DNA from: Exiguobacterium sp. s122
GTDB lineage: Bacteria; Bacillota; Bacilli; Exiguobacteriales; Exiguobacteriaceae
Direction of reading: 5' to 3'
Assembly: GCF_018618475.1 (NCBI RefSeq)
Contig: NZ_JACSMD010000001.1
Coordinates: 1-64,000 of the forward strand
Length of the DNA stretch: 64,000 nucleotides
Shown here: positions 1 to 64,000 of the stretch, piece by piece
Position numbering within the stretch: position 1 is the first letter of the stretch
Layout of the letters: every line of letters begins with the position of its first letter
The notes under the pieces: model-generated
Told to the model about the DNA's origin: nothing
The model's input: the letters and a program-made list of their open reading frames with translations, nothing else
The model's database searches: none
Position numbers and translations under genes: made by a program

Positions 1-774
1 TTGTCACAGTCTGGGGAGACGGCCGATAGCCGCGCCGTCCTCGTCGAAGTGAAGAAGCGTGGCTACAAGGCGCTCACGATGACGAACGTTCAAGGCTCGA
101 CGCTCTCACGTGAGGCGAACGAGACGATGCTCCTCCACGCGGGACCGGAGATCGCGGTAGCATCGACGAAGGCGTACACGGCCCAAATCGCTGTCCTCGC
201 GATTCTCGCGTACGACATCGCGCGCGCGAACGGGAAAAAGTTGCCGTTTGACCTCATGCCAGAACTTGCACGTATTGCAACGATCATGGACTCGGTCATG
301 TCGCAAAAAGAAATCTTTGAAGAGCTTGCAGACAAGTTCTTGAAAGAATCACGCAACGCATTCTTCCTCGGTCGTGGCATGGATTCATACGTTGGTCTTG
401 AAGGTGCACTTAAACTGAAAGAGATTTCGTATATCCAAGCAGAAGGCTACCCAGGTGGCGAGCTCAAGCACGGACCAATCGCCTTGATTGAAGACGGGAC
501 ACCAGTCATCACTCTCGTCTCGCAACCGAACACACACCTCAACATCCGTGGAAACATCAAGGAAGTTGTCGCGCGTGGTGCGATTGCGTGCACGATTTCG
601 ATGGAAGGCATGGAACACGAGAGCGATTCATTTGTCTTACCACGTGTTGAACCACTCCTTACACCGCTCGTAACGGTATTACCGCTTCAACTTATCTCGT
701 ACTACGCGGCACTTGCGCGTGACTGTGACGTCGATAAGCCACGTAACTTGGCGAAATCGGTAACGGTTGAATAA
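1..774 (+). CDS. glmS: Glutamine--fructose-6-phosphate aminotransferase, C-terminal part (5' end outside window)
   Basis: GlmS makes glucosamine-6-phosphate from fructose-6-phosphate and glutamine, the first step towards cell-wall amino sugars. The visible 257 residues are the isomerase half: the SIS1 motif SQSGETADS lies at the very start, the second SIS domain covers roughly residues 115-235 ([21 protein letters not shown]), and the protein ends in the family-typical [12 protein letters not shown]. The TTG at base 1 is not the real start; about 340 residues, including the N-terminal glutaminase domain, lie upstream of the window. A strong terminator follows directly. Confidence 0.97.
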
Positions 775-781
775 ATCATTG

Positions 782-813
782 GACCAAGATCTTTCGAGAT
801 CTTGGTCTTTTTT
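782..813 (+). terminator. Intrinsic terminator after glmS
   Basis: An 11-bp perfect stem (GACCAAGATCT / AGATCTTGGTC) with a TTCG loop is followed by six T. It sits just after the glmS stop codon. Confidence 0.95.
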
Positions 814-890
814 GTGGAATCGTTTCAAGAAACGTCTGATTCTGTTACGTGTGGGGTACAGTCTTATAAAGACAACAAAGGAGCGATTGG

Positions 891-1466
891 ATGAAACAAA
901 CGAAATGGATGTTAGTTGGTACGCTGTTGCTCGCGACGTCACTTGCTGCTTGTGGGGAGACGACGGAGGAAGACCAAGCGATCGATGTGACCGAGGAACA
1001 CAACGCCGAACAAGACGAAGCCCACGGTACGATGGATCACTCTGGTTCCGGTGAAGTGCCGGCCGGTCTACAAGAAGCGTCGAACCCGACGTACCCGATT
1101 GATTCGACAGTTATCATGACCGCGGACCATATGCTCGAGATGGAAGGTGCGGAAGCAAAAATTGTCGGCGCCTATGATACGACAGCGTATGCGGTCACGT
1201 ACACCCCGACCGATGGGGGCGAGCCGGTCGAGAATCACAAATGGGTGATTCATGAAGAACTCGATACGACCGAACCCGCGCCGCTCGCGGATGGGACAGA
1301 AGTGACCCTTCAAGCCGATCATATGGACGGCATGGACGGTGCGACCGCGACAATCGAATCGAGTGAAGAGACGACCGTCTATATGGTTAACTTCATGCTC
1401 CAAGATGGGGAAGAAGTGACGAATCATAAATGGGTGACAGAAGACGAGTTAGAAGCGAAAGAATGA
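891..1466 (+). CDS. YdhK-like lipoprotein with two DUF1541 repeats
   Basis: This is a 191-residue exported lipoprotein. The signal peptide ends in a lipobox (LAAC, Cys about residue 21) and is followed by an acidic linker rich in E, D and H. Two copies of a DUF1541-type unit follow (about residues 64-128 and 130-190), each with an ADHM core and ending in NHKWV.(H/T)E.EL. B. subtilis YdhK has the same architecture; its function is unknown, and the His/Met-rich cores suggest metal, perhaps copper, binding (inference). ATG is preceded by AAAGGAG. It appears monocistronic. Confidence 0.85.
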   Translation: MKQTKWMLVGTLLLATSLAACGETTEEDQAIDVTEEHNAEQDEAHGTMDHSGSGEVPAGLQEASNPTYPIDSTVIMTADHMLEMEGAEAKIVGAYDTTAYAVTYTPTDGGEPVENHKWVIHEELDTTEPAPLADGTEVTLQADHMDGMDGATATIESSEETTVYMVNFMLQDGEEVTNHKWVTEDELEAKE

Positions 1467-1489
1467 CCTTCGAAAGAAGGTCTTTTTTT
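1465..1489 (+). terminator. Intrinsic terminator after ydhK-like gene
   Basis: Stem GACCTTC / GAAGGTC with a GAAA loop and a seven-T run. The stem begins inside the stop codon of the lipoprotein gene. Confidence 0.93.
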
Positions 1490-1504
1490 ATGAATTACAA
1501 TATA

Positions 1505-1539
1505 TTTTTATTGATAATCAATAAAAAATACCTTACGAT
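1505..1539 (+). promoter_or_regulatory. Promoter with odd-centred palindrome before the DUF2975/XRE pair
   Basis: An A+T-rich palindrome with 11-base arms (TTTTTATTGAT / ATCAATAAAAA) around one central base covers 1505-1527. It overlaps a sigma-A type promoter: TTGATA at 1511-1516, 17-bp spacer, TACGAT at 1534-1539. The position fits an operator, perhaps for the XRE protein encoded downstream (inference). Confidence 0.6.
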
Positions 1540-1572
1540 AAAGACATCAAACGAAGTGGGGGTGTCGACAAG

Positions 1573-2052
1573 ATGAAACGAGAGACGTGGTTTTTAAAGG
1601 TCGCTGTCATCGTTTTAGCACTTCCAATCCTCGGTGGTTGTGCGCTGGCGTTACCGCACATCTGGCGAGAAGCGACAGAGAGCGGGGGATGGATTCAAAG
1701 CTCGATCCAGCCGATTGTGATTGGAATGTATGTGGCGGCCGTACCGTTTTTCTATGCCTTGTATCAGACGTTCAAACTGCTCGGGTACATTGATCGAAAC
1801 GAGGCGTTTTCACTCGAGGCGGTCCGAGCACTTCGTCATATCAAGTATAGTGCTGTCATGATTACGGTCGTCTATGTGGCGATCTTGCCGTTCTTCTATT
1901 GGTTCGCCGAGCGGGATGACGCGCCCGGTTTCATCCTCATCGGTCTCGCGTTTGTCTTTGCTGCCTTCGTCGTCGCCGTGTTCGCCGAGCTGTTACAGAA
2001 ACTGTTGAAGCGGGCCATCGATATAAAACACGAAAACGAGTTGACGGTGTGA
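1573..2052 (+). CDS. DUF2975-type membrane protein
   Basis: A 159-residue protein with four predicted membrane segments (about residues 10-30, 43-65, 94-115 and 122-143). The pattern of an N-terminal hydrophobic helix, a central FFYALYQTFKLL.YID segment and a C-terminal helix running into a charged tail matches DUF2975 proteins. These are characteristically encoded just upstream of a small YozG-like XRE regulator, as here (9-bp gap). No biochemical role is established; membrane-anchored modulation of the regulator is a reasonable guess. Confidence 0.75.
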   Translation: MKRETWFLKVAVIVLALPILGGCALALPHIWREATESGGWIQSSIQPIVIGMYVAAVPFFYALYQTFKLLGYIDRNEAFSLEAVRALRHIKYSAVMITVVYVAILPFFYWFAERDDAPGFILIGLAFVFAAFVVAVFAELLQKLLKRAIDIKHENELTV

Positions 2053-2061
2053 GGTGAGCAG

Positions 2062-2268
2062 ATGGCGATTATCGTAAATCTAGATGTGATGTTGGCGAAA
2101 CGAAAGATGAGTGTGACCGAGCTGTCTGAACGAGTGGGCATCACGATGGCAAACTTGTCGATTTTAAAGACGGGAAAAGCAAAAGCGATCCGCTTCTCGA
2201 CACTTGAAGCAATTTGTGAGGCGCTCGACTGTCAGCCGGGCGATATTTTAGAATACCGGAAAGACTGA
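2062..2268 (+). CDS. Small XRE/Cro-type helix-turn-helix regulator (YozG-like)
   Basis: A 68-residue protein that is essentially a single HTH domain: AIIVNLDVMLAKRKMSVTEL, then the HTH (TELSERVGITMANLSILKTG, about residues 19-38), ending in CQPGDILEY. This matches the YozG/YhzG-like subfamily. It is co-transcribed with the DUF2975 membrane gene; RBS AGGTGAG precedes the ATG. It may bind the palindrome at 1505-1527 (inference). Confidence 0.85.
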   Translation: MAIIVNLDVMLAKRKMSVTELSERVGITMANLSILKTGKAKAIRFSTLEAICEALDCQPGDILEYRKD

Positions 2269-2294
2269 AGCAGAGGAAACGCTCTGCTTTTTCG
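2268..2294 (+). terminator. Intrinsic terminator after the XRE gene
   Basis: Stem AAGCAGAG / CTCTGCTT with a six-base loop, then TTTTT and another T-rich stretch. It overlaps the stop codon. Confidence 0.85.
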
Positions 2295-2352
2295 TTTCAG
2301 TGAAACACATTGCCTTCGATTTTCGTAAAGAACGATAGAGAGGGGAATGTAG

Positions 2353-3036
2353 ATGATGAATGGTTTGATTGAACGTGCCCATGAGGCGCTGAGTGGAAAA
2401 GTGGGACGTCTGATTCTTTGGTCGTTTTTGTGCGCCATGATCATTGAGCTCGGAATGATGATTGACCCTTGGTACTATGGAATGCCGACGTCTTCGATGT
2501 GGATTTGGTTCAATATCTTCACCGTAATCTATGTCTTCGCCGTCTATCCGTTGCTGATTGGCTATCAATGGGGCATCCTCGCCCTCGTACGGCAACAATC
2601 GTTTCACTTCAAAGATGTGCTGTTACCGTTTCGACGACAGTATGGACGACATGTGGCCGCTGGTCTTTTGATCGCGGTGTTTCAAAGCGGATGGACGCTC
2701 CTTCTCGTCATTCCGGGAATCGTAAAATATTTTTCCTATGCGTTTACGTATTTCGTCTTACGCGACAATCCGCATTTATCCGCGCTTGAAGCCATCACGA
2801 CTTCGCGGCGTCTCATGGACGGCCGCAAATGGGATGCGTTCAAATTAATCTTACCGGTCGTCCCCGTCTTCCTAAGTGGATTGACCCTTTATATGTGGTT
2901 GGATTTACCGGTTTTAGCTTCCTGGTCGTTTTTGATTACGACGGCGCTCATTCGTCCGCTCCTGACGAGCCGTCTTGCCGTATTCTATGAAGAAGCGCGT
3001 CAACAGGACAACATGACGTGGAACCGCTCGGCCTAA
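2353..3036 (+). CDS. DUF975-like integral membrane protein
   Basis: A 227-residue protein with about five hydrophobic segments. Conserved features of DUF975 proteins are visible: a membrane hairpin followed by the central LLVIPGIVKYFSYAFTYFVL motif, then D.P.LSALEAI..SR.LM.G.K. No biochemical function is known for the family. The start is the first of two adjacent ATGs, seven bases after GAGGGG. It appears monocistronic. Confidence 0.75.
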   Translation: MMNGLIERAHEALSGKVGRLILWSFLCAMIIELGMMIDPWYYGMPTSSMWIWFNIFTVIYVFAVYPLLIGYQWGILALVRQQSFHFKDVLLPFRRQYGRHVAAGLLIAVFQSGWTLLLVIPGIVKYFSYAFTYFVLRDNPHLSALEAITTSRRLMDGRKWDAFKLILPVVPVFLSGLTLYMWLDLPVLASWSFLITTALIRPLLTSRLAVFYEEARQQDNMTWNRSA

Positions 3037-3102
3037 AGCATACCCGAGACCGACGAAGCTGTCGCTCGCATGATACAATCTTCGTGAAAGAGGGGGATGT
3101 CG

Positions 3103-4038
3103 ATGAGGATTGGAATAATCGGTGCAGGGCTGAGCGCGATTGTGGCGGCACAGGAACTTGTCCGTCACGGTCATACGGTCGAACTGATTGAAAAAAGTCG
3201 AAGCGTCGGGGGACGCTTGGCCACACGGCGTATCGGGGACGGGAAAGCCGATCACGGAGCCGTCTATTTCACGGTTCGGGGCGAGGCGCTTAATCGAGAA
3301 GTCAACGACTGGCTCGAGCGGGGCTGGGTCCGTGTCTGGTATGCGGACCCGTATCCACGCTACGTCGCCGAGGGCGGGATGAACGCTTTGGCCAAACGAT
3401 TGGCTCAAGGCTTGACCGTCCATTTAAACGAGCGAGCCGAAGCAGTTACGATGATGGACGAGGCGGTCATTGTACGGACGGATGTAACGACACGACCGTA
3501 CGACCGTCTTCTCATCACGTCACCGCTCCCGCAGACGCTTGACTTACTCGAAGCGTTTTCCGTCAATCCGGCACTACGCGGCTTGACCTATGCCCCGACG
3601 TTTGTCGGCTTGTTCGAGTTCGAAAGGGAAACCGTGATCGGTGTGGACGGGATTGTCGATACGGATTTGCCGCCGGGTATATTAAAAATCATCAACAACC
3701 GTCAAAAAGGAATCTCTGCGACGGAACTCGTGAGCGTCTATATGGACGAAGCCTGGAGTGCAGCATGGTATGACCGTGAAGAAGAAGAGACGCTTCAAGA
3801 AATCGAACGCCTGTTGCAGACTGGGACGAAAGCAACTCGGATTCAATCGAGACAGTTAAAGCGATGGCGTTATGCCCAGGCAACCGACGTATGGTACGAG
3901 CCGTTCTATCAACTTGAGCGGCATCCCATCTATTTAGCTGGGGACGTCTTCCTCGAAGCAGACGACGCTTCAGGTCGGACGCGCTTCGAAAGTGCGTACG
4001 TCTCAGGTCTTCGTGTCGCTACCGCCATGAACGATTAA
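3103..4038 (+). CDS. FAD-dependent amine oxidase/renalase-like oxidoreductase
   Basis: A 311-residue flavoprotein. The N-terminal GIIGAGLSAIVAAQEL is the dinucleotide (FAD) binding motif, followed by E-K-S...GGRLATRR and HGAVYFT, the pattern of renalase-like NAD(P)/FAD-dependent oxidoreductases. The C-terminus has the second FAD signature, YLAGDVF...GRTRFESAYVSG. The substrate cannot be predicted. ATG at 3103 is chosen over 3097 because the GGGGG ribosome binding site is only one base from 3097 and seven from 3103. Confidence 0.8.
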   Translation: MRIGIIGAGLSAIVAAQELVRHGHTVELIEKSRSVGGRLATRRIGDGKADHGAVYFTVRGEALNREVNDWLERGWVRVWYADPYPRYVAEGGMNALAKRLAQGLTVHLNERAEAVTMMDEAVIVRTDVTTRPYDRLLITSPLPQTLDLLEAFSVNPALRGLTYAPTFVGLFEFERETVIGVDGIVDTDLPPGILKIINNRQKGISATELVSVYMDEAWSAAWYDREEEETLQEIERLLQTGTKATRIQSRQLKRWRYAQATDVWYEPFYQLERHPIYLAGDVFLEADDASGRTRFESAYVSGLRVATAMND

Positions 4039-4060
4039 ACCTTCTTCGGAAGGTTTTTTT
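4037..4060 (+). terminator. Intrinsic terminator after the FAD oxidoreductase
   Basis: Stem AAACCTTC / GAAGGTTT with a TTCG loop and following T run. Confidence 0.92.
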
Positions 4061-4107
4061 CTTGCCCATGCCGAATAGTCAGTCATACGAAATGGAGAGG
4101 GGAATCG

Positions 4108-4584
4108 ATGATGGGAATGGTTGGCGCATATATGCGACTATCGGCTGAAGAGTTGACAGCCTTGCTTCAAGAACCGGACGACTTCGAAGAATTTTTGGAG
4201 GACGAGGCACGGCAAACCGATATCGATAAGGCGTGGCACGGACTTTACTTTTTATTGACCGGGGAAACGGATTTGGACGAGATTGATCGGCACTCGCTCG
4301 GGAAAGTCGTGTTTGGCGGCGACGTCCTCGACGAGGAGACAGGTATCGCTTATTTGACACCATCGGAAGTGGCGGACTTGTCGAGTCGGCTTCAATACAT
4401 TGAAGTCGAGTCGCTTGAAGCGCGCTACGATGTCACGACGATGAATGCACATCAGCTGTACCCGTTCGAAAACGAGTGGGGTGTAGAAGAAAAACAGTAC
4501 TTGCTTGAACAGTTCGATGAGCTGAAGCGCGTCTTCAAACAAGCGGCAGACGAGAGCGAGGCACTCGTCACATGGATCGGGTAA
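4108..4584 (+). CDS. DUF1877/YfbM family protein
   Basis: A 158-residue soluble acidic protein. The pattern GM.GAYMRLS.EEL..L near the N-terminus, D.DKAWHGL.FLLTG in the middle and HQLYP...W at about residues 112-120 matches YfbM/DUF1877. The function is unknown. Two ATG codons (4108, 4111) compete; 4108 follows GGAGAGGGGAATCG. The 3' end overlaps the next GNAT gene by 13 bases, indicating co-transcription. Confidence 0.78.
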   Translation: MMGMVGAYMRLSAEELTALLQEPDDFEEFLEDEARQTDIDKAWHGLYFLLTGETDLDEIDRHSLGKVVFGGDVLDEETGIAYLTPSEVADLSSRLQYIEVESLEARYDVTTMNAHQLYPFENEWGVEEKQYLLEQFDELKRVFKQAADESEALVTWIG

Positions 4585-5075
4585 GCGTAAAGGCGTTACG
4601 TCTTCAAGATGAGGCGTTGCTGTATGCGTTCGAGTGCGCGAATCGCACACATTTCGAACGCTCGGTCCCGAGCCGTGGCGACGCCTACTATGAGCCGGAA
4701 TCATTCCATCAGGCGTTGCAACAACTATTGAGCGAGCAGGCGGACGGGGACGGATGCTATTATTTGATGTGGTGTGATCACACAATCGTTGGGCGTCTGA
4801 ACGTCCATCACACCGATGCCGACACCGGCGAGGTCGGGTACCGGGTCGGAGCGGAGTATGGCGGACGCGGGTATGCCACGGCGGCCCTGCAACAATTGTT
4901 GACGTTCGAGTTACCTGGCTTCAATCGATTGAGAGCGGAGACGACAAGCGACAATGTGGCGTCTCAGCGCGTATTAGTGCGTGCCGGCTTTAGACGTGAC
5001 GGCGAGGCACGACAGATGGAATGGGCAGGACAACTTCTTACGTTCTATACATATGTCTATCCACTCGACCGATGA
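4572..5075 (+). CDS. GNAT family N-acetyltransferase, RimJ/RimL-like
   Basis: A 167-residue acetyl-CoA-dependent N-acetyltransferase. The acetyl-CoA pyrophosphate-binding loop is EYGGRGYATAAL (about residues 95-106), preceded by a GEVGYRVG strand, and the C-terminal N-V-A-S-Q-R-V-L...GF.RDG is typical of the RimJ/RimL branch. The acceptor is unknown. It overlaps the DUF1877 gene by 13 bases and ends in a terminator. Confidence 0.85.
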   Translation: MDRVSVKALRLQDEALLYAFECANRTHFERSVPSRGDAYYEPESFHQALQQLLSEQADGDGCYYLMWCDHTIVGRLNVHHTDADTGEVGYRVGAEYGGRGYATAALQQLLTFELPGFNRLRAETTSDNVASQRVLVRAGFRRDGEARQMEWAGQLLTFYTYVYPLDR

Positions 5076-5092
5076 TAACATCGGTCGTTTTT
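5066..5092 (+). terminator. Intrinsic terminator after RimJ-like GNAT
   Basis: Nine-bp perfect stem CGACCGATG / CATCGGTCG with an ATAA loop, then five T; it includes the stop codon of the GNAT gene. Confidence 0.92.
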
Positions 5093-5093
5093 A

Positions 5094-5138
5094 TTGACTC
5101 TTATTGGTTTAGGACATAAACTATATTTATCTAGTTTA
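5094..5138 (+). promoter_or_regulatory. Promoter and MarR-type operator before the MarR/MMPL operon
   Basis: TTGACT at 5094-5099 and TAAACT at 5117-5122 are 17 bp apart. The -10 lies in a perfect inverted repeat TAAACTA (5117-5123) / TAGTTTA (5132-5138) with an 8-bp spacer, a layout common for MarR autorepression. The binding partner is inferred from adjacency. Confidence 0.6.
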
Positions 5139-5153
5139 GGGGGTAAACCAACG

Positions 5154-5597
5154 ATGAAAGAATTGATGCGGGAAGCCGTTCAATTATTTGAAGAAGTCAT
5201 GTTTCAAGGTGCTGAACATGTCATCGATGCGATGGAAGGTGACGTCTGGCGCGAATATTCACGCGAGCAGTTGCAATTGTTGAAGTTGCTCGAACAATTT
5301 GGGCCGATTCAAGCCGGACAGCTGGCGCAAAAACAAGGGGTGCATAAAAGCGCAGTCTCGAACCGCTTAAAAAAACTCGTCGACAAAAACCTTGTCGTCA
5401 GCCGACGCGGTCAAGACCAACGCGAGCGTTTGATTGAATTGACCGAGGCCGGACAACGCATCGTCGAAGAGGCGGATGCGGCTGTGTACCGTTACGTCGA
5501 ATCGTTACTCGACGGAAAGATTGACGAGGCAGAAATCGAACAGTTCGTCCGGACGTTCCGGAAAATCAAACAGCTGCTTCGGATTGGGGAGGAATAA
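5154..5597 (+). CDS. MarR family transcriptional regulator (YdgG-like)
   Basis: A 147-residue winged-helix repressor. The recognition region is GPIQAGQLAQ..GVHKSAVSNRLKKLVDKNLV (about residues 46-80), followed by the wing RRGQDQRERLIELT. It lies three bases upstream of an MMPL transporter, the same arrangement as B. subtilis ydgG-ydgH. ATG at 5154 is preferred over 5094 because it follows TAGGGGG and because 5094 falls in the promoter. It probably represses its own operon through the inverted repeat at 5117-5138. Confidence 0.85.
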   Translation: MKELMREAVQLFEEVMFQGAEHVIDAMEGDVWREYSREQLQLLKLLEQFGPIQAGQLAQKQGVHKSAVSNRLKKLVDKNLVVSRRGQDQRERLIELTEAGQRIVEEADAAVYRYVESLLDGKIDEAEIEQFVRTFRKIKQLLRIGEE

Positions 5598-5600
5598 GCA

Positions 5601-8258
5601 TTGCGTAAAATCATTCAATGGCGGTGGGGGATCTTGATCGGTCTCATCGTCTTAACAGCCGGCTTGTTTATTGCGGCACCTAACTTAACAAAGCAGGCCG
5701 AAGAGGCCGGAAGCTTCCAACTCGCTGAAGACATGGACTCGCAACGGGCCCAAGACATCTTGACCGCTGCCGGGAAGAGTGACAAAACGATTTCACTCGT
5801 CTACGAGTTTGACTCGCTTGGGGAGGCCGAACGGGCTGATATTTCCCGGGTCATCCGTGAAATCGAAACGCGCGACGATGTCGTCAAGGACGTCCTCGAC
5901 CCGTTCGAGAATGAAGAGACCGAAGCGCAGCTCGTTTCAGAAGATGCGCGCATCGTGCTCGTCCCAATCACGGTCGAAGGTTCGATGGAGGCCATCAACG
6001 CCTTCGCAGATGATGTACGAACGAACGTCTTAACAGATGACGAGACGGTGTACATCACTGGAGAAGAGATTATCAATAACGATGTAAACTTGAGTGCACA
6101 GGAAGGCTTGAAGAAAACGGAAATCATCACCGTCGTCTTGATTTTCAGCTTGCTCCTCCTCGTCTTCCGGTCGATTGTGACACCGTTCATCCCGCTTATC
6201 GCGGTCGGTTTTACGTATCTTCTCAGCCAATCGTTCGTCGCCTTCTTCGTCGATTGGTTCGGCTTCCCCGTCTCGAACTACACGCAGATTTTCCTCGTGG
6301 CGATTCTATTCGGGATCGGGACAGACTATTGTATTTTGCTTCTCAGTCGATATAAGGAAGAACTCGGCGCCGGTCACACGATCGAAGACGCGATCGTCAA
6401 CACGTATAAGACGGCCGGTCGAACGGTTCTCATTAGCGGGCTCGCCGTGTTCGTCGGTTTCGCCTCGATCGGTTTTGCCGATTTCCCGATCTTTAAATCG
6501 GCCGTCGCGGTCGCCGTCGGGATTGCGGTCTTACTTCTTATTTTGTTCACCGTCGTCCCGTTCTTTATGGCAACGCTCAAACATCGCTTGTTTTGGCCAT
6601 CGAAGAAAGCGGGCGAACATCACGACAGTCGTCTTTGGGCCACCTTTAGTCGGCTATCGGTCAACCGTCCGTTCATCTCGATTCTCGTCGTCGCCGCAAT
6701 TACCGTGCCTGTCTTGTTCACGTACGATGACGCTCGGTCATTCAATACAGTCGATGAGATTGGAGATGACTATGACTCGGTCAAAGGGCTCAATTTAATT
6801 TCAGAAGGGTTCGGGAAAGGCGAGTCACTCCCGGTTCAAGTCATTTTGAAACAAGATGGCGCGCTCTCTGAAGCGGAGATTCCGTATATCGAGAAGTTCT
6901 CGAGTGAACTTGAAAAAATCGATGGGGTGAGCGGCGTCCGTTCGGTGACACGTCCGACCGGTGACGTCATCGATGACTTCTACGTCGATACTCAGCTTGA
7001 ACAAGTAAGTGAAGGGCTGGCGGAAGCGGAGACAGGCCTCGGTGACGTCCAAGATGGCCTCGCGCAAGTACAAACCGGTCTTGACGCCGTTGTCGCTCAG
7101 CTGCCAGCTGGAGCCTCGAACGCGGGGGCGCCACTTGCGGAAGCAGCGGCAGGGCTGGGTCAATTGAACGCCCAGCTTGGTCTCATCGGACAAGGCTTGA
7201 CGGTCACACAAAACATTCCAGCGACGGTAGCCGGTCTCGGCCAAGTCTCCGTCGGACTCGGACAAATCGAGGCTGGGATCAATGAAGCTGCCTCGGCCTT
7301 AACGGCACAAGGTGCGCAAGTTGGAGAACTTGGGGTCGGCCTGTCTCAGCTCGCCACCGGAGTCGGTGAAGCCAACGCTGGCTTGTCCCAAATTGAAGCG
7401 GGATTAGGCGAGGCCGTGTCTTTCTTATCGGCACTTAGTGAGGCGGATAGTTTACGTGACACAGGCGTCTATTTACCGGAAGGGACATTGACGTCCGATA
7501 CGTTCGCACCGGCCATCGACCGTTACGTGTTCGATGATGGGACCGCGACGCAACTCGAAGTCGTACTCGACATGGATCCGTACTCACCAGAAGCAATCGA
7601 TACGGTCGAAACGGTGAAAGCGACCATGGACCGTGTCGTAACGGATACCCCGTTTGAAGCGGCTACGATTGGCTATGCCGGCATTTCAAGCATCAACAGT
7701 GACTTAAACACGACATCGACGAACGACTTCAATCGCACAGTCGTGATCATGCTCGTGACACTCTTTGTCGTCATGGCGATGCTGTTCCGTTCCATGATCA
7801 TGCCGCTTTATATGATAGGGTCTCTGTTATTGACGTACTACACGTCAGCGGCCATCACAGAGCTCATCTTCGTCGAAGGACTTGGCTATGACGGAATCAG
7901 TTGGGCCGTTCCGTTCTTCGGATTCGTCATGTTGATCGCACTTGGCATCGACTATTCGATTTTCCTCCTCGACCGGTTCCGCGAAGAATCGTTGAATGGC
8001 ATGACAGTACGTGACGCACTCGTCCACTCGATGACGAAGATGGGGACAGTCATCATGACCGCCGCCGTCATCCTCGCGGGTACGTTCGGGGCGATGATTC
8101 CGTCGGGCGTGCTCAGTCTCGTTCAAATCGCGACAATCGTCATCACCGGGCTGTTGCTCTACGGATTGATCGTGTTGCCGTTACTCATCCCGGCCATCAC
8201 CGTTTCATTCGGTGACGGGGTGTGGTGGCCATTCAAACAGAAAAAGAAAGACAACTAA
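5601..8258 (+). CDS. MMPL/RND-type membrane exporter (YdgH-like)
   Basis: An 885-residue transporter with two repeats, each an extracytoplasmic loop followed by a bundle of about five helices (about residues 165-330 and 705-870). Each bundle contains the MMPL signature: GIGTDYCILLLSRYKEEL in the first, ALGIDYSIFLLDRFREE in the second; the Asp is the presumed proton relay. The second periplasmic-type loop (about residues 465-615) carries a long Gly-Leu periodic repeat likely to form a helical hairpin. The length equals that of B. subtilis YdgH. The start is TTG after GGGGAGGAATAAGCA. The regulator is the adjacent MarR protein. Confidence 0.9.
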   Translation: MRKIIQWRWGILIGLIVLTAGLFIAAPNLTKQAEEAGSFQLAEDMDSQRAQDILTAAGKSDKTISLVYEFDSLGEAERADISRVIREIETRDDVVKDVLDPFENEETEAQLVSEDARIVLVPITVEGSMEAINAFADDVRTNVLTDDETVYITGEEIINNDVNLSAQEGLKKTEIITVVLIFSLLLLVFRSIVTPFIPLIAVGFTYLLSQSFVAFFVDWFGFPVSNYTQIFLVAILFGIGTDYCILLLSRYKEELGAGHTIEDAIVNTYKTAGRTVLISGLAVFVGFASIGFADFPIFKSAVAVAVGIAVLLLILFTVVPFFMATLKHRLFWPSKKAGEHHDSRLWATFSRLSVNRPFISILVVAAITVPVLFTYDDARSFNTVDEIGDDYDSVKGLNLISEGFGKGESLPVQVILKQDGALSEAEIPYIEKFSSELEKIDGVSGVRSVTRPTGDVIDDFYVDTQLEQVSEGLAEAETGLGDVQDGLAQVQTGLDAVVAQLPAGASNAGAPLAEAAAGLGQLNAQLGLIGQGLTVTQNIPATVAGLGQVSVGLGQIEAGINEAASALTAQGAQVGELGVGLSQLATGVGEANAGLSQIEAGLGEAVSFLSALSEADSLRDTGVYLPEGTLTSDTFAPAIDRYVFDDGTATQLEVVLDMDPYSPEAIDTVETVKATMDRVVTDTPFEAATIGYAGISSINSDLNTTSTNDFNRTVVIMLVTLFVVMAMLFRSMIMPLYMIGSLLLTYYTSAAITELIFVEGLGYDGISWAVPFFGFVMLIALGIDYSIFLLDRFREESLNGMTVRDALVHSMTKMGTVIMTAAVILAGTFGAMIPSGVLSLVQIATIVITGLLLYGLIVLPLLIPAITVSFGDGVWWPFKQKKKDN

Positions 8259-8264
8259 GGCGAG

Positions 8265-8295
8265 CGGACATCTCTATTCGGAGGTGTCCGTTTTT
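8265..8295 (+). terminator. Intrinsic terminator after the MMPL gene
   Basis: Ten-bp stem CGGACATCTC / GAGGTGTCCG (one G-U pair) followed by five T. Confidence 0.92.
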
Positions 8296-8368
8296 GCGTA
8301 TACAGTCAACCCGATTCGGGAACGTGGTATACGATGAAGGAAATTTTGATAACGAGGAGGAACGAGAC

Positions 8369-8653
8369 ATGGCCATCACCATCACCGCAATCTTGAAGGC
8401 ACATCCAGGGAAAGAGGGGGAGCTAAGGCAAGCGCTCGATGCGGTCATTCCGCCGTCGAGACAAGAGGAGGGGTGCCTCACGTACGTGCTTCACGAATCA
8501 ATCGACGAGCCGGGGACGTTTGTGTTTTATGAGAAGTATGAAGACGAGGCGGCGCTCGACCATCACATTAACTCCCCCCACTATCAAGCCTATCGAACAG
8601 CGGCTGAGACGTTGCTTGCGGTCCGAGACGTGTATCGCCTGCGTGAGGTCTGA
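8369..8653 (+). CDS. ABM-domain quinol monooxygenase-like protein
   Basis: A 94-residue dimeric alpha/beta-barrel (antibiotic biosynthesis monooxygenase, YgiN-like) protein. Typical features are TITAILKAHPGKEGELRQAL, EEGCLTYVLHES.D.PGTFVFYE.Y and HHINSPHYQAYR. YgiN-like proteins act on quinols or simply bind aromatic ligands; the substrate is unknown. The ATG follows GAGGAGGAACGAGAC, which decides the start over an in-frame codon inside the preceding gene. A VOC gene follows 14 bases later. Confidence 0.85.
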   Translation: MAITITAILKAHPGKEGELRQALDAVIPPSRQEEGCLTYVLHESIDEPGTFVFYEKYEDEAALDHHINSPHYQAYRTAAETLLAVRDVYRLREV

Positions 8654-8667
8654 AAGGAGAATAAATC

Positions 8668-9552
8668 ATGATTAACCAATCGATTATCCCGTGTATTTGG
8701 TTTGACGGCGATGTGGAACAGATTGCCGAATGGTACGTGTCGATCTTTCCGGATTCGTTTGTCGACTATACGACGACGCTCACCGATACACCGGCCGGAG
8801 AGACGACGATTGTCACGCTGTCGCTCGCAGGACAGTTCTTTCAATTGCTCGGAGCCGGCCCACTAAAAGACCGGAACCCGTCCATCTCTTATATGGTCAC
8901 GTTCCCGACGACAGAAGAGGTCGAGACACTTTGGCATAAACTCGCGGACGGTGCGGACGTCCTCATGCCGCTCGATACGTATGACTTTAGCGAGCGTTAC
9001 GGCTGGCTGAAAGACAAATACGGTGTGTCGTGGCAAATCATGCATAGCGGCGGCATGGACATCCAGACGGTGACCCCGTGTTTCTTGTTCGTCAATGAGG
9101 TGTTCGGGCAAGCCGAAGCGGCGTTGAATGACTGGGTCTCCGTTTTTCCGGATTCATATGTGCTGGAAGATCAGCTGATCCGTTACGCGGTAGCAGATGG
9201 ACCGGAACTAGAAGGAAAGCTCAACTACGCTCGTTTCGTCTTGTCTGGGCGTGAGTTCGTCGCCATGGACAGTTCGGCGAATCATCAATTCGCATTCAAC
9301 GAGATGCAGTCGCTCATCGCGTTTTGTGAGACGCAAGACGAGATTGACGACTACTGGGAGAAGTTATCTGCCGTCCCAGAAGCAGAGCAGTGCGGGTGGC
9401 TCGTGGACCGATACGGTGTGTCGTGGCAAATCGTGCCGTGGGAGATGGAAGAGATGATGACGACCGGTACACCGGAGCAGCTGGCGCGCGTGACCGAAGC
9501 GTTCTTGCCGATGAAAAAGATTGATGTGGCGACGCTCCGGAACGTCTATTAA
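8668..9552 (+). CDS. Tandem VOC (PhnB-like) domain protein
   Basis: A 294-residue protein made of two related PhnB/VOC-type units (about residues 1-130 and 133-272). Each begins with a P-C-.-.-F-like strand, has FPDS(F/Y)V, and ends with GWL.D.YGVSWQI (RYGWLKDKYGVSWQI and CGWLVDRYGVSWQI). Such proteins are annotated as 3-demethylubiquinone methyltransferase-like, but the real activity is not established. RBS AAAGGAG precedes the ATG; it is co-oriented with the ABM gene. Confidence 0.82.
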   Translation: MINQSIIPCIWFDGDVEQIAEWYVSIFPDSFVDYTTTLTDTPAGETTIVTLSLAGQFFQLLGAGPLKDRNPSISYMVTFPTTEEVETLWHKLADGADVLMPLDTYDFSERYGWLKDKYGVSWQIMHSGGMDIQTVTPCFLFVNEVFGQAEAALNDWVSVFPDSYVLEDQLIRYAVADGPELEGKLNYARFVLSGREFVAMDSSANHQFAFNEMQSLIAFCETQDEIDDYWEKLSAVPEAEQCGWLVDRYGVSWQIVPWEMEEMMTTGTPEQLARVTEAFLPMKKIDVATLRNVY

Positions 9553-9555
9553 AAG

Positions 9556-9584
9556 AAGCCGTCCCGATTAATTCGGGGCGGCTT
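9556..9584. terminator. Bidirectional terminator between the VOC and LtaS-like genes
   Basis: Twelve-bp near-perfect stem AAGCCGTCCCGA / TCGGGGCGGCTT; T-rich on both exits (TGTGTTT on +, CTTCTTTT on -). It lies between convergent genes and overlaps the last codons of the minus-strand gene. Confidence 0.8.
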
Positions 9585-11385
9585 GTGTTTCGGTTTGTTT
9601 GAAACGAGACAGCGCGTCTTTTTCGATGATGGTGTCGGATAGGCGTAATTGGTCGGCGGCTTGATCGATATAAGGTTCGCAGGCGTCGAACGGGAGCGGA
9701 TCACCGGAATCGACCGCATAACACGCCCCGGCCCCGAACGGTTTCGTCAAATCTGGGGCGAAATACACATTTTCATAACGGAACGAGCCGTTTCGGAACA
9801 CGGTCAAGTTCGGCACGTCGTCGAGGAGCGAACTTCCGAGCATATAACCCGGTGTCATCCCGAGCAACTCGAGGATGGTCGGGGCGAAGTCGATTTGACC
9901 GCCACTCGTTTGAATCACCTCGCCACGCGTAAGGCCGGGCGGTTTGATGTAGAGTGGCACTGCACGGTCGAGTGTAAAGGTCTCGGTGACGGACATGGCC
10001 CCTTCTTTCTCGGCCATCTCGTCGCCTGGCGCGGTCAACCCGTTGTCATGGTCGCCATAAAAGACGATGAGCGTCTCATCCCACATCCCGTTTGCTTTCA
10101 ACGTGTCGACCATCAATCCGACAGCCGTGTCGACATAGTGGACGGTGTGGTAATAGTTTTGAAGGAGCGGGTCGTCATAGCCGGACAAATCGAGCCGTTT
10201 CTCGCGGTCCGGGATGTCATAAGGCGTATGGCTCGTCAAGGCGACGAGAAACGAATAGAACGGTTGCTCGAGCGTATCCATGAAACGAACGGACTCTGTC
10301 AAAAAGTCTTGATCGTTGAGCGCCATACCGATTACCTCGCCGTCGGAGTAGTCCTCTGCCGAGAAGAAATGATTGAAGCCGATGTTCTGATAAAAGTTGT
10401 CCCGATTCCAAAAGGTTTTATCAAACGCATGCATCGCGGCCGTATCATAGCCGGCCGCTTTTAACCGTTCGGGTAACGCGTCAAACGTGTGGTCCGCGTA
10501 CTGCGTGTAGACAGACCCCGATTTGACTGGATAAAGCGACGTATTGACGGTGAACTCCGCATCTGACGTCCGTCCTTCGTGTGTTTGGTGATAGACGTTC
10601 GGGAAATACATCATCTCTTCACGGAGTGCATTTAAGTTCGGTGTCACTTCTTGACCGTTAATGACTTGGCCGATGACAGACGACTGAAACGACTCGAGCT
10701 GAATAACAATCACGTTCGTATCAGAGGAGGCGTTCACATCCGCCGAAGATAACGTGGAGAGGATGGCTTGATCGCGTTCTGTTAACGCTTCACCGTACCC
10801 GACTCCGTCGCGGATGCCTCGAAACGCATCCAAACCATGATAGCCCCAAAACCCAAACTGATAATATTCGCGCATGTTCGAGATGGGGGCGCGGTCGTCT
10901 TTCGGATAATTCACATAGAGTGGAACAGCGAACACGAGCAGGCCGGTCAAGAAAAGTAGTCCGGCGGCACGTTTTCCGTTTGATGCCTTTACAGGATGAC
11001 GCTTCCTATACAAAAGCACACACCCAAAGAGGAGTAGATCGACGAAGAATAAAAAGTCGGTCACTTGAATTAACGTTAAAAATCCCCCGCCAACGTCGCC
11101 CATCTGTCCGGCGTCTGAAAGAAGAGCTACCGAAAGGAGATTTCCAAAGTAACGAAAATACCATGTATCTGAAATCAGAAGCGTACTGTGTAAAAAGAGC
11201 GAGGTCAGCAAGATATAGGGCCGGACGTTTGGTCGAACAAGTAGCGCCCAGCTCGTCATCATGAGAATCAGACCGACGTTAACGAGAAAGAAGTGAAATG
11301 TGAATGCACTCGTCGTCAGCACGCTAAATAAATAAAGCTTCAGGAGCGAGAGAAGCAAGTAGGTCCAATAATCGAGATATTTCAT
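9568..11385 (-). CDS. LTA synthase family membrane sulfatase-fold protein
   Basis: A 605-residue protein of the LtaS family: about five N-terminal membrane helices (residues 1-165), then an extracellular sulfatase-fold domain. Metal and catalytic residues are recognisable: Glu in IQLESFQ, the nucleophile Thr in EGRTSDAEF, and YGDHDNG near the C-terminal part of the domain. LtaS polymerises glycerophosphate from phosphatidylglycerol; family members can also be LTA primases, so the exact role is open. ATG at 11385 follows GGAGG by six bases and is preferred over the codon at 11406. Confidence 0.88.
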   Translation of the reverse strand: MKYLDYWTYLLLSLLKLYLFSVLTTSAFTFHFFLVNVGLILMMTSWALLVRPNVRPYILLTSLFLHSTLLISDTWYFRYFGNLLSVALLSDAGQMGDVGGGFLTLIQVTDFLFFVDLLLFGCVLLYRKRHPVKASNGKRAAGLLFLTGLLVFAVPLYVNYPKDDRAPISNMREYYQFGFWGYHGLDAFRGIRDGVGYGEALTERDQAILSTLSSADVNASSDTNVIVIQLESFQSSVIGQVINGQEVTPNLNALREEMMYFPNVYHQTHEGRTSDAEFTVNTSLYPVKSGSVYTQYADHTFDALPERLKAAGYDTAAMHAFDKTFWNRDNFYQNIGFNHFFSAEDYSDGEVIGMALNDQDFLTESVRFMDTLEQPFYSFLVALTSHTPYDIPDREKRLDLSGYDDPLLQNYYHTVHYVDTAVGLMVDTLKANGMWDETLIVFYGDHDNGLTAPGDEMAEKEGAMSVTETFTLDRAVPLYIKPPGLTRGEVIQTSGGQIDFAPTILELLGMTPGYMLGSSLLDDVPNLTVFRNGSFRYENVYFAPDLTKPFGAGACYAVDSGDPLPFDACEPYIDQAADQLRLSDTIIEKDALSRFKQTETQAAPN

Positions 11386-11477
11386 AAAGCGCCTCCAAAA
11401 AAACAAGTTGGTTAAGTGTTCCTGTTTTCAAGTGGGCAAAAACATCGAGGTGTACAAAAAAAGCGAGGCGGAAAGCC

Positions 11478-11876
11478 TCACTTGATTAAAAATGTGTCCC
11501 GAAGTTCAATGATGGTGCCTTCCGGAGCTTTTAATTTACTTAGATAGCCGTCGACGACGAAATAGATGTTGCCGCCCTGTTTCGGTAAGAACGGCACCCC
11601 GAGCGCTTCGAGCCGTCTCACTTCCGCTTCGAGGTCGTCTACGTACAAAGCAAAATGGACGGGACCGGCCACATGTTTCGAATAAGCGGTTAACGTCTCG
11701 TCTTGCTTTGCCGTCTGGAGTTCGATATAAAAATCGCCGAGCTTGAACCAGCTGTTAAACGCCCGTGTGTGAAAGTCAGGCGATTCCTGAACGAGTTCGA
11801 AGCCGAGCGCTTCGTAAAATTGTTTCGACGCTTCATAGTCGGGCGTTTGGATACAGAGATGGTGAATTTGTTTCAT
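11478..11876 (-). CDS. VOC family protein (glyoxalase/bleomycin-resistance fold)
   Basis: A 132-residue single VOC-fold protein: IHHLCIQTPDYEASKQFYEALGF at the N-terminus, HFALYVDDLEAEVRRLEALGVPF in the second half, and a final EGTIIELRD strand. The His in IHHL, the Glu in YIELQ and the second-half His could bind metal, but the reaction cannot be predicted. An AGGAGGGA ribosome binding site precedes the ATG. It is divergent from the SAT-like GNAT at 11969. Confidence 0.82.
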   Translation of the reverse strand: MKQIHHLCIQTPDYEASKQFYEALGFELVQESPDFHTRAFNSWFKLGDFYIELQTAKQDETLTAYSKHVAGPVHFALYVDDLEAEVRRLEALGVPFLPKQGGNIYFVVDGYLSKLKAPEGTIIELRDTFLIK

Positions 11877-11968
11877 CGTATCCCTCCTTTCTTTTAGTTT
11901 AGCGAATCGCTATAGATAACGGAACTTTTCTTGGGTAAAGGGCGTATAGGACACGGGGAGGTGAAAGG

Positions 11969-12448
11969 ATGGATACCGATGTGTTGACGATTCAACCGAT
12001 TGATGACACGAACCGGGAAGCCGTCATCGGCTTAACGGTTGCTACGGACCAGTCCCGCTTCATCGAAACGAATGCGGAATCACTCCGCGAGATGGAAGTC
12101 GACGTCAAATACGCCTGGACGTGCTACGCGCTTTGCCTTGACGAGCGACCAGTCGGCTTCATCATGATTGGCGCGGAGAATAACATCGATCGCTACGTTT
12201 GGCTTGACCGTTTTATGATAGACGCGCGTGAACAGGGAAAGGGGCTAGGATCACGTTTTCTACAGTTGACGCTCATCTTTATTCAGGACCGATTCGATGT
12301 GGATGACATCGTCCTCAGCCTACATCCGACAAATGAACCGGCGAAACGATTTTATCAACGAGGTGGATTTGTCGATAGCGGTCGGATCGACGAATGGAAC
12401 GGAGAAGCGATTTGGGTGTATCACGTCAAACAGGGACAACCGTCATGA
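11969..12448 (+). CDS. GNAT acetyltransferase, spermine/spermidine acetyltransferase-like
   Basis: A 159-residue protein whose order of motifs resembles B. subtilis BltD: an N-terminal SRFIETNAESL segment, VGFIMIG strand, VWLDRFMID strand, acetyl-CoA loop EQGKGLGSR (about residues 90-98) and C-terminal NEPAKRFYQRGGF. Polyamine acetylation is therefore a plausible activity, but not proven. The gene ends within a bidirectional terminator shared with the convergent membrane gene. Confidence 0.82.
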   Translation: MDTDVLTIQPIDDTNREAVIGLTVATDQSRFIETNAESLREMEVDVKYAWTCYALCLDERPVGFIMIGAENNIDRYVWLDRFMIDAREQGKGLGSRFLQLTLIFIQDRFDVDDIVLSLHPTNEPAKRFYQRGGFVDSGRIDEWNGEAIWVYHVKQGQPS

Positions 12449-12466
12449 GGCGGTCGTCCCTGTTTT
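12431..12466. terminator. Bidirectional terminator
   Basis: Twelve-bp stem CAGGGACAACCG / CGGTCGTCCCTG with TTTTCGTT on the plus side. It spans the 3' ends of both convergent coding regions. Confidence 0.85.
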
Positions 12467-12706
12467 CGTTGTGGTCGCTTTAACCGAATTCCCGGCCATG
12501 AAAAAACAAAGGATGGCGATGAAGCCAAAGAGCGGAATGAACCCATTTTGCGTCAACAGATCCATGACGGTCGGTTCCTCTGGCCAGACGCCTGTCGCGA
12601 CCAAGGCGTGCCAACGCGTATACGCTGCGATGCGCTCCAATGTAAATAAAAGGGCGGTGATCACAAGAGCGGTCGCTCCAATCATCCCGAATTGTAATCG
12701 AGTCAA
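12443..12706 (-). CDS. Small two-helix membrane protein, unknown function
   Basis: An 87-residue protein with two hydrophobic segments (about residues 5-25 and 56-76) separated by a short loop containing WHALVATGVWPEEP. I do not recognise a family. The start is taken as TTG at 12706, eight bases after AAGGAG; the GTG at 12715 sits directly on that ribosome binding site. It lies downstream of thiW on the same strand, with a 77-bp gap, so it is not necessarily part of the thiamine unit. Confidence 0.6.
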   Translation of the reverse strand: MTRLQFGMIGATALVITALLFTLERIAAYTRWHALVATGVWPEEPTVMDLLTQNGFIPLFGFIAILCFFMAGNSVKATTTKTGTTAS

Positions 12707-12782
12707 GGTAGTCACTCCTTCTAAACGAGATAACCTTATTTTACCATTTGTTCGGATGAAAGGCAGAGACCAAATGACTCAA

Positions 12783-13268
12783 TTATTGTTTGAGAGCAGG
12801 ACGCAATTGCTTAACGCGAGCGAGCACAATCCAGCCGAGTAAGGCGCCGGTCACACTCGAAGCGAGAAAGGCCGGGAAAAAGAAGAACGCGCCGAACTCA
12901 GAGCCCATCAAGATTTTCGCGTAAGGCACGGCGATGAGCGAGGCGAGGACCCCTGTGCCGATCACTTCACCGATTGCGGCGAAGGCGACGCGGTTCGTCT
13001 TCATATAGAAGATTCCGGCGAGAAGTGCACCAATCATACCGCCAGGGAACGCGAGTAGGGAGCCGGTACCGGTCATGACCCGTACGAGTCCGGTCACAAA
13101 GGCGACGAGGACGGCACCGAGCGGGCCGACGGTAACAGCCGCGATGACGTTCACCATATGTTGGATCGGGAAAGCCCGGGCGACTCCGGTCGGAATCGAG
13201 ATGAACAGTGAGCCGATAATCGCGATGGCGACGAGCATGGCCATCCAAGTGAGTTGTTGAATACGCAT
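12783..13268 (-). CDS. thiW: ThiW, S component of a thiazole/thiamine-precursor ECF transporter
   Basis: A 161-residue membrane protein with about five to six helices. The sequence pattern matches ThiW: an N-terminal helix, ARAFPIQHMVNVIAAVTVGPL (residues about 31-50) and FPGGMIGALLAG. ThiW is the substrate-binding subunit for uptake of the thiazole precursor and works with shared ECF energising subunits encoded elsewhere. A TPP riboswitch and terminator directly upstream on the same strand support the call. RBS GGAGACTG precedes the ATG. Confidence 0.92.
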   Translation of the reverse strand: MRIQQLTWMAMLVAIAIIGSLFISIPTGVARAFPIQHMVNVIAAVTVGPLGAVLVAFVTGLVRVMTGTGSLLAFPGGMIGALLAGIFYMKTNRVAFAAIGEVIGTGVLASLIAVPYAKILMGSEFGAFFFFPAFLASSVTGALLGWIVLARVKQLRPALKQ

Positions 13269-13282
13269 AAATCAGTCTCCTT

Positions 13283-13322
13283 TCAAAATGAAAACGCCAC
13301 TTCTCCAAAAGGAAAAGTGGCG
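13283..13322 (-). terminator. Riboswitch-controlled terminator in the thiW leader
   Basis: On the minus strand CGCCACTT pairs with AAGTGGCG, with an inner TTCC/GGAG region, followed by TTTTCATTTT. The upstream arm GCCACTT can alternatively pair with AAGTGGC at 13342-13348, the 3' strand of the aptamer P1 stem. Confidence 0.85.
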
Positions 13323-13342
13323 TGGAACAGACGAATCCCATG

Positions 13343-13425
13343 CCACTTCCCTACGCTGGTATGAGCCAGATCAGGTTCAAAGGGTCCGGCGTTTGCCGTC
13401 TCAGCCCGAAGGCTCCCCTAGTGGT
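13343..13425 (-). ncRNA. TPP riboswitch (THI box) controlling thiW
   Basis: Read on the minus strand, the element contains the conserved THI-box blocks GGGGAGCC, CTGAGA, ACCCTTTGAACCTGATC and GGGAAG. P1 is CCACT / AGTGG. High TPP is expected to stabilise P1 and allow the downstream terminator. A TATAAT lies just upstream at 13431-13436 on the minus strand. Confidence 0.96.
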
Positions 13426-13474
13426 CGTTTATTATATGGAGTATACCATATCGTTATCATAAGCGTTCGGTAAT

Positions 13475-14221
13475 TCATTTGTTCTTCTCAAGCAAGTGTT
13501 CATAATCCGTTTCGTTCCAAAACAGCGGAGCGATCGATTCCGGTCCTTTGAAGATTTCACCGTCTCGGTCATAGACGATGGCGTAACCATCCTCGACTTC
13601 AAAGACGATTAAATCCGCGGTCACCTCGGTCAAGCCGTCTCCAGCGATAATGACGTTTTCGAGCGGCTCGCGGGCGACCGTTACACCCCATTCGTCGAGC
13701 TCGACGATGAGCGCAGACGTATAGGCATGCCGATTATAGATTGATTGGAACACATCTTGTGTCAACGTGACGTCCGATGGGGGCGCGCTCGTTCCATATT
13801 TCCGTTTCTCAATCTCCTCGACAAACTGCAGGAACGACGTTTCTTGCCAAAAGAGCGGCGCGGTTGCCTCCGACCCGTTCGCTATCAATCCGTCTTCGTC
13901 TTCATACACCGTGGCATATGTCCCATCATCGAGTTGGAACGGATAGACGTCGGCATAAGTGTGGTGGATGCCGTTACCGGCGATCACGACCCGCTCGAAC
14001 GTCTCACGAAAAGGTTTGAGCCCATTTGTCTCAAGCGCTGTCAGTAACTTTTCGGCGACATCATGCTGATCGAAGACGTCTTTGAAGTCTTCCCGTGTCC
14101 ATTCGGTCATGACTTCTGGTGCGGGTTCGTTCGAATTTACAGGAATGACCGGCTTTTCAATGGGATCCGTGCAACCTGCGAGCAGCAGGAGACTCAATCC
14201 GACAAGTGCTAAACGTTTCAT
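13475..14221 (-). CDS. Lipoprotein with two tandem homologous domains, unknown function
   Basis: A 248-residue exported lipoprotein: signal peptide with lipobox LLLAGC, then two related units of about 90-95 residues (about 42-140 and 152-245). Both share the sequence E.V(V/I)IAG(N/D)G, a strand (T/I)Y(A)-like Y-A-.-V-Y, a DG..K/A..E or similar turn, and APLFW(Q/N)ET. I do not recognise the family. ATG at 14221 follows AAAGGGTGAG; the GTG at 14230 lies on that site. Confidence 0.78.
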   Translation of the reverse strand: MKRLALVGLSLLLLAGCTDPIEKPVIPVNSNEPAPEVMTEWTREDFKDVFDQHDVAEKLLTALETNGLKPFRETFERVVIAGNGIHHTYADVYPFQLDDGTYATVYEDEDGLIANGSEATAPLFWQETSFLQFVEEIEKRKYGTSAPPSDVTLTQDVFQSIYNRHAYTSALIVELDEWGVTVAREPLENVIIAGDGLTEVTADLIVFEVEDGYAIVYDRDGEIFKGPESIAPLFWNETDYEHLLEKNK

Positions 14222-14309
14222 GATTCTCACCCTTTATGATACAAATTTTACCTATTAATCGTAAGCGTAGCATGGATAAAAGCGGATGAGAACCTAGATA
14301 CTTTCTCGC

Positions 14310-14990
14310 TCAGGAGTGTCGGGCGGCGTACCGGAGTAACGCTTGATGAAACGCCTCTTGTTGCTCGAGGGAGACCTCTTGCTCAGTTGGAACGCCATAG
14401 CGAATTAGATGATAGAGCGACGTGTCGATATCCGTTAAGTCGATGCGCTCAAACCATTCATGTAACGTCTCGTTCGCACGCAACTTGAGGGGAGTCGGAA
14501 GGGAAGCGTTGAACGTGATGAGCCAATCGCGCAACGTGATGTTCGTTAACATAGGCACCAGACTTGCATCAACGACGTGGAGCTTACGAGGCCGTGCGAT
14601 CTCATCGATGGTAGGTAAAGTCAAACCGATTTTACGTCGACGTTGACGAAAACGTCGCACGCTGTAAAGGACGAGTATACCTAGGGCTAAAAGAGCGAAG
14701 ATCGCGCCGAGTCCGCCAGATGTCTCTTCTTTGCCGGAACCGAATGTGAATTTCAACATGTCTTCCTTTTCATAGATTCCTTCGCCTTTTTTATCTGTAG
14801 GAGAACGCCCTATTTCGATTCCACTTTTCCCTTGAGACTCTTCTTGACTGCGTTGTTCCATCGAAGGAGGACCGACAGGATTCTCGAACGTTTGAAACCA
14901 GCTGAACAGCGTTTGAGTCAAAAAAACGAATCCGATCACGAGACACGTTGTGAGAACGAGGACGGATAACATGCGGGTTGACCAGTTCAT
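14310..14990 (-). CDS. Membrane protein with DUF4129-like C-terminal domain
   Basis: A 226-residue protein with an N-terminal membrane helix (about residues 8-30), an extracytoplasmic Ser/Glu/Gly-rich region, a second helix (about residues 92-110) followed by the basic RRFRQRRRK, and a cytoplasmic C-terminal domain of about 115 residues. The placement of a small helical cytosolic domain (LRDWLITF...TLHEWFERID...LYHLIRYG) fits DUF4129 proteins, which accompany MoxR and DUF58 genes; both are encoded divergently next door. The assignment rests mainly on context and topology. Confidence 0.6.
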   Translation of the reverse strand: MNWSTRMLSVLVLTTCLVIGFVFLTQTLFSWFQTFENPVGPPSMEQRSQEESQGKSGIEIGRSPTDKKGEGIYEKEDMLKFTFGSGKEETSGGLGAIFALLALGILVLYSVRRFRQRRRKIGLTLPTIDEIARPRKLHVVDASLVPMLTNITLRDWLITFNASLPTPLKLRANETLHEWFERIDLTDIDTSLYHLIRYGVPTEQEVSLEQQEAFHQALLRYAARHS

Positions 14991-15008
14991 AAGCCACCAC
15001 CTTTCCAG

Positions 15009-15054
15009 AATAGTCAGACTATTTATTGTCTATATTACCATATACAGGTAATAT
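15009..15054 (+). promoter_or_regulatory. Divergent regulatory region: moxR promoter with inverted repeats
   Basis: TTGTCT (15026-15031), 17-bp spacer, TAATAT (15049-15054) forms a sigma-A type promoter for moxR. An inverted repeat ATATTACC / GGTAATAT (15032-15054) covers the spacer and -10, and a 15-base palindrome AATAGTC-A-GACTATT lies at 15009-15023. The regulator is unknown. Confidence 0.55.
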
Positions 15055-15088
15055 GTGTATAAGTGAGAAGAAACGGGAGGGAACTGGA

Positions 15089-16009
15089 GTGAAACTTGAA
15101 GCGGTAATCCACCAATTGAATGAAATTTATTTAGGGAAAGAAGAAGTCGTTCAACTTTGTTGTACGGCACTGCTCGCCGAAGGGCACATCTTACTCGAAG
15201 ACGTACCTGGAACGGGGAAGACGCTACTCGCGAAAGCGATTGCCGGGAGCTTTGACGGCTCGTTCTCCCGGATTCAATTTACGGCGGACTTGCTTCCGTC
15301 GGACGTCATTGGGACCGATTACTTCAACATGCAGACGCAACGTTTCGACCATCGACAAGGTCCGATTTTCGCGAACCTCGTCTTGATTGATGAGATTAAC
15401 CGAGCTGTACCTCGAACACAATCGGCGTTGCTCGAGGCGATGGAGGAGCGGCAAGTATCGATTGGTGGGAAGACGTATGAGATGCCGAAGCCGTTCTTCG
15501 TCATCGCGACACAAAACCCGATTGAGTCGGCCGGGACGTTCCCGCTCCCAGACGCACAGCTCGATCGCTTTCTCATCTCGATTCCGGTCGGGTATCCGAA
15601 CGCTGCCGAAGAACGGGAACTGTTGCTTCAAGTGATGACCGAGACGCGAAAACGAATCGAGGCGGTGGCGTCACTCTCGTCCTTGCAAGAAGTGCAAGCC
15701 GAGGTCCGGCAAGTGGCGATTCAAGACGATGTGCTCGACTATATACTCAGACTCGTCCACGCCACGAGGTCTCATCCGTCCGTTGAAGTCGGGGTCAGTC
15801 CGCGTGGGGCAATTGCGCTACTTCGTGCGTGTCAAAGCTATGCGTATTTGGCCGGCCGCCTCTACGTCATTCCAGAAGACGTAAAGGCCGTCGCACCGTA
15901 CGTCTTGACCCATCGCTTGACGCTGACGCTTGAAGGGGGCATCAAGTCGACAAAAGCGAAGATTGTGCACCACATTTTAGAGACGGCACCTGTCCCGGTT
16001 GAGGGTTGA
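15089..16009 (+). CDS. MoxR-type AAA+ ATPase
   Basis: A 306-residue AAA+ protein. Walker A is EDVPGTGKT (about residues 36-44), Walker B LIDEINR (about 98-104), followed by the MoxR hallmark MEERQVSIGG, sensor 1 TQNP and FLLP-like PLPDAQLDRFL. MoxR ATPases act as chaperone-like partners of DUF58/VWA proteins, and a DUF58 gene follows at once. GTG at 15089, eight bases after GGGAGG, is chosen; an upstream in-frame ATG (15053) lies in the -10 region. Confidence 0.9.
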   Translation: MKLEAVIHQLNEIYLGKEEVVQLCCTALLAEGHILLEDVPGTGKTLLAKAIAGSFDGSFSRIQFTADLLPSDVIGTDYFNMQTQRFDHRQGPIFANLVLIDEINRAVPRTQSALLEAMEERQVSIGGKTYEMPKPFFVIATQNPIESAGTFPLPDAQLDRFLISIPVGYPNAAEERELLLQVMTETRKRIEAVASLSSLQEVQAEVRQVAIQDDVLDYILRLVHATRSHPSVEVGVSPRGAIALLRACQSYAYLAGRLYVIPEDVKAVAPYVLTHRLTLTLEGGIKSTKAKIVHHILETAPVPVEG

Positions 16010-16011
16010 TA

Positions 16012-17064
16012 ATGACGCTGTCGACCCATACGTTCTTACAACGGCGACATTTATTGATTTATGTGGCCTGTGGCGGGATGCTCATTTTTATGCCATACGT
16101 GTACATGCTCGGATACGCGTTGCTCGTTTTGGCGAGCATGGTCTGGTATTTAGAACGAACGCGTTTACGACTTACAAAACTGCTCGGTGTCCGCTTAACT
16201 CAAGTGGAAGACTTACTGTTTGTCGAAGATGAGAGTCAACTGAAGCTTCATCTTGAAGGGAGTGAAGAACTGGAGCGACTCGGTCTTCCGGTACGAGTTC
16301 GTTTGAAGGCGAGTACTGGTCTGACGTTTCCAGATCACGAACGGCTGCCGACGTTACTCGAGCGTCTATTCGAACGGGGGGCACATCAACTTGACGTTAC
16401 GGTTAAAGCCGCGTATCGTGGGCCGGCAACGATTCAAGAATGTGTGCTCGCCGTCACGCTCCCGTTTCGTCTTGGCACTTACTTGTTGGAGGTGCAACCG
16501 TCCGTTCAGTGGACCGTCTTGCCGTCGCTCGTGTTACATCCACCGGTCGGGACGAAGCGGCTCGCACTCGGGGAACGGCCGCTTTTTGCGTCCCCGCTTC
16601 GCAATCCGTTGCAACTCCTCGGCTCGAAACCGTACGAGCAAGAACCGGTCAAAGAGATTGATTGGTACGCGACCGCGAAGCTGGGCCGCCTACAAGCAAA
16701 AGTGTTTCAGAAGACGACGCTTGATACGTTCACGTTCGCAGTCGATTTGAACGGCCCGTCTGGTTATACACTCCACCATGATTTTGAATCCTTGATTAGT
16801 CAGGTGGCGTACGTGACGACGCAACTATTGAAAGAAGAGTGCAAGGTTGAAATGTTCTTGAATCGAATCGAGGATAGCGGGCAGATGGTGCACATCCGCT
16901 TGCAGGAAGGGGAGCGCGGCATGCGGCTAATCCTATTGAATTTGGCCGAAATCGACCCGAGCAACCGATTTATCTCGTCGGAGGCGTTTCACCGAATGGT
17001 TGAACGGAAACGATTAAAACAAAGCCACCTCGTCTGGTTCACTGAACGGAATCTGTACGACTGA
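16012..17064 (+). CDS. DUF58 domain membrane protein
   Basis: A 350-residue protein with two adjacent N-terminal helices (about residues 10-48) and a cytosolic DUF58 region. The diagnostic motif is FASPLRNPLQLLGSKPYEQEPVKEIDWYATAKLG split around residues 190-225, corresponding to the usual R.Y..GD..R.I.W..+A+ motif. It is coded directly after moxR (two-base gap), start ATG at 16012 six bases after GAGGG. DUF58 proteins partner with MoxR; the cellular role is not established. Confidence 0.85.
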   Translation: MTLSTHTFLQRRHLLIYVACGGMLIFMPYVYMLGYALLVLASMVWYLERTRLRLTKLLGVRLTQVEDLLFVEDESQLKLHLEGSEELERLGLPVRVRLKASTGLTFPDHERLPTLLERLFERGAHQLDVTVKAAYRGPATIQECVLAVTLPFRLGTYLLEVQPSVQWTVLPSLVLHPPVGTKRLALGERPLFASPLRNPLQLLGSKPYEQEPVKEIDWYATAKLGRLQAKVFQKTTLDTFTFAVDLNGPSGYTLHHDFESLISQVAYVTTQLLKEECKVEMFLNRIEDSGQMVHIRLQEGERGMRLILLNLAEIDPSNRFISSEAFHRMVERKRLKQSHLVWFTERNLYD

Positions 17065-17123
17065 ACAGGGAACTGTCGGATTTTGGCGAACTGTTAAAGC
17101 AAACGAGCGATGAAGGAGCGAGT

Positions 17124-17666
17124 ATGATGCCAAAACGAAAATTTGCCAACCGACGTGACTGGGAACGGATTCTTGAACACCGCTATGCCCAGATGGACGT
17201 TCATGACGAGCATTTCTCAGGGACGGTCGCCCTATTTCAAATCGATGCAGTCCGGGCCCCACAGTATAAACAACATAACGGAGAGGAATTCATCGTGGCC
17301 GATGCGGGTTATGCATGGCTTCAATATTTCCCGGACAACGAACCGTTCGGGGTGACGGTCATGTTTGATGACGCAGGCCATATCGTGCAATGGTACATTG
17401 ATATCGTCCAAGCGATTGGCTATGAGGACGGAATCCCCTATATGGACGACTTGTTGCTCGACATTTTAGTCTTCCCGAACGGGGACATCGTCCGAAAAGA
17501 CGAAGATGAATTCGAGGAGGCGAGGTTGACGGGCGAATTGACACCGGAACTCGTCGTCAGCGGCTGGCGTGATTTCGAACAGACGCTCGACCGCATCGAA
17601 CGCCGCGACTTCGTCTACTTTGACCTTGCACAAGGGCATTACGAGACGTTGAAGCAAATGCTTTGA
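17124..17666 (+). CDS. DUF402 family protein
   Basis: A 180-residue soluble protein with the DUF402 barrel pattern: D.GY.WLQYFPDNEPFGVTVMFD, then WYIDI, D.PYMDDLLLDIL and PNG....DEDE. The acidic D..Y.D..L.D cluster resembles that in nucleoside tri-/diphosphate phosphatases of this family (NtdP), so a metal-dependent phosphatase is possible but unproven. Two ATGs (17124, 17127) follow AAGGAG; either could be used. Confidence 0.78.
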   Translation: MMPKRKFANRRDWERILEHRYAQMDVHDEHFSGTVALFQIDAVRAPQYKQHNGEEFIVADAGYAWLQYFPDNEPFGVTVMFDDAGHIVQWYIDIVQAIGYEDGIPYMDDLLLDILVFPNGDIVRKDEDEFEEARLTGELTPELVVSGWRDFEQTLDRIERRDFVYFDLAQGHYETLKQML

Positions 17667-17716
17667 ACACGCGGCTTCCTTTGATACAGTGAAAGAAAAC
17701 TGCAGGGGGATCAACT

Positions 17717-18847
17717 ATGAGACAGATTGACATCGATACGTGGCCACGAAAGAAGCACTACGAGTTTTTCAAGGCGTTCGCCGCCCCGCACTTTAACGTG
17801 ACGGCAACGCTCGACGTCACAACATTACATACGCATGCGAAGACGACCGGACAATCGTTTTTCAAGCTGTTTTTGTACGGTGTGGTCAAGACGGCGAACG
17901 CGATTCCGGAGTTCCGATACCGCATGCGCGGAGAGACCGTCGTCGAGCATAACGTCGTCCATCCGTCATTCACCGTCATGATGGACGAGGATGTGTTCAA
18001 CTTTTGTACCGTCTCGTTTAAAGAGTCATTCCCAGCGTTTATGGAGACCGTTGCGACGCGAATGGAAGAGACGAAGCAAAACGTCTACGTGGGAGACGAA
18101 GAGTCGGATGACTTGCTGTTTATCACAAGTGTGCCATGGGTGTCGTTCACAAGTATCAGTCATCCCATCAACGATGAACAGCACGATAGCGTCCCACGCA
18201 TCGCTTGGGGAAAATTTACGACAACGGGAGACCGGATGATCATCCCACTCTCCGTCCAAGCCCACCATGCGCTCGTCGACGGGGTGCACGTCGGCCGGTT
18301 TTATGAGGAACTTCAGACGTGGCTCGATGATTTGAGCGATTTACAAGTACCGGTCCGCGTCGAGGAGAAAGGACTCGACGAAGCGATTCGTCTCCGCGAG
18401 AATGGCGAGCTCGAACGCGCCAAACAGTTGCTCCTCATGTTGCTCCGCCAAGACGAGAAGAATCCTCGCCTGCACGCGCACTGTGCGTGGTGCTACGACG
18501 CGCTCGGGGAAGAGCGACAAGCCGTCCCGCATTATGAACGAGCGATTCGGCTCGGCCTCGCCGGAGACGAACTACGGGAGACATACATTGGGCTCGGCAG
18601 CACGTATCGGGCGCTCGGCCGTTATGACGATGCCGAAGCGTTGTTCACGAAAGCAATCGAACAGTTCCCAGATATTGCAGCGCTCAAAGTGTTTCAAGCG
18701 ATGACGCGCTACAACCTCGGACGTCACGAGGAAGCGACCGGTGCGCTCCTGGAGCTCCTCGCGAGTCCGGAGACCGATGACAGCATCAAACGCTATCGTC
18801 GCGCCATCGCGTTTTACGCACGTAATCTAAACGAGACGTATGATTAA
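17717..18847 (+). CDS. CAT-type acetyltransferase domain fused to TPR repeats
   Basis: A 376-residue two-part protein. Residues 1 to about 208 match the chloramphenicol acetyltransferase fold: RK.HYEFF near the start, F.YGVVK.ANAIPEFR, HPSFT, and the catalytic motif HHALVDGVHVGRF (about residues 182-194). Residues about 215-365 form three to four TPR-like helical pairs (EAIRLRENGELERAKQLL, HAHCAWCYDALGEERQAV, LGSTYRALGRYDDAEALF). Standalone CATs are about 215 residues, so the TPR tail is an addition. The catalytic His is intact; chloramphenicol may not be the substrate. It is read as one frame with no stop at the junction. Confidence 0.88.
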   Translation: MRQIDIDTWPRKKHYEFFKAFAAPHFNVTATLDVTTLHTHAKTTGQSFFKLFLYGVVKTANAIPEFRYRMRGETVVEHNVVHPSFTVMMDEDVFNFCTVSFKESFPAFMETVATRMEETKQNVYVGDEESDDLLFITSVPWVSFTSISHPINDEQHDSVPRIAWGKFTTTGDRMIIPLSVQAHHALVDGVHVGRFYEELQTWLDDLSDLQVPVRVEEKGLDEAIRLRENGELERAKQLLLMLLRQDEKNPRLHAHCAWCYDALGEERQAVPHYERAIRLGLAGDELRETYIGLGSTYRALGRYDDAEALFTKAIEQFPDIAALKVFQAMTRYNLGRHEEATGALLELLASPETDDSIKRYRRAIAFYARNLNETYD

Positions 18848-18857
18848 GGAGAACCGA

Positions 18858-19292
18858 ATGATTACACTGCAACCGATCACGGAACAAAACTGGTATACGT
18901 GTTGTCAACTCACGTTGAGTGATGCGCAACAAACGTACATGGAACCGAATGCGATTTCCCTGCTACAGGCGACGTATGAACCGACGCTGCGGGCGCACGC
19001 GATTTATGAAGACGACGCGATGGTCGGTTTTCTCATGTATAACACGGTGCTCGAAGAGTTAGACGCGCGCTGGGTGTATCGCATCATGATCGATCAGGCG
19101 CATCAAGGGAAAGGAATTGGACGCCAAGCGACCGAACTCATGCTCGAGGAGATGGTACAGCTTGGAACGGAACCGATCGTCGTCGGCTATCACCCTGACA
19201 ACAAAGGAGCGCATCGATTGTATGCAAGCTTGGGCTTTGTCGACGAAGGCAATCGCTTCGGGCGGGAGATGGCGGTTATTCGCCGTAAATGA
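18858..19292 (+). CDS. GNAT acetyltransferase (SAT-like)
   Basis: A 144-residue GNAT protein resembling spermine/spermidine acetyltransferases: ITLQPITEQNW, AIYEDDAMVGFLMYNT, WVYRIMIDQAHQGKGIGRQA (acetyl-CoA loop) and NKGAHRLYASLGF. It is related in layout to the gene at 11969. ATG at 18858 is preceded by AAGGAGAACCG; the in-frame ATG at 18840 would overlap the preceding gene. Probably co-transcribed with the CAT-TPR gene. Confidence 0.85.
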   Translation: MITLQPITEQNWYTCCQLTLSDAQQTYMEPNAISLLQATYEPTLRAHAIYEDDAMVGFLMYNTVLEELDARWVYRIMIDQAHQGKGIGRQATELMLEEMVQLGTEPIVVGYHPDNKGAHRLYASLGFVDEGNRFGREMAVIRRK

Positions 19293-19293
19293 C

Positions 19294-19318
19294 AAGACGA
19301 GGCAACTCGTCTTTTTTT
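19294..19318 (+). terminator. Intrinsic terminator before mhqR
   Basis: Eight-bp stem AAGACGAG / CTCGTCTT, GCAA loop, T run. Confidence 0.93.
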
Positions 19319-19332
19319 GTGAGACAAATGGA

Positions 19333-19380
19333 TTGACCGAATAAATTTCACGTGTTATATTTATCTCGAATTAAAGATAA
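19333..19380 (+). promoter_or_regulatory. mhqR promoter and first MhqR-like box
   Basis: TTGACC (19333-19338), 17-bp spacer, TATATT (19356-19361). Directly overlapping the -10 edge is the 20-base imperfect palindrome at 19361-19380 with outer arms TTATCT and AGATAA, similar to the MhqR operator known from B. subtilis. Confidence 0.75.
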
Positions 19381-19424
19381 TGAAATTTAAAGTATTGTTT
19401 TCTCTCACTGAAGGAGGGGAACAC

Positions 19425-19859
19425 ATGGAAGAACGGCAAGCGTTAAAAGCCATCACGGTATTGCTTCGAGCCTCGCAGTCGATTCAAGACGTCGTCAAAC
19501 ACGAAGTCGCCGAATACGGGTTGAACCCGACCGAATTCTCGGTGCTCGAGTTGCTGTACCATAAAGGCGATCAGCCGATTCAAACGATTGGCAAGAAAGT
19601 GTTGTTGACGAGCGGCAGTATGACGTACATCATCGACCGCCTTGAAACGAAAGGCTATTTGATGCGTAAGGCGTGTCCGAGTGATCGTCGCGTCACGTAT
19701 GCCGCGCTCACGAAGCATGGAACCGAGCTGATGGAACGAATTTTTCCGGCTCATGAACAGCGGATGAACGAACTATTTGATGGACTGACATTGGATGAAA
19801 CGATTCACCAATTAAAGACGGTCGGCAAACGCGCCGAAGCGTCAAAAAATTTTAACTAA
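19425..19859 (+). CDS. mhqR: MhqR-like MarR family repressor of quinone-responsive genes
   Basis: A 144-residue winged-helix regulator closely resembling B. subtilis MhqR (YkvE): GLNPTEFSVLELLYHKGDQPIQ at about residues 32-53, recognition region LTSGSMTYIIDRLE, and wing SDRRVTYAALT. MhqR senses quinones and similar electrophiles and represses dioxygenase and reductase genes, exactly the types encoded next. ATG at 19425 follows AGGAGGGG. Two similar boxes, before this gene and before the next, suggest control of both promoters. Confidence 0.9.
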   Translation: MEERQALKAITVLLRASQSIQDVVKHEVAEYGLNPTEFSVLELLYHKGDQPIQTIGKKVLLTSGSMTYIIDRLETKGYLMRKACPSDRRVTYAALTKHGTELMERIFPAHEQRMNELFDGLTLDETIHQLKTVGKRAEASKNFN

Positions 19860-19879
19860 TTATCTCGAAATCAAGATTT
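19860..19879 (+). promoter_or_regulatory. Second MhqR-like box, before the dioxygenase gene
   Basis: Sequence TTATCTCGAAATCAAGATTT shares 16 of 20 positions with the box at 19361-19380. It starts at the mhqR stop codon and ends eight bases before the ribosome binding site region of the dioxygenase gene. Confidence 0.7.
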
Positions 19880-19895
19880 TGAAGGAGCGATTACG

Positions 19896-20888
19896 ATGAA
19901 CCATGTAAAAGGAATCCACCACGTGACGGCGATTACGAGTAGCGCCGAGAAGAACTATGACTTCTTTACGAACGTCCTTGGAATGCGTCTCGTCAAAAAG
20001 ACGGTCAATCAAGACGACATCCAGACGTATCACTTATTTTTCGCCGACGATAAAGGGAGCGCCGGAACGGATATGACGTTCTTCGATTTCCCAGGTATTC
20101 CAAAAGGCGTGCATGGGACGAACGAGATTGCGAAGACGTCGTTCCGTGTCCCGACAGATAAAGCCCTCACGTATTGGGTGCGTCGCTTCGATCGCCTCGG
20201 GGTGAAGCATGAAGGTATCACTGAGCAGTTCGGTAAAAAAACCCTCTCGTTCGTCGACTTTGACGACCAGGCGTACCAACTCATCTCAGATGAGTTCAAC
20301 ACTGGTGTCGCCTCAGGTGAACCTTGGAAGAACGGACCGGTCCCGCTCGAATACGCGATTACAGGTCTCGGTCCAATCTTTATCCGCATCGCGGACTTTA
20401 CGTATTTCAAACAAGTGATGGAGCAAGTCATGTTGTTCGAAGAAATCGGACAAGAAGGCGACGCGCATCTCTTTGAAGGAGGTGAGGGTGGAAACGGAGC
20501 GCAAGTCGTCGTCATTCATGACGAGACATCACCAGTCGCGCGCCAAGGGTTCGGAACTGTGCACCACGTTGCTTTCCGTGTCGATGATCGAAGCGTCCTC
20601 GATGAATGGACAGCACGATTACAACAGTTCGGGTTACCGACGTCAGGCTATGTCGACCGCTTCTTCTTCGAATCGTCTTACGCTCGGGTCGCGCCACAAA
20701 TCCTGTTCGAATGGGCAACGGACGGACCAGGATTCATGGGCGATGAGCCGTACGAGACGGTCGGTGAAAAATTGTCACTCCCGCCGTTCTTAGAACCGAA
20801 ACGGGAACAGATTGAAGCGATGGTTCGACCGATTGATACGGTCAGAAGTACAAAAACGTTTGAGAAAGAATATGAGGGAATGAAATGA
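19896..20888 (+). CDS. Ring-cleaving dioxygenase of the MhqA/MhqO type
   Basis: A 330-residue protein with two VOC domains. The N-terminal VKGIHHVTAITSSAEKNYDFFTNVLGMRLVKKTVNQDD is the hallmark of the MhqA/E/O hydroquinone dioxygenase family; the second metal-binding half carries GTVHHVAFRV (about residue 224) and the Glu ligand region FESSYARVAPQILFE. It likely cleaves hydroquinone or catechol adducts as part of a quinone-stress response. RBS GAAGGAG; it overlaps the downstream reductase reading frame if that gene starts at 20885. Confidence 0.9.
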   Translation: MNHVKGIHHVTAITSSAEKNYDFFTNVLGMRLVKKTVNQDDIQTYHLFFADDKGSAGTDMTFFDFPGIPKGVHGTNEIAKTSFRVPTDKALTYWVRRFDRLGVKHEGITEQFGKKTLSFVDFDDQAYQLISDEFNTGVASGEPWKNGPVPLEYAITGLGPIFIRIADFTYFKQVMEQVMLFEEIGQEGDAHLFEGGEGGNGAQVVVIHDETSPVARQGFGTVHHVAFRVDDRSVLDEWTARLQQFGLPTSGYVDRFFFESSYARVAPQILFEWATDGPGFMGDEPYETVGEKLSLPPFLEPKREQIEAMVRPIDTVRSTKTFEKEYEGMK

Positions 20889-20950
20889 GCTTTTTAAATC
20901 GTTTATTTGGTAAACAAGAAGAACCAACCAACTCACAAGGAGGAACTACT

Positions 20951-21523
20951 ATGTTAAAAATTGGAATCGTACTCGGATCTACTCGTGAAGGACGTGTCAG
21001 CCCGCAAGTCGGAGAATGGGTGAAAGAACTCGCAGACAAACGTGGGGATGCAAACTATGAAATTATCGATATCGCAGACTTCAACTTACCACTTCTCGGT
21101 GAGCCAGGCGGCGACGCAACGGGTGCTGCAGCATGGTCTAAGAAAATCGCAGAGATGGACGGGTTCGTCTTCATCGTCCAAGAATACAATCACTCGATCA
21201 CAGGTGCCCTTAAAAACGCCCTCGACTACTTACGCGACGAATGGCACAACAAAGCAGCTGGGATCGTCTCATACGGTTCAGTCGGTGGTGCGCGTGCGAC
21301 AGAACACTTACGCGGCGTCTTGAGTGAATTATTGGTTGCGCACGTTCGTGTCCACCCAGCGCTCTCACTCTTCACAGACTTCGAGAACGGGACACACTTC
21401 GCACCGAAAGACGTTCAAGTTCAATCAGTGAACGATATGCTCGACCAGCTCGTCCCATGGACAGAAGCGATGCAGTCGGTCCGCGCGAAAGCAGCGGAAG
21501 CAATCGAAGCTGCAAACAACTAA
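20951..21523 (+). CDS. NADPH-dependent FMN reductase (quinone/azo-reductase type)
   Basis: A 190-residue flavodoxin-fold reductase. FMN-binding loop GSTREGRVS (about residues 9-17), then PLLGEPGG and EYNHSITGALKNALDYL. ATG at 20951 follows AAGGAGGAACTACT, the best ribosome binding site. An in-frame ATG at 20885 overlapping the dioxygenase stop would add 22 residues (MSFLNRLFGKQEEP...), also preceded by GAGGGA. The context points to reduction of quinones under MhqR control. Confidence 0.88.
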   Translation: MLKIGIVLGSTREGRVSPQVGEWVKELADKRGDANYEIIDIADFNLPLLGEPGGDATGAAAWSKKIAEMDGFVFIVQEYNHSITGALKNALDYLRDEWHNKAAGIVSYGSVGGARATEHLRGVLSELLVAHVRVHPALSLFTDFENGTHFAPKDVQVQSVNDMLDQLVPWTEAMQSVRAKAAEAIEAANN

Positions 21524-21534
21524 TAGATCGATCG

Positions 21535-21563
21535 ACCAGCCTTTTCATAAGGCTGGTTTTTTT
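21535..21563 (+). terminator. Intrinsic terminator after the mhq module
   Basis: Nine-bp stem ACCAGCCTT / AAGGCTGGT, five-base loop and T run. Confidence 0.94.
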
Positions 21564-21615
21564 GTGCGCTTTTAGCATGAGTCATGTAGAGTGGAAGGGA
21601 AAGAAGGTGATTGGC

Positions 21616-22092
21616 ATGTGGACTCGAAAAGTCATCGCCGCGTCATTCACGGCACCAGTTTATGCTTTCCTCTTGGCGAGTTGCATTGTCATCGCACAGG
21701 ATTCGAGCAGTGAAAGAATTATAGACACGTTAAACGGGCTATTGATGTTAACGGCCGCCTATTTAGTAGTCAGTTTCCCAATCATCGTCACTTACGGCGT
21801 GTTGACGTCGGTGTTCAGTGACTGGGTGGCAAGTCGGATGTCGATGCGGTTCGAGCTGTTCGTCTCGTTTGGTTTACATATCGGATTTGGACTCGCATTG
21901 CTCTGGCTTGGTGTAGGGGCGGCGTTGTTATATTGGACGACCGACCGCTACTTGAGACATAAAGGTTATCGATTTAAAACGAGCCAGTCATGCGCGAGTC
22001 TCATCCTACCCGTGGGTGTCGCGGTGACGGCTATTACAATCGTCTATTTAATTAGTGTAATACAAGATGTGTTGCAACGTTTATACGGGTGA
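21616..22092 (+). CDS. Membrane protein, unknown function
   Basis: A 158-residue protein with four hydrophobic segments (about residues 5-27, 39-65, 75-105 and 124-150). No recognised motif. The start is uncertain: ATG at 21616 follows AAGAAGGTGA; a GTG lies nine bases upstream. No partner is obvious, and the next gene begins 60 bases later with its own GGAGG. Confidence 0.6.
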   Translation: MWTRKVIAASFTAPVYAFLLASCIVIAQDSSSERIIDTLNGLLMLTAAYLVVSFPIIVTYGVLTSVFSDWVASRMSMRFELFVSFGLHIGFGLALLWLGVGAALLYWTTDRYLRHKGYRFKTSQSCASLILPVGVAVTAITIVYLISVIQDVLQRLYG

Positions 22093-22152
22093 AAGTGGGC
22101 AAGATAGGGAACAAGAAATAGACATATTTGCACAGTTGAAGGAGGAACAACG

Positions 22153-23220
22153 ATGAAATGGATGATTTATGGTGCGAACGGTTATACGGGTGAACTGATT
22201 GCCCGTCAAGCGGTGAAGGAAGGATTGACACCCGTGCTCGCCGGACGACGTGCCGAAGACATCGAGCGGCTCGGTCGAGAACTCGATTGTGAGACACGCG
22301 TCTTCAGTCTATCTGTCGACAAAGCGACGGAGACGTTAAAAGATATCGACCTCGTGCTCCATTGTGCCGGTCCGTTCACCGATACGAGTCAGCCGATGGT
22401 CGAGGCGTGTCTTGCGTCACATACACATTACCTCGATATTACCGGGGAAATCGAGGTATTCGAATACATTCACTCGAAGAAACGAGCCAAACTCGCACAA
22501 GAGGCCGGCATTTTGTTATGTTCAGGCGTCGGATTCGACGTGATCCCGACGGACTGCGTGGCTCGAAAGTTAAAAGAACTCTTGCCGGATGCGACGAACC
22601 TCGCCCTTGGCTTCTCGGCATCGTCCGGCATCTCACGTGGGACGCTCAAGACGGCCATCCGTGGTCTTGGTTCGAGCAGTGCCGAACGGAAAAATGGTGA
22701 ACTGACACCGTTCCCGATCGGAGCAAAGCGTCGTCACATCGATTTCGGTCGCGGGAAGAAGACGGCCATCGCCATTCCATGGGGCGACGTCTCGACAGCG
22801 TTCTACACGACGGGCATCCCAAATATCACGACGTGGGTGCCGGTGCCAGCGACTTACGCCTACGGGGCACGTCTCTTGGCATGGTTCGGCCCACTTCTCG
22901 GTAGTGACGCCGTACAAGGGAAGTTGCTTCACTATGTCGATCAACATGTGACGGGACCGGATGAGGCGGAACGGGAACGCTCATCGACGTACGTCTGGGG
23001 AGAAGCGACGAACGCCTCAGGTCGTAAAGTGATCGTCCGCATCAAGACGGCGAGCACGTATGCCTTCACGGTGAACGGTGCGCTCGCCGTCGTCAAGCGT
23101 CTCGTTCATTCGGGTCATATCATCCCCGGCAGTTTCACCCCGGCGATGCTGTTTGGGTCACATTTCATCGAAGAGATTGAAGGGTCTTCTTCATTCGTTG
23201 TCGATGAGGTCCGACTTTGA
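22153..23220 (+). CDS. Saccharopine dehydrogenase-like NAD(P)-binding oxidoreductase
   Basis: A 355-residue protein. The N-terminal WMIYGANGYTGELIARQAV is a Rossmann nucleotide-binding motif, followed by LAGRR, the LHCAGPF motif and HYLDITGE typical of the saccharopine dehydrogenase/trans-acting enoyl reductase family. The family includes orphans of unknown substrate. The ATG follows GAAGGAGGAACAACG. The stop codon overlaps the TTG start of the NUDIX gene, so the two are probably translationally coupled. Confidence 0.85.
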   Translation: MKWMIYGANGYTGELIARQAVKEGLTPVLAGRRAEDIERLGRELDCETRVFSLSVDKATETLKDIDLVLHCAGPFTDTSQPMVEACLASHTHYLDITGEIEVFEYIHSKKRAKLAQEAGILLCSGVGFDVIPTDCVARKLKELLPDATNLALGFSASSGISRGTLKTAIRGLGSSSAERKNGELTPFPIGAKRRHIDFGRGKKTAIAIPWGDVSTAFYTTGIPNITTWVPVPATYAYGARLLAWFGPLLGSDAVQGKLLHYVDQHVTGPDEAERERSSTYVWGEATNASGRKVIVRIKTASTYAFTVNGALAVVKRLVHSGHIIPGSFTPAMLFGSHFIEEIEGSSSFVVDEVRL

Positions 23221-23717
23221 GTGAGCGATGGGATTTAGTCGACGGGGACCGGCAACCGCTTCATCAGACACATGTCCGGGGCGAACCGTTACCAACGGGC
23301 GCGTACCATACGGTCATTGAAGTGTTCACGTTTGACGTGAACGGAGACGTATTGCTCTCGCAACGTCATCCAGAAAAAACGTACCCACTCCTTTGGGAAG
23401 GGACGGGCGGCTCCATCCTCGCCGGCGAAACGAGCTTAGGCGGGGCAGTTCGTGAACTCTATGAAGAGATTGGGTTACGGGTCGCGCCTGAACAGTTGAA
23501 CTCGGTCGCGACATTACGCCGGGACACCTATTTTTTAGACATCTATCGTTATCAAAGCGATCTCCCGCTTCAGCCAAAGGACCTGGTGTTACAAGAAGAC
23601 GAGGTCGTCGCGGTCCGGCTCGTTGATTGGTCAACGTTCATGGCCATGGAGGATGTGGTGCCATCTGTACGAGAACGAATGCTTCGGTTTGAATCCGTCT
23701 TGCGTCCCGTCTTGTAA
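23217..23717 (+). CDS. NUDIX hydrolase
   Basis: A 166-residue NUDIX protein. The NUDIX box is GGSILAGETSLGGAVRELYEEIGL (about residues 60-83) with the REL.EE.G core intact. The N-terminal sequence (E.WDL.D..R.P...T..RGE.LP.GAYHTVIEVF) resembles isopentenyl-diphosphate isomerase-like NUDIX proteins. TTG start overlapping the previous stop codon, with GAGGT upstream. Confidence 0.88.
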   Translation: MSERWDLVDGDRQPLHQTHVRGEPLPTGAYHTVIEVFTFDVNGDVLLSQRHPEKTYPLLWEGTGGSILAGETSLGGAVRELYEEIGLRVAPEQLNSVATLRRDTYFLDIYRYQSDLPLQPKDLVLQEDEVVAVRLVDWSTFMAMEDVVPSVRERMLRFESVLRPVL

Positions 23718-23783
23718 CGGAATCACAATCTGTTTCGAGATGAAATGTGCTACACTCGAGACAGAATAAAGGGAGGGATGGAG

Positions 23784-24575
23784 ATGAAACGCTTAGAATT
23801 GGCTAGACGAATCGAACGCATCAAAGCGGAAGGGACGTCTGCTTACATTCGACACCGTAAACAAACCCCTCCCTACGAAGGTTCGGAATTGATTGTCGAA
23901 AACAAAGGGCATGTTTTTCGGATGGGGAATATGAGTTTTGCGGTCGGGTTCGGTTTGAATCGTCCGACGAGCTTTTATGACTTGCATCAGATGGAGAAGT
24001 GGGTGCGCGGGAAAAATGTATCTCGGCTTCATGTCGAGGTGTGTCCGCTCGCGGATATGTCGCTCATTCGTTTGCTCCAAGAACGAAACTATACGCTCGA
24101 TCACTTTCTCGATGTCTGGCTTCTAGACGTAGAAGAACTGGAGGCAGCGCCTGTAACGGGAGTCGAACGCGTCGATGCCGACAACGTCAATGAATGGGCA
24201 CGCGCCGTCGCAGCTGGATTCGCCGAGACGGGGACGATTTTGCAAGAGACGGTCGATACGGCAAAAGGATTTTACGCGTTACCAGAAAACCAGGCGTTTC
24301 TTGTACGTGAAGGCGAAACGGCCGTCGCGGGAGGTATTCTGGCCATTCAGGAAGGAATGGGCGAACTATTTTTGACGAGCACGATTCCCGCTTATCGCGG
24401 TAAAGGCTATCAGACGCAACTCATCTTGGAGAGAATCGCGGCTGCAAAAGCGGCAGGATGCCAGTATGTAACCGTCACAACGAAAGTCGACACGGTTTCA
24501 GGACGGAATATGGAGCGCCTGGGGTTCATTCCGTTCTATCAAAAAGCCGTCATGAAAAGTCCAATCCTTAAATGA
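23784..24575 (+). CDS. GNAT family N-acetyltransferase (two-part)
   Basis: A 263-residue protein; residues 1-140 are an N-terminal half with GNAT-like features, while the typical acetyltransferase core is in the C-terminal half: GILAIQEGMGELFLTSTIPAYRGKGYQTQL (acetyl-CoA loop about residue 213) followed by T.V.T.S.RN.ERLGF. The substrate is unknown. ATG at 23784 lies six bases after GGAGGG; ATG at 23778 is a close alternative. Confidence 0.8.
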   Translation: MKRLELARRIERIKAEGTSAYIRHRKQTPPYEGSELIVENKGHVFRMGNMSFAVGFGLNRPTSFYDLHQMEKWVRGKNVSRLHVEVCPLADMSLIRLLQERNYTLDHFLDVWLLDVEELEAAPVTGVERVDADNVNEWARAVAAGFAETGTILQETVDTAKGFYALPENQAFLVREGETAVAGGILAIQEGMGELFLTSTIPAYRGKGYQTQLILERIAAAKAAGCQYVTVTTKVDTVSGRNMERLGFIPFYQKAVMKSPILK

Positions 24576-24602
24576 ACAGGTCGCCCCGCGGGGCGACCTG
24601 TT
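24575..24602. terminator. Perfect 28-bp palindrome between convergent genes
   Basis: Arms AACAGGTCGCCCCG / CGGGGCGACCTGTT, without an unpaired loop base. It lies between the GNAT stop and the SDR stop. T runs are weak on both sides (TTGG on +; TTCATTT on -), so termination efficiency is uncertain. Confidence 0.6.
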
Positions 24603-24606
24603 GGCG

Positions 24607-25392
24607 TTAAAGTAAAGATTCGGCGCCGTCGACATACACCTCAGAACCGGTGACATGACTCGACATGCTACTTGCGAAGAACAAGACGACGTCCGCGACT
24701 TGTTTGGCGGAGCCGGATTTGCCGGCGAGCGGTTGATTGCCTTCCGGATACTCGATGGGAATGACGACTTCTTCGAGCAAGGCGTCATCCCGATTCGTCG
24801 AGTCATCAATATTCGTATCGATGGCACCTGGACAAATCGAGTTGACTCGAATCCCGAACTGGGCGAGCTCGGCGGCCGCCATTTTGGCGAACCCGGTCTG
24901 ACCGGCTTTTGTCGTCGCATAGCCACTGAACCCAAAGTTTTTAAAATAACGGTTTCCGTTGATTGACGACGTCAGGATGACGCTGCCGCCTTGGTCCTTC
25001 AAATGAGGAATCGCATATTTCACGGTCAAAAACGTACCCGTCAAGTTCGTCTCGACGACACTATTCCAATCTTCTAGCGATAAATGTTCAATCGGCGTGA
25101 TCGTGCCGTTCCGCCCTGCGTTAGCGAAGACGATATCGAGTCGTCCGAAACGCTCCATCGTCTGTTCGTAAGCGCGTTTCATTTCTTCCTCGTTCGCGAC
25201 GTCGGCGCTAATGCCGATCGCCCGTTCTTCCCCAATCAGGCTGGCGAGTTGCTCGGCGTCTTCTAACTTCAAATCGACAATGGCGACTTTTGCGCCGGCT
25301 TGCACGAATCGGATGACCGCGGCACGACCGATTCCAGATGCCGCTCCGGTGACGAAGGCGACTTTTCCTGACAATAATGTATTTGAGATCAT
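24607..25392 (-). CDS. Short-chain dehydrogenase/reductase
   Basis: A 261-residue classical SDR: cofactor motif TGAASGIGR (about residues 15-23), acidic residue after the second strand (IVDLK, suggesting NAD), NAG, the catalytic Ser in TSSINGN, YATTK (Tyr-Lys) and PGAIDT. The specific substrate is not evident. RBS AGGAGCGAATTG precedes ATG. It is the terminal gene of the minus strand before a small divergent region. Confidence 0.9.
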   Translation of the reverse strand: MISNTLLSGKVAFVTGAASGIGRAAVIRFVQAGAKVAIVDLKLEDAEQLASLIGEERAIGISADVANEEEMKRAYEQTMERFGRLDIVFANAGRNGTITPIEHLSLEDWNSVVETNLTGTFLTVKYAIPHLKDQGGSVILTSSINGNRYFKNFGFSGYATTKAGQTGFAKMAAAELAQFGIRVNSICPGAIDTNIDDSTNRDDALLEEVVIPIEYPEGNQPLAGKSGSAKQVADVVLFFASSMSSHVTGSEVYVDGAESLL

Positions 25393-25474
25393 TCAATTCG
25401 CTCCTTTCTGCTACCTTCTGTCATATTCCACCGTTTACACAAAACTATGCTCGTTTTCAAAAAATGGTCGTGTT

Positions 25475-25789
25475 TCACTCGGATGTGACGTGAATCGAGA
25501 CGGCGATATTTAAATTGCCGTCCGGGACGAGTTCAATCGTGACGCGTTGACCGGTCCGCAGTTGTTGCACGTCGTTCGCTAATCCCGTGACGACGGTCTC
25601 TTCATTAATCCAGACTGTCCTCATTTTTAGCTCGCTGCCCGAGTCGTCATCATGCCCGATTATAAGTTGAGGAGTGTTGATCTGTTCGATTCGGCCTTCG
25701 ATGCGACGGTCGTCAAGTGTACCAATCCAGAAAAAGACTGCTAAACACAGCCCGATAAAGGTGAGGGCAAAGATGAGTCGCGTGCTCAT
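25475..25789 (-). CDS. Small membrane-anchored protein with OB-like tail
   Basis: A 104-residue protein with one N-terminal helix (about residues 4-23) and a soluble region of strands ending in GQRVTIELVPDGNLNIAVSIHV. The alternating IEGRIEQI...VWINEETVVTG pattern resembles small OB-fold (DUF5666-like) domains, at low confidence. RBS AGGAGGCACCCC precedes ATG. Confidence 0.6.
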   Translation of the reverse strand: MSTRLIFALTFIGLCLAVFFWIGTLDDRRIEGRIEQINTPQLIIGHDDDSGSELKMRTVWINEETVVTGLANDVQQLRTGQRVTIELVPDGNLNIAVSIHVTSE

Positions 25790-25937
25790 GGGGTGCCTCC
25801 TCTATGAAAGCCCGTTCCGATGGTGTCTAATCCTTATTTACCCGGAAACGGTGAATCTAATTGGAGAAGGTTTACAGGAATTTGGTTCACTCGTGCGGAA
25901 TGTATAATTCAACTTATGATGAAGCGGAGGCAGAGCG

Positions 25938-26243
25938 ATGGTGCTATTCGGGATAGTCGGAGGAGTTGTATTGGGATTGATGGCGTTCGGCTGGTGGACG
26001 ATTGGGTTTCCGAGGCGAAAGCTTCTAGGAGGACTTGCGATGCTACTGACAGCGTTCTTGTTCTCTCCGCTCGCTCTCGTCTACAGTGGAGAACGGTATG
26101 GTTTTAACGGCGTGGTCATCGGTCTCTTCACGATTTCGCTCGTCGTCGGTGGCGGTTTTTTCTTTACGGCACTCGGTTGGGCGAGCCGCGTGCGCAAAGC
26201 CCGAAAAGTTCGGACGTTGTCAGAAGACCCGGATTTGTTTTAA
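25938..26243 (+). CDS. Small membrane protein, unknown function
   Basis: A 101-residue protein with three hydrophobic segments (about residues 2-22, 30-50 and 56-80), ending in a basic-acidic tail RVRKARKVRTLSEDPDLF. The family is not recognised. RBS GAAGCGGAGGCAGAGCG precedes the ATG. A weak hairpin (AGGTTGT / ACAACCT) at 26248-26273 follows, without a good T run. Confidence 0.6.
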   Translation: MVLFGIVGGVVLGLMAFGWWTIGFPRRKLLGGLAMLLTAFLFSPLALVYSGERYGFNGVVIGLFTISLVVGGGFFFTALGWASRVRKARKVRTLSEDPDLF

Positions 26244-26293
26244 GAGAGGTTGTCAACCGCTTCTCACAACCTTTACAGTGAGGAGAGAGAGGT

Positions 26294-27316
26294 GTGAGTG
26301 AGATGACAAGATACAAGAAACCGAGCGCGTTACAGCCGGGAGATACGGTAGGGATCATGACCCCGTCCTTTCCGGCACCTGTCCGTTTCCCAGAACGGTA
26401 TGAGCGTGGCCTTCAACAATTGCGACAAATGGGGTTCCGCGTAATCGAAGGCGCCTGTGCACGACAGACGGAAGGATATCGCTCGGCTTCGATTCAAGCA
26501 CGAGCGGATGAATTCAACGCGTTGATTCGAGATCCGGAAGTAAAAGCCGTCATCAGCACGATTGGAGGAACGAACTCAAATTCACTTTTGCCTTATTTAG
26601 ACTATGACGCGCTACGTCGTAATCCGAAAATCATAATGGGGTATAGCGACGTGACAGCTCTGCTGCTCGCCTGTCACGTCAAAGCGGGGGTCGTCACGTT
26701 TTATGGTCCAGCCATCGTCCCGTCTTTCGGTGAATATGGAGGGATGTTCCCTGACGGCGAGCGGTACGTCCGGGACGTGCTCTGTCTTGAATGTGAGGCT
26801 CCGTATAGGCTCGACGTTCCGGAAAAATGGACGGAAGAAATGATTGATTGGGCCACGCAAGATCGCGTCAAGTCGTTTCGTCCAAACGAAGGCTGGTTGA
26901 CGTTGAGGGAAGGGGAAGCGCGCGGGCCGTTAATTGGCGGGAACTTGAACACGATGTCGGGGTTCTTGAAATCGGAGTTCTTCCCCAATCTGACGGGGGC
27001 GATTCTCTTTATTGAAGACTCGTTCAAAACGATGGCCGAAGAGGAACGGTCGCTCAGCATGTTGAAGCTCGCGGGGGTGTTCGATGAAATTGCCGGACTG
27101 ATTGTCGGAAAACATGAACACTTTGATACGGCCGGTGCGCCGTTCTCGTTTGAGTCGTTATTGCTTGAGGTGGTAGGGGACGTGACGTTTCCGATCATGA
27201 CAAACGTGGACATCGGTCACACGTTTCCTTCACACGTCTTTCCAATCGGGATAGACGTTCTGCTCGATGCGACGAACGGCACCCTCACATTTTTGGAAAA
27301 TGGGGTGACACAATGA
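26294..27316 (+). CDS. S66 family LD-carboxypeptidase (MccF-like)
   Basis: A 340-residue serine peptidase of the S66 family. The nucleophile Ser is in MGYSDVTALL (about residue 117), and the other catalytic residues fit IED (about residue 237) and NVDIGHTFP (His about residue 311). The family includes LdcA, which trims murein tetrapeptides, and MccF, which hydrolyses microcin C-type peptidyl nucleotides; sequence alone does not decide. Start is GTG (26294) or ATG (26303). The gene overlaps the next by four bases. Confidence 0.85.
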   Translation: MSEMTRYKKPSALQPGDTVGIMTPSFPAPVRFPERYERGLQQLRQMGFRVIEGACARQTEGYRSASIQARADEFNALIRDPEVKAVISTIGGTNSNSLLPYLDYDALRRNPKIIMGYSDVTALLLACHVKAGVVTFYGPAIVPSFGEYGGMFPDGERYVRDVLCLECEAPYRLDVPEKWTEEMIDWATQDRVKSFRPNEGWLTLREGEARGPLIGGNLNTMSGFLKSEFFPNLTGAILFIEDSFKTMAEEERSLSMLKLAGVFDEIAGLIVGKHEHFDTAGAPFSFESLLLEVVGDVTFPIMTNVDIGHTFPSHVFPIGIDVLLDATNGTLTFLENGVTQ

Positions 27317-27894
27317 TTGAATTTCTAACCGTCGTCGACGAACGACGAAAGAAAATCGGCTTGAAGCCACGTGCGGACGTTCATCGTGACGGTGACTGGC
27401 ATGAGACGTTTCACTGTTGGATGATTGAGGGGGAAAAGCTCTTCCTCCAATTGCGAAGCGCGACGAAACAAGATTTTCCAAGCCTGTTTGATATTACGGC
27501 AGCCGGTCATTTGGCAGCCGGTGAAACGGTGCGGGACGGGGTGCGCGAGATACAAGAAGAACTCGGTCTAGTGCTCACACTGGAGCAATTGACCGCGCTC
27601 GGCGTATATGAAGACGTGATTGAAACAGAGTCGCTCCGTGACCGTGAATTTGCCCACACGTATGTCTATACGTATGCGGGAGAGACGTTCACGTTCGAAT
27701 CGGATGAAGTGGCTGACATCGTCACGGTCGATTGCGCACGCTTCTTTGCCCTTATGACAGGAGAAGGAGCGTCAGTTGAAGCAACGTCGCTTGTGAGCGA
27801 AGCTCGATACACGTTGACGAAGCAGGACGTCGTCCCACATCCGGACCGATACTTTCAACAAGTGAGAGCAGGAATTGAGGAGATAAGGTCCTGA
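27313..27894 (+). CDS. NUDIX hydrolase
   Basis: A 193-residue NUDIX protein with the box GHLAAGETVRDGVREIQEELGL (about residues 66-87). The N-terminus (IEFLTVVDE..K.GLK.RADVHRDGDWHETFH) places it in the IDI-like/YfcD branch, which acts on unknown nucleotide or isoprenoid phosphates. It overlaps the LD-carboxypeptidase gene in the ATGA form, so translation is probably coupled. Confidence 0.85.
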   Translation: MIEFLTVVDERRKKIGLKPRADVHRDGDWHETFHCWMIEGEKLFLQLRSATKQDFPSLFDITAAGHLAAGETVRDGVREIQEELGLVLTLEQLTALGVYEDVIETESLRDREFAHTYVYTYAGETFTFESDEVADIVTVDCARFFALMTGEGASVEATSLVSEARYTLTKQDVVPHPDRYFQQVRAGIEEIRS

Positions 27895-27938
27895 TGGAAG
27901 TCGGTCGGCATTTGCTAAAGCGCTCTGAGATGTGCCGT

Positions 27939-28436
27939 TTATTCATCTAGTGCACTCGCTGCGGAGGCGTTAACCTTTAAGGACATGATGCGTTGTGGGC
28001 CGATGGGACCATCGATGCGTCGTCCTGTATCGGTGAAGCCGACCTGTTCGTATAAGGCAAACGCCGCTTCGTTTTTCAAATTGACCGATAGCACGACTTC
28101 CTGGACTGCCGGGAACTGTGAACAGACATAGTCTGGGAGTCGCGATAGCGCCGCTTTGGCATATCCCTGACGCTGATCCGCATGATTGATTGAAAAAGCG
28201 GATAGGAGCAACGCGTCATCATGATTTGTGTACGATGCCACCCGTTCTGTATCGTGGAGCAAAAAGAATCCGACTGGCTTGCCCGCTGTGATGACAATCG
28301 GGTACACGCCTTCGGGAAGTGGGTGATCAAGGTCGCGCGGAAGCATCGTATACTTTTCTTGATCGAGCGGAAGCGAAAACGTTTCAAGAATTGGCCAATG
28401 TTCGTCGTGTAACGGTTGCAATTGAATCGTAGACAT
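27939..28436 (-). CDS. GNAT family N-acetyltransferase
   Basis: A 165-residue GNAT protein: LLSAFSINHADQRQGYAKAAL forms the acetyl-CoA loop (about residues 85-105), followed by VVLSVNLKNEAAFALYEQVGF and a D-G-R-R-like C-terminal strand. It belongs to the general GNAT class that includes polyamine or ribosomal-protein acetyltransferases; the acceptor is unknown. It lies back-to-back with the next GNAT (63 bp between starts). Confidence 0.82.
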   Translation of the reverse strand: MSTIQLQPLHDEHWPILETFSLPLDQEKYTMLPRDLDHPLPEGVYPIVITAGKPVGFFLLHDTERVASYTNHDDALLLSAFSINHADQRQGYAKAALSRLPDYVCSQFPAVQEVVLSVNLKNEAAFALYEQVGFTDTGRRIDGPIGPQRIMSLKVNASAASALDE

Positions 28437-28498
28437 AACTCCTCCTGATGAACGTATTTGGTCTCATTATAACGAACAACCGAGAAAGGAATAAACAG

Positions 28499-29302
28499 AT
28501 GACGACTCATTCCATTACTTATCGACAAAACCCGCCGATTGCGGATTTATACAAAGCATTCAGGGACGGTTTTTCTGACTATATCGTTCAATTTGACATA
28601 AATGAGGAGACATTTGAATCCGTCTTCCTCGTACGCGATCAAAATCAACCGTCACGCTCGATCGTGGCTTATGTCGACCATCGACCGGTCGGGTTGATGT
28701 TGAGTGGCATTGCACGGCTTGAAACCGGCTGGGTCACACGATGCGGCGGTCTCGCCATCGCACCGGGCTATCGCGGACTTGGCATCGCCCAAGAGTTCAT
28801 GCGTCGTTTTGACGAGCAGGCAGAAGGGACGCGGCTCTTAGAAGTCATTCAAGGGAACGAGCCGGCGCTCCGGCTCTATCGCTCACTTGGCTATCACGTA
28901 GTACGTGAGATTGTCTACTATCAAGCTGTACAGCGTGACACGACGGCAACGCTTGAACCGATTCCGATTCAAACGTTATTTGACGACATTTACCCGAACG
29001 CTAGTCATCACCCAATCTGGCAACAAGATGCGCGGACGACACAGCAACAAGCAACGCTCCTTCGCGTCACTGAAGCAGGGCGGAGCGGTTTCCTTTTGCT
29101 ACGCGACCAAGTTTTACTCGATGTGTTCGGGCGAGACGAGGATGCCGTCTGGCTCCTGGAGGCTGCTGCATCGAGACATCCGCTTCACATGACGTTGACG
29201 TCTGACCGGCCGGCATTCATTCAAGCAGCCGAAACGCTCGGCTTTGTTAAGGGTGAAATTATGCAATATGAAATGGTGAAGCGAGAAGAGGGCATCACAT
29301 GA
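28499..29302 (+). CDS. GNAT acetyltransferase, two-domain type
   Basis: A 267-residue protein. The first domain has the classical core: SIVAYVDHRPVGLMLSG, then GGLAIAPGYRGLGIAQEFM (acetyl-CoA loop about residues 87-105) and N-E-P-A-L-R-L-Y-R-S-L-G-Y. The last 110 residues form a second domain with VLLDVFGRDEDAVWLL and a C-terminal AAETLGF. ATG at 28499 is preceded by AAAGGA. The product tail overlaps the next small membrane gene. Confidence 0.8.
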   Translation: MTTHSITYRQNPPIADLYKAFRDGFSDYIVQFDINEETFESVFLVRDQNQPSRSIVAYVDHRPVGLMLSGIARLETGWVTRCGGLAIAPGYRGLGIAQEFMRRFDEQAEGTRLLEVIQGNEPALRLYRSLGYHVVREIVYYQAVQRDTTATLEPIPIQTLFDDIYPNASHHPIWQQDARTTQQQATLLRVTEAGRSGFLLLRDQVLLDVFGRDEDAVWLLEAAASRHPLHMTLTSDRPAFIQAAETLGFVKGEIMQYEMVKREEGIT

Positions 29303-29481
29303 TCAAGTGGTTACCTGTCCTCATGGTCGCGCTGATTGTTGGCAACGCCTTGACGATTCTCGGCTTGACAGCAAACTTGCCGAGCGGTGTCGGTCGTCTC
29401 GTATTAATCGGTGGACCGGCACTGACACTCGTTTCAGCCGTCAGTATCGTGTGGATTGTGTTGGCGACGAAAAAGAAATGA
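29299..29481 (+). CDS. Small hydrophobic protein (60 aa), unknown
   Basis: Two hydrophobic segments (about residues 3-24 and 34-56) separated by a short G/S/P turn, ending in KKK. It overlaps the preceding GNAT stop (ATGA), so translation is likely coupled. The small size and lack of a known motif prevent a functional guess. Confidence 0.55.
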   Translation: MIKWLPVLMVALIVGNALTILGLTANLPSGVGRLVLIGGPALTLVSAVSIVWIVLATKKK

Positions 29482-29567
29482 TTTCGTTCGTGAAGTTTTG
29501 GTGAAGATTATGAAAGAACAAAATGATGCCGTGATCAAATCGACATGTAAATGAAATGCTTCACATA

Positions 29568-29596
29568 TTGAAATTTTCAAATAGGGATGCTATATT
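29568..29596 (+). promoter_or_regulatory. Promoter of the M23 hydrolase gene
   Basis: TTGAAA (29568-29573), exactly 17 bp, TATATT (29591-29596): a good sigma-A promoter in the otherwise empty 29482-29657 interval. Confidence 0.7.
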
Positions 29597-29657
29597 CGCA
29601 TACATAGCTTTTTATTGAAGCGAATGAATGCTTTTTATTTGGAGGTTTTCTTTATAT

Positions 29658-30644
29658 ATGCTGAAACAACTCATGATCACGGCAGGCGTCGGTGTGTTCA
29701 TCTTAAATGGTGCGCAGTCGGCGTCAGCAAGCGAAATTACCCCGGCAACACTTCTCAATACGACGAAATCAATTGAACAGACGGAGAAAGAAGTCAGTCA
29801 ATCGAAACAGGCTGTCGCCAAAGCCGAACAACAAATCGAACAAATCGAAGCGAAAGCGCAAACGCTCCAAGCGGAAATCGATGACGTGACGAAGCAGATT
29901 GACGCGTATCGTGACGAGCTCGCCCCGGCAGACGCCTCGCTATTCCAGCAAGTATTATCTTCGGTGTTACCGAGCGCGAAAGCCGAAGCGGCAGAATCTG
30001 AGAAAAAGCAACAAGATCTCTTAGACCAAAAGGCGACGGCAAAAGAGACGCTCGATGACTTGACGGCACAGCAAGAAGAAGTCATAGCGTCAAAGGAAAA
30101 GACGCAATCGTCTTATGCAGCCGCTACGGAACAGATGAAGACGCAAACAAACAAATTGAACGATTTGAAGAAACAGCATGCGGCGATGGCGCCTGACAAG
30201 TTCATGATGCCAGCGAATGGTCGACTCTCCCAAGGCTTCGGTCCTGCGAGCGGACAGTTCGGCTATACGTTCCATAACGGAATCGATATCGCGGCGAAAG
30301 TCGGGACACCGATTTACGCGGCAGCAGATGGTAAAGTCATTGAAGTGAGCGGGCGTGGGCCATACGGCAAACACGTCAAAATCGAACACAATCTTGACGG
30401 TCAAAAATGGACGACAGTGTACGCGCATATGCACAAAATCGATGTGAAGAAAGGGCAGACAGTACGCCAAGCCGAAGGCATCGGCCAAATCGGTAACACC
30501 GGAAACTCGTCTGGGCCGCACTTACACTTTGAAGTGCATAAAGGCAGCTATTCGTTTTCTTCAAGTTCGGCCGGCAATACCGTCGATCCGATGAAAGTCG
30601 CCCAATTGCTAGGCGGCGCTTCGGCCGTTAAAGCCACGTATTGA
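29658..30644 (+). CDS. Secreted M23 metallopeptidase with coiled coil
   Basis: A 328-residue cell-wall hydrolase. Signal peptide residues 1-24 (cleavage after SASA), coiled-coil region rich in Q, E, K and A (about residues 40-170), and C-terminal M23 peptidase domain: HNGIDIAAKVGTPIYAAADG with metal ligands His and Asp, YAHM and HLHFEV. The layout is similar to EnvC-like/M23 proteins that cut peptidoglycan. ATG at 29658 (GGAGG is 12 bases upstream, a long spacing) is preferred over 29628 because it starts the signal peptide. Confidence 0.88.
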   Translation: MLKQLMITAGVGVFILNGAQSASASEITPATLLNTTKSIEQTEKEVSQSKQAVAKAEQQIEQIEAKAQTLQAEIDDVTKQIDAYRDELAPADASLFQQVLSSVLPSAKAEAAESEKKQQDLLDQKATAKETLDDLTAQQEEVIASKEKTQSSYAAATEQMKTQTNKLNDLKKQHAAMAPDKFMMPANGRLSQGFGPASGQFGYTFHNGIDIAAKVGTPIYAAADGKVIEVSGRGPYGKHVKIEHNLDGQKWTTVYAHMHKIDVKKGQTVRQAEGIGQIGNTGNSSGPHLHFEVHKGSYSFSSSSAGNTVDPMKVAQLLGGASAVKATY

Positions 30645-30670
30645 CGCAACGAAACCGTTGCGTCTTTTTT
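30643..30670 (+). terminator. Intrinsic terminator after the M23 gene
   Basis: Nine-bp perfect stem GACGCAACG / CGTTGCGTC, AAAC loop, six T. Confidence 0.95.
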
Positions 30671-30676
30671 CATGCG

Positions 30677-30697
30677 AAAAGGCCGCGATTCGCGGCC
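30677..30697 (-). terminator. Terminator for the YteA-like gene
   Basis: On the minus strand the stem GGCCGCG / CGCGGCC with a three-base loop is followed by TTTT. Confidence 0.8.
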
Positions 30698-30702
30698 ATT
30701 CG

Positions 30703-31245
30703 TCATTCGCGTGTCGGGTCGTGATTGCCTTCACTGTCCGCGATCGTGTCCGAACTGCCGAAGTCTTCGACTTGGCTGAATGCGTCCGTGCTTTGATTGA
30801 TATCGTCACTGCCGTCGAGCTGTTTATGGCGTGCCGTCTCGGACGGGTTTAGGACATCTTCTTCGACCGGGCGTGCTTGATTCGTTTGATGTTCTTCCGC
30901 CTCTTGTGCCCGTGCATGTTCGATACAAAGCGTCGTCTCCGGAATGATTTCGAGTCGATCTAACTCGATTTCTTTTCCGCATACTTCACATGTCCCGTAC
31001 GTACCGTTCTCGATGGCGATCAACGCCTTGTCGACGTCCGTTAAAAATTCTTCGTCGAGTTCATTCAGTGCCTGGTCCCGTTCGCGAAGAAACAGTTCTT
31101 CGCCTCCGTCGGCTGGATGGTTGTCGTAATGCGACAACTCGCCTTCATCGTATACCTCTTCTCGATTCTCCATATAGCCTTCTGTCTTTGCCTTCTCTTT
31201 AAGCAACCGTTCTTTGAACGTGTTGATCTGTTCTTGTGTCAACAT
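30703..31245 (-). CDS. DksA/TraR-type zinc finger protein (YteA-like)
   Basis: A 180-residue acidic, helix-rich protein. The central zinc-finger half is YGTCEVCGKEIELDRLEIIPETTLCIEHA (about residues 84-112), where the usual fourth Cys is replaced by His. The N-terminal LTQEQINTFKERLLKEK and the acidic C-terminal tail (Q/E/D rich) match YteA-like proteins. These resemble RNA-polymerase-associated DksA but a role in B. subtilis remains uncertain. ATG at 31245, eight bases after GGAGAG, is used. Confidence 0.85.
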   Translation of the reverse strand: MLTQEQINTFKERLLKEKAKTEGYMENREEVYDEGELSHYDNHPADGGEELFLRERDQALNELDEEFLTDVDKALIAIENGTYGTCEVCGKEIELDRLEIIPETTLCIEHARAQEAEEHQTNQARPVEEDVLNPSETARHKQLDGSDDINQSTDAFSQVEDFGSSDTIADSEGNHDPTRE

Positions 31246-31388
31246 CCGTCTCACTCTCCAGTTCTGATTTCATTACTATATGCCTTTCCCATTTCGGAAA
31301 CGAACAAACCATGTTAGCCCGTAAACGGCGGTCAAAACGGGTATGATAATAAAGGAGAGTAGGAAACGTGAACGAGAGGAGGGAGAAC

Positions 31389-31913
31389 ATGAGACAAGTG
31401 AAAGTTGTACCCTATGACCCGGCATGGATCACGCGATTCGAAGAGGAAGCGGAAAAGTTGACCCATCTGTTTGGCGATCGCATCGTCGAGATTCATCATA
31501 TCGGAAGCACATCGGTGCCAGGACTCGACGCAAAACCGACGATCGACATCATGCCGGTCGTTCGAATGATTGAGCAAGTCGATGAACTGACGGGGCACAT
31601 GGAAGCGCTCGGGTATCGAAGCTTTGGGGAACACGGAATCCCGAGACGACGCTTTTTTGCGAAAGGGGACGACGTACGGACTGTGCACGTCCATGTGTTT
31701 GAGTCCGGTGACGAAGGGGTGACCCGTCATTTGGCGTTTCGGGAATATTTAAAAGCGTTCCCGGAAGTGCGAGACACGTATGGTTCGTTAAAACGGACGC
31801 TCGCCAATCATCATCCCACGGATATCGAGAGTTACATTCAAGGGAAACAAGAATGGGTGTCGGAAACGGAACGCGTCGCCACGATTTGGTATATGGCGGA
31901 ACAAACAAATTGA
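31389..31913 (+). CDS. GrpB family (UPF0157) protein
   Basis: A 174-residue protein. Diagnostic GrpB pattern: V.PYDP.W...FE.E...L, IHHIGSTSVPGLDAKPTIDIMPVV and YGSLKRTLA (about residues 136-144). The fold belongs to the nucleotidyltransferase superfamily, and some GrpB proteins are linked with dephospho-CoA kinase; the real activity is not settled. ATG at 31389 follows GAGGAGGGA. Confidence 0.9.
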   Translation: MRQVKVVPYDPAWITRFEEEAEKLTHLFGDRIVEIHHIGSTSVPGLDAKPTIDIMPVVRMIEQVDELTGHMEALGYRSFGEHGIPRRRFFAKGDDVRTVHVHVFESGDEGVTRHLAFREYLKAFPEVRDTYGSLKRTLANHHPTDIESYIQGKQEWVSETERVATIWYMAEQTN

Positions 31914-31968
31914 AACCTGTTGAATCGATTTTACGTATAGAGAAGCAACAACGAAAGGAAGTGAATCG

Positions 31969-32271
31969 ATGAAACGATTTCTTGGGAAATGTATCGAGTA
32001 TGCGTTCGTAGGCGTGTTGTTTGTCGGCTTTTATTTTGGGATTAGCTTTTTAATCGAGACGTTCGAGTTCGCGAATAAAGGGGCGCTCGTGTTCCTTGGA
32101 ATGGCGTTCATCGCATTCCCGCTTTCTTTGATCGGTGGCTACATGCTTGCCCGCCCGATTCAACACCGGCTTCATGGCAAACCGCGAAATGGAAAAGGAC
32201 ATGAGCTTCGTGGCAATGAGAAGCCGCATGGCGTGACGGAAGACCGTAGCCAGTTCTATAACGGCCAATGA
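31969..32271 (+). CDS. Small membrane protein, unknown function
   Basis: A 100-residue protein with two helices (about residues 10-30 and 40-62), then a basic tail (HRLHGKPRNGKGH). No known family. The stop overlaps the start of the next GNAT gene (ATGA), suggesting a coupled operon. RBS GAAAGGAAGTGAATCG. Confidence 0.6.
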   Translation: MKRFLGKCIEYAFVGVLFVGFYFGISFLIETFEFANKGALVFLGMAFIAFPLSLIGGYMLARPIQHRLHGKPRNGKGHELRGNEKPHGVTEDRSQFYNGQ

Positions 32272-32759
32272 GGTTGCTTGAGACGAATGATGCAGACTTG
32301 ATTGCGACGTTGAACCGACCGATTCATGAGCAACACGTGACGCTCATGCCCCATTTCTTTGCCCCGTACAATCACAAGCATATGCGTGATGCTTTCGCGG
32401 TGACGATGGCACAGGCGGGGCACCATTTCCTCGTCGCCGAAGTGGAAGGGAAACCGGTTGGCTATGTCTGGATGCAAGAAGTGACGAGTGACGCCAACGC
32501 CTTCCGAAACGCGAAGCGGACGCTCTACGTTAGACAAATCAGTATACACCCTGGGCACCAGCGGCTCGGGTATGGTCGTCAGATGATGGAATACGTGGAG
32601 GAATGGGCCCGTTCCCATGATTTCGCTACCATCGAACTCGACTATTGGGTTGCCAATGAAAACGCGGCCCGCTTCTATGACGAGCTCGGGTTTACTGCCA
32701 AACGCCAAGTCGTCGTGAAATCTGTAAAAACAAAGGGGAGCAACAGATGGATACAGTGA
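32268..32759 (+). CDS. GNAT family N-acetyltransferase
   Basis: A 163-residue GNAT. VAEVEGKPVGYVWMQ, VRQISIHPGHQRLGYGRQMM (acetyl-CoA loop about residues 96-107) and WVANENAARFYDELGF are the three classical motifs. The acceptor is unknown. It overlaps the small membrane gene before it by four bases and the next small gene by 13 bases. Confidence 0.85.
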   Translation: MRLLETNDADLIATLNRPIHEQHVTLMPHFFAPYNHKHMRDAFAVTMAQAGHHFLVAEVEGKPVGYVWMQEVTSDANAFRNAKRTLYVRQISIHPGHQRLGYGRQMMEYVEEWARSHDFATIELDYWVANENAARFYDELGFTAKRQVVVKSVKTKGSNRWIQ

Positions 32760-33049
32760 TTTTGATAGTCGGTGTACTTGGAGTCATCTCCTTGATGCTG
32801 TTCATGTGGAACCAGTGGATGGGTTACGAGAAAGGCAACATCGTCATGACGCTTGATGAGCACTATACGAATTTGAACGAGTACGTCCCGGCGATTTTGA
32901 CGAAGTTATATGAGAATGGAAAGTCCGCGCACTATTTGGGTGACCGGAAGTTTGAAGTGGATGGGAAACGATACGTCCTGTTCGAGCGGACCGTCCCGAT
33001 TGGACACGTCCCGACACAACAGACGGTGTTGAAGCCGGACAAAGAGTGA
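32747..33049 (+). CDS. Small protein with one membrane helix, unknown
   Basis: A 100-residue protein with an N-terminal hydrophobic helix (about residues 3-21) and a cytoplasmic or extracytoplasmic domain of about 75 residues (LDEHYTNLNEYVPAILTKLY...FEVDGKRYVLFERT). I do not recognise it. It ends the three-gene unit begun at 31969; ATG follows AAAGGGGAGCAACAG. Confidence 0.6.
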   Translation: MDTVILIVGVLGVISLMLFMWNQWMGYEKGNIVMTLDEHYTNLNEYVPAILTKLYENGKSAHYLGDRKFEVDGKRYVLFERTVPIGHVPTQQTVLKPDKE

Positions 33050-33080
33050 GCCACGCATCGCGCGTGGCTCATTGTTTATT
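33048..33080. terminator. Bidirectional terminator between convergent genes
   Basis: Nine-bp perfect stem GAGCCACGC / GCGTGGCTC; exit on the plus side is ATTGTTTATTT. The minus-strand exit has CACTCTTTG. It lies between the small protein and pirin genes. Confidence 0.82.
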
Positions 33081-33933
33081 TCACGGCAGGTGGGCCGAAG
33101 ACGCCGGCATGATAGTCACGGAACGCTTGGCGAATCTCGTCTTCCGTGTTCATAACGAACGGGCCGTGGGCGATATAGTTTTCACGGAGCGGGACACCCG
33201 AATAGACGAGTAGCTTTGCCCGGGACGTCGCGGTGATGGAGAGGGTGCTCTCCCCCTCGTCCGCTTCGTCGAACGTCAATGTCGCGACATCTGTCTTCTC
33301 GAGCGGCGTCGCGCTCGAACCAAGCTCGACGGATCCGGCGAGGACGTAGGCGAAGGCGTTATGGTTCGTCGGAAGGACGTGGTCATACGTCGCTCCTTCG
33401 CGCAGTTGAATCTCGGTCATCGTGATCGGCACGAGGCTCTGCATCGGTCCGGTGACGCCCGCGACATCGCCCGAATAGACACGCACGTGTCCGCCGTCGA
33501 TTGGGGCGACCGGCGCGTCCTCTAAGTAGACGTTTTGATAAGACGTCGTCGTCGTTTTAAGTGCTTTCGGCAAATTGAGCCAAAGTTGAAGCGTATGGAT
33601 CAAGTCGTCGGCGACGGCCTCTTCGGCGTGACGAGCTGCCCACCCGGCGTTCATGTATTGCACATCACCCGCGTCGAGAATCGAATGACCGCCATGGTTG
33701 TCGATATGTTCGAGCCGGCCATCGATCACGTACGTAATCGTCTGAAAACCGCGGTGCGGATGGTCGGAGAACGTCCCGCGCTTGAACCAATCTTCGGCCA
33801 TCAAGATGAACGGGTCGAACTCGGCTTTACGCTCCGGTGGCAACACCCACCCTTGTTGAACGTGCGGATAGCCGTTTTGTTTATAGGAGACGCGCCAACT
33901 GTCGGCGACGTCGCGAACGAATCGTGTCGTCAT
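33076..33933 (-). CDS. Pirin family protein
   Basis: A 285-residue bicupin. The N-terminal cupin carries the pirin metal motif: FILMAEDWF, then SDHPHRGFQTITYVIDGRLEHIDNHGG (about residues 56-82) with the His-His-His-Glu type ligand pattern, followed by the second cupin (VPITMTEIQLREGATYDHVLPTNHNAFAYVLAGSVE). Pirins can act as quercetinases or redox-sensing proteins; the bacterial role here is unknown. ATG at 33933 is preferred because GAAGGAG lies eight bases upstream. Confidence 0.88.
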   Translation of the reverse strand: MTTRFVRDVADSWRVSYKQNGYPHVQQGWVLPPERKAEFDPFILMAEDWFKRGTFSDHPHRGFQTITYVIDGRLEHIDNHGGHSILDAGDVQYMNAGWAARHAEEAVADDLIHTLQLWLNLPKALKTTTTSYQNVYLEDAPVAPIDGGHVRVYSGDVAGVTGPMQSLVPITMTEIQLREGATYDHVLPTNHNAFAYVLAGSVELGSSATPLEKTDVATLTFDEADEGESTLSITATSRAKLLVYSGVPLRENYIAHGPFVMNTEDEIRQAFRDYHAGVFGPPAVK

Positions 33934-34039
33934 CAAATCCACTCCTTCAAGTCATTTGTTTCATTGTCGCACACTCTCGGTTTGTGATTGGACGATGTTG
34001 CCTACAGAACGTGTAAAAGACAGACGGAAAGGCCGTCTG

Positions 34040-35278
34040 TCAGTAAGGGGCGAGCGACAGCCACGTGGCACTGTCCTCGGGGTTCAACTTGAAATGCTTG
34101 CCGTCGGTCGTAAGAAACACGTCCGTTTTTTTCGAGCGCTTATGGAGCGTCACCTCGAACGTCTGGGACGTCACCCCTTCGATTAACGTGAACAACGGAT
34201 AATCGGCCGGCTCACCGCTCCGTTTGACCGGTTCGGCCCGCGCCACAATCTGCTTTAACGTCGCGCCGTCGGCGGTCAACGTTTGGATCGCGTCTAAGGC
34301 GTGGAGCTCGGTCTTCCCGGACAATGGCGTCTTGTGGAAATAACCGATGGTAACTTCTTCATCGGCTGTCATCGTTGCGGCGTCCACCTCGGCTTGTGTC
34401 ATCATGACGGGCGGCTCGTAAAGGATGGAAACGGTTTGTTCGACAATTTTCCCATCGACGTCATACGCCAGTTTCCAAAGCGGATACGTCTTCCCGAACT
34501 CGAGCGTCTCAGGTAACGGATACGTGTGTGACAACGTCGGGACGCCGCCATCAGGCACAGGGTCGAGTGTCCGATAGGACGGAAGCAACTCCGAAAACTC
34601 CACGAGGAGGGGTTGAACGATACCACCCGTCTCGGTGAGATGAAGCGAGAGCGTCAGGTTTTGCAAGTTCGGCTGGTAAGGAAGGGAAGAACGCATCAAG
34701 GCGTCCTCCGTTTTCACCTCGAACCAAAGCGTTGCGAACAAGGATGCCTGTAACGTGACAAACGATGCCGGAAGCGGTTTGAGTTCAACATCTGAATAAG
34801 TGGCTTCGAGTTGTTTCAGAAGAGTCTGTTGCGCTTCATCCGACACTTGTGTGGCGCGAGGTCGAAGCGGCTCGGGGTCTGCCTCACGATAGCTAATCGG
34901 CATGACTTCCGGGTCGATTTGTTTTACGTATTGGCTATAGCCGGTTTCACAGTGGGCGTATGTCGCTTCGTCGTCATGGAAGACGGTCAGGCTAGTCAGA
35001 GGCGAGACGGTCTCAGGTGAGAACTGCGAAAAGCTACGATACGAGGCGTCGAAGACGAACGGATGGTCCGGCAACGACGTGACATCCGTCGCGTCACAAA
35101 TCGTATGGACGGCCGTCTGCTCCGCCTCGTCCATCTGTGTCAGCGACTTTCCGACCTCGTAGCGATAGCCGTCAAACAAGAGGGGACGCACGTTTAGATC
35201 GAGCGCCGTCTCCTCGTCGGTGCATCCACTTAAAATGATCGTGAGTAGAAGTGAGGCGGCTATATTGATTTTTCGCAC
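34040..35278 (-). CDS. Large lipoprotein, paralogue of the next gene, unknown function
   Basis: A 412-residue protein with a signal peptide and lipobox ILSGC (Cys about residue 19). It shares the same layout and recurring motifs with the adjacent gene at 35291: (K/R)YPL(W/F)...SI.Y.EP, a G(E/Q)P.D.P..T..EG...QTF segment and a C-terminal (K/A)HFKL....A..W. No recognised domain. It is the downstream member of the pair (12-bp gap), so the two are probably co-transcribed. Confidence 0.82.
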   Translation of the reverse strand: MRKINIAASLLLTIILSGCTDEETALDLNVRPLLFDGYRYEVGKSLTQMDEAEQTAVHTICDATDVTSLPDHPFVFDASYRSFSQFSPETVSPLTSLTVFHDDEATYAHCETGYSQYVKQIDPEVMPISYREADPEPLRPRATQVSDEAQQTLLKQLEATYSDVELKPLPASFVTLQASLFATLWFEVKTEDALMRSSLPYQPNLQNLTLSLHLTETGGIVQPLLVEFSELLPSYRTLDPVPDGGVPTLSHTYPLPETLEFGKTYPLWKLAYDVDGKIVEQTVSILYEPPVMMTQAEVDAATMTADEEVTIGYFHKTPLSGKTELHALDAIQTLTADGATLKQIVARAEPVKRSGEPADYPLFTLIEGVTSQTFEVTLHKRSKKTDVFLTTDGKHFKLNPEDSATWLSLAPY

Positions 35279-35290
35279 GGTATTCCTCCT

Positions 35291-36553
35291 TTAGTCGTCA
35301 AAGCGATCGTGCCATTTGTTTGCGTCGTCCCGAAGTAACTTGAAATGGGCCCCTGTCTTCGTATTCGTCAACACGACATCATCTCCTTTAAAGCTGACGT
35401 CAAACGTTTGGGCACAGATGCCTTCGAACACGGTCAAATAAGGAATGTCAGACGGCTGACCCGACTCTGGCGTCGCTTTTGCGCGTTCGATCGCTTTAAA
35501 GATAAAGCGCGTGTCGTCCGCTGTCAAATGGGTCAAAAATGACGCATCTCGCGATTCCGTACCAATTAAGGCGAGTTCGTGAAACACGGCATGTTGGCGA
35601 TTCGAGAATTCGGCCCGCATCTCCCGCTTTAACGCTTCGCCCCGCAAGAGGATGGGTTCATGATACGTGATGGAAACAATCTTTTTATGCGGAACGTCGT
35701 CGCGCATGAACGAGAAACTGAACAACGGATACCGTTCGCCTGAAACGAGCGTCGTCGGAAGGGTCTCGGCTTGACGAACCCCGAGCAAACGATCGAATGA
35801 AGCATCTTTCGGTCGTCGCACCTCGTCATACACTTCTTGATTCGGGGAAGTGTATACCCCATACGTTTGCGCTTCCTCGGTCGACTCCACCCCGAATCCG
35901 ATGGAACGGAACGGTTGACGCGAAGCGGCATCAATTGGGATTGTAACCTGTTCGTCACCGTCTAATGATTCGAACGTCAATTCGAACGAGCCGCTGAACG
36001 GCATCGTGAGGTGAACGAGCGTTTGTTCGAAAGCGGTCCGCGTCGGATACGGTTCGTTACCAAACGGTTTATCCATCTCTTTCAAGAACTGGAGCCGTTC
36101 ATGGGGCTGGGCGTTGCGCAGTTTGGCGACAGACGGATACGTGACGGCTTGCTCGTGAAACGGGGCGAGACTATCCGGAACGGCTGCAATTTGTTTCATA
36201 TACGTGATTGTGTCGACCTGACATTCAACGAACGTTTGATTTTCTGCTTCAAAGAACGTTGCGGTCGGGAAGACTGGGGTTGAATCATTCGTCGTTAACG
36301 GTTGGGACAACGTGACCGTACCGATCCAACGACGATCTCCGGCAGGAGCGAGTGCGAGCGCATCTTCCGGATAGCAAGCATCTAACACACTTTTCCGATC
36401 CGCCTCGGTCATCTCGATCAATTGACCTGAGGGTAGCATGGCACGTCCTTGGTAGTACTCGGGAGCTGTATGTAAACGAAACGCTTGCTCTTCTTCACAT
36501 CCGAACAAAAACGTCAACATGACAAGGGTACAGAAAATCAGGTACTTTTTCAC
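35291..36553 (-). CDS. Large lipoprotein, paralogue of the preceding gene, unknown function
   Basis: A 420-residue exported lipoprotein: GTG start at 36553, nine bases after AAGGAG, then a signal peptide with lipobox FLFGC. The in-frame ATG at 36571 sits before the ribosome binding site and is rejected. The extracytoplasmic part resembles the lipoprotein at 34040: SITYHEP against SILYEPP; LTVFEGICAQTF against FTLIEGVTSQTF; AHFKLLRD against KHFKLNPE. I do not recognise either family; a tandem gene duplication is the simplest explanation. Confidence 0.82.
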   Translation of the reverse strand: MKKYLIFCTLVMLTFLFGCEEEQAFRLHTAPEYYQGRAMLPSGQLIEMTEADRKSVLDACYPEDALALAPAGDRRWIGTVTLSQPLTTNDSTPVFPTATFFEAENQTFVECQVDTITYMKQIAAVPDSLAPFHEQAVTYPSVAKLRNAQPHERLQFLKEMDKPFGNEPYPTRTAFEQTLVHLTMPFSGSFELTFESLDGDEQVTIPIDAASRQPFRSIGFGVESTEEAQTYGVYTSPNQEVYDEVRRPKDASFDRLLGVRQAETLPTTLVSGERYPLFSFSFMRDDVPHKKIVSITYHEPILLRGEALKREMRAEFSNRQHAVFHELALIGTESRDASFLTHLTADDTRFIFKAIERAKATPESGQPSDIPYLTVFEGICAQTFDVSFKGDDVVLTNTKTGAHFKLLRDDANKWHDRFDD

Positions 36554-36840
36554 ATCGGTGCTCTCCTTCAATGAATAACTTTTATCATTTTAGCACCATT
36601 TTTTTGTGACTTTAGGCTTAGGAAAATTAAAGTGATTTTGATAAAAAAAATCAAAAAACCCGCTCGACTTGAACTGAGCGGGTGCTTTTTACACTTATGG
36701 ATATTAAATGGAATTTAACGTTTTCTCCTGTGTCGATTTTTGACGAAAAAACACGCAAAACCAGCCTTCCACTAAAAATCGTTAAAATTGATTATTTTTC
36801 AACAAACAATCATAAAGGAATAAACTGTTTATCTCATCCT
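36554..36840. other. A+T-rich intergenic region
   Basis: About 290 bases between the lipoprotein and aldo/keto reductase genes, visibly richer in A+T than the surrounding DNA. It holds a terminator (36641-36683), runs of A and T, and no convincing gene or riboswitch. Confidence 0.6.
36641..36683 (-). terminator. Terminator downstream of the aldo/keto reductase
   Basis: Stem ACCCGCTC / GAGCGGGT with a ten-base loop; on the minus strand it is followed by TTTTTTGATTTTTTTT. A shorter T run exists on the plus exit too. Confidence 0.8.
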
Positions 36841-37737
36841 TTAATCGACATCTCGACCGCGTGAAGCCTTCAAAATTTCGAACCATTCTTCACGAGTCAA
36901 GTCGATGTTGAGTGCTTCGACTCCACGCTCCACTCGGTCAATTTTCCCAGATCCGATAATCGGCATGATACGCGCCGGATGTGCTAATAACCAGGCGTAA
37001 ACGATGACATCGATGCCGTTCGCACCGTGCCGTTCTGCAATCGCCTTCAGTTTGTCTCGAAGCGGTGCGTACGTATCGTCCGAGAAGAGACGACCACCAG
37101 CGAGTGGACTCCAGGCCATGAGTGGCATCCGTTCTTCGTGACAAAGGTCGACCGAACCGTCTTCAAAGTGTTTCAGTTGCATCGGTGACAGTTCGAGTTG
37201 GTTCGTCACGAGCTTGAACGGTAAACGCGACTGAAGCAAGCGCTGCTGTGACGGTAGATGGTTCGACACGCCGAACGTGCGGACTTTTCCGCTTTCTTGC
37301 AACGCGATGAACGCCTCGGCGACTTCATCGGGGTTCATGAGTGGGTCGGGACGGTGAATCAATAATGTATCGATGTGATCAATACCGAGCTCCGAGAGCG
37401 AGCGCTCTGCCTGGTTGATAATATGCGTCTTCGTCGTGTCGTAATGGTTGATCGCCTGGCCCGGGTTGAAGTCACCCGTCAATTTGATGCCAGTTTTTGT
37501 GACGATCTCGATTTGATCGCGGAGTTCTGGCTTCAAACGAAGCGCTTCTCCAAACAATCCCTCGCACGTATAGCCGCCGTAAATATCGGCATGGTCAAAC
37601 GTCGTGATGCCGAGTTCGATGCATGATTCGATGAACGCGAGCCGTTCTTGTGGGCTCATGTCCCACTCGGCGAGACGCCACATGCCGTGGACGATGCGCG
37701 AGAATGATAAATCTTCAGTTAAGGTGATGCGTTGCAT
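36841..37737 (-). CDS. Aldo/keto reductase (YdhF-like)
   Basis: A 298-residue NADPH-dependent oxidoreductase of the AKR class. Catalytic tetrad residues are visible: Asp in FDHADIYGG, the following Tyr, Lys in VTKTGIKL and His in LLIHRPDPLMNPDE; the C-terminal IPIIGSG.. region is typical of phosphate binding. Sequence layout matches E. coli YdhF/B. subtilis YcsN. The physiological substrate is unknown. ATG at 37737 lies seven bases after GAGGAGG; the ATG six bases upstream lies too close. Confidence 0.88.
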   Translation of the reverse strand: MQRITLTEDLSFSRIVHGMWRLAEWDMSPQERLAFIESCIELGITTFDHADIYGGYTCEGLFGEALRLKPELRDQIEIVTKTGIKLTGDFNPGQAINHYDTTKTHIINQAERSLSELGIDHIDTLLIHRPDPLMNPDEVAEAFIALQESGKVRTFGVSNHLPSQQRLLQSRLPFKLVTNQLELSPMQLKHFEDGSVDLCHEERMPLMAWSPLAGGRLFSDDTYAPLRDKLKAIAERHGANGIDVIVYAWLLAHPARIMPIIGSGKIDRVERGVEALNIDLTREEWFEILKASRGRDVD

Positions 37738-37872
37738 AGTCATTCCTCCTCTTTGTCAATCGCTTTCATTATACGGATAAATGGGCACAGCGTCACTTTG
37801 CCGATTCGAGAATGCGGTCAAATCGGTCAAAATCCGTTATGATAAAAGCACAATTTAGAAGAGGAGCTCCTC

Positions 37873-38484
37873 ATGAAACGTTATCACGCATATGCTGACG
37901 TGACGTTCGACCAATCCGGTCAAGAGACGCGCGTCACAAAGCATCACAATCAACTCGAGTTACATGGGATTGGACGAAGCGCAGCGGTGTTCCGGATAAA
38001 CGGGACCGACCTCGTCATCAAAGTGTTTTTCCCCGGTTTCACCCATATCGCGGCCGAAGAGCACATCATCTACGACAAACTTCATGGGTTGCCCCAATTC
38101 CCACGTCTACATGAGGTCGGGGCGAATTACATCGTCATCGACTACATCGCCGGGAAGACGTTGTTTGAATGCCTCACCGAACGGATTTGGATTGACGCCT
38201 CTTATATCAATCAAGTCGATGAAGCGCTCCATGCGGCACGGGCGCTTGGGCTGACCCCGTCCGACGTTCATTTACGAAACATTATCCTCAGTCCGAACGG
38301 ACGCATCTATTTGATTGACTTGGCCCGTTTCCGTCAAGGTCAGCACGTCGACCATCAATGGGAAGACTTGAAACGCATGTATCGCCTTTACCGTCTCAGA
38401 TTCATGCCGAAACGTTATCCGGCACGATTGTTAAACGCGGTCGCTTCGATGTATCGGAGATTCATCAACGACCCGAGGCATTGA
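37873..38484 (+). CDS. YrzF-like small protein kinase
   Basis: A 203-residue kinase-fold protein resembling B. subtilis YrzF. Catalytic features: VIKVFF (Lys of the N lobe, about residue 55), SDVHLRNIIL (catalytic loop equivalent, Asp about residue 136) and LIDLAR (metal-binding Asp about residue 155). It lacks the full length of Hanks-type kinases. The target is unknown. RBS GAGGAG precedes the ATG. Confidence 0.85.
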   Translation: MKRYHAYADVTFDQSGQETRVTKHHNQLELHGIGRSAAVFRINGTDLVIKVFFPGFTHIAAEEHIIYDKLHGLPQFPRLHEVGANYIVIDYIAGKTLFECLTERIWIDASYINQVDEALHAARALGLTPSDVHLRNIILSPNGRIYLIDLARFRQGQHVDHQWEDLKRMYRLYRLRFMPKRYPARLLNAVASMYRRFINDPRH

Positions 38485-38569
38485 GAAGACCGTTTTTCTT
38501 TTAGCGATTAGGGAACAACAGTAACGTATTGAACTTGTCACCCTCGTTTCTAAAAAGGAGGCTTCACCT

Positions 38570-38896
38570 ATGCAACGGATTTATGCGAACGAATTGGAGA
38601 CGCTACATGACTGTATCGCGACGTGTAACCATTGTTTAGAATCGTGCCTGGAAGAACAAGACGTCCGGATGATGGTCGATTGCATCCGGCTCGACCGTGA
38701 GTGTGCCGCCATCTGTACGTTTCTCGCCGAGGCAATGACACGGGATTCCGCGTTCGTACCGGAACTTGCCCGAGCTTGTGCGGTTGTCTGTAAGGCGTGC
38801 GGCCAAGAGTGTGAAAAACACAAACACGAGCATTGTCAGGAATGTGCACGCGTCTGTTTCGAGTGCGCTTCGCTGTGCGACCGATTGGCCGCTTAA
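38570..38896 (+). CDS. Four-helix bundle Cys-rich protein (YhjQ/DUF326-like)
   Basis: A 108-residue protein with 16 Cys residues arranged as CxxxC or CxxC pairs along four amphipathic helices, the layout of DUF326/Csp-like proteins that bind copper through many Cys in a helical bundle. KHKHEHCQEC is a His-rich insert before the last helix. Copper storage or sequestration is inferred from family resemblance. RBS AAAAGGAGG. Confidence 0.85.
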   Translation: MQRIYANELETLHDCIATCNHCLESCLEEQDVRMMVDCIRLDRECAAICTFLAEAMTRDSAFVPELARACAVVCKACGQECEKHKHEHCQECARVCFECASLCDRLAA

Positions 38897-38904
38897 ACGA
38901 ACAG

Positions 38905-38931
38905 GTCAGCCGCATGAGGCTGACTTTTTTT
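38905..38931 (+). terminator. Intrinsic terminator after the Cys-rich gene
   Basis: Seven-bp stem GTCAGCC / GGCTGAC with six-base loop and seven T. Confidence 0.92.
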
Positions 38932-39005
38932 ATGTGCGAATTCGTGACGTGTGTTTTCCTACAAGACTCCGTATAATGAAGAAAACGCTAAGAAAGTGGT
39001 GCCAT

Positions 39006-39518
39006 ATGATTCGAACTTGTCGACGCGACGACCTACAGGCCGTCCTACATATTTACAACGATGCCATCGTCAACAGTACCGCGGTCTATCATTATGAACC
39101 GGTGACGCTTCAAAACCGAATCGCTTGGTATGAAGACAAGAAAGCATCCGGACTCCCGGTGATCGTATGGGCGGAAGGGGATGTCGTCATGGGGTTCGCC
39201 ACGTTCGGTCCGTTCCGTCCTTGGCCGGCGTACAAATACACGGTGGAGCACTCGATTTACGTCCATCCAGGTTACCGTAGCAAAGGGATTGGGAACAAAT
39301 TACTCCGTGAGATCATCCGCCTCGCGGAAGAACGAGACTATAAAACCGTCATCGGCGGCATCGACGCTTCGAACGTGACGAGTATCCGGGCACACGAGAA
39401 GGTTGGATTCGTTCATTCGGGCACGGTGAAACGGGCCGGCTACAAGTTCGGGAAGTGGCTCGACTTGTCGTTTTATCAACTCGATTTGAAAGGTCCGGAC
39501 ACGCCAGAAGAAGGTTAA
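39006..39518 (+). CDS. GNAT acetyltransferase (phosphinothricin/methionine sulfone acetyltransferase-like)
   Basis: A 170-residue GNAT protein. It matches the Pat/MnaT (YwnH) branch: IYNDAIVNSTAVYHYEPVTL (about residues 16-35), FGPFRPWPAYKYTVEHSIYVHPGYRSKGIGNKLL and GGIDASNVTSIRAHEKVGF. These proteins acetylate phosphinothricin-like or methionine sulfone/sulfoximine amino acids. The ATG at 39006 is chosen because 38766 would run through the preceding gene; the ribosome binding site (GTGGTG) is weak. Confidence 0.85.
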   Translation: MIRTCRRDDLQAVLHIYNDAIVNSTAVYHYEPVTLQNRIAWYEDKKASGLPVIVWAEGDVVMGFATFGPFRPWPAYKYTVEHSIYVHPGYRSKGIGNKLLREIIRLAEERDYKTVIGGIDASNVTSIRAHEKVGFVHSGTVKRAGYKFGKWLDLSFYQLDLKGPDTPEEG

Positions 39519-39584
39519 ACGACAACTGTCTATGTTCCGAAAATACGATATACTGGCTACAGTGAATCGAATGGAGGAATCAGC

Positions 39585-39923
39585 ATGACAGAACTACCGA
39601 ATTGCTCGAAGTGTCAATCCTCATACGTGTATGAGGATGGGAGCTTACTCGTCTGCCCCGAGTGTGCGTATGAATGGTCGCCGAGTGAGGCTGCCGAAGC
39701 GGAAGCAGACGCGCAAATCAAAGATGCAAACGGGAACGTGCTCCAAGACGGGGATACGGTAACAGTTATCAAAGATTTGAAAGTAAAAGGCACGTCGCTT
39801 GTCGTCAAGCAAGGCACGAAAGTGAAAGGAATCCGTCTTGTCGACGGAGACCATGACATCGATTGTAAGATTGACGGGCTCGGTGCGATGAAACTGAAAT
39901 CGGAGTTTGTGAAGAAAATCTAA
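39585..39923 (+). CDS. PhnA/YjdM-like zinc ribbon protein
   Basis: A 112-residue protein: an N-terminal zinc ribbon (CSKC...CPEC, about residues 7-29) followed by the PhnA-type domain ([41 protein letters not shown]). Despite the old name, these proteins are not shown to hydrolyse phosphonoacetate. ATG after GGAGG. Confidence 0.92.
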
Positions 39924-39963
39924 AAAAGCGTGTTGGTCCGTGAACGGATCAACACGCTTTTTG
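39922..39963. terminator. Bidirectional terminator
   Basis: Stem GCGTGTTGGTCCG / CGGATCAACACGC (one G-U pair), five T on the plus exit and six on the minus exit, between the convergent PhnA-like and aldehyde dehydrogenase genes. Confidence 0.9.
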
Positions 39964-39964
39964 C

Positions 39965-41422
39965 TTAAGAGAAGAACGGTTTATATTCCCGACGTTCATG
40001 CATGACGGAGACCCATTGGAGCGTCGTGAATTCCTCGAGCACCCATTCGCCGTTGAAACGGCCAAGGCCCGAGTCCTTCTCACCGCCGAACGGCAAGTGC
40101 GGCTCATCGTTCACCGATTGATCATTGACGTGAATCATGCCGGTCTCGACGTTTCGGGCGAATTCGGTCGCCCGATAAATTGAACCGTGGACGGCACCGC
40201 TCAGTCCATACGGGAGCTCGTTCGAGAGTTTCAGCGCCTCGGCATCGTCCTTAAACGAAAGGATGACTGCGACAGGACCGAAAATCTCGTTTTTAGCGAG
40301 CGGCATGTCGTTCGTGACACCACTCACGACGGTCGGATCGAGCACGTTGCCGTCCGCTTTACCGCCAGTGTGGAGCGTCGCCCCGGCTTCGACGGTTTGG
40401 TCAATCTGATCGAGGATGCGGTCCACTTGGTCGTGATCGATGAGCGGTCCGACTTGGGTATCCGATTCATTCGGATTGCCAAACTTCAAGGCGCGTACGC
40501 GCTCAACAAATTTTTCGAGAAACACATCATGAATCGACTCAGCGACGAGAATTCGGTTCGTCGACATACAGATTTGTCCTTGATGATAGAACTTCGAGTA
40601 GACGGCTGATTCGACAGCACGGTCGATGTCGGCGTCGTCTAGAACGACGAAGACGTTATTGCCACCGAGTTCGAGCGCTGTTTTCTTCAATTGGCGTCCC
40701 GCTTTCTCAGCAATCCCTTTGCCGACTTCAGTCGAGCCGGTGAAAGAAATGAGCTTTGGCACAGGGTGTTCGACGATGGCGTCCCCGATCTCAGAGCCAC
40801 GACCGACGACGACGTTCAACACGCCTTTCGGAAGACCGGCTTCTTCAAATAAAGAAGCGAAGAGGAGACCACCTGTGACCGGTGTCGCCGTCGCTGGTTT
40901 GACGACAACGGTATTGCCTGTCGCGAGCGCGGAGACGATGGAGCGAGCAGCGAGGTGGAACGGGAAGTTCCAAGGGCTGATGACGCCGATGACACCGAGC
41001 GGTTTCCGGTAGACGCGGTTTTCCTTGTTCGGGACGATGGATGGCTTAATGAGCCCATCCATCCGGAACGGGAACGTCGCTGCCTCCTTGACGATGGCCA
41101 TTGTGGCTAGAAATTCACCTTCGGCCTTGATCCGTGTGCTACCTGCTTCTTTGACGAGCCAGTCGATAATGTCTTCTTTATATTGCATCGTTAGTTCGGC
41201 GAATTTCTCAATCAACGCGCGTCGATTTTGAGGGAGCACCGTCGCCCATTCGGTTTGTGCTTCCTTTGCAACCGAATAGGCCTTGTCGAGATCGGATTCA
41301 TCGGCCGAACGAATCGAGAACAACGTCTCGTCCGTGAACGGATTGGTGTTCTCAATCGACTTGTCGCTCGACCCCTCCACCCACTGGCCATCAATGTACA
41401 TCTTTGTAAAATCGGTATGCAT
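39965..41422 (-). CDS. NAD(P)-dependent aldehyde dehydrogenase (YfmT-like)
   Basis: A 485-residue aldehyde dehydrogenase: cofactor/structural motif SPWNFPFHLAARS, FTGSTEVGKG, catalytic Glu in LELGGNN (about residue 256) and catalytic Cys in GQICMST (about residue 288), and NEIFGPVA. The overall layout resembles B. subtilis YfmT/YcbD, which oxidise aromatic or glucarate-related aldehydes; the substrate is not determined. ATG follows AAAGGAG and GGAG. It is divergent from padR. Confidence 0.92.
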   Translation of the reverse strand: MHTDFTKMYIDGQWVEGSSDKSIENTNPFTDETLFSIRSADESDLDKAYSVAKEAQTEWATVLPQNRRALIEKFAELTMQYKEDIIDWLVKEAGSTRIKAEGEFLATMAIVKEAATFPFRMDGLIKPSIVPNKENRVYRKPLGVIGVISPWNFPFHLAARSIVSALATGNTVVVKPATATPVTGGLLFASLFEEAGLPKGVLNVVVGRGSEIGDAIVEHPVPKLISFTGSTEVGKGIAEKAGRQLKKTALELGGNNVFVVLDDADIDRAVESAVYSKFYHQGQICMSTNRILVAESIHDVFLEKFVERVRALKFGNPNESDTQVGPLIDHDQVDRILDQIDQTVEAGATLHTGGKADGNVLDPTVVSGVTNDMPLAKNEIFGPVAVILSFKDDAEALKLSNELPYGLSGAVHGSIYRATEFARNVETGMIHVNDQSVNDEPHLPFGGEKDSGLGRFNGEWVLEEFTTLQWVSVMHERREYKPFFS

Positions 41423-41499
41423 ACTCCAACACTCCTTTATGTTTTTGCTTCACCTTAAGAAGTATTCACCTGATTTGAAAAATTAAACCTATCGATGCG

Positions 41500-41572
41500 A
41501 AACTAGCTTGTTTTACAAAATAGTTGCGCTTGGTAGTACCTTCCATTACTATTATGTATAACAAGTTAGTTT
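41500..41572 (+). promoter_or_regulatory. padR promoter flanked by long inverted-repeat arms
   Basis: The 17-base arms AAACTAGCTTGTTTTAC (41500-41516) and GTATAACAAGTTAGTTT (41556-41572) are inverted copies, matching at 15 of 17 positions. Between them lie TTGCGC (41524-41529), a 17-bp spacer and TACTAT (41547-41552). A PadR binding site is the obvious candidate, since such regulators autoregulate. Confidence 0.6.
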
Positions 41573-41592
41573 GATGAAAGCGAGGTCACGCC

Positions 41593-41946
41593 ATGGCGAT
41601 GAGTCAGATGTTGAAAGGATTGCTTGAAGGGTGCCTGTTGGCCATCATCGATAAAGGAGAGACGTACGGCTACGAGATGTCGGAGAAGTTGCAGGCGTAC
41701 GGATTCACGATGGTGAGTGAGGGCAGCATCTATCCGGTGTTATTGCGGATGAAGAAAGACGGCTGGGTCGAGACGATTCAAAAGACACTGCCGTCCGGAG
41801 GGCCGAAGCGAAAGTATTACATCTTGACGGAGGCGGGGCAGCAAGAATTGCTCGCCTTCAAACAACGTTGGGCGGAAGTGTCAAGCGGCGTCGACCGCGT
41901 ACTCGGAGAGGGGAATGAAGATGGAGCTTTCAAAAAAGAGTCGTGA
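41593..41946 (+). CDS. PadR family transcriptional regulator
   Basis: A 117-residue winged-helix protein. Pattern: LLEGCLLAIIDKGETYGYEMSEKL, SEGSIYPVLLRMKKDGWVE (recognition helix and wing) and RKYYILTEAGQQEL. It heads an operon with two membrane genes, and overlaps the next gene by 32 bases. PadR proteins often control membrane-active or resistance functions, but the ligand here is unknown. Confidence 0.9.
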   Translation: MAMSQMLKGLLEGCLLAIIDKGETYGYEMSEKLQAYGFTMVSEGSIYPVLLRMKKDGWVETIQKTLPSGGPKRKYYILTEAGQQELLAFKQRWAEVSSGVDRVLGEGNEDGAFKKES

Positions 41947-42676
41947 TTTTTTGGATGATTTAGCAGTATATCTTATGTCGAGTGGGAAAGCGGAAGAGGA
42001 AGTGCACGACGTCGTCGCCGAGCTCAAAGACCACCTCGAGGAAGCGGAACGGGCAGGAAAAAGTGTGGACGATGTCGTCGGCCAAAGTCCGAAAGCCTAT
42101 ATGCAGCATCTCGGGCATGAGATGGCGTTTGATGGGAAAGGCTTTTTCAAAATCATCGCGATGTTGGTTCCGAACGTGTTCGCCTACATCATCATCGGTA
42201 ACTTCATTCAAGGCGAGATGACGTTCTCGACGGTTCAGCTGATCGGGTTCCCGCTCGTAGCCGTCCTGTTCTTGCTGGCCGCCTCGCAAGCGTTCCGCAA
42301 TCTGTCCGTCCGTTCGAAAGCAAGTCCATTCAAAAACGGGGCGACGTACATCGCGCTTGCCGTGTTGCCGATGACGCTGTTCCTCGGTCTGATGGTGCTC
42401 GACATCTTCGTCGAGACGCCGACAATCGTGTTCGGTTCGACCGGCCAACTCGTCTTGCTCGGACTGGCCGTCGTTACGTTACTCATCGTCTCGGTGTGGA
42501 CGAAGACGTGGATCAATCTGATTATTCCGCTGCTCTTATTCGGGCCGCAATACGCGTTCGCCAAGACGAGTTTGCCGCTCGAGCAACAACTGATATTCTC
42601 GATGTTGATTTTGGTCGTCGGGATGGGAATCTTCTTGTTCGTCTGGTGGAAAAAGAATCAACAGGGGCAAGCCTGA
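41915..42676 (+). CDS. Membrane protein with N-terminal HAAS-like helical domain
   Basis: A 253-residue protein. Residues about 1-65 form a soluble helical region (FLDDLAVYLMSSGKAEEEVHDVVAELKDHLEEAERAG) like the HAAS domain common in genes following padR. Five to six membrane helices follow (about residues 75-250). The physiological role is unknown; a signalling partner of the PadR regulator is plausible. It overlaps padR by 32 bases, starting from ATG 41915 after GGAGAGGGGA. Confidence 0.75.
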   Translation: MKMELSKKSRDFLDDLAVYLMSSGKAEEEVHDVVAELKDHLEEAERAGKSVDDVVGQSPKAYMQHLGHEMAFDGKGFFKIIAMLVPNVFAYIIIGNFIQGEMTFSTVQLIGFPLVAVLFLLAASQAFRNLSVRSKASPFKNGATYIALAVLPMTLFLGLMVLDIFVETPTIVFGSTGQLVLLGLAVVTLLIVSVWTKTWINLIIPLLLFGPQYAFAKTSLPLEQQLIFSMLILVVGMGIFLFVWWKKNQQGQA

Positions 42677-43032
42677 TGCTGGGGCGGATTGTCTTCATCA
42701 TCCTGTTGTGTCTGCCGTGGGGTTTCTTCGTGACAGCATCAGACTTTCTTTTAGGGAATGCGTTCGGGTATGTCGTGATTCCGGCCGTTATGTGGTGGGG
42801 AATGTGGGGGTTTGCCCGACGTGGGATGTTCCCGTGGCTCGCATTCGGACTCATCGTATCTTATTTCATTTCCACGGCGATGGTTTGGCGTATCGACGGG
42901 GCGTGGGATTACTTCTTTAAGCCTTTCAATCAGTTCATCGTCATGAACATCTGGACGATGGTGTTCGCGATTGGTGTTGGCTTGACGTCCTTTTATTGTT
43001 GGGCATTTCGAAAAACGCGCGATTCTGCTTAA
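42676..43032 (+). CDS. Membrane protein, third gene of padR operon
   Basis: A 118-residue hydrophobic protein with three to four helices (about residues 4-22, 26-48, 53-70 and 87-110). No family recognised. Its ATG overlaps the preceding stop (TGATG), showing coupling. Start 42676 is preferred to upstream in-frame codons inside the previous gene. Confidence 0.7.
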   Translation: MLGRIVFIILLCLPWGFFVTASDFLLGNAFGYVVIPAVMWWGMWGFARRGMFPWLAFGLIVSYFISTAMVWRIDGAWDYFFKPFNQFIVMNIWTMVFAIGVGLTSFYCWAFRKTRDSA

Positions 43033-43091
43033 GGTCGGACGCGGCTGGGAATAGGCTACTGTACGTCTAAAAGAGAAAGAAGGGATTCCCA

Positions 43092-44039
43092 TTGCCAGTC
43101 AATCCGACGATTCAATTTTATTTGAACCAGCTGCAAAATGACTTACCGGCCACGTACGACCGATTGGATCCGCTCGAATTGAGACGACAAGAAGACGCAA
43201 TGATGACCCGGTTTCAACATAAAGAGCATGTCCTTGACGTGGAGGACAGCATGATTCCGCTTCAAGGACGAGAAATCCCGGCGCGAATTTATCGAATGAC
43301 CGACCAAACGGCCCCGGTGCTCGTTTACTTTCATGGGGGCGGTTACGTCACGGGTAGCATCGAGACCCACGACGCTGTTTGCCGGACATTTGCCAATGTG
43401 GCAAACTGTACCGTCATCTCAATCGGTTATCGGCTCGCACCAGAGCATAAATTTCCTGCCGCAGTCGAGGATGCATACGACGCACTCGATTGGGTCGCGG
43501 CACATGCCGAGACCCTTCGCATCGACCCAGACCGAATCGCCGTTGGCGGGGACAGTGCCGGCGGGACGCTTGCAACGGTCAGTGCGCTCATTGCGATTGA
43601 ACGAGGCGGGCCAAATGTGTTGCATCAACTGTTGCTTTACCCGGCCACCGGCACGGAAGAAAATATTCCGCTCTCCTTAATCGAGTATGCGAACGGCTAC
43701 TTGCTTGATGAACAGCTGATTCGCTGGTTCCAACATCAATATTTCATTGAAGAGGAGCAATTGACACACCCGTACGCTGCGCCGATTTTTTCACCGTTTC
43801 TCGGGCAATTGCCGTCGACGACATTACTGACGGCGGAATATGATCCACTTCGCGACGTTGGCCGAGCGTACGCGAACAAATTAATCAGTCTCGGTGTCCC
43901 TGTCACGTATAGTAACTACACGGGGTTGATTCATGGATTTGCCAATTACTATTATTACGTCCCTGAGGCAAAGCGTGCCGTGAAAGAGGCGGGACGCTCG
44001 CTTAAAGACGCATTCGATTATAAAAAAAATCGCCCGTGA
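43092..44039 (+). CDS. Alpha/beta hydrolase of the hormone-sensitive lipase family
   Basis: A 315-residue esterase/lipase. Oxyanion motif HGGGYVTGS (about residues 81-89), nucleophile elbow GDSAGG (about residues 156-161), and catalytic Asp/His in EYDPLRD and IHGF. This is the HSL/acetyl esterase group; the acyl substrate is unknown. The TTG start follows AAGGGA by six bases. It may be transcribed from the padR operon (60-bp gap). Confidence 0.9.
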   Translation: MPVNPTIQFYLNQLQNDLPATYDRLDPLELRRQEDAMMTRFQHKEHVLDVEDSMIPLQGREIPARIYRMTDQTAPVLVYFHGGGYVTGSIETHDAVCRTFANVANCTVISIGYRLAPEHKFPAAVEDAYDALDWVAAHAETLRIDPDRIAVGGDSAGGTLATVSALIAIERGGPNVLHQLLLYPATGTEENIPLSLIEYANGYLLDEQLIRWFQHQYFIEEEQLTHPYAAPIFSPFLGQLPSTTLLTAEYDPLRDVGRAYANKLISLGVPVTYSNYTGLIHGFANYYYYVPEAKRAVKEAGRSLKDAFDYKKNRP

Positions 44040-44052
44040 GGCGAATGTGAGC

Positions 44053-44088
44053 GACGAGCCAAAGCGACAAGCTATTGGTTCGTCTTTT
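44053..44088 (+). terminator. Intrinsic terminator after the esterase
   Basis: Ten-bp stem GACGAGCCAA / TTGGTTCGTC (one G-U pair) and T run. Confidence 0.85.
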
Positions 44089-44168
44089 ATGTTTTGCTGA
44101 TAACCCACTCTTTTTGAACTTGCCGGTGTCTTCCTGTACATTAGAGGCAGAGAGGGGTAATACACATT

Positions 44169-44873
44169 ATGAAACGATATGATGCGATTTTATTTGATGT
44201 CGACGATACGTTACTCGACTTTAAACAGAGCGAGCACGTCGCCTTAGAGCAGTTGCTCGCTGCCCACAACGTGCAAATGACGGATGCGTTGAAACAACAA
44301 TACGTGACAATTAACAACGGATTATGGCGCGCGTTCGAGCGCGGTGAAGTCGGGCGAGACGACGTCTTGATGGGCCGGCACACACAACTGTTCGATACGC
44401 TCGGCATTGCCATCGATGCCCATGAAGTCGAACAGCGCTATCGCGATCATCTGCACGCCGGGGTGCACATCATTGACGGGGCGCTCGAACTCGTCCAAAC
44501 GCTCAGCGAGCAGTATCCGCTCTATATCGTCACGAACGGGGTGACAGAGACCCAGTTCAAGCGGCTTGAGGCATCCGGGTTATTGCCGTATTTCCAAGAC
44601 GTGTTCGTCTCGGACGCGACCGGGTCGCAAAAGCCGATGAAACCGTTCTTCGACTATGTGTTCGACCGCGTGCCGAACGTAACGCCGGAACGTGGACTCA
44701 TCGTTGGTGACTCGTTGACGGCGGATATCGCCGGGGGACGTATGTATGGACTCGACACGTGCTGGTACAATCCGCACGAGATAGCCGCAACGGTGGAGAC
44801 GACGTATGAGATTCAAGACTTGCACGAATTGAAATCCATTTTATCGTCAACGGTCGATAAAGTGGGGCGGTAA
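44169..44873 (+). CDS. HAD hydrolase of the YjjG/YfnB type (nucleotidase)
   Basis: A 234-residue HAD phosphatase. Motif I is LFDVDDTLLDF (Asp nucleophile about residue 10), motif II IVTNG (about residue 119), motif III SQKPMKPFFDY, and motif IV IVGDSLTADI. The sequence resembles YjjG/YfnB, which dephosphorylate noncanonical pyrimidine nucleotides. The end overlaps the convergent NUDIX gene by 27 bases, an uncommon tail-to-tail overlap. Confidence 0.88.
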   Translation: MKRYDAILFDVDDTLLDFKQSEHVALEQLLAAHNVQMTDALKQQYVTINNGLWRAFERGEVGRDDVLMGRHTQLFDTLGIAIDAHEVEQRYRDHLHAGVHIIDGALELVQTLSEQYPLYIVTNGVTETQFKRLEASGLLPYFQDVFVSDATGSQKPMKPFFDYVFDRVPNVTPERGLIVGDSLTADIAGGRMYGLDTCWYNPHEIAATVETTYEIQDLHELKSILSSTVDKVGR

Positions 44874-45293
44874 TGACTGCGGTAGCGCATAAAGCGTCTC
44901 TGGGAACAGTTTCAACTCACGGAGCGCCTCAAGCGGCTGCCAACGATAGATGAGGTGATCGCCTTCCGGTCCGTGAAAGTCTCCGCGCCGGAGCGGAAGG
45001 TCCCCCGATACATAAAAAAAGAGGCCAATCTCATGAACCGTCCGCTCGAGATACGTGAAAAAATTCTCGGAGACGAATGCGAACGTCGTGCCCGTCACTG
45101 CGGCGTTCAGTTCTTCCTGGAGCTCCCGCGTCAAGGCGAGCTCGGCTTCTTCGCCGATGCCGACGCGGCCGCCCGGTAACGCCCAAAAGTCATCGTTCAC
45201 GTTCCGGTGAACGAGTAAATGCCCGTCTTGTACCCAAATGCCGGCGACACGATAATTGAACGTTCCGTGTTCGGTCGGAAATACGATATCCAT
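44847..45293 (-). CDS. NUDIX hydrolase
   Basis: A 148-residue NUDIX protein with the motif GGRVGIGEEAELALTRELQEELNAAV (about residues 41-66). The box core R-E-L-x-E-E is intact although Gly after EE is Leu-Asn. Substrate unknown. ATG 45293 is preferred because GGGAG lies eight bases upstream; the earlier in-frame ATG codons lack this spacing. It overlaps the HAD gene at the 3' end. Confidence 0.8.
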   Translation of the reverse strand: MDIVFPTEHGTFNYRVAGIWVQDGHLLVHRNVNDDFWALPGGRVGIGEEAELALTRELQEELNAAVTGTTFAFVSENFFTYLERTVHEIGLFFYVSGDLPLRRGDFHGPEGDHLIYRWQPLEALRELKLFPETLYALPQSLPPHFIDR

Positions 45294-45347
45294 CTTCATC
45301 ACTCCCATTCTTTTACTATTTTCCAGTATACGCCAAGGAGGCAGGTT

Positions 45348-45950
45348 ATGTTTCAATCAAACGAAAGATATGAAGGATTAGATTTTCGCGATGAGACACT
45401 CCGTGACGTCCAGCTCACCAAGACGACGTTCGAAAATTGTCGGTTCACGTATATCGATGCGACCGAGTTGGAGACCGAGCAGTGTCGATTCATTAACTGT
45501 GATTTCACCGATTCAAAGTGGAACGCCTCACGGCATAGCGGGAGCTCGTTTTTGAACTGCACGTTCACCGGAGCGAACCTGTTCTTATCGGAGTTCGACC
45601 AATGCAAGATGACAGGCTCTTCGTTTGAAGGTTGTGCGTTCGATGGGACGATCGTCCGAGGCGGGGACTGGTCGTTCGTCAATATGCGGCACGCACCACT
45701 TCGCAAGATGGATTGGTCCGGCGTCCGATTGATCGAGGCGGATTTATACGGTGCGGACTTGAAAGAATCGTGCTGGACGAACGCCGTGTTGTCACGTGCC
45801 GTGTTGCAGCATGCCGATTGTACAGGCGCTGATTTCGCCTCGGCCGAGATGGACGGTGTCGATTTCTCAGACGTTATTTTGAAACAAGCGACGATTGACG
45901 TCATGCAGGCGGTTCAAATCGCCCGCTCACTCGGAGCGAACGTCGTATGA
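45348..45950 (+). CDS. Pentapeptide repeat protein, Qnr-like
   Basis: A 200-residue right-handed beta-helix of A(D/N)LXX-type pentapeptides, continuous from about residue 5 to 180 with Cys-rich positions (F-E-N-C-R-F, F-I-N-C-D-F). The architecture, including a C-terminal helical tail (IDVMQAVQIARSLGA), resembles the Qnr/MfpA family of DNA-gyrase-protecting proteins. Quinolone protection is possible but not proven. The gene overlaps the downstream nucleotidyltransferase by four bases. RBS AAGGAGG six bases before ATG. Confidence 0.85.
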   Translation: MFQSNERYEGLDFRDETLRDVQLTKTTFENCRFTYIDATELETEQCRFINCDFTDSKWNASRHSGSSFLNCTFTGANLFLSEFDQCKMTGSSFEGCAFDGTIVRGGDWSFVNMRHAPLRKMDWSGVRLIEADLYGADLKESCWTNAVLSRAVLQHADCTGADFASAEMDGVDFSDVILKQATIDVMQAVQIARSLGANVV

Positions 45951-46786
45951 CCAATGAGCAAGTGCTCGAACAGTTGTGTGAGTTCATGAACCGAGACGAT
46001 AACGTCCGGGTCCTCGTTTTAAACGGGTCGCTCGCCAATCCGAACGTGGATCGGGATGATTATCAAGATGTCGATGTCTCTTGCTTTGTACGGGATATGT
46101 ATGCTTTTCTTCGCGATTCGTCCTGGATTGACCATTTTGGCGTGGTGCTCCTCCAACAACGTCCGGATGAGGTACAAGAACACACTTCGTACAATCGTTA
46201 TGCGTATCTGGTTCAATACGAGGCTGGCCACCGCATCGATTTGACCGTTCGTCCGCTTTGTGATCTCGAGACGGCGTTACGAGCGGACTCACTCAGTCTC
46301 GTCCTTCTCGACAAAGACGAAATCGCCGGTCAGCCCATCTCGTCCGATGAGACGTATCGCGTCAAGCGGCCGAATTCATTTGACTATGAGCAATGTTGGA
46401 ATGAATTTTGGTGGGTCTCGCTTTATGTCATAAAAGGATTACGTCGGAAACAGATACTCTATGCGCTTGACCATCTGACGATTATGCGGAGTATGTGGAA
46501 GCAAATGATGGCATGGAACGTCGGATTTGCGACAGACTTCACGGTGAATATCGGTAAATCAGGTGACGGGCTTCATCATTACGTCCAATCTGAGGAATGG
46601 GAAGCCTATTTACAGAGCTATAAGGCTCACGATACGGTGTCAATTGAAGCGGCATTCCAAACGATGACACATCACTTTGAACAAGTGAGTCGTCGCGTAG
46701 CGATTTGCGCTGGGTTCGACGATCGCGCAGAGGAAGTCCAGCAATTACGTGCTGCGTATTCTACCCTTTGGTATTCAAACGATTAA
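45947..46786 (+). CDS. Aminoglycoside 6-adenylyltransferase-like protein
   Basis: A 279-residue nucleotidyltransferase related to ANT(6) (AadK-type). Motifs: LNGSLANPN, then the paired acidic YQDVDVSCFV (catalytic Asp residues about 38-41), D-L-T-V-R-P, FWWVSLYVIKGL.R, and HLTIMRSMW. Streptomycin adenylylation is the family activity; this gene might instead be a chromosomal relative without clinical resistance. It is tightly coupled with the Qnr-like gene (ATGA overlap). Confidence 0.85.
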   Translation: MTNEQVLEQLCEFMNRDDNVRVLVLNGSLANPNVDRDDYQDVDVSCFVRDMYAFLRDSSWIDHFGVVLLQQRPDEVQEHTSYNRYAYLVQYEAGHRIDLTVRPLCDLETALRADSLSLVLLDKDEIAGQPISSDETYRVKRPNSFDYEQCWNEFWWVSLYVIKGLRRKQILYALDHLTIMRSMWKQMMAWNVGFATDFTVNIGKSGDGLHHYVQSEEWEAYLQSYKAHDTVSIEAAFQTMTHHFEQVSRRVAICAGFDDRAEEVQQLRAAYSTLWYSND

Positions 46787-46834
46787 GTTTTCACGTAGTC
46801 GGGAAATCCCCCAATATAGAAGGGGGAATGACGC

Positions 46835-46987
46835 TTGAATCCGTATACCACGTTTATCGCGCTCCTAGTCGGGAGCCTGCTTTTATTTGTCGGTCTTCGA
46901 ACAAAAAAATGGCCGATTATTGTGATCGCCATGTTTCCACTCGGACTCGTCGCATTTAACATGTATTTACTTATTACCGGACGCTAG
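46835..46987 (+). CDS. 50-residue two-helix membrane protein
   Basis: A TTG-started reading frame eight bases after AGAAGGGGG encodes about 50 residues (MNPYTTFIALLVGSLLLF...), with two hydrophobic helices around the turn RTKKWP, ending in TGR. It is too short for most automated callers, but the ribosome binding site is strong and the composition is that of a membrane peptide. Role unknown. Confidence 0.6.
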   Translation: MNPYTTFIALLVGSLLLFVGLRTKKWPIIVIAMFPLGLVAFNMYLLITGR

Positions 46988-46998
46988 AAGGCTGCTTA

Positions 46999-47394
46999 TC
47001 AGTCTTCTTTTTTGTACATAGATTTCATGAAAAATGCGGTTGGAAGCAAAACACCGATGGCCGCCTCGATCAGAGCAAAGATGCGTGCTGGACCAATCGG
47101 AAGCATATCGCCAAACCCAATCGATAACAGGGTAACCCCGCTGAAGTAAAGTAAATTTTGCCACGTCGGTTCGACGACCGTCATCGATTCTAATGACGTT
47201 ACAAGGACAATACCATCGCGCGATAAAGCATAATAAATGACGGCGAATCCGATCATGATGACGCATAAACTGACAAACAAATGACTGAAGAAACGCCCGT
47301 CGAACCCGGTCTGACGATGTGTTTTGTGCCGTAAAAATGTCACAACGTTTAATGCAATAAAGCAGAGTGCCACCGTTAGTAAAATGGTATTCAT
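46999..47394 (-). CDS. Two-helix potassium channel (Ion_trans_2)
   Basis: A 131-residue protein with hydrophobic helices at about residues 3-21, 37-57 and 103-122 and the selectivity filter SIGFGD (residues 91-96) preceded by a pore helix (NLLYFSGVTLL). This is the K+ channel signature (TxGYGD-like, with F for Y). There is no cytosolic RCK domain, so a small KcsA-like channel is suggested. It is convergent with the 50-residue gene. Confidence 0.85.
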   Translation of the reverse strand: MNTILLTVALCFIALNVVTFLRHKTHRQTGFDGRFFSHLFVSLCVIMIGFAVIYYALSRDGIVLVTSLESMTVVEPTWQNLLYFSGVTLLSIGFGDMLPIGPARIFALIEAAIGVLLPTAFFMKSMYKKED

Positions 47395-47464
47395 CTTCTC
47401 ACCCCTTTCAACAAACTGTTTCCTCGATCAGGTGCCTCAAACAGAGAGAATGGGATGAAACGGT

Positions 47465-47492
47465 TTGATTTTAGTGTGATTCTTGGTATGAT
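47465..47492 (+). promoter_or_regulatory. Promoter of the thi operon
   Basis: TTGATT (47465-47470), 16-bp spacer, TATGAT (47487-47492), just upstream of the TPP aptamer. Confidence 0.6.
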
Positions 47493-47525
47493 GTGTCCGA
47501 AGACGACCGAATTTCATAATGTTTG

Positions 47526-47613
47526 CCACTAGGGGAGTCGCATGACGCGGCTGAGATGGACGAGGTCCAGACCCTTTGAACCTGATCTAGTTCACGCTAG
47601 CGGAGGGAAGTGG
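47526..47613 (+). ncRNA. TPP riboswitch (THI box) controlling tenA-thiMDE
   Basis: Conserved blocks GGGGAG, CTGAGA, ACCCTTTGAACCTGATCT and GGGAAG are in order; P1 is CCACT / AGTGG. It precedes an intrinsic terminator and the tenA operon. TPP binding is expected to terminate transcription. Confidence 0.97.
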
Positions 47614-47644
47614 GCGAAACGACTCTTCTCACGCTGTATGTCCG

Positions 47645-47678
47645 ACGCCGCTTCCGTTATGGGAGGCGGCGTTTTTTC
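47645..47678 (+). terminator. Riboswitch-controlled terminator before tenA
   Basis: Stem ACGCCGC(TTCC) / (GGGAG)GCGGCGT with a T run. Its arm CCGCTTCC (47648-47655) can pair instead with GGAAGTGG (47606-47613) of the aptamer, giving an antiterminator. Confidence 0.9.
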
Positions 47679-47701
47679 ATACTAAAAAGGAGGAGTTCAA
47701 C

Positions 47702-48376
47702 ATGACGTTCACCCAACAAATCCGACAAGAGGCGGATGCCTTATTCCAAGCGAGTTTTGACCACCCGTTCGTCCGAGCACTTGGCGAAGGGACGCTCGAC
47801 GAAGCGAAATTCCGCCATTATGTGATGCAAGACTCGTATTATTTGAACCAATTTTCAAAAGTACAGGCGAGAGGCGCGATCGTCGCGCCTGACATGGAAC
47901 TGTCGAGCCGATTTTTAACCCATGCCCTTCACACGATTGAGGCGGAACACGCGTTACATCGTGAGTTTTTCACGATGCTTGACGTGACCGAGGAAGAGCG
48001 ACGAGCGTTTGAGCCGGCACCAACCGCCTACGCGTACGCCATGCATATGCAACAAGCCGGACCGACACTCGGGGACGTGCTCGCGGCGATTTTACCGTGC
48101 TACTGGGTATACTACGAAATCGGCGAACGGTTGAAAGATGCAAAACCGGACCACCCGATTTATACGGCTTGGATTGCGACGTATGGGTCAGAATGGTTCC
48201 GTGAACTCGTTGAAGAACAGATTGAACGGCTCGATGTCTTGGCCGAGCAAGCGACAGAAACCGAACGCAAACGTTATCGCCAATCGTTCTTGAAGAGCTG
48301 TTATTACGAAGTGGCGTTTTGGCAGATGGCTTGGACGCTTGAGACGTGGGCTGTTCCGGTGGAGGTGAACCGATGA
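47702..48376 (+). CDS. tenA: Thiaminase II / aminopyrimidine aminohydrolase
   Basis: A 224-residue TenA protein: HPFVRALGEGTLDEAKFRHYVMQDSYYL near the start, AEHALHREFF, and LPCYWVYYEIGE with the catalytic Cys (about residue 137); FWQMAW lies near the C-terminus with the expected Glu just before. TenA salvages the pyrimidine from degraded thiamine. It is the first gene of the operon after the TPP riboswitch; RBS AAAGGAGGAG. Confidence 0.95.
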   Translation: MTFTQQIRQEADALFQASFDHPFVRALGEGTLDEAKFRHYVMQDSYYLNQFSKVQARGAIVAPDMELSSRFLTHALHTIEAEHALHREFFTMLDVTEEERRAFEPAPTAYAYAMHMQQAGPTLGDVLAAILPCYWVYYEIGERLKDAKPDHPIYTAWIATYGSEWFRELVEEQIERLDVLAEQATETERKRYRQSFLKSCYYEVAFWQMAWTLETWAVPVEVNR

Positions 48377-49161
48377 AACGTGATTTGTGGGATAACGTTC
48401 GGGTCGAGCGACCGCTCGTCCATAACATTACGAACATCGTCGTCGCGAACTTTTCGGCAAACGGATTGCTCGCGATTGGAGCATCGCCGGTCATGGCATC
48501 AGCCATCGAAGAAGTGGCGGAAATGGCGACGGTGAGCGATGCGCTCGTATTAAACATCGGTACGCTCGATGCGACGACGGAAGCGACGATGATTCGGGCG
48601 GGGCAAGCCGCGAACGAGTCGGGTCGTCCCATCGTCTTCGACCCGGTCGGTGTCGGCGCGACATCATTTCGGCGTCAAGTAGCGACTGCGATCCTCGATC
48701 AGGTGCAGGTGACGGTCATCCGGGGGAACGCCGGTGAGATTGCGACATTGATTGACCGAACGGCCCACACGCGTGGGGTCGATGCTGGAGAAGCGTTGCA
48801 TGACGTGACAGACGTCGCGCGCGAGGCGGCTAAACGATATCACTGTGTCGTCGCCGTGACCGGGGAGACGGACGTCGTCAGCGACGGGGACGTGACGATT
48901 GAAATCAAAGGGGGAACCGAAACGATGACGCGGACGACCGGGACCGGCTGTCTACTCAGTGCGATCGTCGGTGCGTTTCTTGCGGTCGAGGCTGACGCGA
49001 TGACCGCGACGTCGACGGCACTTGCCGGGTACGCCCGCTGTGGGGAGCTCGCGACAATGCGTGCTGATGGCCCTGGCGATTTTCCGGCTCATTTTTTGAA
49101 CGAGCTTGGGAAGATGACCGCAATCGAACTACCGAGCGACCGAATCGAGGTGGTATCATGA
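48373..49161 (+). CDS. thiM: Hydroxyethylthiazole kinase
   Basis: A 262-residue kinase: RPLVHNITNIVVANFSANGLLAIGASPVMA at the N-terminus, DPVGVGAT, RGNAGEI, and the catalytic TTGTGCLLSA (Cys about residue 193). ThiM phosphorylates the thiazole taken up by ThiW or salvaged. ATG overlaps the tenA stop; RBS GGAGGTGAACCG. Confidence 0.96.
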   Translation: MKRDLWDNVRVERPLVHNITNIVVANFSANGLLAIGASPVMASAIEEVAEMATVSDALVLNIGTLDATTEATMIRAGQAANESGRPIVFDPVGVGATSFRRQVATAILDQVQVTVIRGNAGEIATLIDRTAHTRGVDAGEALHDVTDVAREAAKRYHCVVAVTGETDVVSDGDVTIEIKGGTETMTRTTGTGCLLSAIVGAFLAVEADAMTATSTALAGYARCGELATMRADGPGDFPAHFLNELGKMTAIELPSDRIEVVS

Positions 49162-50000
49162 AGCGCGCACAAGTGTTGACGATCGCCGGTTCCGATTCAG
49201 GCGGAGGCGCCGGCATTCAAGCTGATTTGAAGACGTTTCAAGAACTCGGTGTATTCGGGACGAGCGTCTTGACGGCAGTCACGGCTCAAAATACACGTGG
49301 CGTGCATGGCGTCGAAGCAGTCTCGCTAAATTTGCTCGCACAACAACTCGATGCGATCGGTGCTGACTTTTCAATCGAGGCATGCAAGACCGGGATGTTA
49401 TTCGATGCGAGTCGCATCGAGGCCGTCGCGTCTGCAGTGAAGCGGCATGCGTTCAAACAGCTCGTCGTCGACCCGGTCATGATCGCAAAAGGTGGCGCAT
49501 CATTACTTCAAGATGCAGCTGTTGATGCACTCAAGACGTCCTTGTTACCGCTCGCGACCGTCGTTACGCCAAACGTGCCGGAAGCGGAAGTACTGACAGG
49601 ACTGACAATCCGCTCATCCCGAGATCGTTTTGAAGCGGCAGAGCGCATCTTGTCGCTCGGTGCGAAAGTCGTCGTCCTAAAAGGAGGACACCTTGAAGGC
49701 GAACGTGCGGAAGACCTCGTCTTGACGGCGTCAGAAGCGTTTCTCGTCTCGGCACCGCGCATCCAGACGCAAGACACGCACGGCACTGGGTGCACGTTCT
49801 CGGCGGCGCTCACGGCCGAGCTCGCTAAAGGTCGTCCAATGATCGAGGCGACCGTGACAGCAAAACGGTTCATTCAAAGTGCGATTGCCCATGGCCTTGA
49901 GATCGGTTCAGGGCATGGACCGACGAACCATTGGGCGTACGGGATGCACGGAGAGGAGGCTGTGACGATTGAAACAATCACGACAAGCCGAGCTCGCTGA
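49158..50000 (+). CDS. thiD: Hydroxymethylpyrimidine/phosphomethylpyrimidine kinase
   Basis: A 280-residue ribokinase-fold enzyme: TIAGSDSGGGAGIQADLKTFQELGVFGTS, DPVMIAKGG, TPNVPEAEVLTG and DTHGTGCTFSAALTAELA (GTGC anion hole). It phosphorylates hydroxymethylpyrimidine twice, supplying HMP-PP for ThiE. It overlaps thiM by four bases and thiE by 32 bases. Confidence 0.95.
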   Translation: MKRAQVLTIAGSDSGGGAGIQADLKTFQELGVFGTSVLTAVTAQNTRGVHGVEAVSLNLLAQQLDAIGADFSIEACKTGMLFDASRIEAVASAVKRHAFKQLVVDPVMIAKGGASLLQDAAVDALKTSLLPLATVVTPNVPEAEVLTGLTIRSSRDRFEAAERILSLGAKVVVLKGGHLEGERAEDLVLTASEAFLVSAPRIQTQDTHGTGCTFSAALTAELAKGRPMIEATVTAKRFIQSAIAHGLEIGSGHGPTNHWAYGMHGEEAVTIETITTSRAR

Positions 50001-50610
50001 ACAATTAGAACTTTACTTTATCTGTGGGACAACGAATACGAAAGACATCTTCCGAACGGTCGAGACAGCATTGCAATGTGGTGTCACATGTTTTCAATTT
50101 CGCGAAAAAGGAAATGAGGCACTGTATGGAGATCAAAAAGAAGCGGTGGCTCGGACGTTACTTCAACTCTGTCGTGCGTACGGCGTACCGTTTATCGTAA
50201 ACGATGATGTTGAGTTAGCATTGAAGCTTGATGCAGACGGGGTGCATGTCGGACAAGAAGATGTGTCAGCTCATCGCGTCAGGCAGATGATTGGGGCAGA
50301 TAAATGGCTAGGTGTTTCCGTCCACTCGCTCGAAGAAACAGCGACGGCAATAGCGCATGCGGACTATGTCGGCATCGGTCCCGTCTTTCCGACGAACTCA
50401 AAAGTGGACGCCGGGGAAGTGAACGGCACGACGCTCATTCGGCAAGTGCGGGCAACGTATCCGGAACTCCCGATCGTAGGGATTGGGGGCATTCGGCCTG
50501 AACATGTCGAGTTGATTCGACATGACGGGGCAGACGGGGTCGCCATCATCTCGGCCATCGCTTCGGCGCCGGACGTGGCAGCAGCCACACGACGTTTCAA
50601 GTGTCTCTGA
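49969..50610 (+). CDS. thiE: Thiamine-phosphate synthase
   Basis: A 213-residue TIM-barrel enzyme: FQFREKG (pyrimidine-PP binding Arg/Lys), VNDDVELALKLDADGVHVGQED, GVSVHSLEE, and GIGPVFPTNSK with C-terminal GIGGI. It joins the pyrimidine and thiazole phosphates to give thiamine phosphate. TTG start after GAGAGGAGG; overlapping thiD. Confidence 0.95.
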   Translation: MKQSRQAELAEQLELYFICGTTNTKDIFRTVETALQCGVTCFQFREKGNEALYGDQKEAVARTLLQLCRAYGVPFIVNDDVELALKLDADGVHVGQEDVSAHRVRQMIGADKWLGVSVHSLEETATAIAHADYVGIGPVFPTNSKVDAGEVNGTTLIRQVRATYPELPIVGIGGIRPEHVELIRHDGADGVAIISAIASAPDVAAATRRFKCL

Positions 50611-50633
50611 ATTCGATTCGAGGAGGAAGACAA

Positions 50634-51266
50634 ATGAACGTATTTGTAATTGGTGCGAACGGACAAATTGGAAAACAGCTCGTTCAACGCTTACACGAAG
50701 AGGGCAAGCATAACGTGACGGCGATGGTACGAAAAGACGAACAACTGGAGAAATTTAAACAGGACGGCTATCGGGCTGTGCTCGGGGACCTCGAAGGCGA
50801 TGTTGCGAATCTGGCGGACGCCATCGATGGTGCCGACGTCGTCGTATTTGCAGCGGGTTCTGGCGGACATACAGGAGCTGATAAGACGCTCTTGATCGAT
50901 TTAGACGGGGCGGCGAAAAGCATCGAGGCCGCGAAGCAACAAGGGGTGAAACAGTTCGTCATGGTGAGTGCATTGAAGGCGGAAGATCGCGCGGCATGGC
51001 CGGATAAGATGAAACCGTATTACGTAGCGAAGCATCATGCGGACCGTATACTCGAAGAAAGCGGGCTCGCATACACGATTGTCCGTCCAGGGGCATTGAC
51101 AGACGATGCCGGCACCGGGAAAGTGCAGGCGGGGGACGTGTCGACTGGCGAAATCCCACGTGCTGATGTGGCTGCCTTCCTCGCCCATGTGATTGGACGC
51201 GATACGGCCTACAATAAAGCGATTGACCTCGTCAAAGGCGATACGGCAATCGAAGACACGTTATAA
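50634..51266 (+). CDS. NAD(P)-binding protein (YhfK-like SDR/NmrA type)
   Basis: A 210-residue atypical SDR: NVFVIGANGQIGKQLVQRL (GxxGxxG), MVRKDEQ, LGDLEGD, MVSAL and YTIVRPGALTD. It resembles B. subtilis YhfK. Substrate unknown. ATG after GAGGAGGAAGACAA, 24 bases after thiE, so it may ride on the thiamine operon without a thiamine role. Confidence 0.85.
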   Translation: MNVFVIGANGQIGKQLVQRLHEEGKHNVTAMVRKDEQLEKFKQDGYRAVLGDLEGDVANLADAIDGADVVVFAAGSGGHTGADKTLLIDLDGAAKSIEAAKQQGVKQFVMVSALKAEDRAAWPDKMKPYYVAKHHADRILEESGLAYTIVRPGALTDDAGTGKVQAGDVSTGEIPRADVAAFLAHVIGRDTAYNKAIDLVKGDTAIEDTL

Positions 51267-51276
51267 CGAGTCGAGA

Positions 51277-51305
51277 CGAGCGGATCACTTCCGCTCGCCT
51301 TTTTA
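51277..51305 (+). terminator. Intrinsic terminator after the YhfK-like gene
   Basis: Eight-bp stem CGAGCGGA / TCCGCTCG, then GCCTTTTTA. Confidence 0.88.
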
Positions 51306-51389
51306 TGTGCGTGCATCGACTCGATAAAGGAAACGATGCATCCGATAGAGAAAGTAGAGACGTATCTGTCTTGAGAAAGGGGTCCATCC

Positions 51390-52955
51390 ATGACCGCACT
51401 GTTTACGTATATGGTCGTTTATTTGCTACCGGCCTTCTTGCTCAGCCATCTCGCACTAGATGTGTTGCTTCGAAATCCGAGACAAGTCGAACATCGGCTC
51501 CTCAGTCTGTTCGTCTTCGGTTATGCGATGTTATTCTTGGCAGAGTTCAGCCGTCATTTGTCGCCGATCGAACTCAGTCCGGCTTTTGTGACATATTGGT
51601 TCGGGAACGCCGGGATTTTGATTTTTGTGTGCTCGGTCCACTTTATCTTTAACGTGACCGGTGTCGGAGCCAGGCTTCCGAAATGGCTCTATCCGTATGT
51701 CCTCTATTTACCACTCATCCCGGTCGCATTGACGTTCATCCGCCAAGAAAACATCATTAACAGCCAACGGTTCGACCAAGTCGGGATTTGGATTTATCCT
51801 GAGTTCAACGCTTCTTACCTGATTACGATGACGATGGGGAACATCTTCCATTTTCTCGTCGTCCTTTTGCTCGTCTATGCGCTTAAACGGGCAGAGCGGG
51901 TCGAGCACCAGCGCGTGCTACGCATGCTCATTTGGACAGCGCTCGCCGTCCTCGTTTGGGACATCGTGTTCGGCTATTTCCAGTTCCGTGGAACGATGCC
52001 GCCTTACGGGTATATGTATGGAGGACTCGTCTGGGTGATTGCGCTCGTCGTGGCGATGAATCGACTCGACTTCTTGGCGTCTTATGCGAAACGGTTCGGG
52101 ACGCTCTACAATTTGAACCCGTCTGCGATTTTGCTCGTCGATGACAACGGACGAATCGAGAGCGCCAACCCGGCCGCTCGAACGTTGTTCCACACGGTAC
52201 GAGTTGTCAATGAACGCTTCGTCGACTTGTTACCAGAGAAAAAACGAGAAGAATGGTGTCACCATTACCGTCAACATTTTCAGGCCCAAAAGAAGTTTCT
52301 CGAGTTTGAGACGAAGATTCAGACAAAGACGGGGCAAGAACGCTACGTCGTCATCGATGGCGACTTCGTCTATATCGACCAAAAAGTCCATGGCATGATT
52401 CTCATTCGAGACGTGCATTCGTTTAAAGAGGCCGAACAGACGATTCGCTTCTTCGCCTATCACGATCCGCTCACAAAACTCGCCAATCGCCGAGCATTCT
52501 ACGAGCAAGCCGATCAAGCCTTGCTTCAAGCGGACACCCTTGCCCTCATCATTCTCGATTTGGACGGGTTCAAAGGCATCAACGATACGTACGGTCACCA
52601 AGTTGGCGACGAGTTCCTCATTCATCTTGGGACGTTGCTCGACTCGATCACACCGGACAGTGGCCTCGCCTCCCGGGTCGGCGGTGACGAGTTCTACATC
52701 TTTTTAACAGAGATGGATGAGTCGAGTCACCTTGATTTCGTCCATCAATTACAAGAGACGCTCGCCTTAAACCCGTTCTCACTCGGCGGAAAGACGATTC
52801 CGATTCGGGCAAGCATCGGTGTCAGCCTCTCTCCCGGACAAGGAACCGACCTCGATACGCTCATTCATAAAGCCGATCAAGCGATGTATCAAATCAAGCA
52901 AGACGGCAAAAACGACTACGCGATTTACGATGAAATGCTCCATGGACCGAAATAA
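51390..52955 (+). CDS. Diguanylate cyclase with N-terminal 7TM and PAS domains
   Basis: A 521-residue membrane signalling protein: seven helices (residues about 5-225, as in histidine-kinase 7TM receptors), PAS domain (about 235-340, AILLVDDNGRIESANPAA), then a GGDEF domain starting YHDPLTKLANRRAF (about residue 353) with the active-site GGDEF (about residues 431-435). c-di-GMP synthesis is therefore expected. The four residues five positions upstream are PDSG, not RxxD, so the product-inhibition I-site is absent. No partner is adjacent. Confidence 0.92.
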   Translation: MTALFTYMVVYLLPAFLLSHLALDVLLRNPRQVEHRLLSLFVFGYAMLFLAEFSRHLSPIELSPAFVTYWFGNAGILIFVCSVHFIFNVTGVGARLPKWLYPYVLYLPLIPVALTFIRQENIINSQRFDQVGIWIYPEFNASYLITMTMGNIFHFLVVLLLVYALKRAERVEHQRVLRMLIWTALAVLVWDIVFGYFQFRGTMPPYGYMYGGLVWVIALVVAMNRLDFLASYAKRFGTLYNLNPSAILLVDDNGRIESANPAARTLFHTVRVVNERFVDLLPEKKREEWCHHYRQHFQAQKKFLEFETKIQTKTGQERYVVIDGDFVYIDQKVHGMILIRDVHSFKEAEQTIRFFAYHDPLTKLANRRAFYEQADQALLQADTLALIILDLDGFKGINDTYGHQVGDEFLIHLGTLLDSITPDSGLASRVGGDEFYIFLTEMDESSHLDFVHQLQETLALNPFSLGGKTIPIRASIGVSLSPGQGTDLDTLIHKADQAMYQIKQDGKNDYAIYDEMLHGPK

Positions 52956-52982
52956 AAATGAAGAATGGGAGAAGCGAACGAC

Positions 52983-53423
52983 ATGAAGTGTGACCCGATG
53001 ACAGAACAAAACGCCCGTGCGATTCAGTCGTGGACGTACGAGGCACCGTATGATTTCTATAATCAAACTCCGTCACAATCAGGACTCGAAGAACTGATGC
53101 ATTATCAGGCTGTCCATGAAGCAGGTGAGCTGATTGGCTTTTATTGCCTCGGTGTGTACGCTCAAGTCCCGAACGATACATACAAATACGATGATGTGCA
53201 TCTTGACCTTGGTCTTGGCATGCGCCCAGATTTGACGGGACAGGGGCGAGGCGGTAACTTCCTTGAGCTGGTACTTTCTGAGGCGAAGCGGAGCGGGAAG
53301 CCTGTCCGATTGACCGTCGCGTCGTTCAATGAGCGAGCGGTTCGACTGTACGAACGCGTCGGCTTCCGGCAAGTGGCATCGTTTCAAAAAGGGGCGACCG
53401 AGTTTCTCGTCATGGTCAACTAA
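52983..53423 (+). CDS. GNAT family N-acetyltransferase
   Basis: A 146-residue GNAT. IGFYCLGVY strand, LDLGLGMRPDLTGQGRGGNFL (acetyl-CoA loop about residues 79-90), LTVASFNERAVRLYERVGF. The last motif is the typical C-terminal helix-strand. ATG at 52983, after GGGAGAAG, is preferred over 52965. It overlaps no gene but follows the cyclase at 27 bases. Confidence 0.82.
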   Translation: MKCDPMTEQNARAIQSWTYEAPYDFYNQTPSQSGLEELMHYQAVHEAGELIGFYCLGVYAQVPNDTYKYDDVHLDLGLGMRPDLTGQGRGGNFLELVLSEAKRSGKPVRLTVASFNERAVRLYERVGFRQVASFQKGATEFLVMVN

Positions 53424-53870
53424 TTATCCGTATTGACGTTGATGCGCCTTTTTTCGCTTCAAATAGTCCTCATCGGCTCGGATTTGATCCCAGCGTTCTT
53501 TAAAGATGCGGGCCGATTCGGCTTTTTCTTCATCAATGTCACGCTCGTGGATGTCACCGTCCGCCTTATATTTGCGTCCGCCTTTATAGTTGGCATAGCG
53601 ACGCGCCCGTGTGTAACCCATTTGAATGAACTTACGGGCCATGTCCATACCGACAAAGTCATCATTCTTACGATAGGCTTCAAACAGCTCCATAATTTCA
53701 TCCGCCGACTGTGTGGCGATGTCCGGCGTCTTGAAGCGCCAATGCGGCAAAATTTCACTCTTATACGGTTCGACGAGTAGCACCCCTTGCTCCCCGCGGC
53801 CAACACGGTACAGTTCAGGCTGTTCCCGGAAATTGATTGAGTCAAAATCTAAATCATAATCAAACGGCAT
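53424..53870 (-). CDS. DUF4385 family protein
   Basis: A 148-residue basic/acidic soluble protein: FDYDLDFDSINFREQPELYRVGRGEQGVLLVEPYKSEILPHWRFKTP at the N-terminus and DDFVGMDMARKFIQMGYTRARRYANYKGGRKY in the middle. This matches DUF4385, whose function is unknown. ATG at 53870 is seven bases after GGAGG; the ATG two codons upstream sits on the ribosome binding site. Confidence 0.82.
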   Translation of the reverse strand: MPFDYDLDFDSINFREQPELYRVGRGEQGVLLVEPYKSEILPHWRFKTPDIATQSADEIMELFEAYRKNDDFVGMDMARKFIQMGYTRARRYANYKGGRKYKADGDIHERDIDEEKAESARIFKERWDQIRADEDYLKRKKAHQRQYG

Positions 53871-53938
53871 CGTCATCCCTCCTCTAATCCATTCATTCCC
53901 TGATCGAGAAGGAGAAAAACGATGGGAAGGAGTCTAGC

Positions 53939-54337
53939 ATGATTCAACTTGAGACAGAACGTTTACGGCTTCGCGCCTTTTTACTCGATGACGCGGAGAT
54001 GATGTATCCTTATGCGAAAGACGACCGGGTCGGCCCGAGCGCGGGATGGGCACCGCATCAATCGCTTGAGGAGACGCGCGACGTCATCCGTATGTTCCAA
54101 GCCGACCAAGACGTCTGGGCCATGTTGCGTCACGGGTTCATCGACCTTGGACTCGAACGGATTTGGTGCGGGCATTTCGATTTCAACGCACAGTCGCGAC
54201 GTGTCGTCGAGAAGTGCGGATTCACCTATTCATTCACGACGACGCAACAGTTGACGCGGCTAGACGGGCGCACGGTAACGAGTCTCGTCTATGTCATCAC
54301 ACGAGAAACATACATGAACCGCTTGGCTCCACAGTGA
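53939..54337 (+). pseudogene. RimJ/RimL-type GNAT with an internal deletion
   Basis: The 132-codon frame begins like RimJ/RimL acetyltransferases (LETERLRLRAFLLDDAEMMYPYAKD) and ends with their normal tail (LLRHGF-like LRHGFIDLGLERIWCGHFDFNAQSRRVVEKCGF). Between MFQADQDVWA and MLRHGF, around 54120-54125, the usual about 45-50 residues, including strand 4 and the acetyl-CoA pyrophosphate loop, are absent. Since the cofactor site is missing, the product should not acetylate. The reading frame is kept, so this is an in-frame deletion rather than a frameshift. Confidence 0.75.
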
Positions 54338-54364
54338 GTCAGGCGGATTTTTTAAAAATAAAGC

Positions 54365-54412
54365 TTGATATGTAACCGGTTACACATTATGATGTGTTTG
54401 TAAGCGTTACCA
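54365..54412 (+). promoter_or_regulatory. Ribose operon promoter with RbsR-type operator and cre-like site
   Basis: TTGATA (54365-54370), 17-bp spacer, TATGAT (54388-54393). The 14-bp perfect palindrome TGTAACCGGTTACA (54371-54384) fills the spacer and fits an RbsR operator. TGTAAGCGTTACCA (54399-54412), downstream of the -10, differs from the cre consensus at one position; CcpA roadblock is inferred. Confidence 0.82.
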
Positions 54413-54427
54413 AAAGGAGGTTTTGAG

Positions 54428-55411
54428 TTGGCAACAATTAAACAAGTGGCGAAACGAGCGAACGTCTCCGTCGCAACGGTGTCCCGTGTGATGAACAAGA
54501 ACGGATACGTGAGCGCCGAAGCCCGAGAAGCCGTCGAGCAGGCCATCGCTGACCTCAATTACGCACCGAACCGTGTGGCACGGTCTTTATTTACAAAGAC
54601 GTCCGGGTTAATCGGGTTGATCATGCCTGACATCACGAATCCGTTCTTCCCGCAACTGGCACGGGCGATTGAAGATGTCGCCAATCAGCATGGGTATCAA
54701 GTCGTCCTATGCAATACGGACGAGCAACTCGAGAAAGAGCAGGGCTATCTCGTCGCCTTACAGACGATGCATGTGGACGGCTTAATTATTACGACGAATC
54801 ATTCGGATAATCCAAACTATGAAAAGCTCGACTTGCCGATGGTCGCTCTTGACCGAATCGTGAAATCAGGCATCGATGCGGTCATCTCGGACGGGTATGA
54901 AGGGGGGCGCCTCGCGGCCGACACACTCATCGCCTCCGGCGCGACGCGTCTCGCCCATATCGCTGGCCCAGAGCAATTACAGACCGTGAAGCGGCGTACC
55001 GAGGGCTTCGTTGACGTGGCAGGAGATCGCCTCATCGGGATGACCCATTCGAACTTCACGTTCAAAGAAGCGCTCACGGCCGCGCAAACGTTATTTGACG
55101 CACACTGGCCGTTTGATGGCTTGTTCGCAGCGAACGATGTCATCGCCGCCGCCGTGCTTCAAGAAGCGGTCCGCCGTCACGTACGCGTGCCAGAAGACTT
55201 ACAGGTGATTGGGTATGACGGCATTGAGCTCGGCGAAATGACGTCACCGCCACTGACGACGATTGCGCAACCGATTTATGAGATGGGACGTCTCGCGACA
55301 GAGCGGCTGATCGATTTGATTGAAAAACGAGACACAGAGACAAAAGAGATGTTGTTGCCGGTTACGTTGACGGAACGGCAAACGACGAGAGGGAAGGGGT
55401 CAGGCAGATGA
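54428..55411 (+). CDS. rbsR: LacI-family ribose operon repressor
   Basis: A 327-residue regulator: DNA-binding N-terminus ATIKQVAKRANVSVATVSRVMNKNGYVS, then the periplasmic-binding-protein-like sugar domain (GLIMPDITNPFFPQLARAIED, VALDRIV, NDVIAAAVLQEA, GYDGIEL). It heads the ribose operon and probably binds the palindrome at 54371-54384. TTG start seven bases after AAAGGAGG. It overlaps rbsK by four bases. Confidence 0.95.
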   Translation: MATIKQVAKRANVSVATVSRVMNKNGYVSAEAREAVEQAIADLNYAPNRVARSLFTKTSGLIGLIMPDITNPFFPQLARAIEDVANQHGYQVVLCNTDEQLEKEQGYLVALQTMHVDGLIITTNHSDNPNYEKLDLPMVALDRIVKSGIDAVISDGYEGGRLAADTLIASGATRLAHIAGPEQLQTVKRRTEGFVDVAGDRLIGMTHSNFTFKEALTAAQTLFDAHWPFDGLFAANDVIAAAVLQEAVRRHVRVPEDLQVIGYDGIELGEMTSPPLTTIAQPIYEMGRLATERLIDLIEKRDTETKEMLLPVTLTERQTTRGKGSGR

Positions 55412-56289
55412 GCCGGATTGTAGTAATTGGGAGTATCTCGATGGATTTGGTCGTCACGACAGATAAACGTCCACGCGCCGGAGAGACGGTGATTGGGAAC
55501 ACGTTCCAAACCGTACCCGGCGGAAAAGGAGCCAATCAAGCGGTCGCTGCCGCTAAATTAGGCGGGGCGGTCGAGATGGCCGGATGTATCGGCATTGATG
55601 CGTTCGGAACGAGCATCCGCCAAAATTTTGAGACGCATCAAGTTGGCACACGTCATCTACAGACAGTAGAAGATGTGACTGGGACGGCACACATCGTTCT
55701 CGCCGAAGGCGACAATTCGATTGTCGTCGTTCAATCAGCCAACAAACACGTACGCTTCACAGACGGTGAACTCGACGCATTACTCGACGAGGACACACTC
55801 GTCTTGCTGCAACTCGAGATTCCACTTGAGACGGTCGAACACGTGGGGGCCTACTGTCGAAAACGAAACATTCCGGTTTTGTTGAACCCGGCCCCGTCTC
55901 AACCGCTCACTGAAGAATTGCTCGACAACGTGACGTACGTGACGCCAAACGAACATGAATGCCGTGATTTGTTCGGGGACGTGCCGATCGAGGATGTGTT
56001 GCGTCGGTTCCCGAACAAGTTGATTGTCACCGAAGGCGTGCGGGGAATCCGTTTCTATGACGGGGACGTGATTCAACAGATTCCTGCCATCAAAGCAAAC
56101 GTCGTCGATACGACAGGAGCGGGCGATACGTTCAACGGCGCGCTCGCGGTCGGTCTCGTTGAAGGCCATACGTTACTCGAGGCGGCACGATTCGCGGTTG
56201 TCGCGTCTGGGATGAGCGTTGAAGGGTTTGGGGCCCAGGGCGGCATGCCGACGCGAGAAGAAGTCATGATGCGATTGGAGCGAGTGTAA
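55408..56289 (+). CDS. rbsK: Ribokinase
   Basis: A 293-residue PfkB-family kinase: [11 protein letters not shown], the PfkB signature 1 region [17 protein letters not shown] (about residues 38-54), NPAPSQ, and [17 protein letters not shown] (about residues 232-248; catalytic Asp in GAGD). It phosphorylates ribose to ribose-5-phosphate. Coupled with rbsR (ATGA) and rbsD (TAATG). Confidence 0.97.
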
Positions 56290-56678
56290 TGAAAAAACAT
56301 GGGATCTTGAATAGTCATTTGACGAAAGTGTTTGCTGACCTTGGTCATACCGATAAAATCGTCATCGCCGACTGCGGTCTACCCATCCCGAACGGGGTCG
56401 AACGTGTCGATTTGGCACTTCGTCTCGGGGAGCCGTCATTCCTTGACGTCTTGGACGCAGTTGAATCGGACATGGTCATCGAGCAGATCACGATTGCCGA
56501 CGAAGTGTTCACCGAAAATGAACCGATTGCGAAAGCGTTGACCGAACGATTCGAGACGGTGAAGACCTGTTCGCACGAAGCGTTCAAACGGGAAGTTGAA
56601 ACGGCGAAAGTTGTCATCCGGACAGGAGAGGCGACACCTTACGCGAACGTCATCTTGCATGCTGGCGTCATATTTTAA
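56289..56678 (+). CDS. rbsD: D-ribose pyranase
   Basis: A 129-residue protein: [34 protein letters not shown] with the catalytic His (H20-equivalent near residue 20), and a C-terminal [18 protein letters not shown]. RbsD equilibrates ribopyranose and ribofuranose so that RbsK can use it. Start overlaps the rbsK stop codon. Confidence 0.97.
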
Positions 56679-56689
56679 GGAGGGATTCG

Positions 56690-58168
56690 ATGCATATCGA
56701 ATTGAAGCATATCCATAAAGCGTTCGGGCCGGTCAGCGTGTTAAAAGGTGTCGATTTCGAGCTCCTTCCTGGCGAGATTCATGCGTTGATGGGGGAGAAC
56801 GGGGCCGGGAAGTCGACGCTCATGAAAGTGATGACCGGGCTCCATGCCCAAGACGAAGGCGAAGTCGTCATCGACGGGTCGGTTCGTCAATTCAAACATC
56901 CGAAAGAAGCAGAGCGTGAAGGCATTGCCTTCATCCATCAAGAGCTGAACATCTTGCCGGAGCTGACCGTGACGGAGAACTTGTTTCTTGGTCGCGAGTT
57001 GACAGGAGCGTTCGGTGTCATCAAGCAACAAGAGATGAAACGCCGCGCTCGCGAATATTTAGCTGAGTTGAACGTGTTCATGGAAGTCGATGAGCTTGCG
57101 AAAAACTTATCGGTCGGTCAACAGCAAATGATTGAGATTGCCAAGGCGCTCATGACGGACGCGAAAGTCATTGTCATGGATGAGCCGACGGCCGCGCTCA
57201 CCGACCGCGAGATTCGGGCTTTGTTCGCGGTATCACGGGCGCTTCGTGACCAAGGGGTCTCCATCATCTATATCTCACACCGGATGGAAGAGATTTTTGA
57301 ACTGTGCGACCGCATCACCGTCCTTCGTGACGGCGTGTCGATCGGTACGCACCGGATCGACGAGACATCGTTCGAAGCAATCGTCAAAGAGATGGTCGGC
57401 CGAGAAATCGGTGAACGTTATCCGGACCGGAAAGCGACGATCGGGGATGTCGTGCTCGAAGTGAATGGATTGATAGGTAACCGGTTCCACAACGTCTCGT
57501 TCGATGTCCGTGCCGGTGAAATCGTCGGGTTCTCCGGACTCATGGGAGCCGGACGGACGGAAGTGATGCGTGCTTTGTTCGGGGCAGACCGAGCCAAGGC
57601 GGGAACCGTGAAGCTGAATGGAAAACCGATTCGTATCAAAAAGCCGAGTGACGCGATTCATCACGGCATCGCTTTCTTGACAGAAGATCGTAAAGGTGAA
57701 GGGTTGCTCCTCGACTTTTCACTTCGCGAAAACCTTTCGCTACCGACGCTCGACCGACGAGCGAAAGGGACGATGATCTCGAGACGGGCGGAAGAACAGT
57801 TCGCCGATAGCTATTTGAAGAAGCTACGCGTCAAACATCATTCGATGGAGCAAAAAGTGAAGTCGCTCTCGGGCGGGAATCAACAAAAAGTCGTGCTCGG
57901 GAAGTGGCTCGGCGTCGAACCGGACGTCCTCATCCTCGACGAGCCGACGCGAGGGGTCGACGTTGGCGCGAAAAAAGAAATTTATACGATTATGAGTGAA
58001 CTGGCCGAGTCCGGTGTCGCCATTATCATGGTGTCATCCGATTTACCAGAAGTGCTCGGCATGAGTGACCGCATCGTCGTCATGCGTGAAGGCGTCGTCA
58101 CCGGGAGGCTCACGAAACAAGAAGCGACACAAGAGCGCGTCATGACTTATGCGACAGGAGGACAGTGA
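56690..58168 (+). CDS. rbsA: Ribose ABC transporter ATP-binding protein
   Basis: A 492-residue tandem ATPase. First domain: Walker [10 protein letters not shown], signature LSVGQQQM, Walker [12 protein letters not shown]. Second domain: GLMGAGRTE in place of Walker A (catalytic Lys missing), signature LSGGNQQK and [15 protein letters not shown]. Such an asymmetric arrangement is normal for RbsA. RBS AAGGAGGG. Confidence 0.97.
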
Positions 58169-58169
58169 A

Positions 58170-59135
58170 ATGGAATTAAAAGCAGCGACTGCATTAAATC
58201 GACCGCAAAAGCTCGGTTGGGGTCAAAAATTAGGACCGTTGTTCGGTCTACTCGTCATCATCGTTGTCGTGACGGCGCTCGAGCCAGGCTTCCTATCGCT
58301 CAACAACATCTTTAACGTCTTGCGCCAAGTATCAATCAACGCCCTAATCGCGTTTGGGATGACGTTCGTCATCTTAACGGGAGGGATCGACTTGTCGGTC
58401 GGTTCGATTTTGGCGTTATCGTCGGCGTTGGTCGCCGGGATGATGGTCGATGGACAGCACGCCGTCATGGCAATCGCACTCGGTCTCATTGCAGGGGCCT
58501 TACTTGGAGCATTTAACGGGGCCGTCATCACGTACGGAAAAGTGGCCCCGTTCATCGCGACGCTCGCGACGATGACGATTTATCGGGGGATGACGCTCGT
58601 TTATACGGACGGCCGTCCGATTACGGGACTTGGGGATTCGACGTGGTTTGAGATGCTCGGACGCGGTTACTTCTGGATCATTCCGGTGCCGGCGGTTACG
58701 ATGTTGATTGCGTTCGGGGTGTTGTACTTCATTTTGAAGAAGACGACGTTTGGTCGCCATACGTACGCCATCGGTGGGAACGAAGAAGCCGCCAAGTTGA
58801 TGGGAATCGGCGTCAATAAAGTGAAAGTCATGATTTACTCGTTATCTGGTATGCTCGCCGCACTCGCCGGCATTATTTTGACGTCACGTCTGAACTCGGC
58901 ACAACCGACGGCCGGGACGTCCTATGAGCTCGATGCGATCGCCGCCGTCGTCCTCGGGGGGACGAGTTTAGCTGGTGGTCGTGGATGGATTGTCGGGACG
59001 CTCATTGGAGCGCTCATTATCGGAACGTTGAACAACGGCTTGAACTTGCTCGGGGTCTCATCGTTCTTCCAACTTGTCGTCAAAGGAGCCGTCATTTTGT
59101 TCGCGGTACTCCTTGATCGAAAACAAAACGCGTAA
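58170..59135 (+). CDS. rbsC: Ribose ABC transporter permease
   Basis: A 321-residue permease with about eight to ten helices (from about residue 25). Family motifs include GIDLSVGSILALSS and ARLNSAQPTAG-like SRLNSAQPTAGTSYELDAIAAVVLGG with GGRG. ATG at 58170, seven bases after AGGAGG, is used; the in-frame upstream codon lies inside rbsA. It is followed by rbsB. Confidence 0.95.
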   Translation: MELKAATALNRPQKLGWGQKLGPLFGLLVIIVVVTALEPGFLSLNNIFNVLRQVSINALIAFGMTFVILTGGIDLSVGSILALSSALVAGMMVDGQHAVMAIALGLIAGALLGAFNGAVITYGKVAPFIATLATMTIYRGMTLVYTDGRPITGLGDSTWFEMLGRGYFWIIPVPAVTMLIAFGVLYFILKKTTFGRHTYAIGGNEEAAKLMGIGVNKVKVMIYSLSGMLAALAGIILTSRLNSAQPTAGTSYELDAIAAVVLGGTSLAGGRGWIVGTLIGALIIGTLNNGLNLLGVSSFFQLVVKGAVILFAVLLDRKQNA

Positions 59136-59157
59136 TCATCGAAAGGGGAAACGGAAG

Positions 59158-60069
59158 ATGAAAAAATGGACAGCTTGGCTACTCGTATTGACAATGGTAC
59201 TCATGGCAGCGTGTTCGACGGAACAGCCGGGGACAGGGTCGGAGCAGGAAACGAAAGACGGTGACTTCAAGATTGGCCTCTCCATCTCCACATTGAATAA
59301 CCCGTTCTTCGTCGCCTTGAAAGACGGTGCGGAAGAAGAAGCGGCTGCTCTCGACGCGACACTTACGGTCGCAGATGCACAAAACGATGCGGCCAAACAA
59401 GTCAGTGACGTTGAAGATATGATTCAAAAAGGAATGGATTTGATTCTCATCAACCCAACCGATTCTGAAGCGGTTGGCGCTGCTGTCCAAAGCGCGAACG
59501 ATGCCGGCATCCCCGTCATCACGGTCGACCGGAACGCCGAGTCAGGTGAAGTCGTCGCACACGTCGCGTCCGATAACGTGGCCGGTGGGAAGCTTGCCGG
59601 GGACTACATGGTCGAGCTCGTCGGTGAAGGCGGGAAAGTCGTCGAACTTGAAGGAATTCCAGGGGCGTCTGCGACACGAGATCGCGGCCAAGGTTTCAAT
59701 GAAGCAATCGATGGCAAGCTTGACGTTGTCGCAAAACAATCTGCCAACTTTGACCGGGCCCAAGGGTTGACGGTCATGGAGAACATTCTCCAAGACAATA
59801 AAGACATCGTGGCAGTGTTCGCCCATAACGATGAGATGGCACTTGGGGCTGTCCAAGCACTGAATAGCGCGGGCTTGAGCGATGTCAAAGTCATCGGATT
59901 CGATGCGACGGACGATGCCGTCAAAGCAGTCGAAGACGGAACGATGGCCGCAACGGTCGCGCAAAAACCAGCGGAGATTGGAAAATTAGGTGTCGAAGCT
60001 GCCGTCAATCACTTAAAAGGGGAGACGGTCGAAGAAAACATCCCAGTCGACCTCGAGTTGATCAAATAA
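59158..60069 (+). CDS. rbsB: Ribose ABC transporter substrate-binding lipoprotein
   Basis: A 303-residue lipoprotein: lipobox LMAAC (Cys about residue 18), then GLSISTLNNPFFVALKDGAEEEA, VADAQNDAAKQ, NPTDSEAVGAAV, VDRNAESG, FAHNDEMALGA and GFDATDD, the residues of the ribose-binding pocket. ATG at 59158 follows AAAGGGGAAACGGAAG. It closes the ribose operon. Confidence 0.96.
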   Translation: MKKWTAWLLVLTMVLMAACSTEQPGTGSEQETKDGDFKIGLSISTLNNPFFVALKDGAEEEAAALDATLTVADAQNDAAKQVSDVEDMIQKGMDLILINPTDSEAVGAAVQSANDAGIPVITVDRNAESGEVVAHVASDNVAGGKLAGDYMVELVGEGGKVVELEGIPGASATRDRGQGFNEAIDGKLDVVAKQSANFDRAQGLTVMENILQDNKDIVAVFAHNDEMALGAVQALNSAGLSDVKVIGFDATDDAVKAVEDGTMAATVAQKPAEIGKLGVEAAVNHLKGETVEENIPVDLELIK

Positions 60070-60076
60070 TGTAAAC

Positions 60077-60112
60077 AGCCGACGCATTGTTATCAATGCG
60101 TCGGCTTTTATT
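60077..60112. terminator. Terminator after rbsB, shared with the GH4 gene
   Basis: Thirteen-bp perfect stem AGCCGACGCATTG / CAATGCGTCGGCT, TTAT loop, TTTATT exit on the plus strand. The minus exit (GTTTAC) is weaker. Confidence 0.92.
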
Positions 60113-61508
60113 ATACTTGTGCGATTGGGTGGAGCGAACGGACGACACCGTCTTTAATGGTCACACCGCTTGCTTCGAGCTCGGCAATCTTCTCGGCGAA
60201 TTGAGGCAAGTGGTCTTTGTGCGCGATCAGGAGTTCATCGAGAACCCGCTTCGCAGTTTCACCGCTTGGAATGAGCGGATTCAGGATGAACGCTTGGAGG
60301 GCGAGGCCATAGTCACCGGTCACAGCCGCTTCTTCGACGCACAGCTCCATGTTTTTCATGACTTGGAGCCAGCCTTTCTCGGCCGGCGCGAGCGAACCGA
60401 AGGCGATTGGTTTCGCGCCCGTCGCTCCGACATAGGCGGACACCTCCACGACATCGTCCGGGGCAAGGTCTGGGACGGCCCCATTATTTTTTGTCGACAC
60501 GACGATGTGCGTGTTTTTGTTCGCGTAAATCGAGGCGATCGTCTCACACGCCGCGTCTGAATAGTGGGCGCCGCCACGTTTAGACAGTTGTTCTGGCTTA
60601 TGGTCGAGATGTGGGTCTTTATACAGTTCGAACAGTTCCGCTTCCGTTTGCTTCACTTGTTCGGCCCGCGTCCCGATCGCCGGGTCCTGGTACTCTTCGA
60701 GCATATGGGCGAGCATCTCTTCGGTGCGATAATAGTAACGATGGTAACCGCATGGAATCATGTTCATCTGCTCTAGCTGTTCCTTGAAAAACGGCATCTC
60801 ATGAATATTGGCTGGAATGCCGGAAGCATCCTCGTGCATCTTGGCGATGATTTCACCTGTAACATCTGTCCCGTTCAAGTCATGGACTCGGTGCCAGTGG
60901 AAGTGATTCAATCCGGCGAATGAATGTGTCAATTCTTCTGGCTTCTTCCCGATCAGTTCTGGCTCGGCCATCATCGCATGCACCGGTACGTTGCAAAGCC
61001 CGATGACTTTTTCCCATTTCCCGTATCGGATGATCGCGTCGGTCACCATGCCGCTTGGATTTGTGAAGTTTACGAGCCACGCGTTTGGACAGAGCTGTTT
61101 CATATCTTCGACGATGTCGAGGATGACAGGGATGGTCCGGAACGCTTTCAACATGCCGCCGGCCCCGTTCGTCTCTTGCCCGACCATGCCATACGAGAGC
61201 GGGATCCGCTCATCTTTAATCCGGGCGTCGAGCAAGCCGACGCGGAACTGGGTCGTAACGAAGTCTGCGTCTTTAAGCGCTTCTCGACGATCGAGCGTCA
61301 AATGGACGTCGACGTCATACGGCGAGGCGTCCCACATGCGTTGTGCCATCTTTCCGACAATCTCGAGCTTTTCTTTCCCTGCTTCGATGTCAACAAGCCA
61401 AATTTCTCGAATCGGCAATTCTTCATAGCGTTTAATGAAGCCTTCCATCAATTCTGGTGTATAGCTGCTACCGCCACCAATCGTGACGAGCTTGATTCCG
61501 GTTGTCAA
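60111..61508 (-). CDS. NAD-dependent 6-phospho-beta-glucosidase (GH4)
   Basis: A 465-residue GH4 enzyme: NAD motif IGGGSSYTPEL, DIEAGKEK, LDRREALKDADFVTTQFRVG, FTNPSG, CNVPV (metal-binding Cys) and FAGLNHFHW. GH4 enzymes need NAD and Mn, and hydrolyse phosphorylated beta-glucosides delivered by PTS, like LicH/CelF. No PTS gene is next to it. TTG start after AAGGAGGAG. A divergent RpiR regulator and paired 16-base boxes probably control it. Confidence 0.92.
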   Translation of the reverse strand: MTTGIKLVTIGGGSSYTPELMEGFIKRYEELPIREIWLVDIEAGKEKLEIVGKMAQRMWDASPYDVDVHLTLDRREALKDADFVTTQFRVGLLDARIKDERIPLSYGMVGQETNGAGGMLKAFRTIPVILDIVEDMKQLCPNAWLVNFTNPSGMVTDAIIRYGKWEKVIGLCNVPVHAMMAEPELIGKKPEELTHSFAGLNHFHWHRVHDLNGTDVTGEIIAKMHEDASGIPANIHEMPFFKEQLEQMNMIPCGYHRYYYRTEEMLAHMLEEYQDPAIGTRAEQVKQTEAELFELYKDPHLDHKPEQLSKRGGAHYSDAACETIASIYANKNTHIVVSTKNNGAVPDLAPDDVVEVSAYVGATGAKPIAFGSLAPAEKGWLQVMKNMELCVEEAAVTGDYGLALQAFILNPLIPSGETAKRVLDELLIAHKDHLPQFAEKIAELEASGVTIKDGVVRSLHPIAQV

Positions 61509-61528
61509 AACAATCTCCTCCTTTTCGT

Positions 61529-61676
61529 TTCACAAAAATAAAGCACATGTGTAAATGATGTGGATGTATCCTGTCTTCTTTTTCAGTATAAAATAGGGAT
61601 ACACGAACACAAGAGGTGACGAGATAACTCCGAAAGCGTTTACAAATAAAAACGAAATCAGCTTTATTTTTGTGAA
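61529..61676. promoter_or_regulatory. Divergent region with paired 16-base boxes and cre-like site
   Basis: TTCACAAAAATAAAGC (61529-61544) occurs again in exact inverted form at 61661-61676, one copy before each divergent gene. TGTAAACGCTTTCG on the minus strand (61644-61631) resembles a cre site at 13 of 14 positions. RpiR binding is inferred from position. Confidence 0.7.
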
Positions 61677-61699
61677 TTTCATTTACAGGAGGGCTTCCA

Positions 61700-62584
61700 T
61701 TGTTACTAACTGAAAAATTGAAACAGACGGGATTTTCACCGTCTGAGCGTGCCGTCATTGATTATTTGTTTGCGCAACGTGAATTGATTGAAGAGAAGAC
61801 GATGAAGCAAATCGCCGAGGCGACGTATACCCATCCGTCGATTTTGAGCCGAATCGCCCATAAGCTCGAGTATACCGGCTGGGTCGAATTGAAAGCAGGG
61901 CTATTAGAGGAAATCGATTATTTGAACCGTCACTTCTCAGACGTGGATGCCAACTACCCGTTCGCGCCCGAAGACGGATTGATGGCGGTGGCGAACAAGA
62001 TGGCTGCCTTGAAACAGATGACGATTGAGGACACGTTGTCGCTTCTCGATCATGAGGCGTTCGAACAAGCCGTAACGATGATTCACAAGGCACGTCACAT
62101 CAAAATTTTTTCAATCGTCCATAATCTATTGCTCTGTCACGACTTTAAAGCGAAGATGAACCGAATCGGAAAACACGTCTCGCTTTGTGAGGTCGATCCT
62201 GAGTTTGAAGCGGCCAACTCTGACGAGACGACGTGCGCACTGCTCATCTCCTATACAGGGGAAAGTGACACGACGCTTCGGCTCATCCCGTATTTAAAAC
62301 AGCGTCGTATTCCTATTCTCGTTTTGACGAGTGTCGGCGAGAACGCCATCTCGAGCGAGGCGGATTGTACGCTCCGGTTAACGACGCGGGAACGTCTTTA
62401 TTCAAAGATTGGTAGCTTTACCTCGAACGACTCGACGCACTGCCTGCTCGATTTGCTGTACGCCGGTGTGTTCTCGAAAGATTACGAAGCGAACCTCGCC
62501 TATAAAATCAATATGTCAAAACGACTCGATCACCGAAAGAGTTCGAGTGAAATCATGCAAGAAGAAGAGCATCCGTTCACGTGA
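61700..62584 (+). CDS. RpiR/MurR family transcriptional regulator
   Basis: A 294-residue regulator: HTH_6 domain (FSPSERAVIDYLF... MKQIAEATYTHPSILSRIAHKLEY, about residues 10-60) followed by a SIS sugar-phosphate-binding domain (about residues 105-260; KIFSIVHNLLLCHDFK, LISYTGESDTTLRLIPYLKQRRIPILVLTS). It probably senses a sugar phosphate made by or for the GH4 enzyme. TTG start after AGGAGGGCTTCCA. Confidence 0.9.
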   Translation: MLLTEKLKQTGFSPSERAVIDYLFAQRELIEEKTMKQIAEATYTHPSILSRIAHKLEYTGWVELKAGLLEEIDYLNRHFSDVDANYPFAPEDGLMAVANKMAALKQMTIEDTLSLLDHEAFEQAVTMIHKARHIKIFSIVHNLLLCHDFKAKMNRIGKHVSLCEVDPEFEAANSDETTCALLISYTGESDTTLRLIPYLKQRRIPILVLTSVGENAISSEADCTLRLTTRERLYSKIGSFTSNDSTHCLLDLLYAGVFSKDYEANLAYKINMSKRLDHRKSSSEIMQEEEHPFT

Positions 62585-62596
62585 ACGGATGCTCTT
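62565..62596. terminator. Perfect 32-bp palindrome at two overlapping 3' ends
   Basis: Arms AAGAGCATCCGTTCAC / GTGAACGGATGCTCTT. It contains both stop codons of the convergent rpiR-like and yfhO-like genes and can act as a bidirectional terminator (CTTTG / CTTCTTCTT exits). Confidence 0.85.
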
Positions 62597-64000
62597 TGCG
62601 GCGCAGATAGAAGAGATAGCCGACGAACAGGCCGAGACCAAGCAAACTGAGCGCGGTCGTGACGGTGAAGAACGGCGGACGATACGTCAATTCGACGTCG
62701 TTTCGTCCTTCATCGAGAGGAATCGCGCTGAACGCATAGTTCGCCTGTAAGACGTCGCGCTTTTCTCCGTTAACACGGGCACTCCATCCTCGCTCAAACG
62801 GAACCGGGAGGACGGCATACGCTCCCGATGCGGCGTCCTCGACCGTGAAGTCGAGGTCGGGGCCGTCCCACGTGACCGGGATGTCCGGACGAGCATCCGC
62901 CTCGTCGAGCGCGGATTCGAGTGTCGTATAATCTTCCCATTCGACGGTCACGTTCTCGAGCGCGTACGTGCCTTCCGGAAGACGTAACGGCACACGGTCA
63001 GTAAGCGGTGTGCGAAGCGTCATCGAGGTGAGGTCGGTCCGATAAATCGAGGCTTCAGGCTTTCGTGTCGTCCGGTAACCACCGAGCTTGATGAAGAAGC
63101 CGTCTCCTTCAAGTTTCCGGATGTTGAACGAGACATACAAGTCGCCTGTCGCATCCTCTGGTACGTCTGGAATCAAGTCGATTCCACCTTCCTCAGAAGT
63201 GACGCGGAGCGTAGCCCCGAGGAGTGCGGCTTCGGCGTCTTCTGTCGTAAAGTCGATTGAACGGGCCGGGGTCGGCGTCTCACTTCCATCGTCTAAGATG
63301 ACGCCCGAGAGCATCGCCTGCTCACGTGTCAATACCGAGGCGTCCTCAAGGTCGGCTTGACGATATGTGGACGTCGTCGTCCGGACGAACGGAAGCCGTG
63401 TCTCGCTCTCATAGACAGCGTAACGTTCTGTTTCAGCAAGAAGATTAAAGCCATAAGGCGCTTCGCTCGACACGTTTTGGTTGCGCATCCAGTAAGGGCT
63501 CGACAAAAGGTGATGCAAGTTTGCGCGATTGCCGAGCGTGCCGTAGCGGCTCACACTTTCACGCAACATATCAATCTCAAGATCACGCCAATAGAACGTC
63601 AGCAAATTCCCGTTCAAAATGCTTGAATACAGACTCGTTCCGAGGAACGACTGGACGATGGGCGTATTGTTGCGCAAGTGGACCATCCAATCGAGCCGTT
63701 CGAGCGGTCCAGCTTCTTCTTGTACAAGCTCAATTAATTCTCGCTGTTCCGGACTGTCGTAACGTGAGCTGTTCACGAACGTCTCATTCGTATTGACGAT
63801 CGACTTGTCGTGAAGGACGAGCTTTGTGTAGCCGTTGAAGACGATGAGACAAGACGCGATCAGAACGTAAGGTGCAAGCGCGGGTTTCCACCAGAGCGAC
63901 GCGACGGTGGCGAGCATCAAGAAGAAGATGACAACACCGACTTCCCACGTCGCGACATCACCTACTAGACCAAAAAGGAGATAGAGTGTGACTGTTCCGG
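62577..64000 (-). CDS. YfhO family membrane protein, C-terminal part (5' end outside window)
   Basis: The frame is open on the minus strand to base 64000 without a start, so only the last about 470 residues are seen. They have N-terminal hydrophobic helices (ATWEVGVVIFFLMLATVASLWW..., then ALAPYVLIASCLIVF), a long extracytoplasmic domain (about 400 residues) with beta-rich segments, and a final helix (about residues 420-440 of the visible part) before a basic tail. This topology and motifs such as NDVELTYRPPF match YfhO, a protein required for glycosylation of lipoteichoic acid in Bacilli. Confidence 0.85.
   Translation of the reverse strand, partial: GTVTLYLLFGLVGDVATWEVGVVIFFLMLATVASLWWKPALAPYVLIASCLIVFNGYTKLVLHDKSIVNTNETFVNSSRYDSPEQRELIELVQEEAGPLERLDWMVHLRNNTPIVQSFLGTSLYSSILNGNLLTFYWRDLEIDMLRESVSRYGTLGNRANLHHLLSSPYWMRNQNVSSEAPYGFNLLAETERYAVYESETRLPFVRTTTSTYRQADLEDASVLTREQAMLSGVILDDGSETPTPARSIDFTTEDAEAALLGATLRVTSEEGGIDLIPDVPEDATGDLYVSFNIRKLEGDGFFIKLGGYRTTRKPEASIYRTDLTSMTLRTPLTDRVPLRLPEGTYALENVTVEWEDYTTLESALDEADARPDIPVTWDGPDLDFTVEDAASGAYAVLPVPFERGWSARVNGEKRDVLQANYAFSAIPLDEGRNDVELTYRPPFFTVTTALSLLGLGLFVGYLFYLRRKEHPFT

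Follow-up and report, generated by a model that had tools for sequence, protein, structure and literature searches.

In Exiguobacterium, a CAT domain (an acetyltransferase of the chloramphenicol type) and a TPR module of the BH0479/TPR_5 kind form one protein, a real and conserved genus-level domain fusion whose architecture is new although both component families are known. The same module is attached elsewhere to enzymes of other kinds, and from the sequences we count at least three apparently separate enzyme fusions. This repeated joining to enzymes, rather than the genus-level fusion itself, is the more interesting part of the result.

The fusion lies in the window (the whole stretch of DNA analysed, 64,000 nucleotides) as one uninterrupted ATG-to-TAA frame of 376 amino acids (17717-18847, + strand), in which the CAT domain (residues 3-200) and the TPR module (about 218-376) are separated by a short flexible linker. 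The locus has the following features:

17124..17666, + strand: DUF402 gene upstream of the fusion, in 19/19 genus genomes (Pfam PF04167; genus search)
17682..17690, + strand: extended -10-like element TGATACAGT, possibly the fusion's own promoter (sequence conservation)
17704..17709, + strand: ribosome-binding site AGGGGG, 7 nt before the ATG (sequence)
17717..18325, + strand: CAT-like O-acetyltransferase domain, residues 1-203 (Pfam PF00302; model against CATI chains)
18263..18283, + strand: catalytic HHALVDG, residues 183-189, in which His184 corresponds to CATIII His195 and Asp188 to Asp199 (alignments)
18326..18367, + strand: linker, residues 204-217, of low confidence at 212-217 (model; genus alignment)
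18368..18844, + strand: TPR module of the BH0479/TPR_5 kind, residues 218-376 (Pfam PF12688; 3k9i_A; model)
18845..18847, + strand: stop codon TAA of the fusion, overlapping the AAGGAG of the next gene (sequence)
18858..19292, + strand: downstream GNAT gene, 144 aa (Pfam Acetyltransf_1; tblastn)
19294..19313, + strand: terminator-like hairpin and T run after the GNAT gene (scan)

Both halves are recognized independently. Pfam matches CAT (PF00302) at residues 3-200 with an E value of 8e-41 (140.7 bits against a cut-off of 23.5) and TPR_5 (PF12688) at residues 258-371 with an E value of 4.3e-17. In the PDB, the first sequence match of the front half is CATI (E 3.4e-33) and that of the back half is BH0479 (3k9i_A, a 117-residue TPR chain; E 4.7e-32 over 114 residues), which we take to be from Bacillus halodurans. 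The nearest named relative is Exiguobacterium alkaliphilum (94%), and the genome that carries the fusion has this one CAT only. The initial annotation, made from the letters alone, had proposed a single-frame fusion of a CAT domain bearing the HHALVDG motif to a TPR-like tail, and each of these elements was borne out: the frame is open throughout with both domains matched by Pfam, the motif is present, and the tail is helical in the predicted model over residues 218-376, about 158 residues.

We modelled the protein with AlphaFold2 as a single chain, using an alignment of 50 rows that comprised the window and locus proteins. The model has a mean pLDDT of 90, drops below 50 only at residues 212-217 and reaches a pTM of 0.60. 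Its front half resembles CATI chains (1q23_B, for instance, with an E value of 1.1e-17 and a target TM-score of 0.88) at 31-32% sequence identity, and its back half is all helical, with four helical hairpins followed by C-terminal helices. In our reading, each domain is well folded and the joint between them flexible, with the position of one relative to the other uncertain. An excerpt of PMC12549896 describes CATs as trimers whose drug-binding pocket lies between subunits.

The full fusion occupies one open frame without stops in 17 of the 19 genomes of the genus, at 71-100% identity, and the junction region (18326-18367) is open and in frame in all 17. A sequencing or assembly error at the junction is thereby ruled out, and neither of the outcomes that the initial annotation had named as fatal to its reading, such an error or absence of the fusion from relatives, was found. 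The two exceptions are G005, in which the gene is split over two contigs and has one stop, and G001, in which only the back half is present. For pairs among ten representatives where dS could be estimated, dN/dS was 0.054-0.156 in the CAT half and 0.024-0.096 in the TPR half, which indicates that both are under strong purifying selection; the linker differs in sequence across the genus, and its length varies by one residue. Searches of Bacilli, phylum genomes and plasmids found no CAT-TPR fusion outside the genus. CAT (PF00302) is present in 72 of 398 Bacilli genomes and, among the matches listed outside the window's genus, CAT frames are at most 291 aa long, too short for the fusion. When 398 phylum genomes were queried with the whole protein, 24 matched, with both halves covered only in the fusion's own genome.

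In G001, the CAT half is reduced to a remnant with two stops (L030:1440-2064), and the TPR half retains 157 intact codons with its own GTG start, preceded by AAAGGAG. G001 lies within the fused clade of the module tree (support of 100/99 for its group), and this nesting among fused rows makes it a secondary loss of the CAT half from a fused ancestor. Between G001 and its sister clade synonymous sites are saturated whereas dN is only 0.094-0.115, a constraint that may have acted in part before the loss. Because the TPR half outlived the CAT half here, the tail is not merely an accessory of the enzyme; by the same token, the link between the two halves is not obligatory.

The TPR half belongs to a common family, and our literature searches, as far as these went, suggest that it is unstudied. 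The tail matches the TPR_5/BH0479 profile and carries the family signature; here the module sits within a 376-aa chain, whereas in G001 it has the stand-alone form typical of the family (about 161 aa). The module profile is found in 129 of 398 Bacilli genomes and 39 of 145 genera, and most frames with the module in genera other than that of the window measure about 160-185 aa and therefore stand alone. The tail shares its family with BH0479 (PDB 3K9I) and other TPR_5 proteins of Bacilli that stand alone, with no enzyme attached; one of these, from Listeria (WP_003722787), is 43% identical to the tail over 152 residues. Stand-alone copies also occur on plasmids of Vibrio (L251, L254) and Enterococcus (L252) at 42.6-44.2% identity, and transfer of the module across phyla is therefore likely. 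Four genomes from a single family (L082-L085) encode the module with an additional conserved stretch of about 170 aa on its C-terminal side, which in L083, the one scanned, has no Pfam match.

Beyond Exiguobacterium, the module is fused to two further kinds of enzyme. Among 19 genomes of the sister genus, six encode a GNAT-TPR fusion (L042-L046, L051), 11 encode the module alone, one (G029) has a broken copy and one (G033) has none; the front part of the fusions is Acetyltransf_3 by Pfam in the three scanned (L042, L043, L045). The broken copy (L050:1672-3597) has its GNAT and TPR parts in separate frames, with the TPR part cut short, and adjoins a 391-aa frame that is TnpB/OrfB-like by eye. 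A HAD_2-TPR fusion is present in G168 (L081), the single genome of its genus examined. We did not count a TPR-GNAT fusion in G183 (L086), as its GNAT half is cut short and unlisted by Pfam. In the CAT, GNAT and HAD fusions alike the module is always at the C terminus of the enzyme, whereas the catalytic domains are unrelated and the modules sit on separate branches of the TPR tree. In this tree of 102 rows, the CAT-fused rows form one clade (100/100) with G001 inside, the GNAT-fused rows form a separate clade within the sister-genus rows (100/98), and the HAD-fused row clusters with stand-alone rows from a different family (99/94); given the open deep forks, the CAT-fused and sister-genus copies may or may not be direct orthologues. 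Conservation in at least 80% of 63 stand-alone rows (the long-branch stand-alone L090, L096 and L197 being excluded) defines a family signature of 40 columns, of which the CAT-fused modules keep 35, the GNAT-fused 34, the HAD-fused 39 and G001 36.

The surroundings of the gene are partly conserved. An extended -10-like element (TGNTACAGT) lies shortly before the ATG in 17 of 17 aligned genus loci and also in G001, at a distance of 27-35 bp in the window; a generic promoter scan of the window did not list it, and from its conservation we regard it as a possible promoter of the fusion's own. The downstream GNAT gene is probably translated from the same message as the fusion. By tblastn, it is found in 12 of 19 genus loci and not in the other seven, which makes it an accessory and rules out an obligate partnership with the fusion; one of the 12 matches (L013, in G009) is partial (residues 94-143), with the start present, and that gene is probably damaged. 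Around other Bacilli TPR genes, a home-made GNAT profile matched 8 of 104 immediate, 7 of 109 second and 10 of 218 further neighbours, with no significant enrichment; these counts cover neighbours of at least 100 aa at loci numbered L081 and above, thus without L047-L049 and the family of the window itself, and also exclude the seven of 97 loci that lack a TPR frame (L083, L085, L087, L106, L117, L190 and L196). In two sister-genus genomes, a DUF402 gene lies on the other side of the TPR gene (L036:2043-2597, by Pfam; L041:869-1423, by likeness). At L115, an apparent DUF402 gene is two genes from the TPR gene (by eye). A RelA/SpoT-domain gene (PF04607) is found near the TPR gene of the sister-genus genome G023 (L042:4613-5803 and 4106-4582), two genes upstream and behind a MarR gene, and in Listeria a RelA/SpoT-domain gene (PF04607; L253:3168-3836) is divergently adjacent to the TPR gene.

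On balance, and with modest conviction, we favour the explanation that the TPR half is a partner-binding adaptor that brings the fused acetyltransferase to its partner. Repeated fusion of an intact module to unrelated enzymes is a classical sign of a separable binding unit, and we favour an adaptor because one module recurs at the C terminus of unrelated enzymes while keeping its own conserved signature. The CAT half would form the usual trimer of its family, with active sites at the subunit interfaces, so that one TPR module per chain on a flexible linker would give three copies per trimer. Each module would do in the fusion what it presumably does alone, that is, bind a partner protein, and this binding would steer the acetyltransferase to the partner or to a complex holding the true substrate. 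Counting against an adaptor are the lack of GNAT enrichment at stand-alone TPR genes, the loss of the CAT half in G001, the 11 of 19 sister-genus genomes with an unfused module and the confinement of the HAD case to one genome. The suggestion of the initial annotation that the tail might target acetylation gains indirect support from the presence of the same module on GNAT and HAD enzymes and loses some from the species in which the TPR half outlived the CAT half.

A neutral fusion, in which a CAT gene once preceded a TPR gene and the stop between them was lost, would leave two halves that are each useful and a link without function. We hold this to be unlikely, albeit worth serious attention: it accords with the survival of the TPR half alone in G001, where it has a ribosome-binding site and GTG start of its own beside a CAT remnant with two stops, with the variable sequence and length of the linker, with close CAT relatives that stand alone (L202-L206 and L209, 46-55% identity) and with the unfused module copies elsewhere, but it does not readily explain why 17 of 19 genomes retain the fused state although synonymous divergence among them is nearly saturated, or why enzymes acquired the module on at least three occasions, each time at their C terminus.

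Could the protein instead be an ordinary chloramphenicol-resistance enzyme whose tail merely aids folding or assembly? The catalytic apparatus would allow it. The fusion shares with type A CATs (CATI, 1NOC/3U9F; CATIII, 3CLA; PF00302) the fold, at 31-32% identity to CATI, the HHxxxDG motif, the catalytic Ser and the Arg/Asp pair. By alignment, all 11 fused CATs examined and all seven close stand-alone ones keep His184, Asp188, Ser146 and Arg11; we take their CATIII equivalents to be His195, Asp199, Ser148 and Arg18. Two of these, Ser148 and His195, are named for CATIII in an excerpt of PMC12549896. The mechanism is thus most likely CAT-like, as judged from these residues.

Unlike type A CATs, however, the fusion has about 160 extra C-terminal TPR residues, a CatA score below cut-off and different pocket residues. 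It reaches 143 bits against the curated cut-off of 270 for the CatA equivalog (NF000491), which a Bacilli CatA control passes with 308 bits, and it also misses the NCBIfam cut-offs for CatA-like 1-3 (130 against 300, 74.5 against 250 and 75.7 against 275). The positions equivalent to the CATIII drug contacts Tyr25, Leu29 and Cys31 are Phe, Ala/Asp and Pro. The closest CAT relatives found are stand-alone CAT-like proteins of Bacilli/Bacillota (the six above together with L243 and L244; 46-55% identity), which differ from the fusion in having no TPR half and frames of 209-258 aa; three that were scanned are likewise below the CatA-type cut-offs, and the neighbourhoods of nine close stand-alone CAT genes, inspected by eye, offered no hint of function. 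The gene is chromosomal and genus-wide, behind the DUF402 gene in 19 of 19 genomes, and of 72,556 plasmid records 1698 matched but none covered 80% of the query, which rules out a mobile resistance gene. An excerpt of PMC8706201 reports a chloramphenicol MIC of 8 ug/mL for Exiguobacterium strain Helios, which may or may not carry the fusion gene. On the question of chloramphenicol ACETYLTRANSFERASE, chloramphenicol as a substrate of the fusion is not supported by these comparisons, the activity implied by the initial annotation is doubtful given 143 bits where CatA demands 270, and we consider a resistance enzyme with a helper tail quite improbable. Domain content alone is no ground for labelling such a gene a chloramphenicol-resistance gene.

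CATs are known for acting on small hydroxyl substrates in a pocket between subunits. This counts against a protein acetyltransferase in which the TPR half would deliver proteins or peptides to the catalytic site, in loose analogy with NatA, and although the two acetyltransferase folds that carry the module are unrelated and NatA offers a precedent (in an excerpt of PMC5467210, its TPR subunit Naa15 surrounds the GNAT subunit Naa10), we deem this very improbable, as CAT is not a GNAT, the fusion has only four hairpins in place of a TPR ring and is in this part far smaller than Naa15, the module also occurs on a phosphatase and the linker is flexible.

Returning to the adaptor, a broader form of it, which we put forward tentatively and rate as improbable, is that BH0479-like TPR proteins are a general adaptor of Bacilli acting on one conserved partner, and that CAT, GNAT and HAD, unrelated enzymes that modify metabolites, became hard-wired to act there. 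Nucleotide signalling is a candidate setting in view of the RelA/SpoT-domain genes that lie near the TPR gene in Listeria and the sister genus. That the module was fused repeatedly, to two unrelated acetyltransferase folds and a phosphatase, provides a functional lead for a common TPR family. If the fusion does target its enzyme, this would be a CAT-fold enzyme guided by docking to a protein, and the fused forms could be used to isolate the binding partner of the unfused TPR protein.
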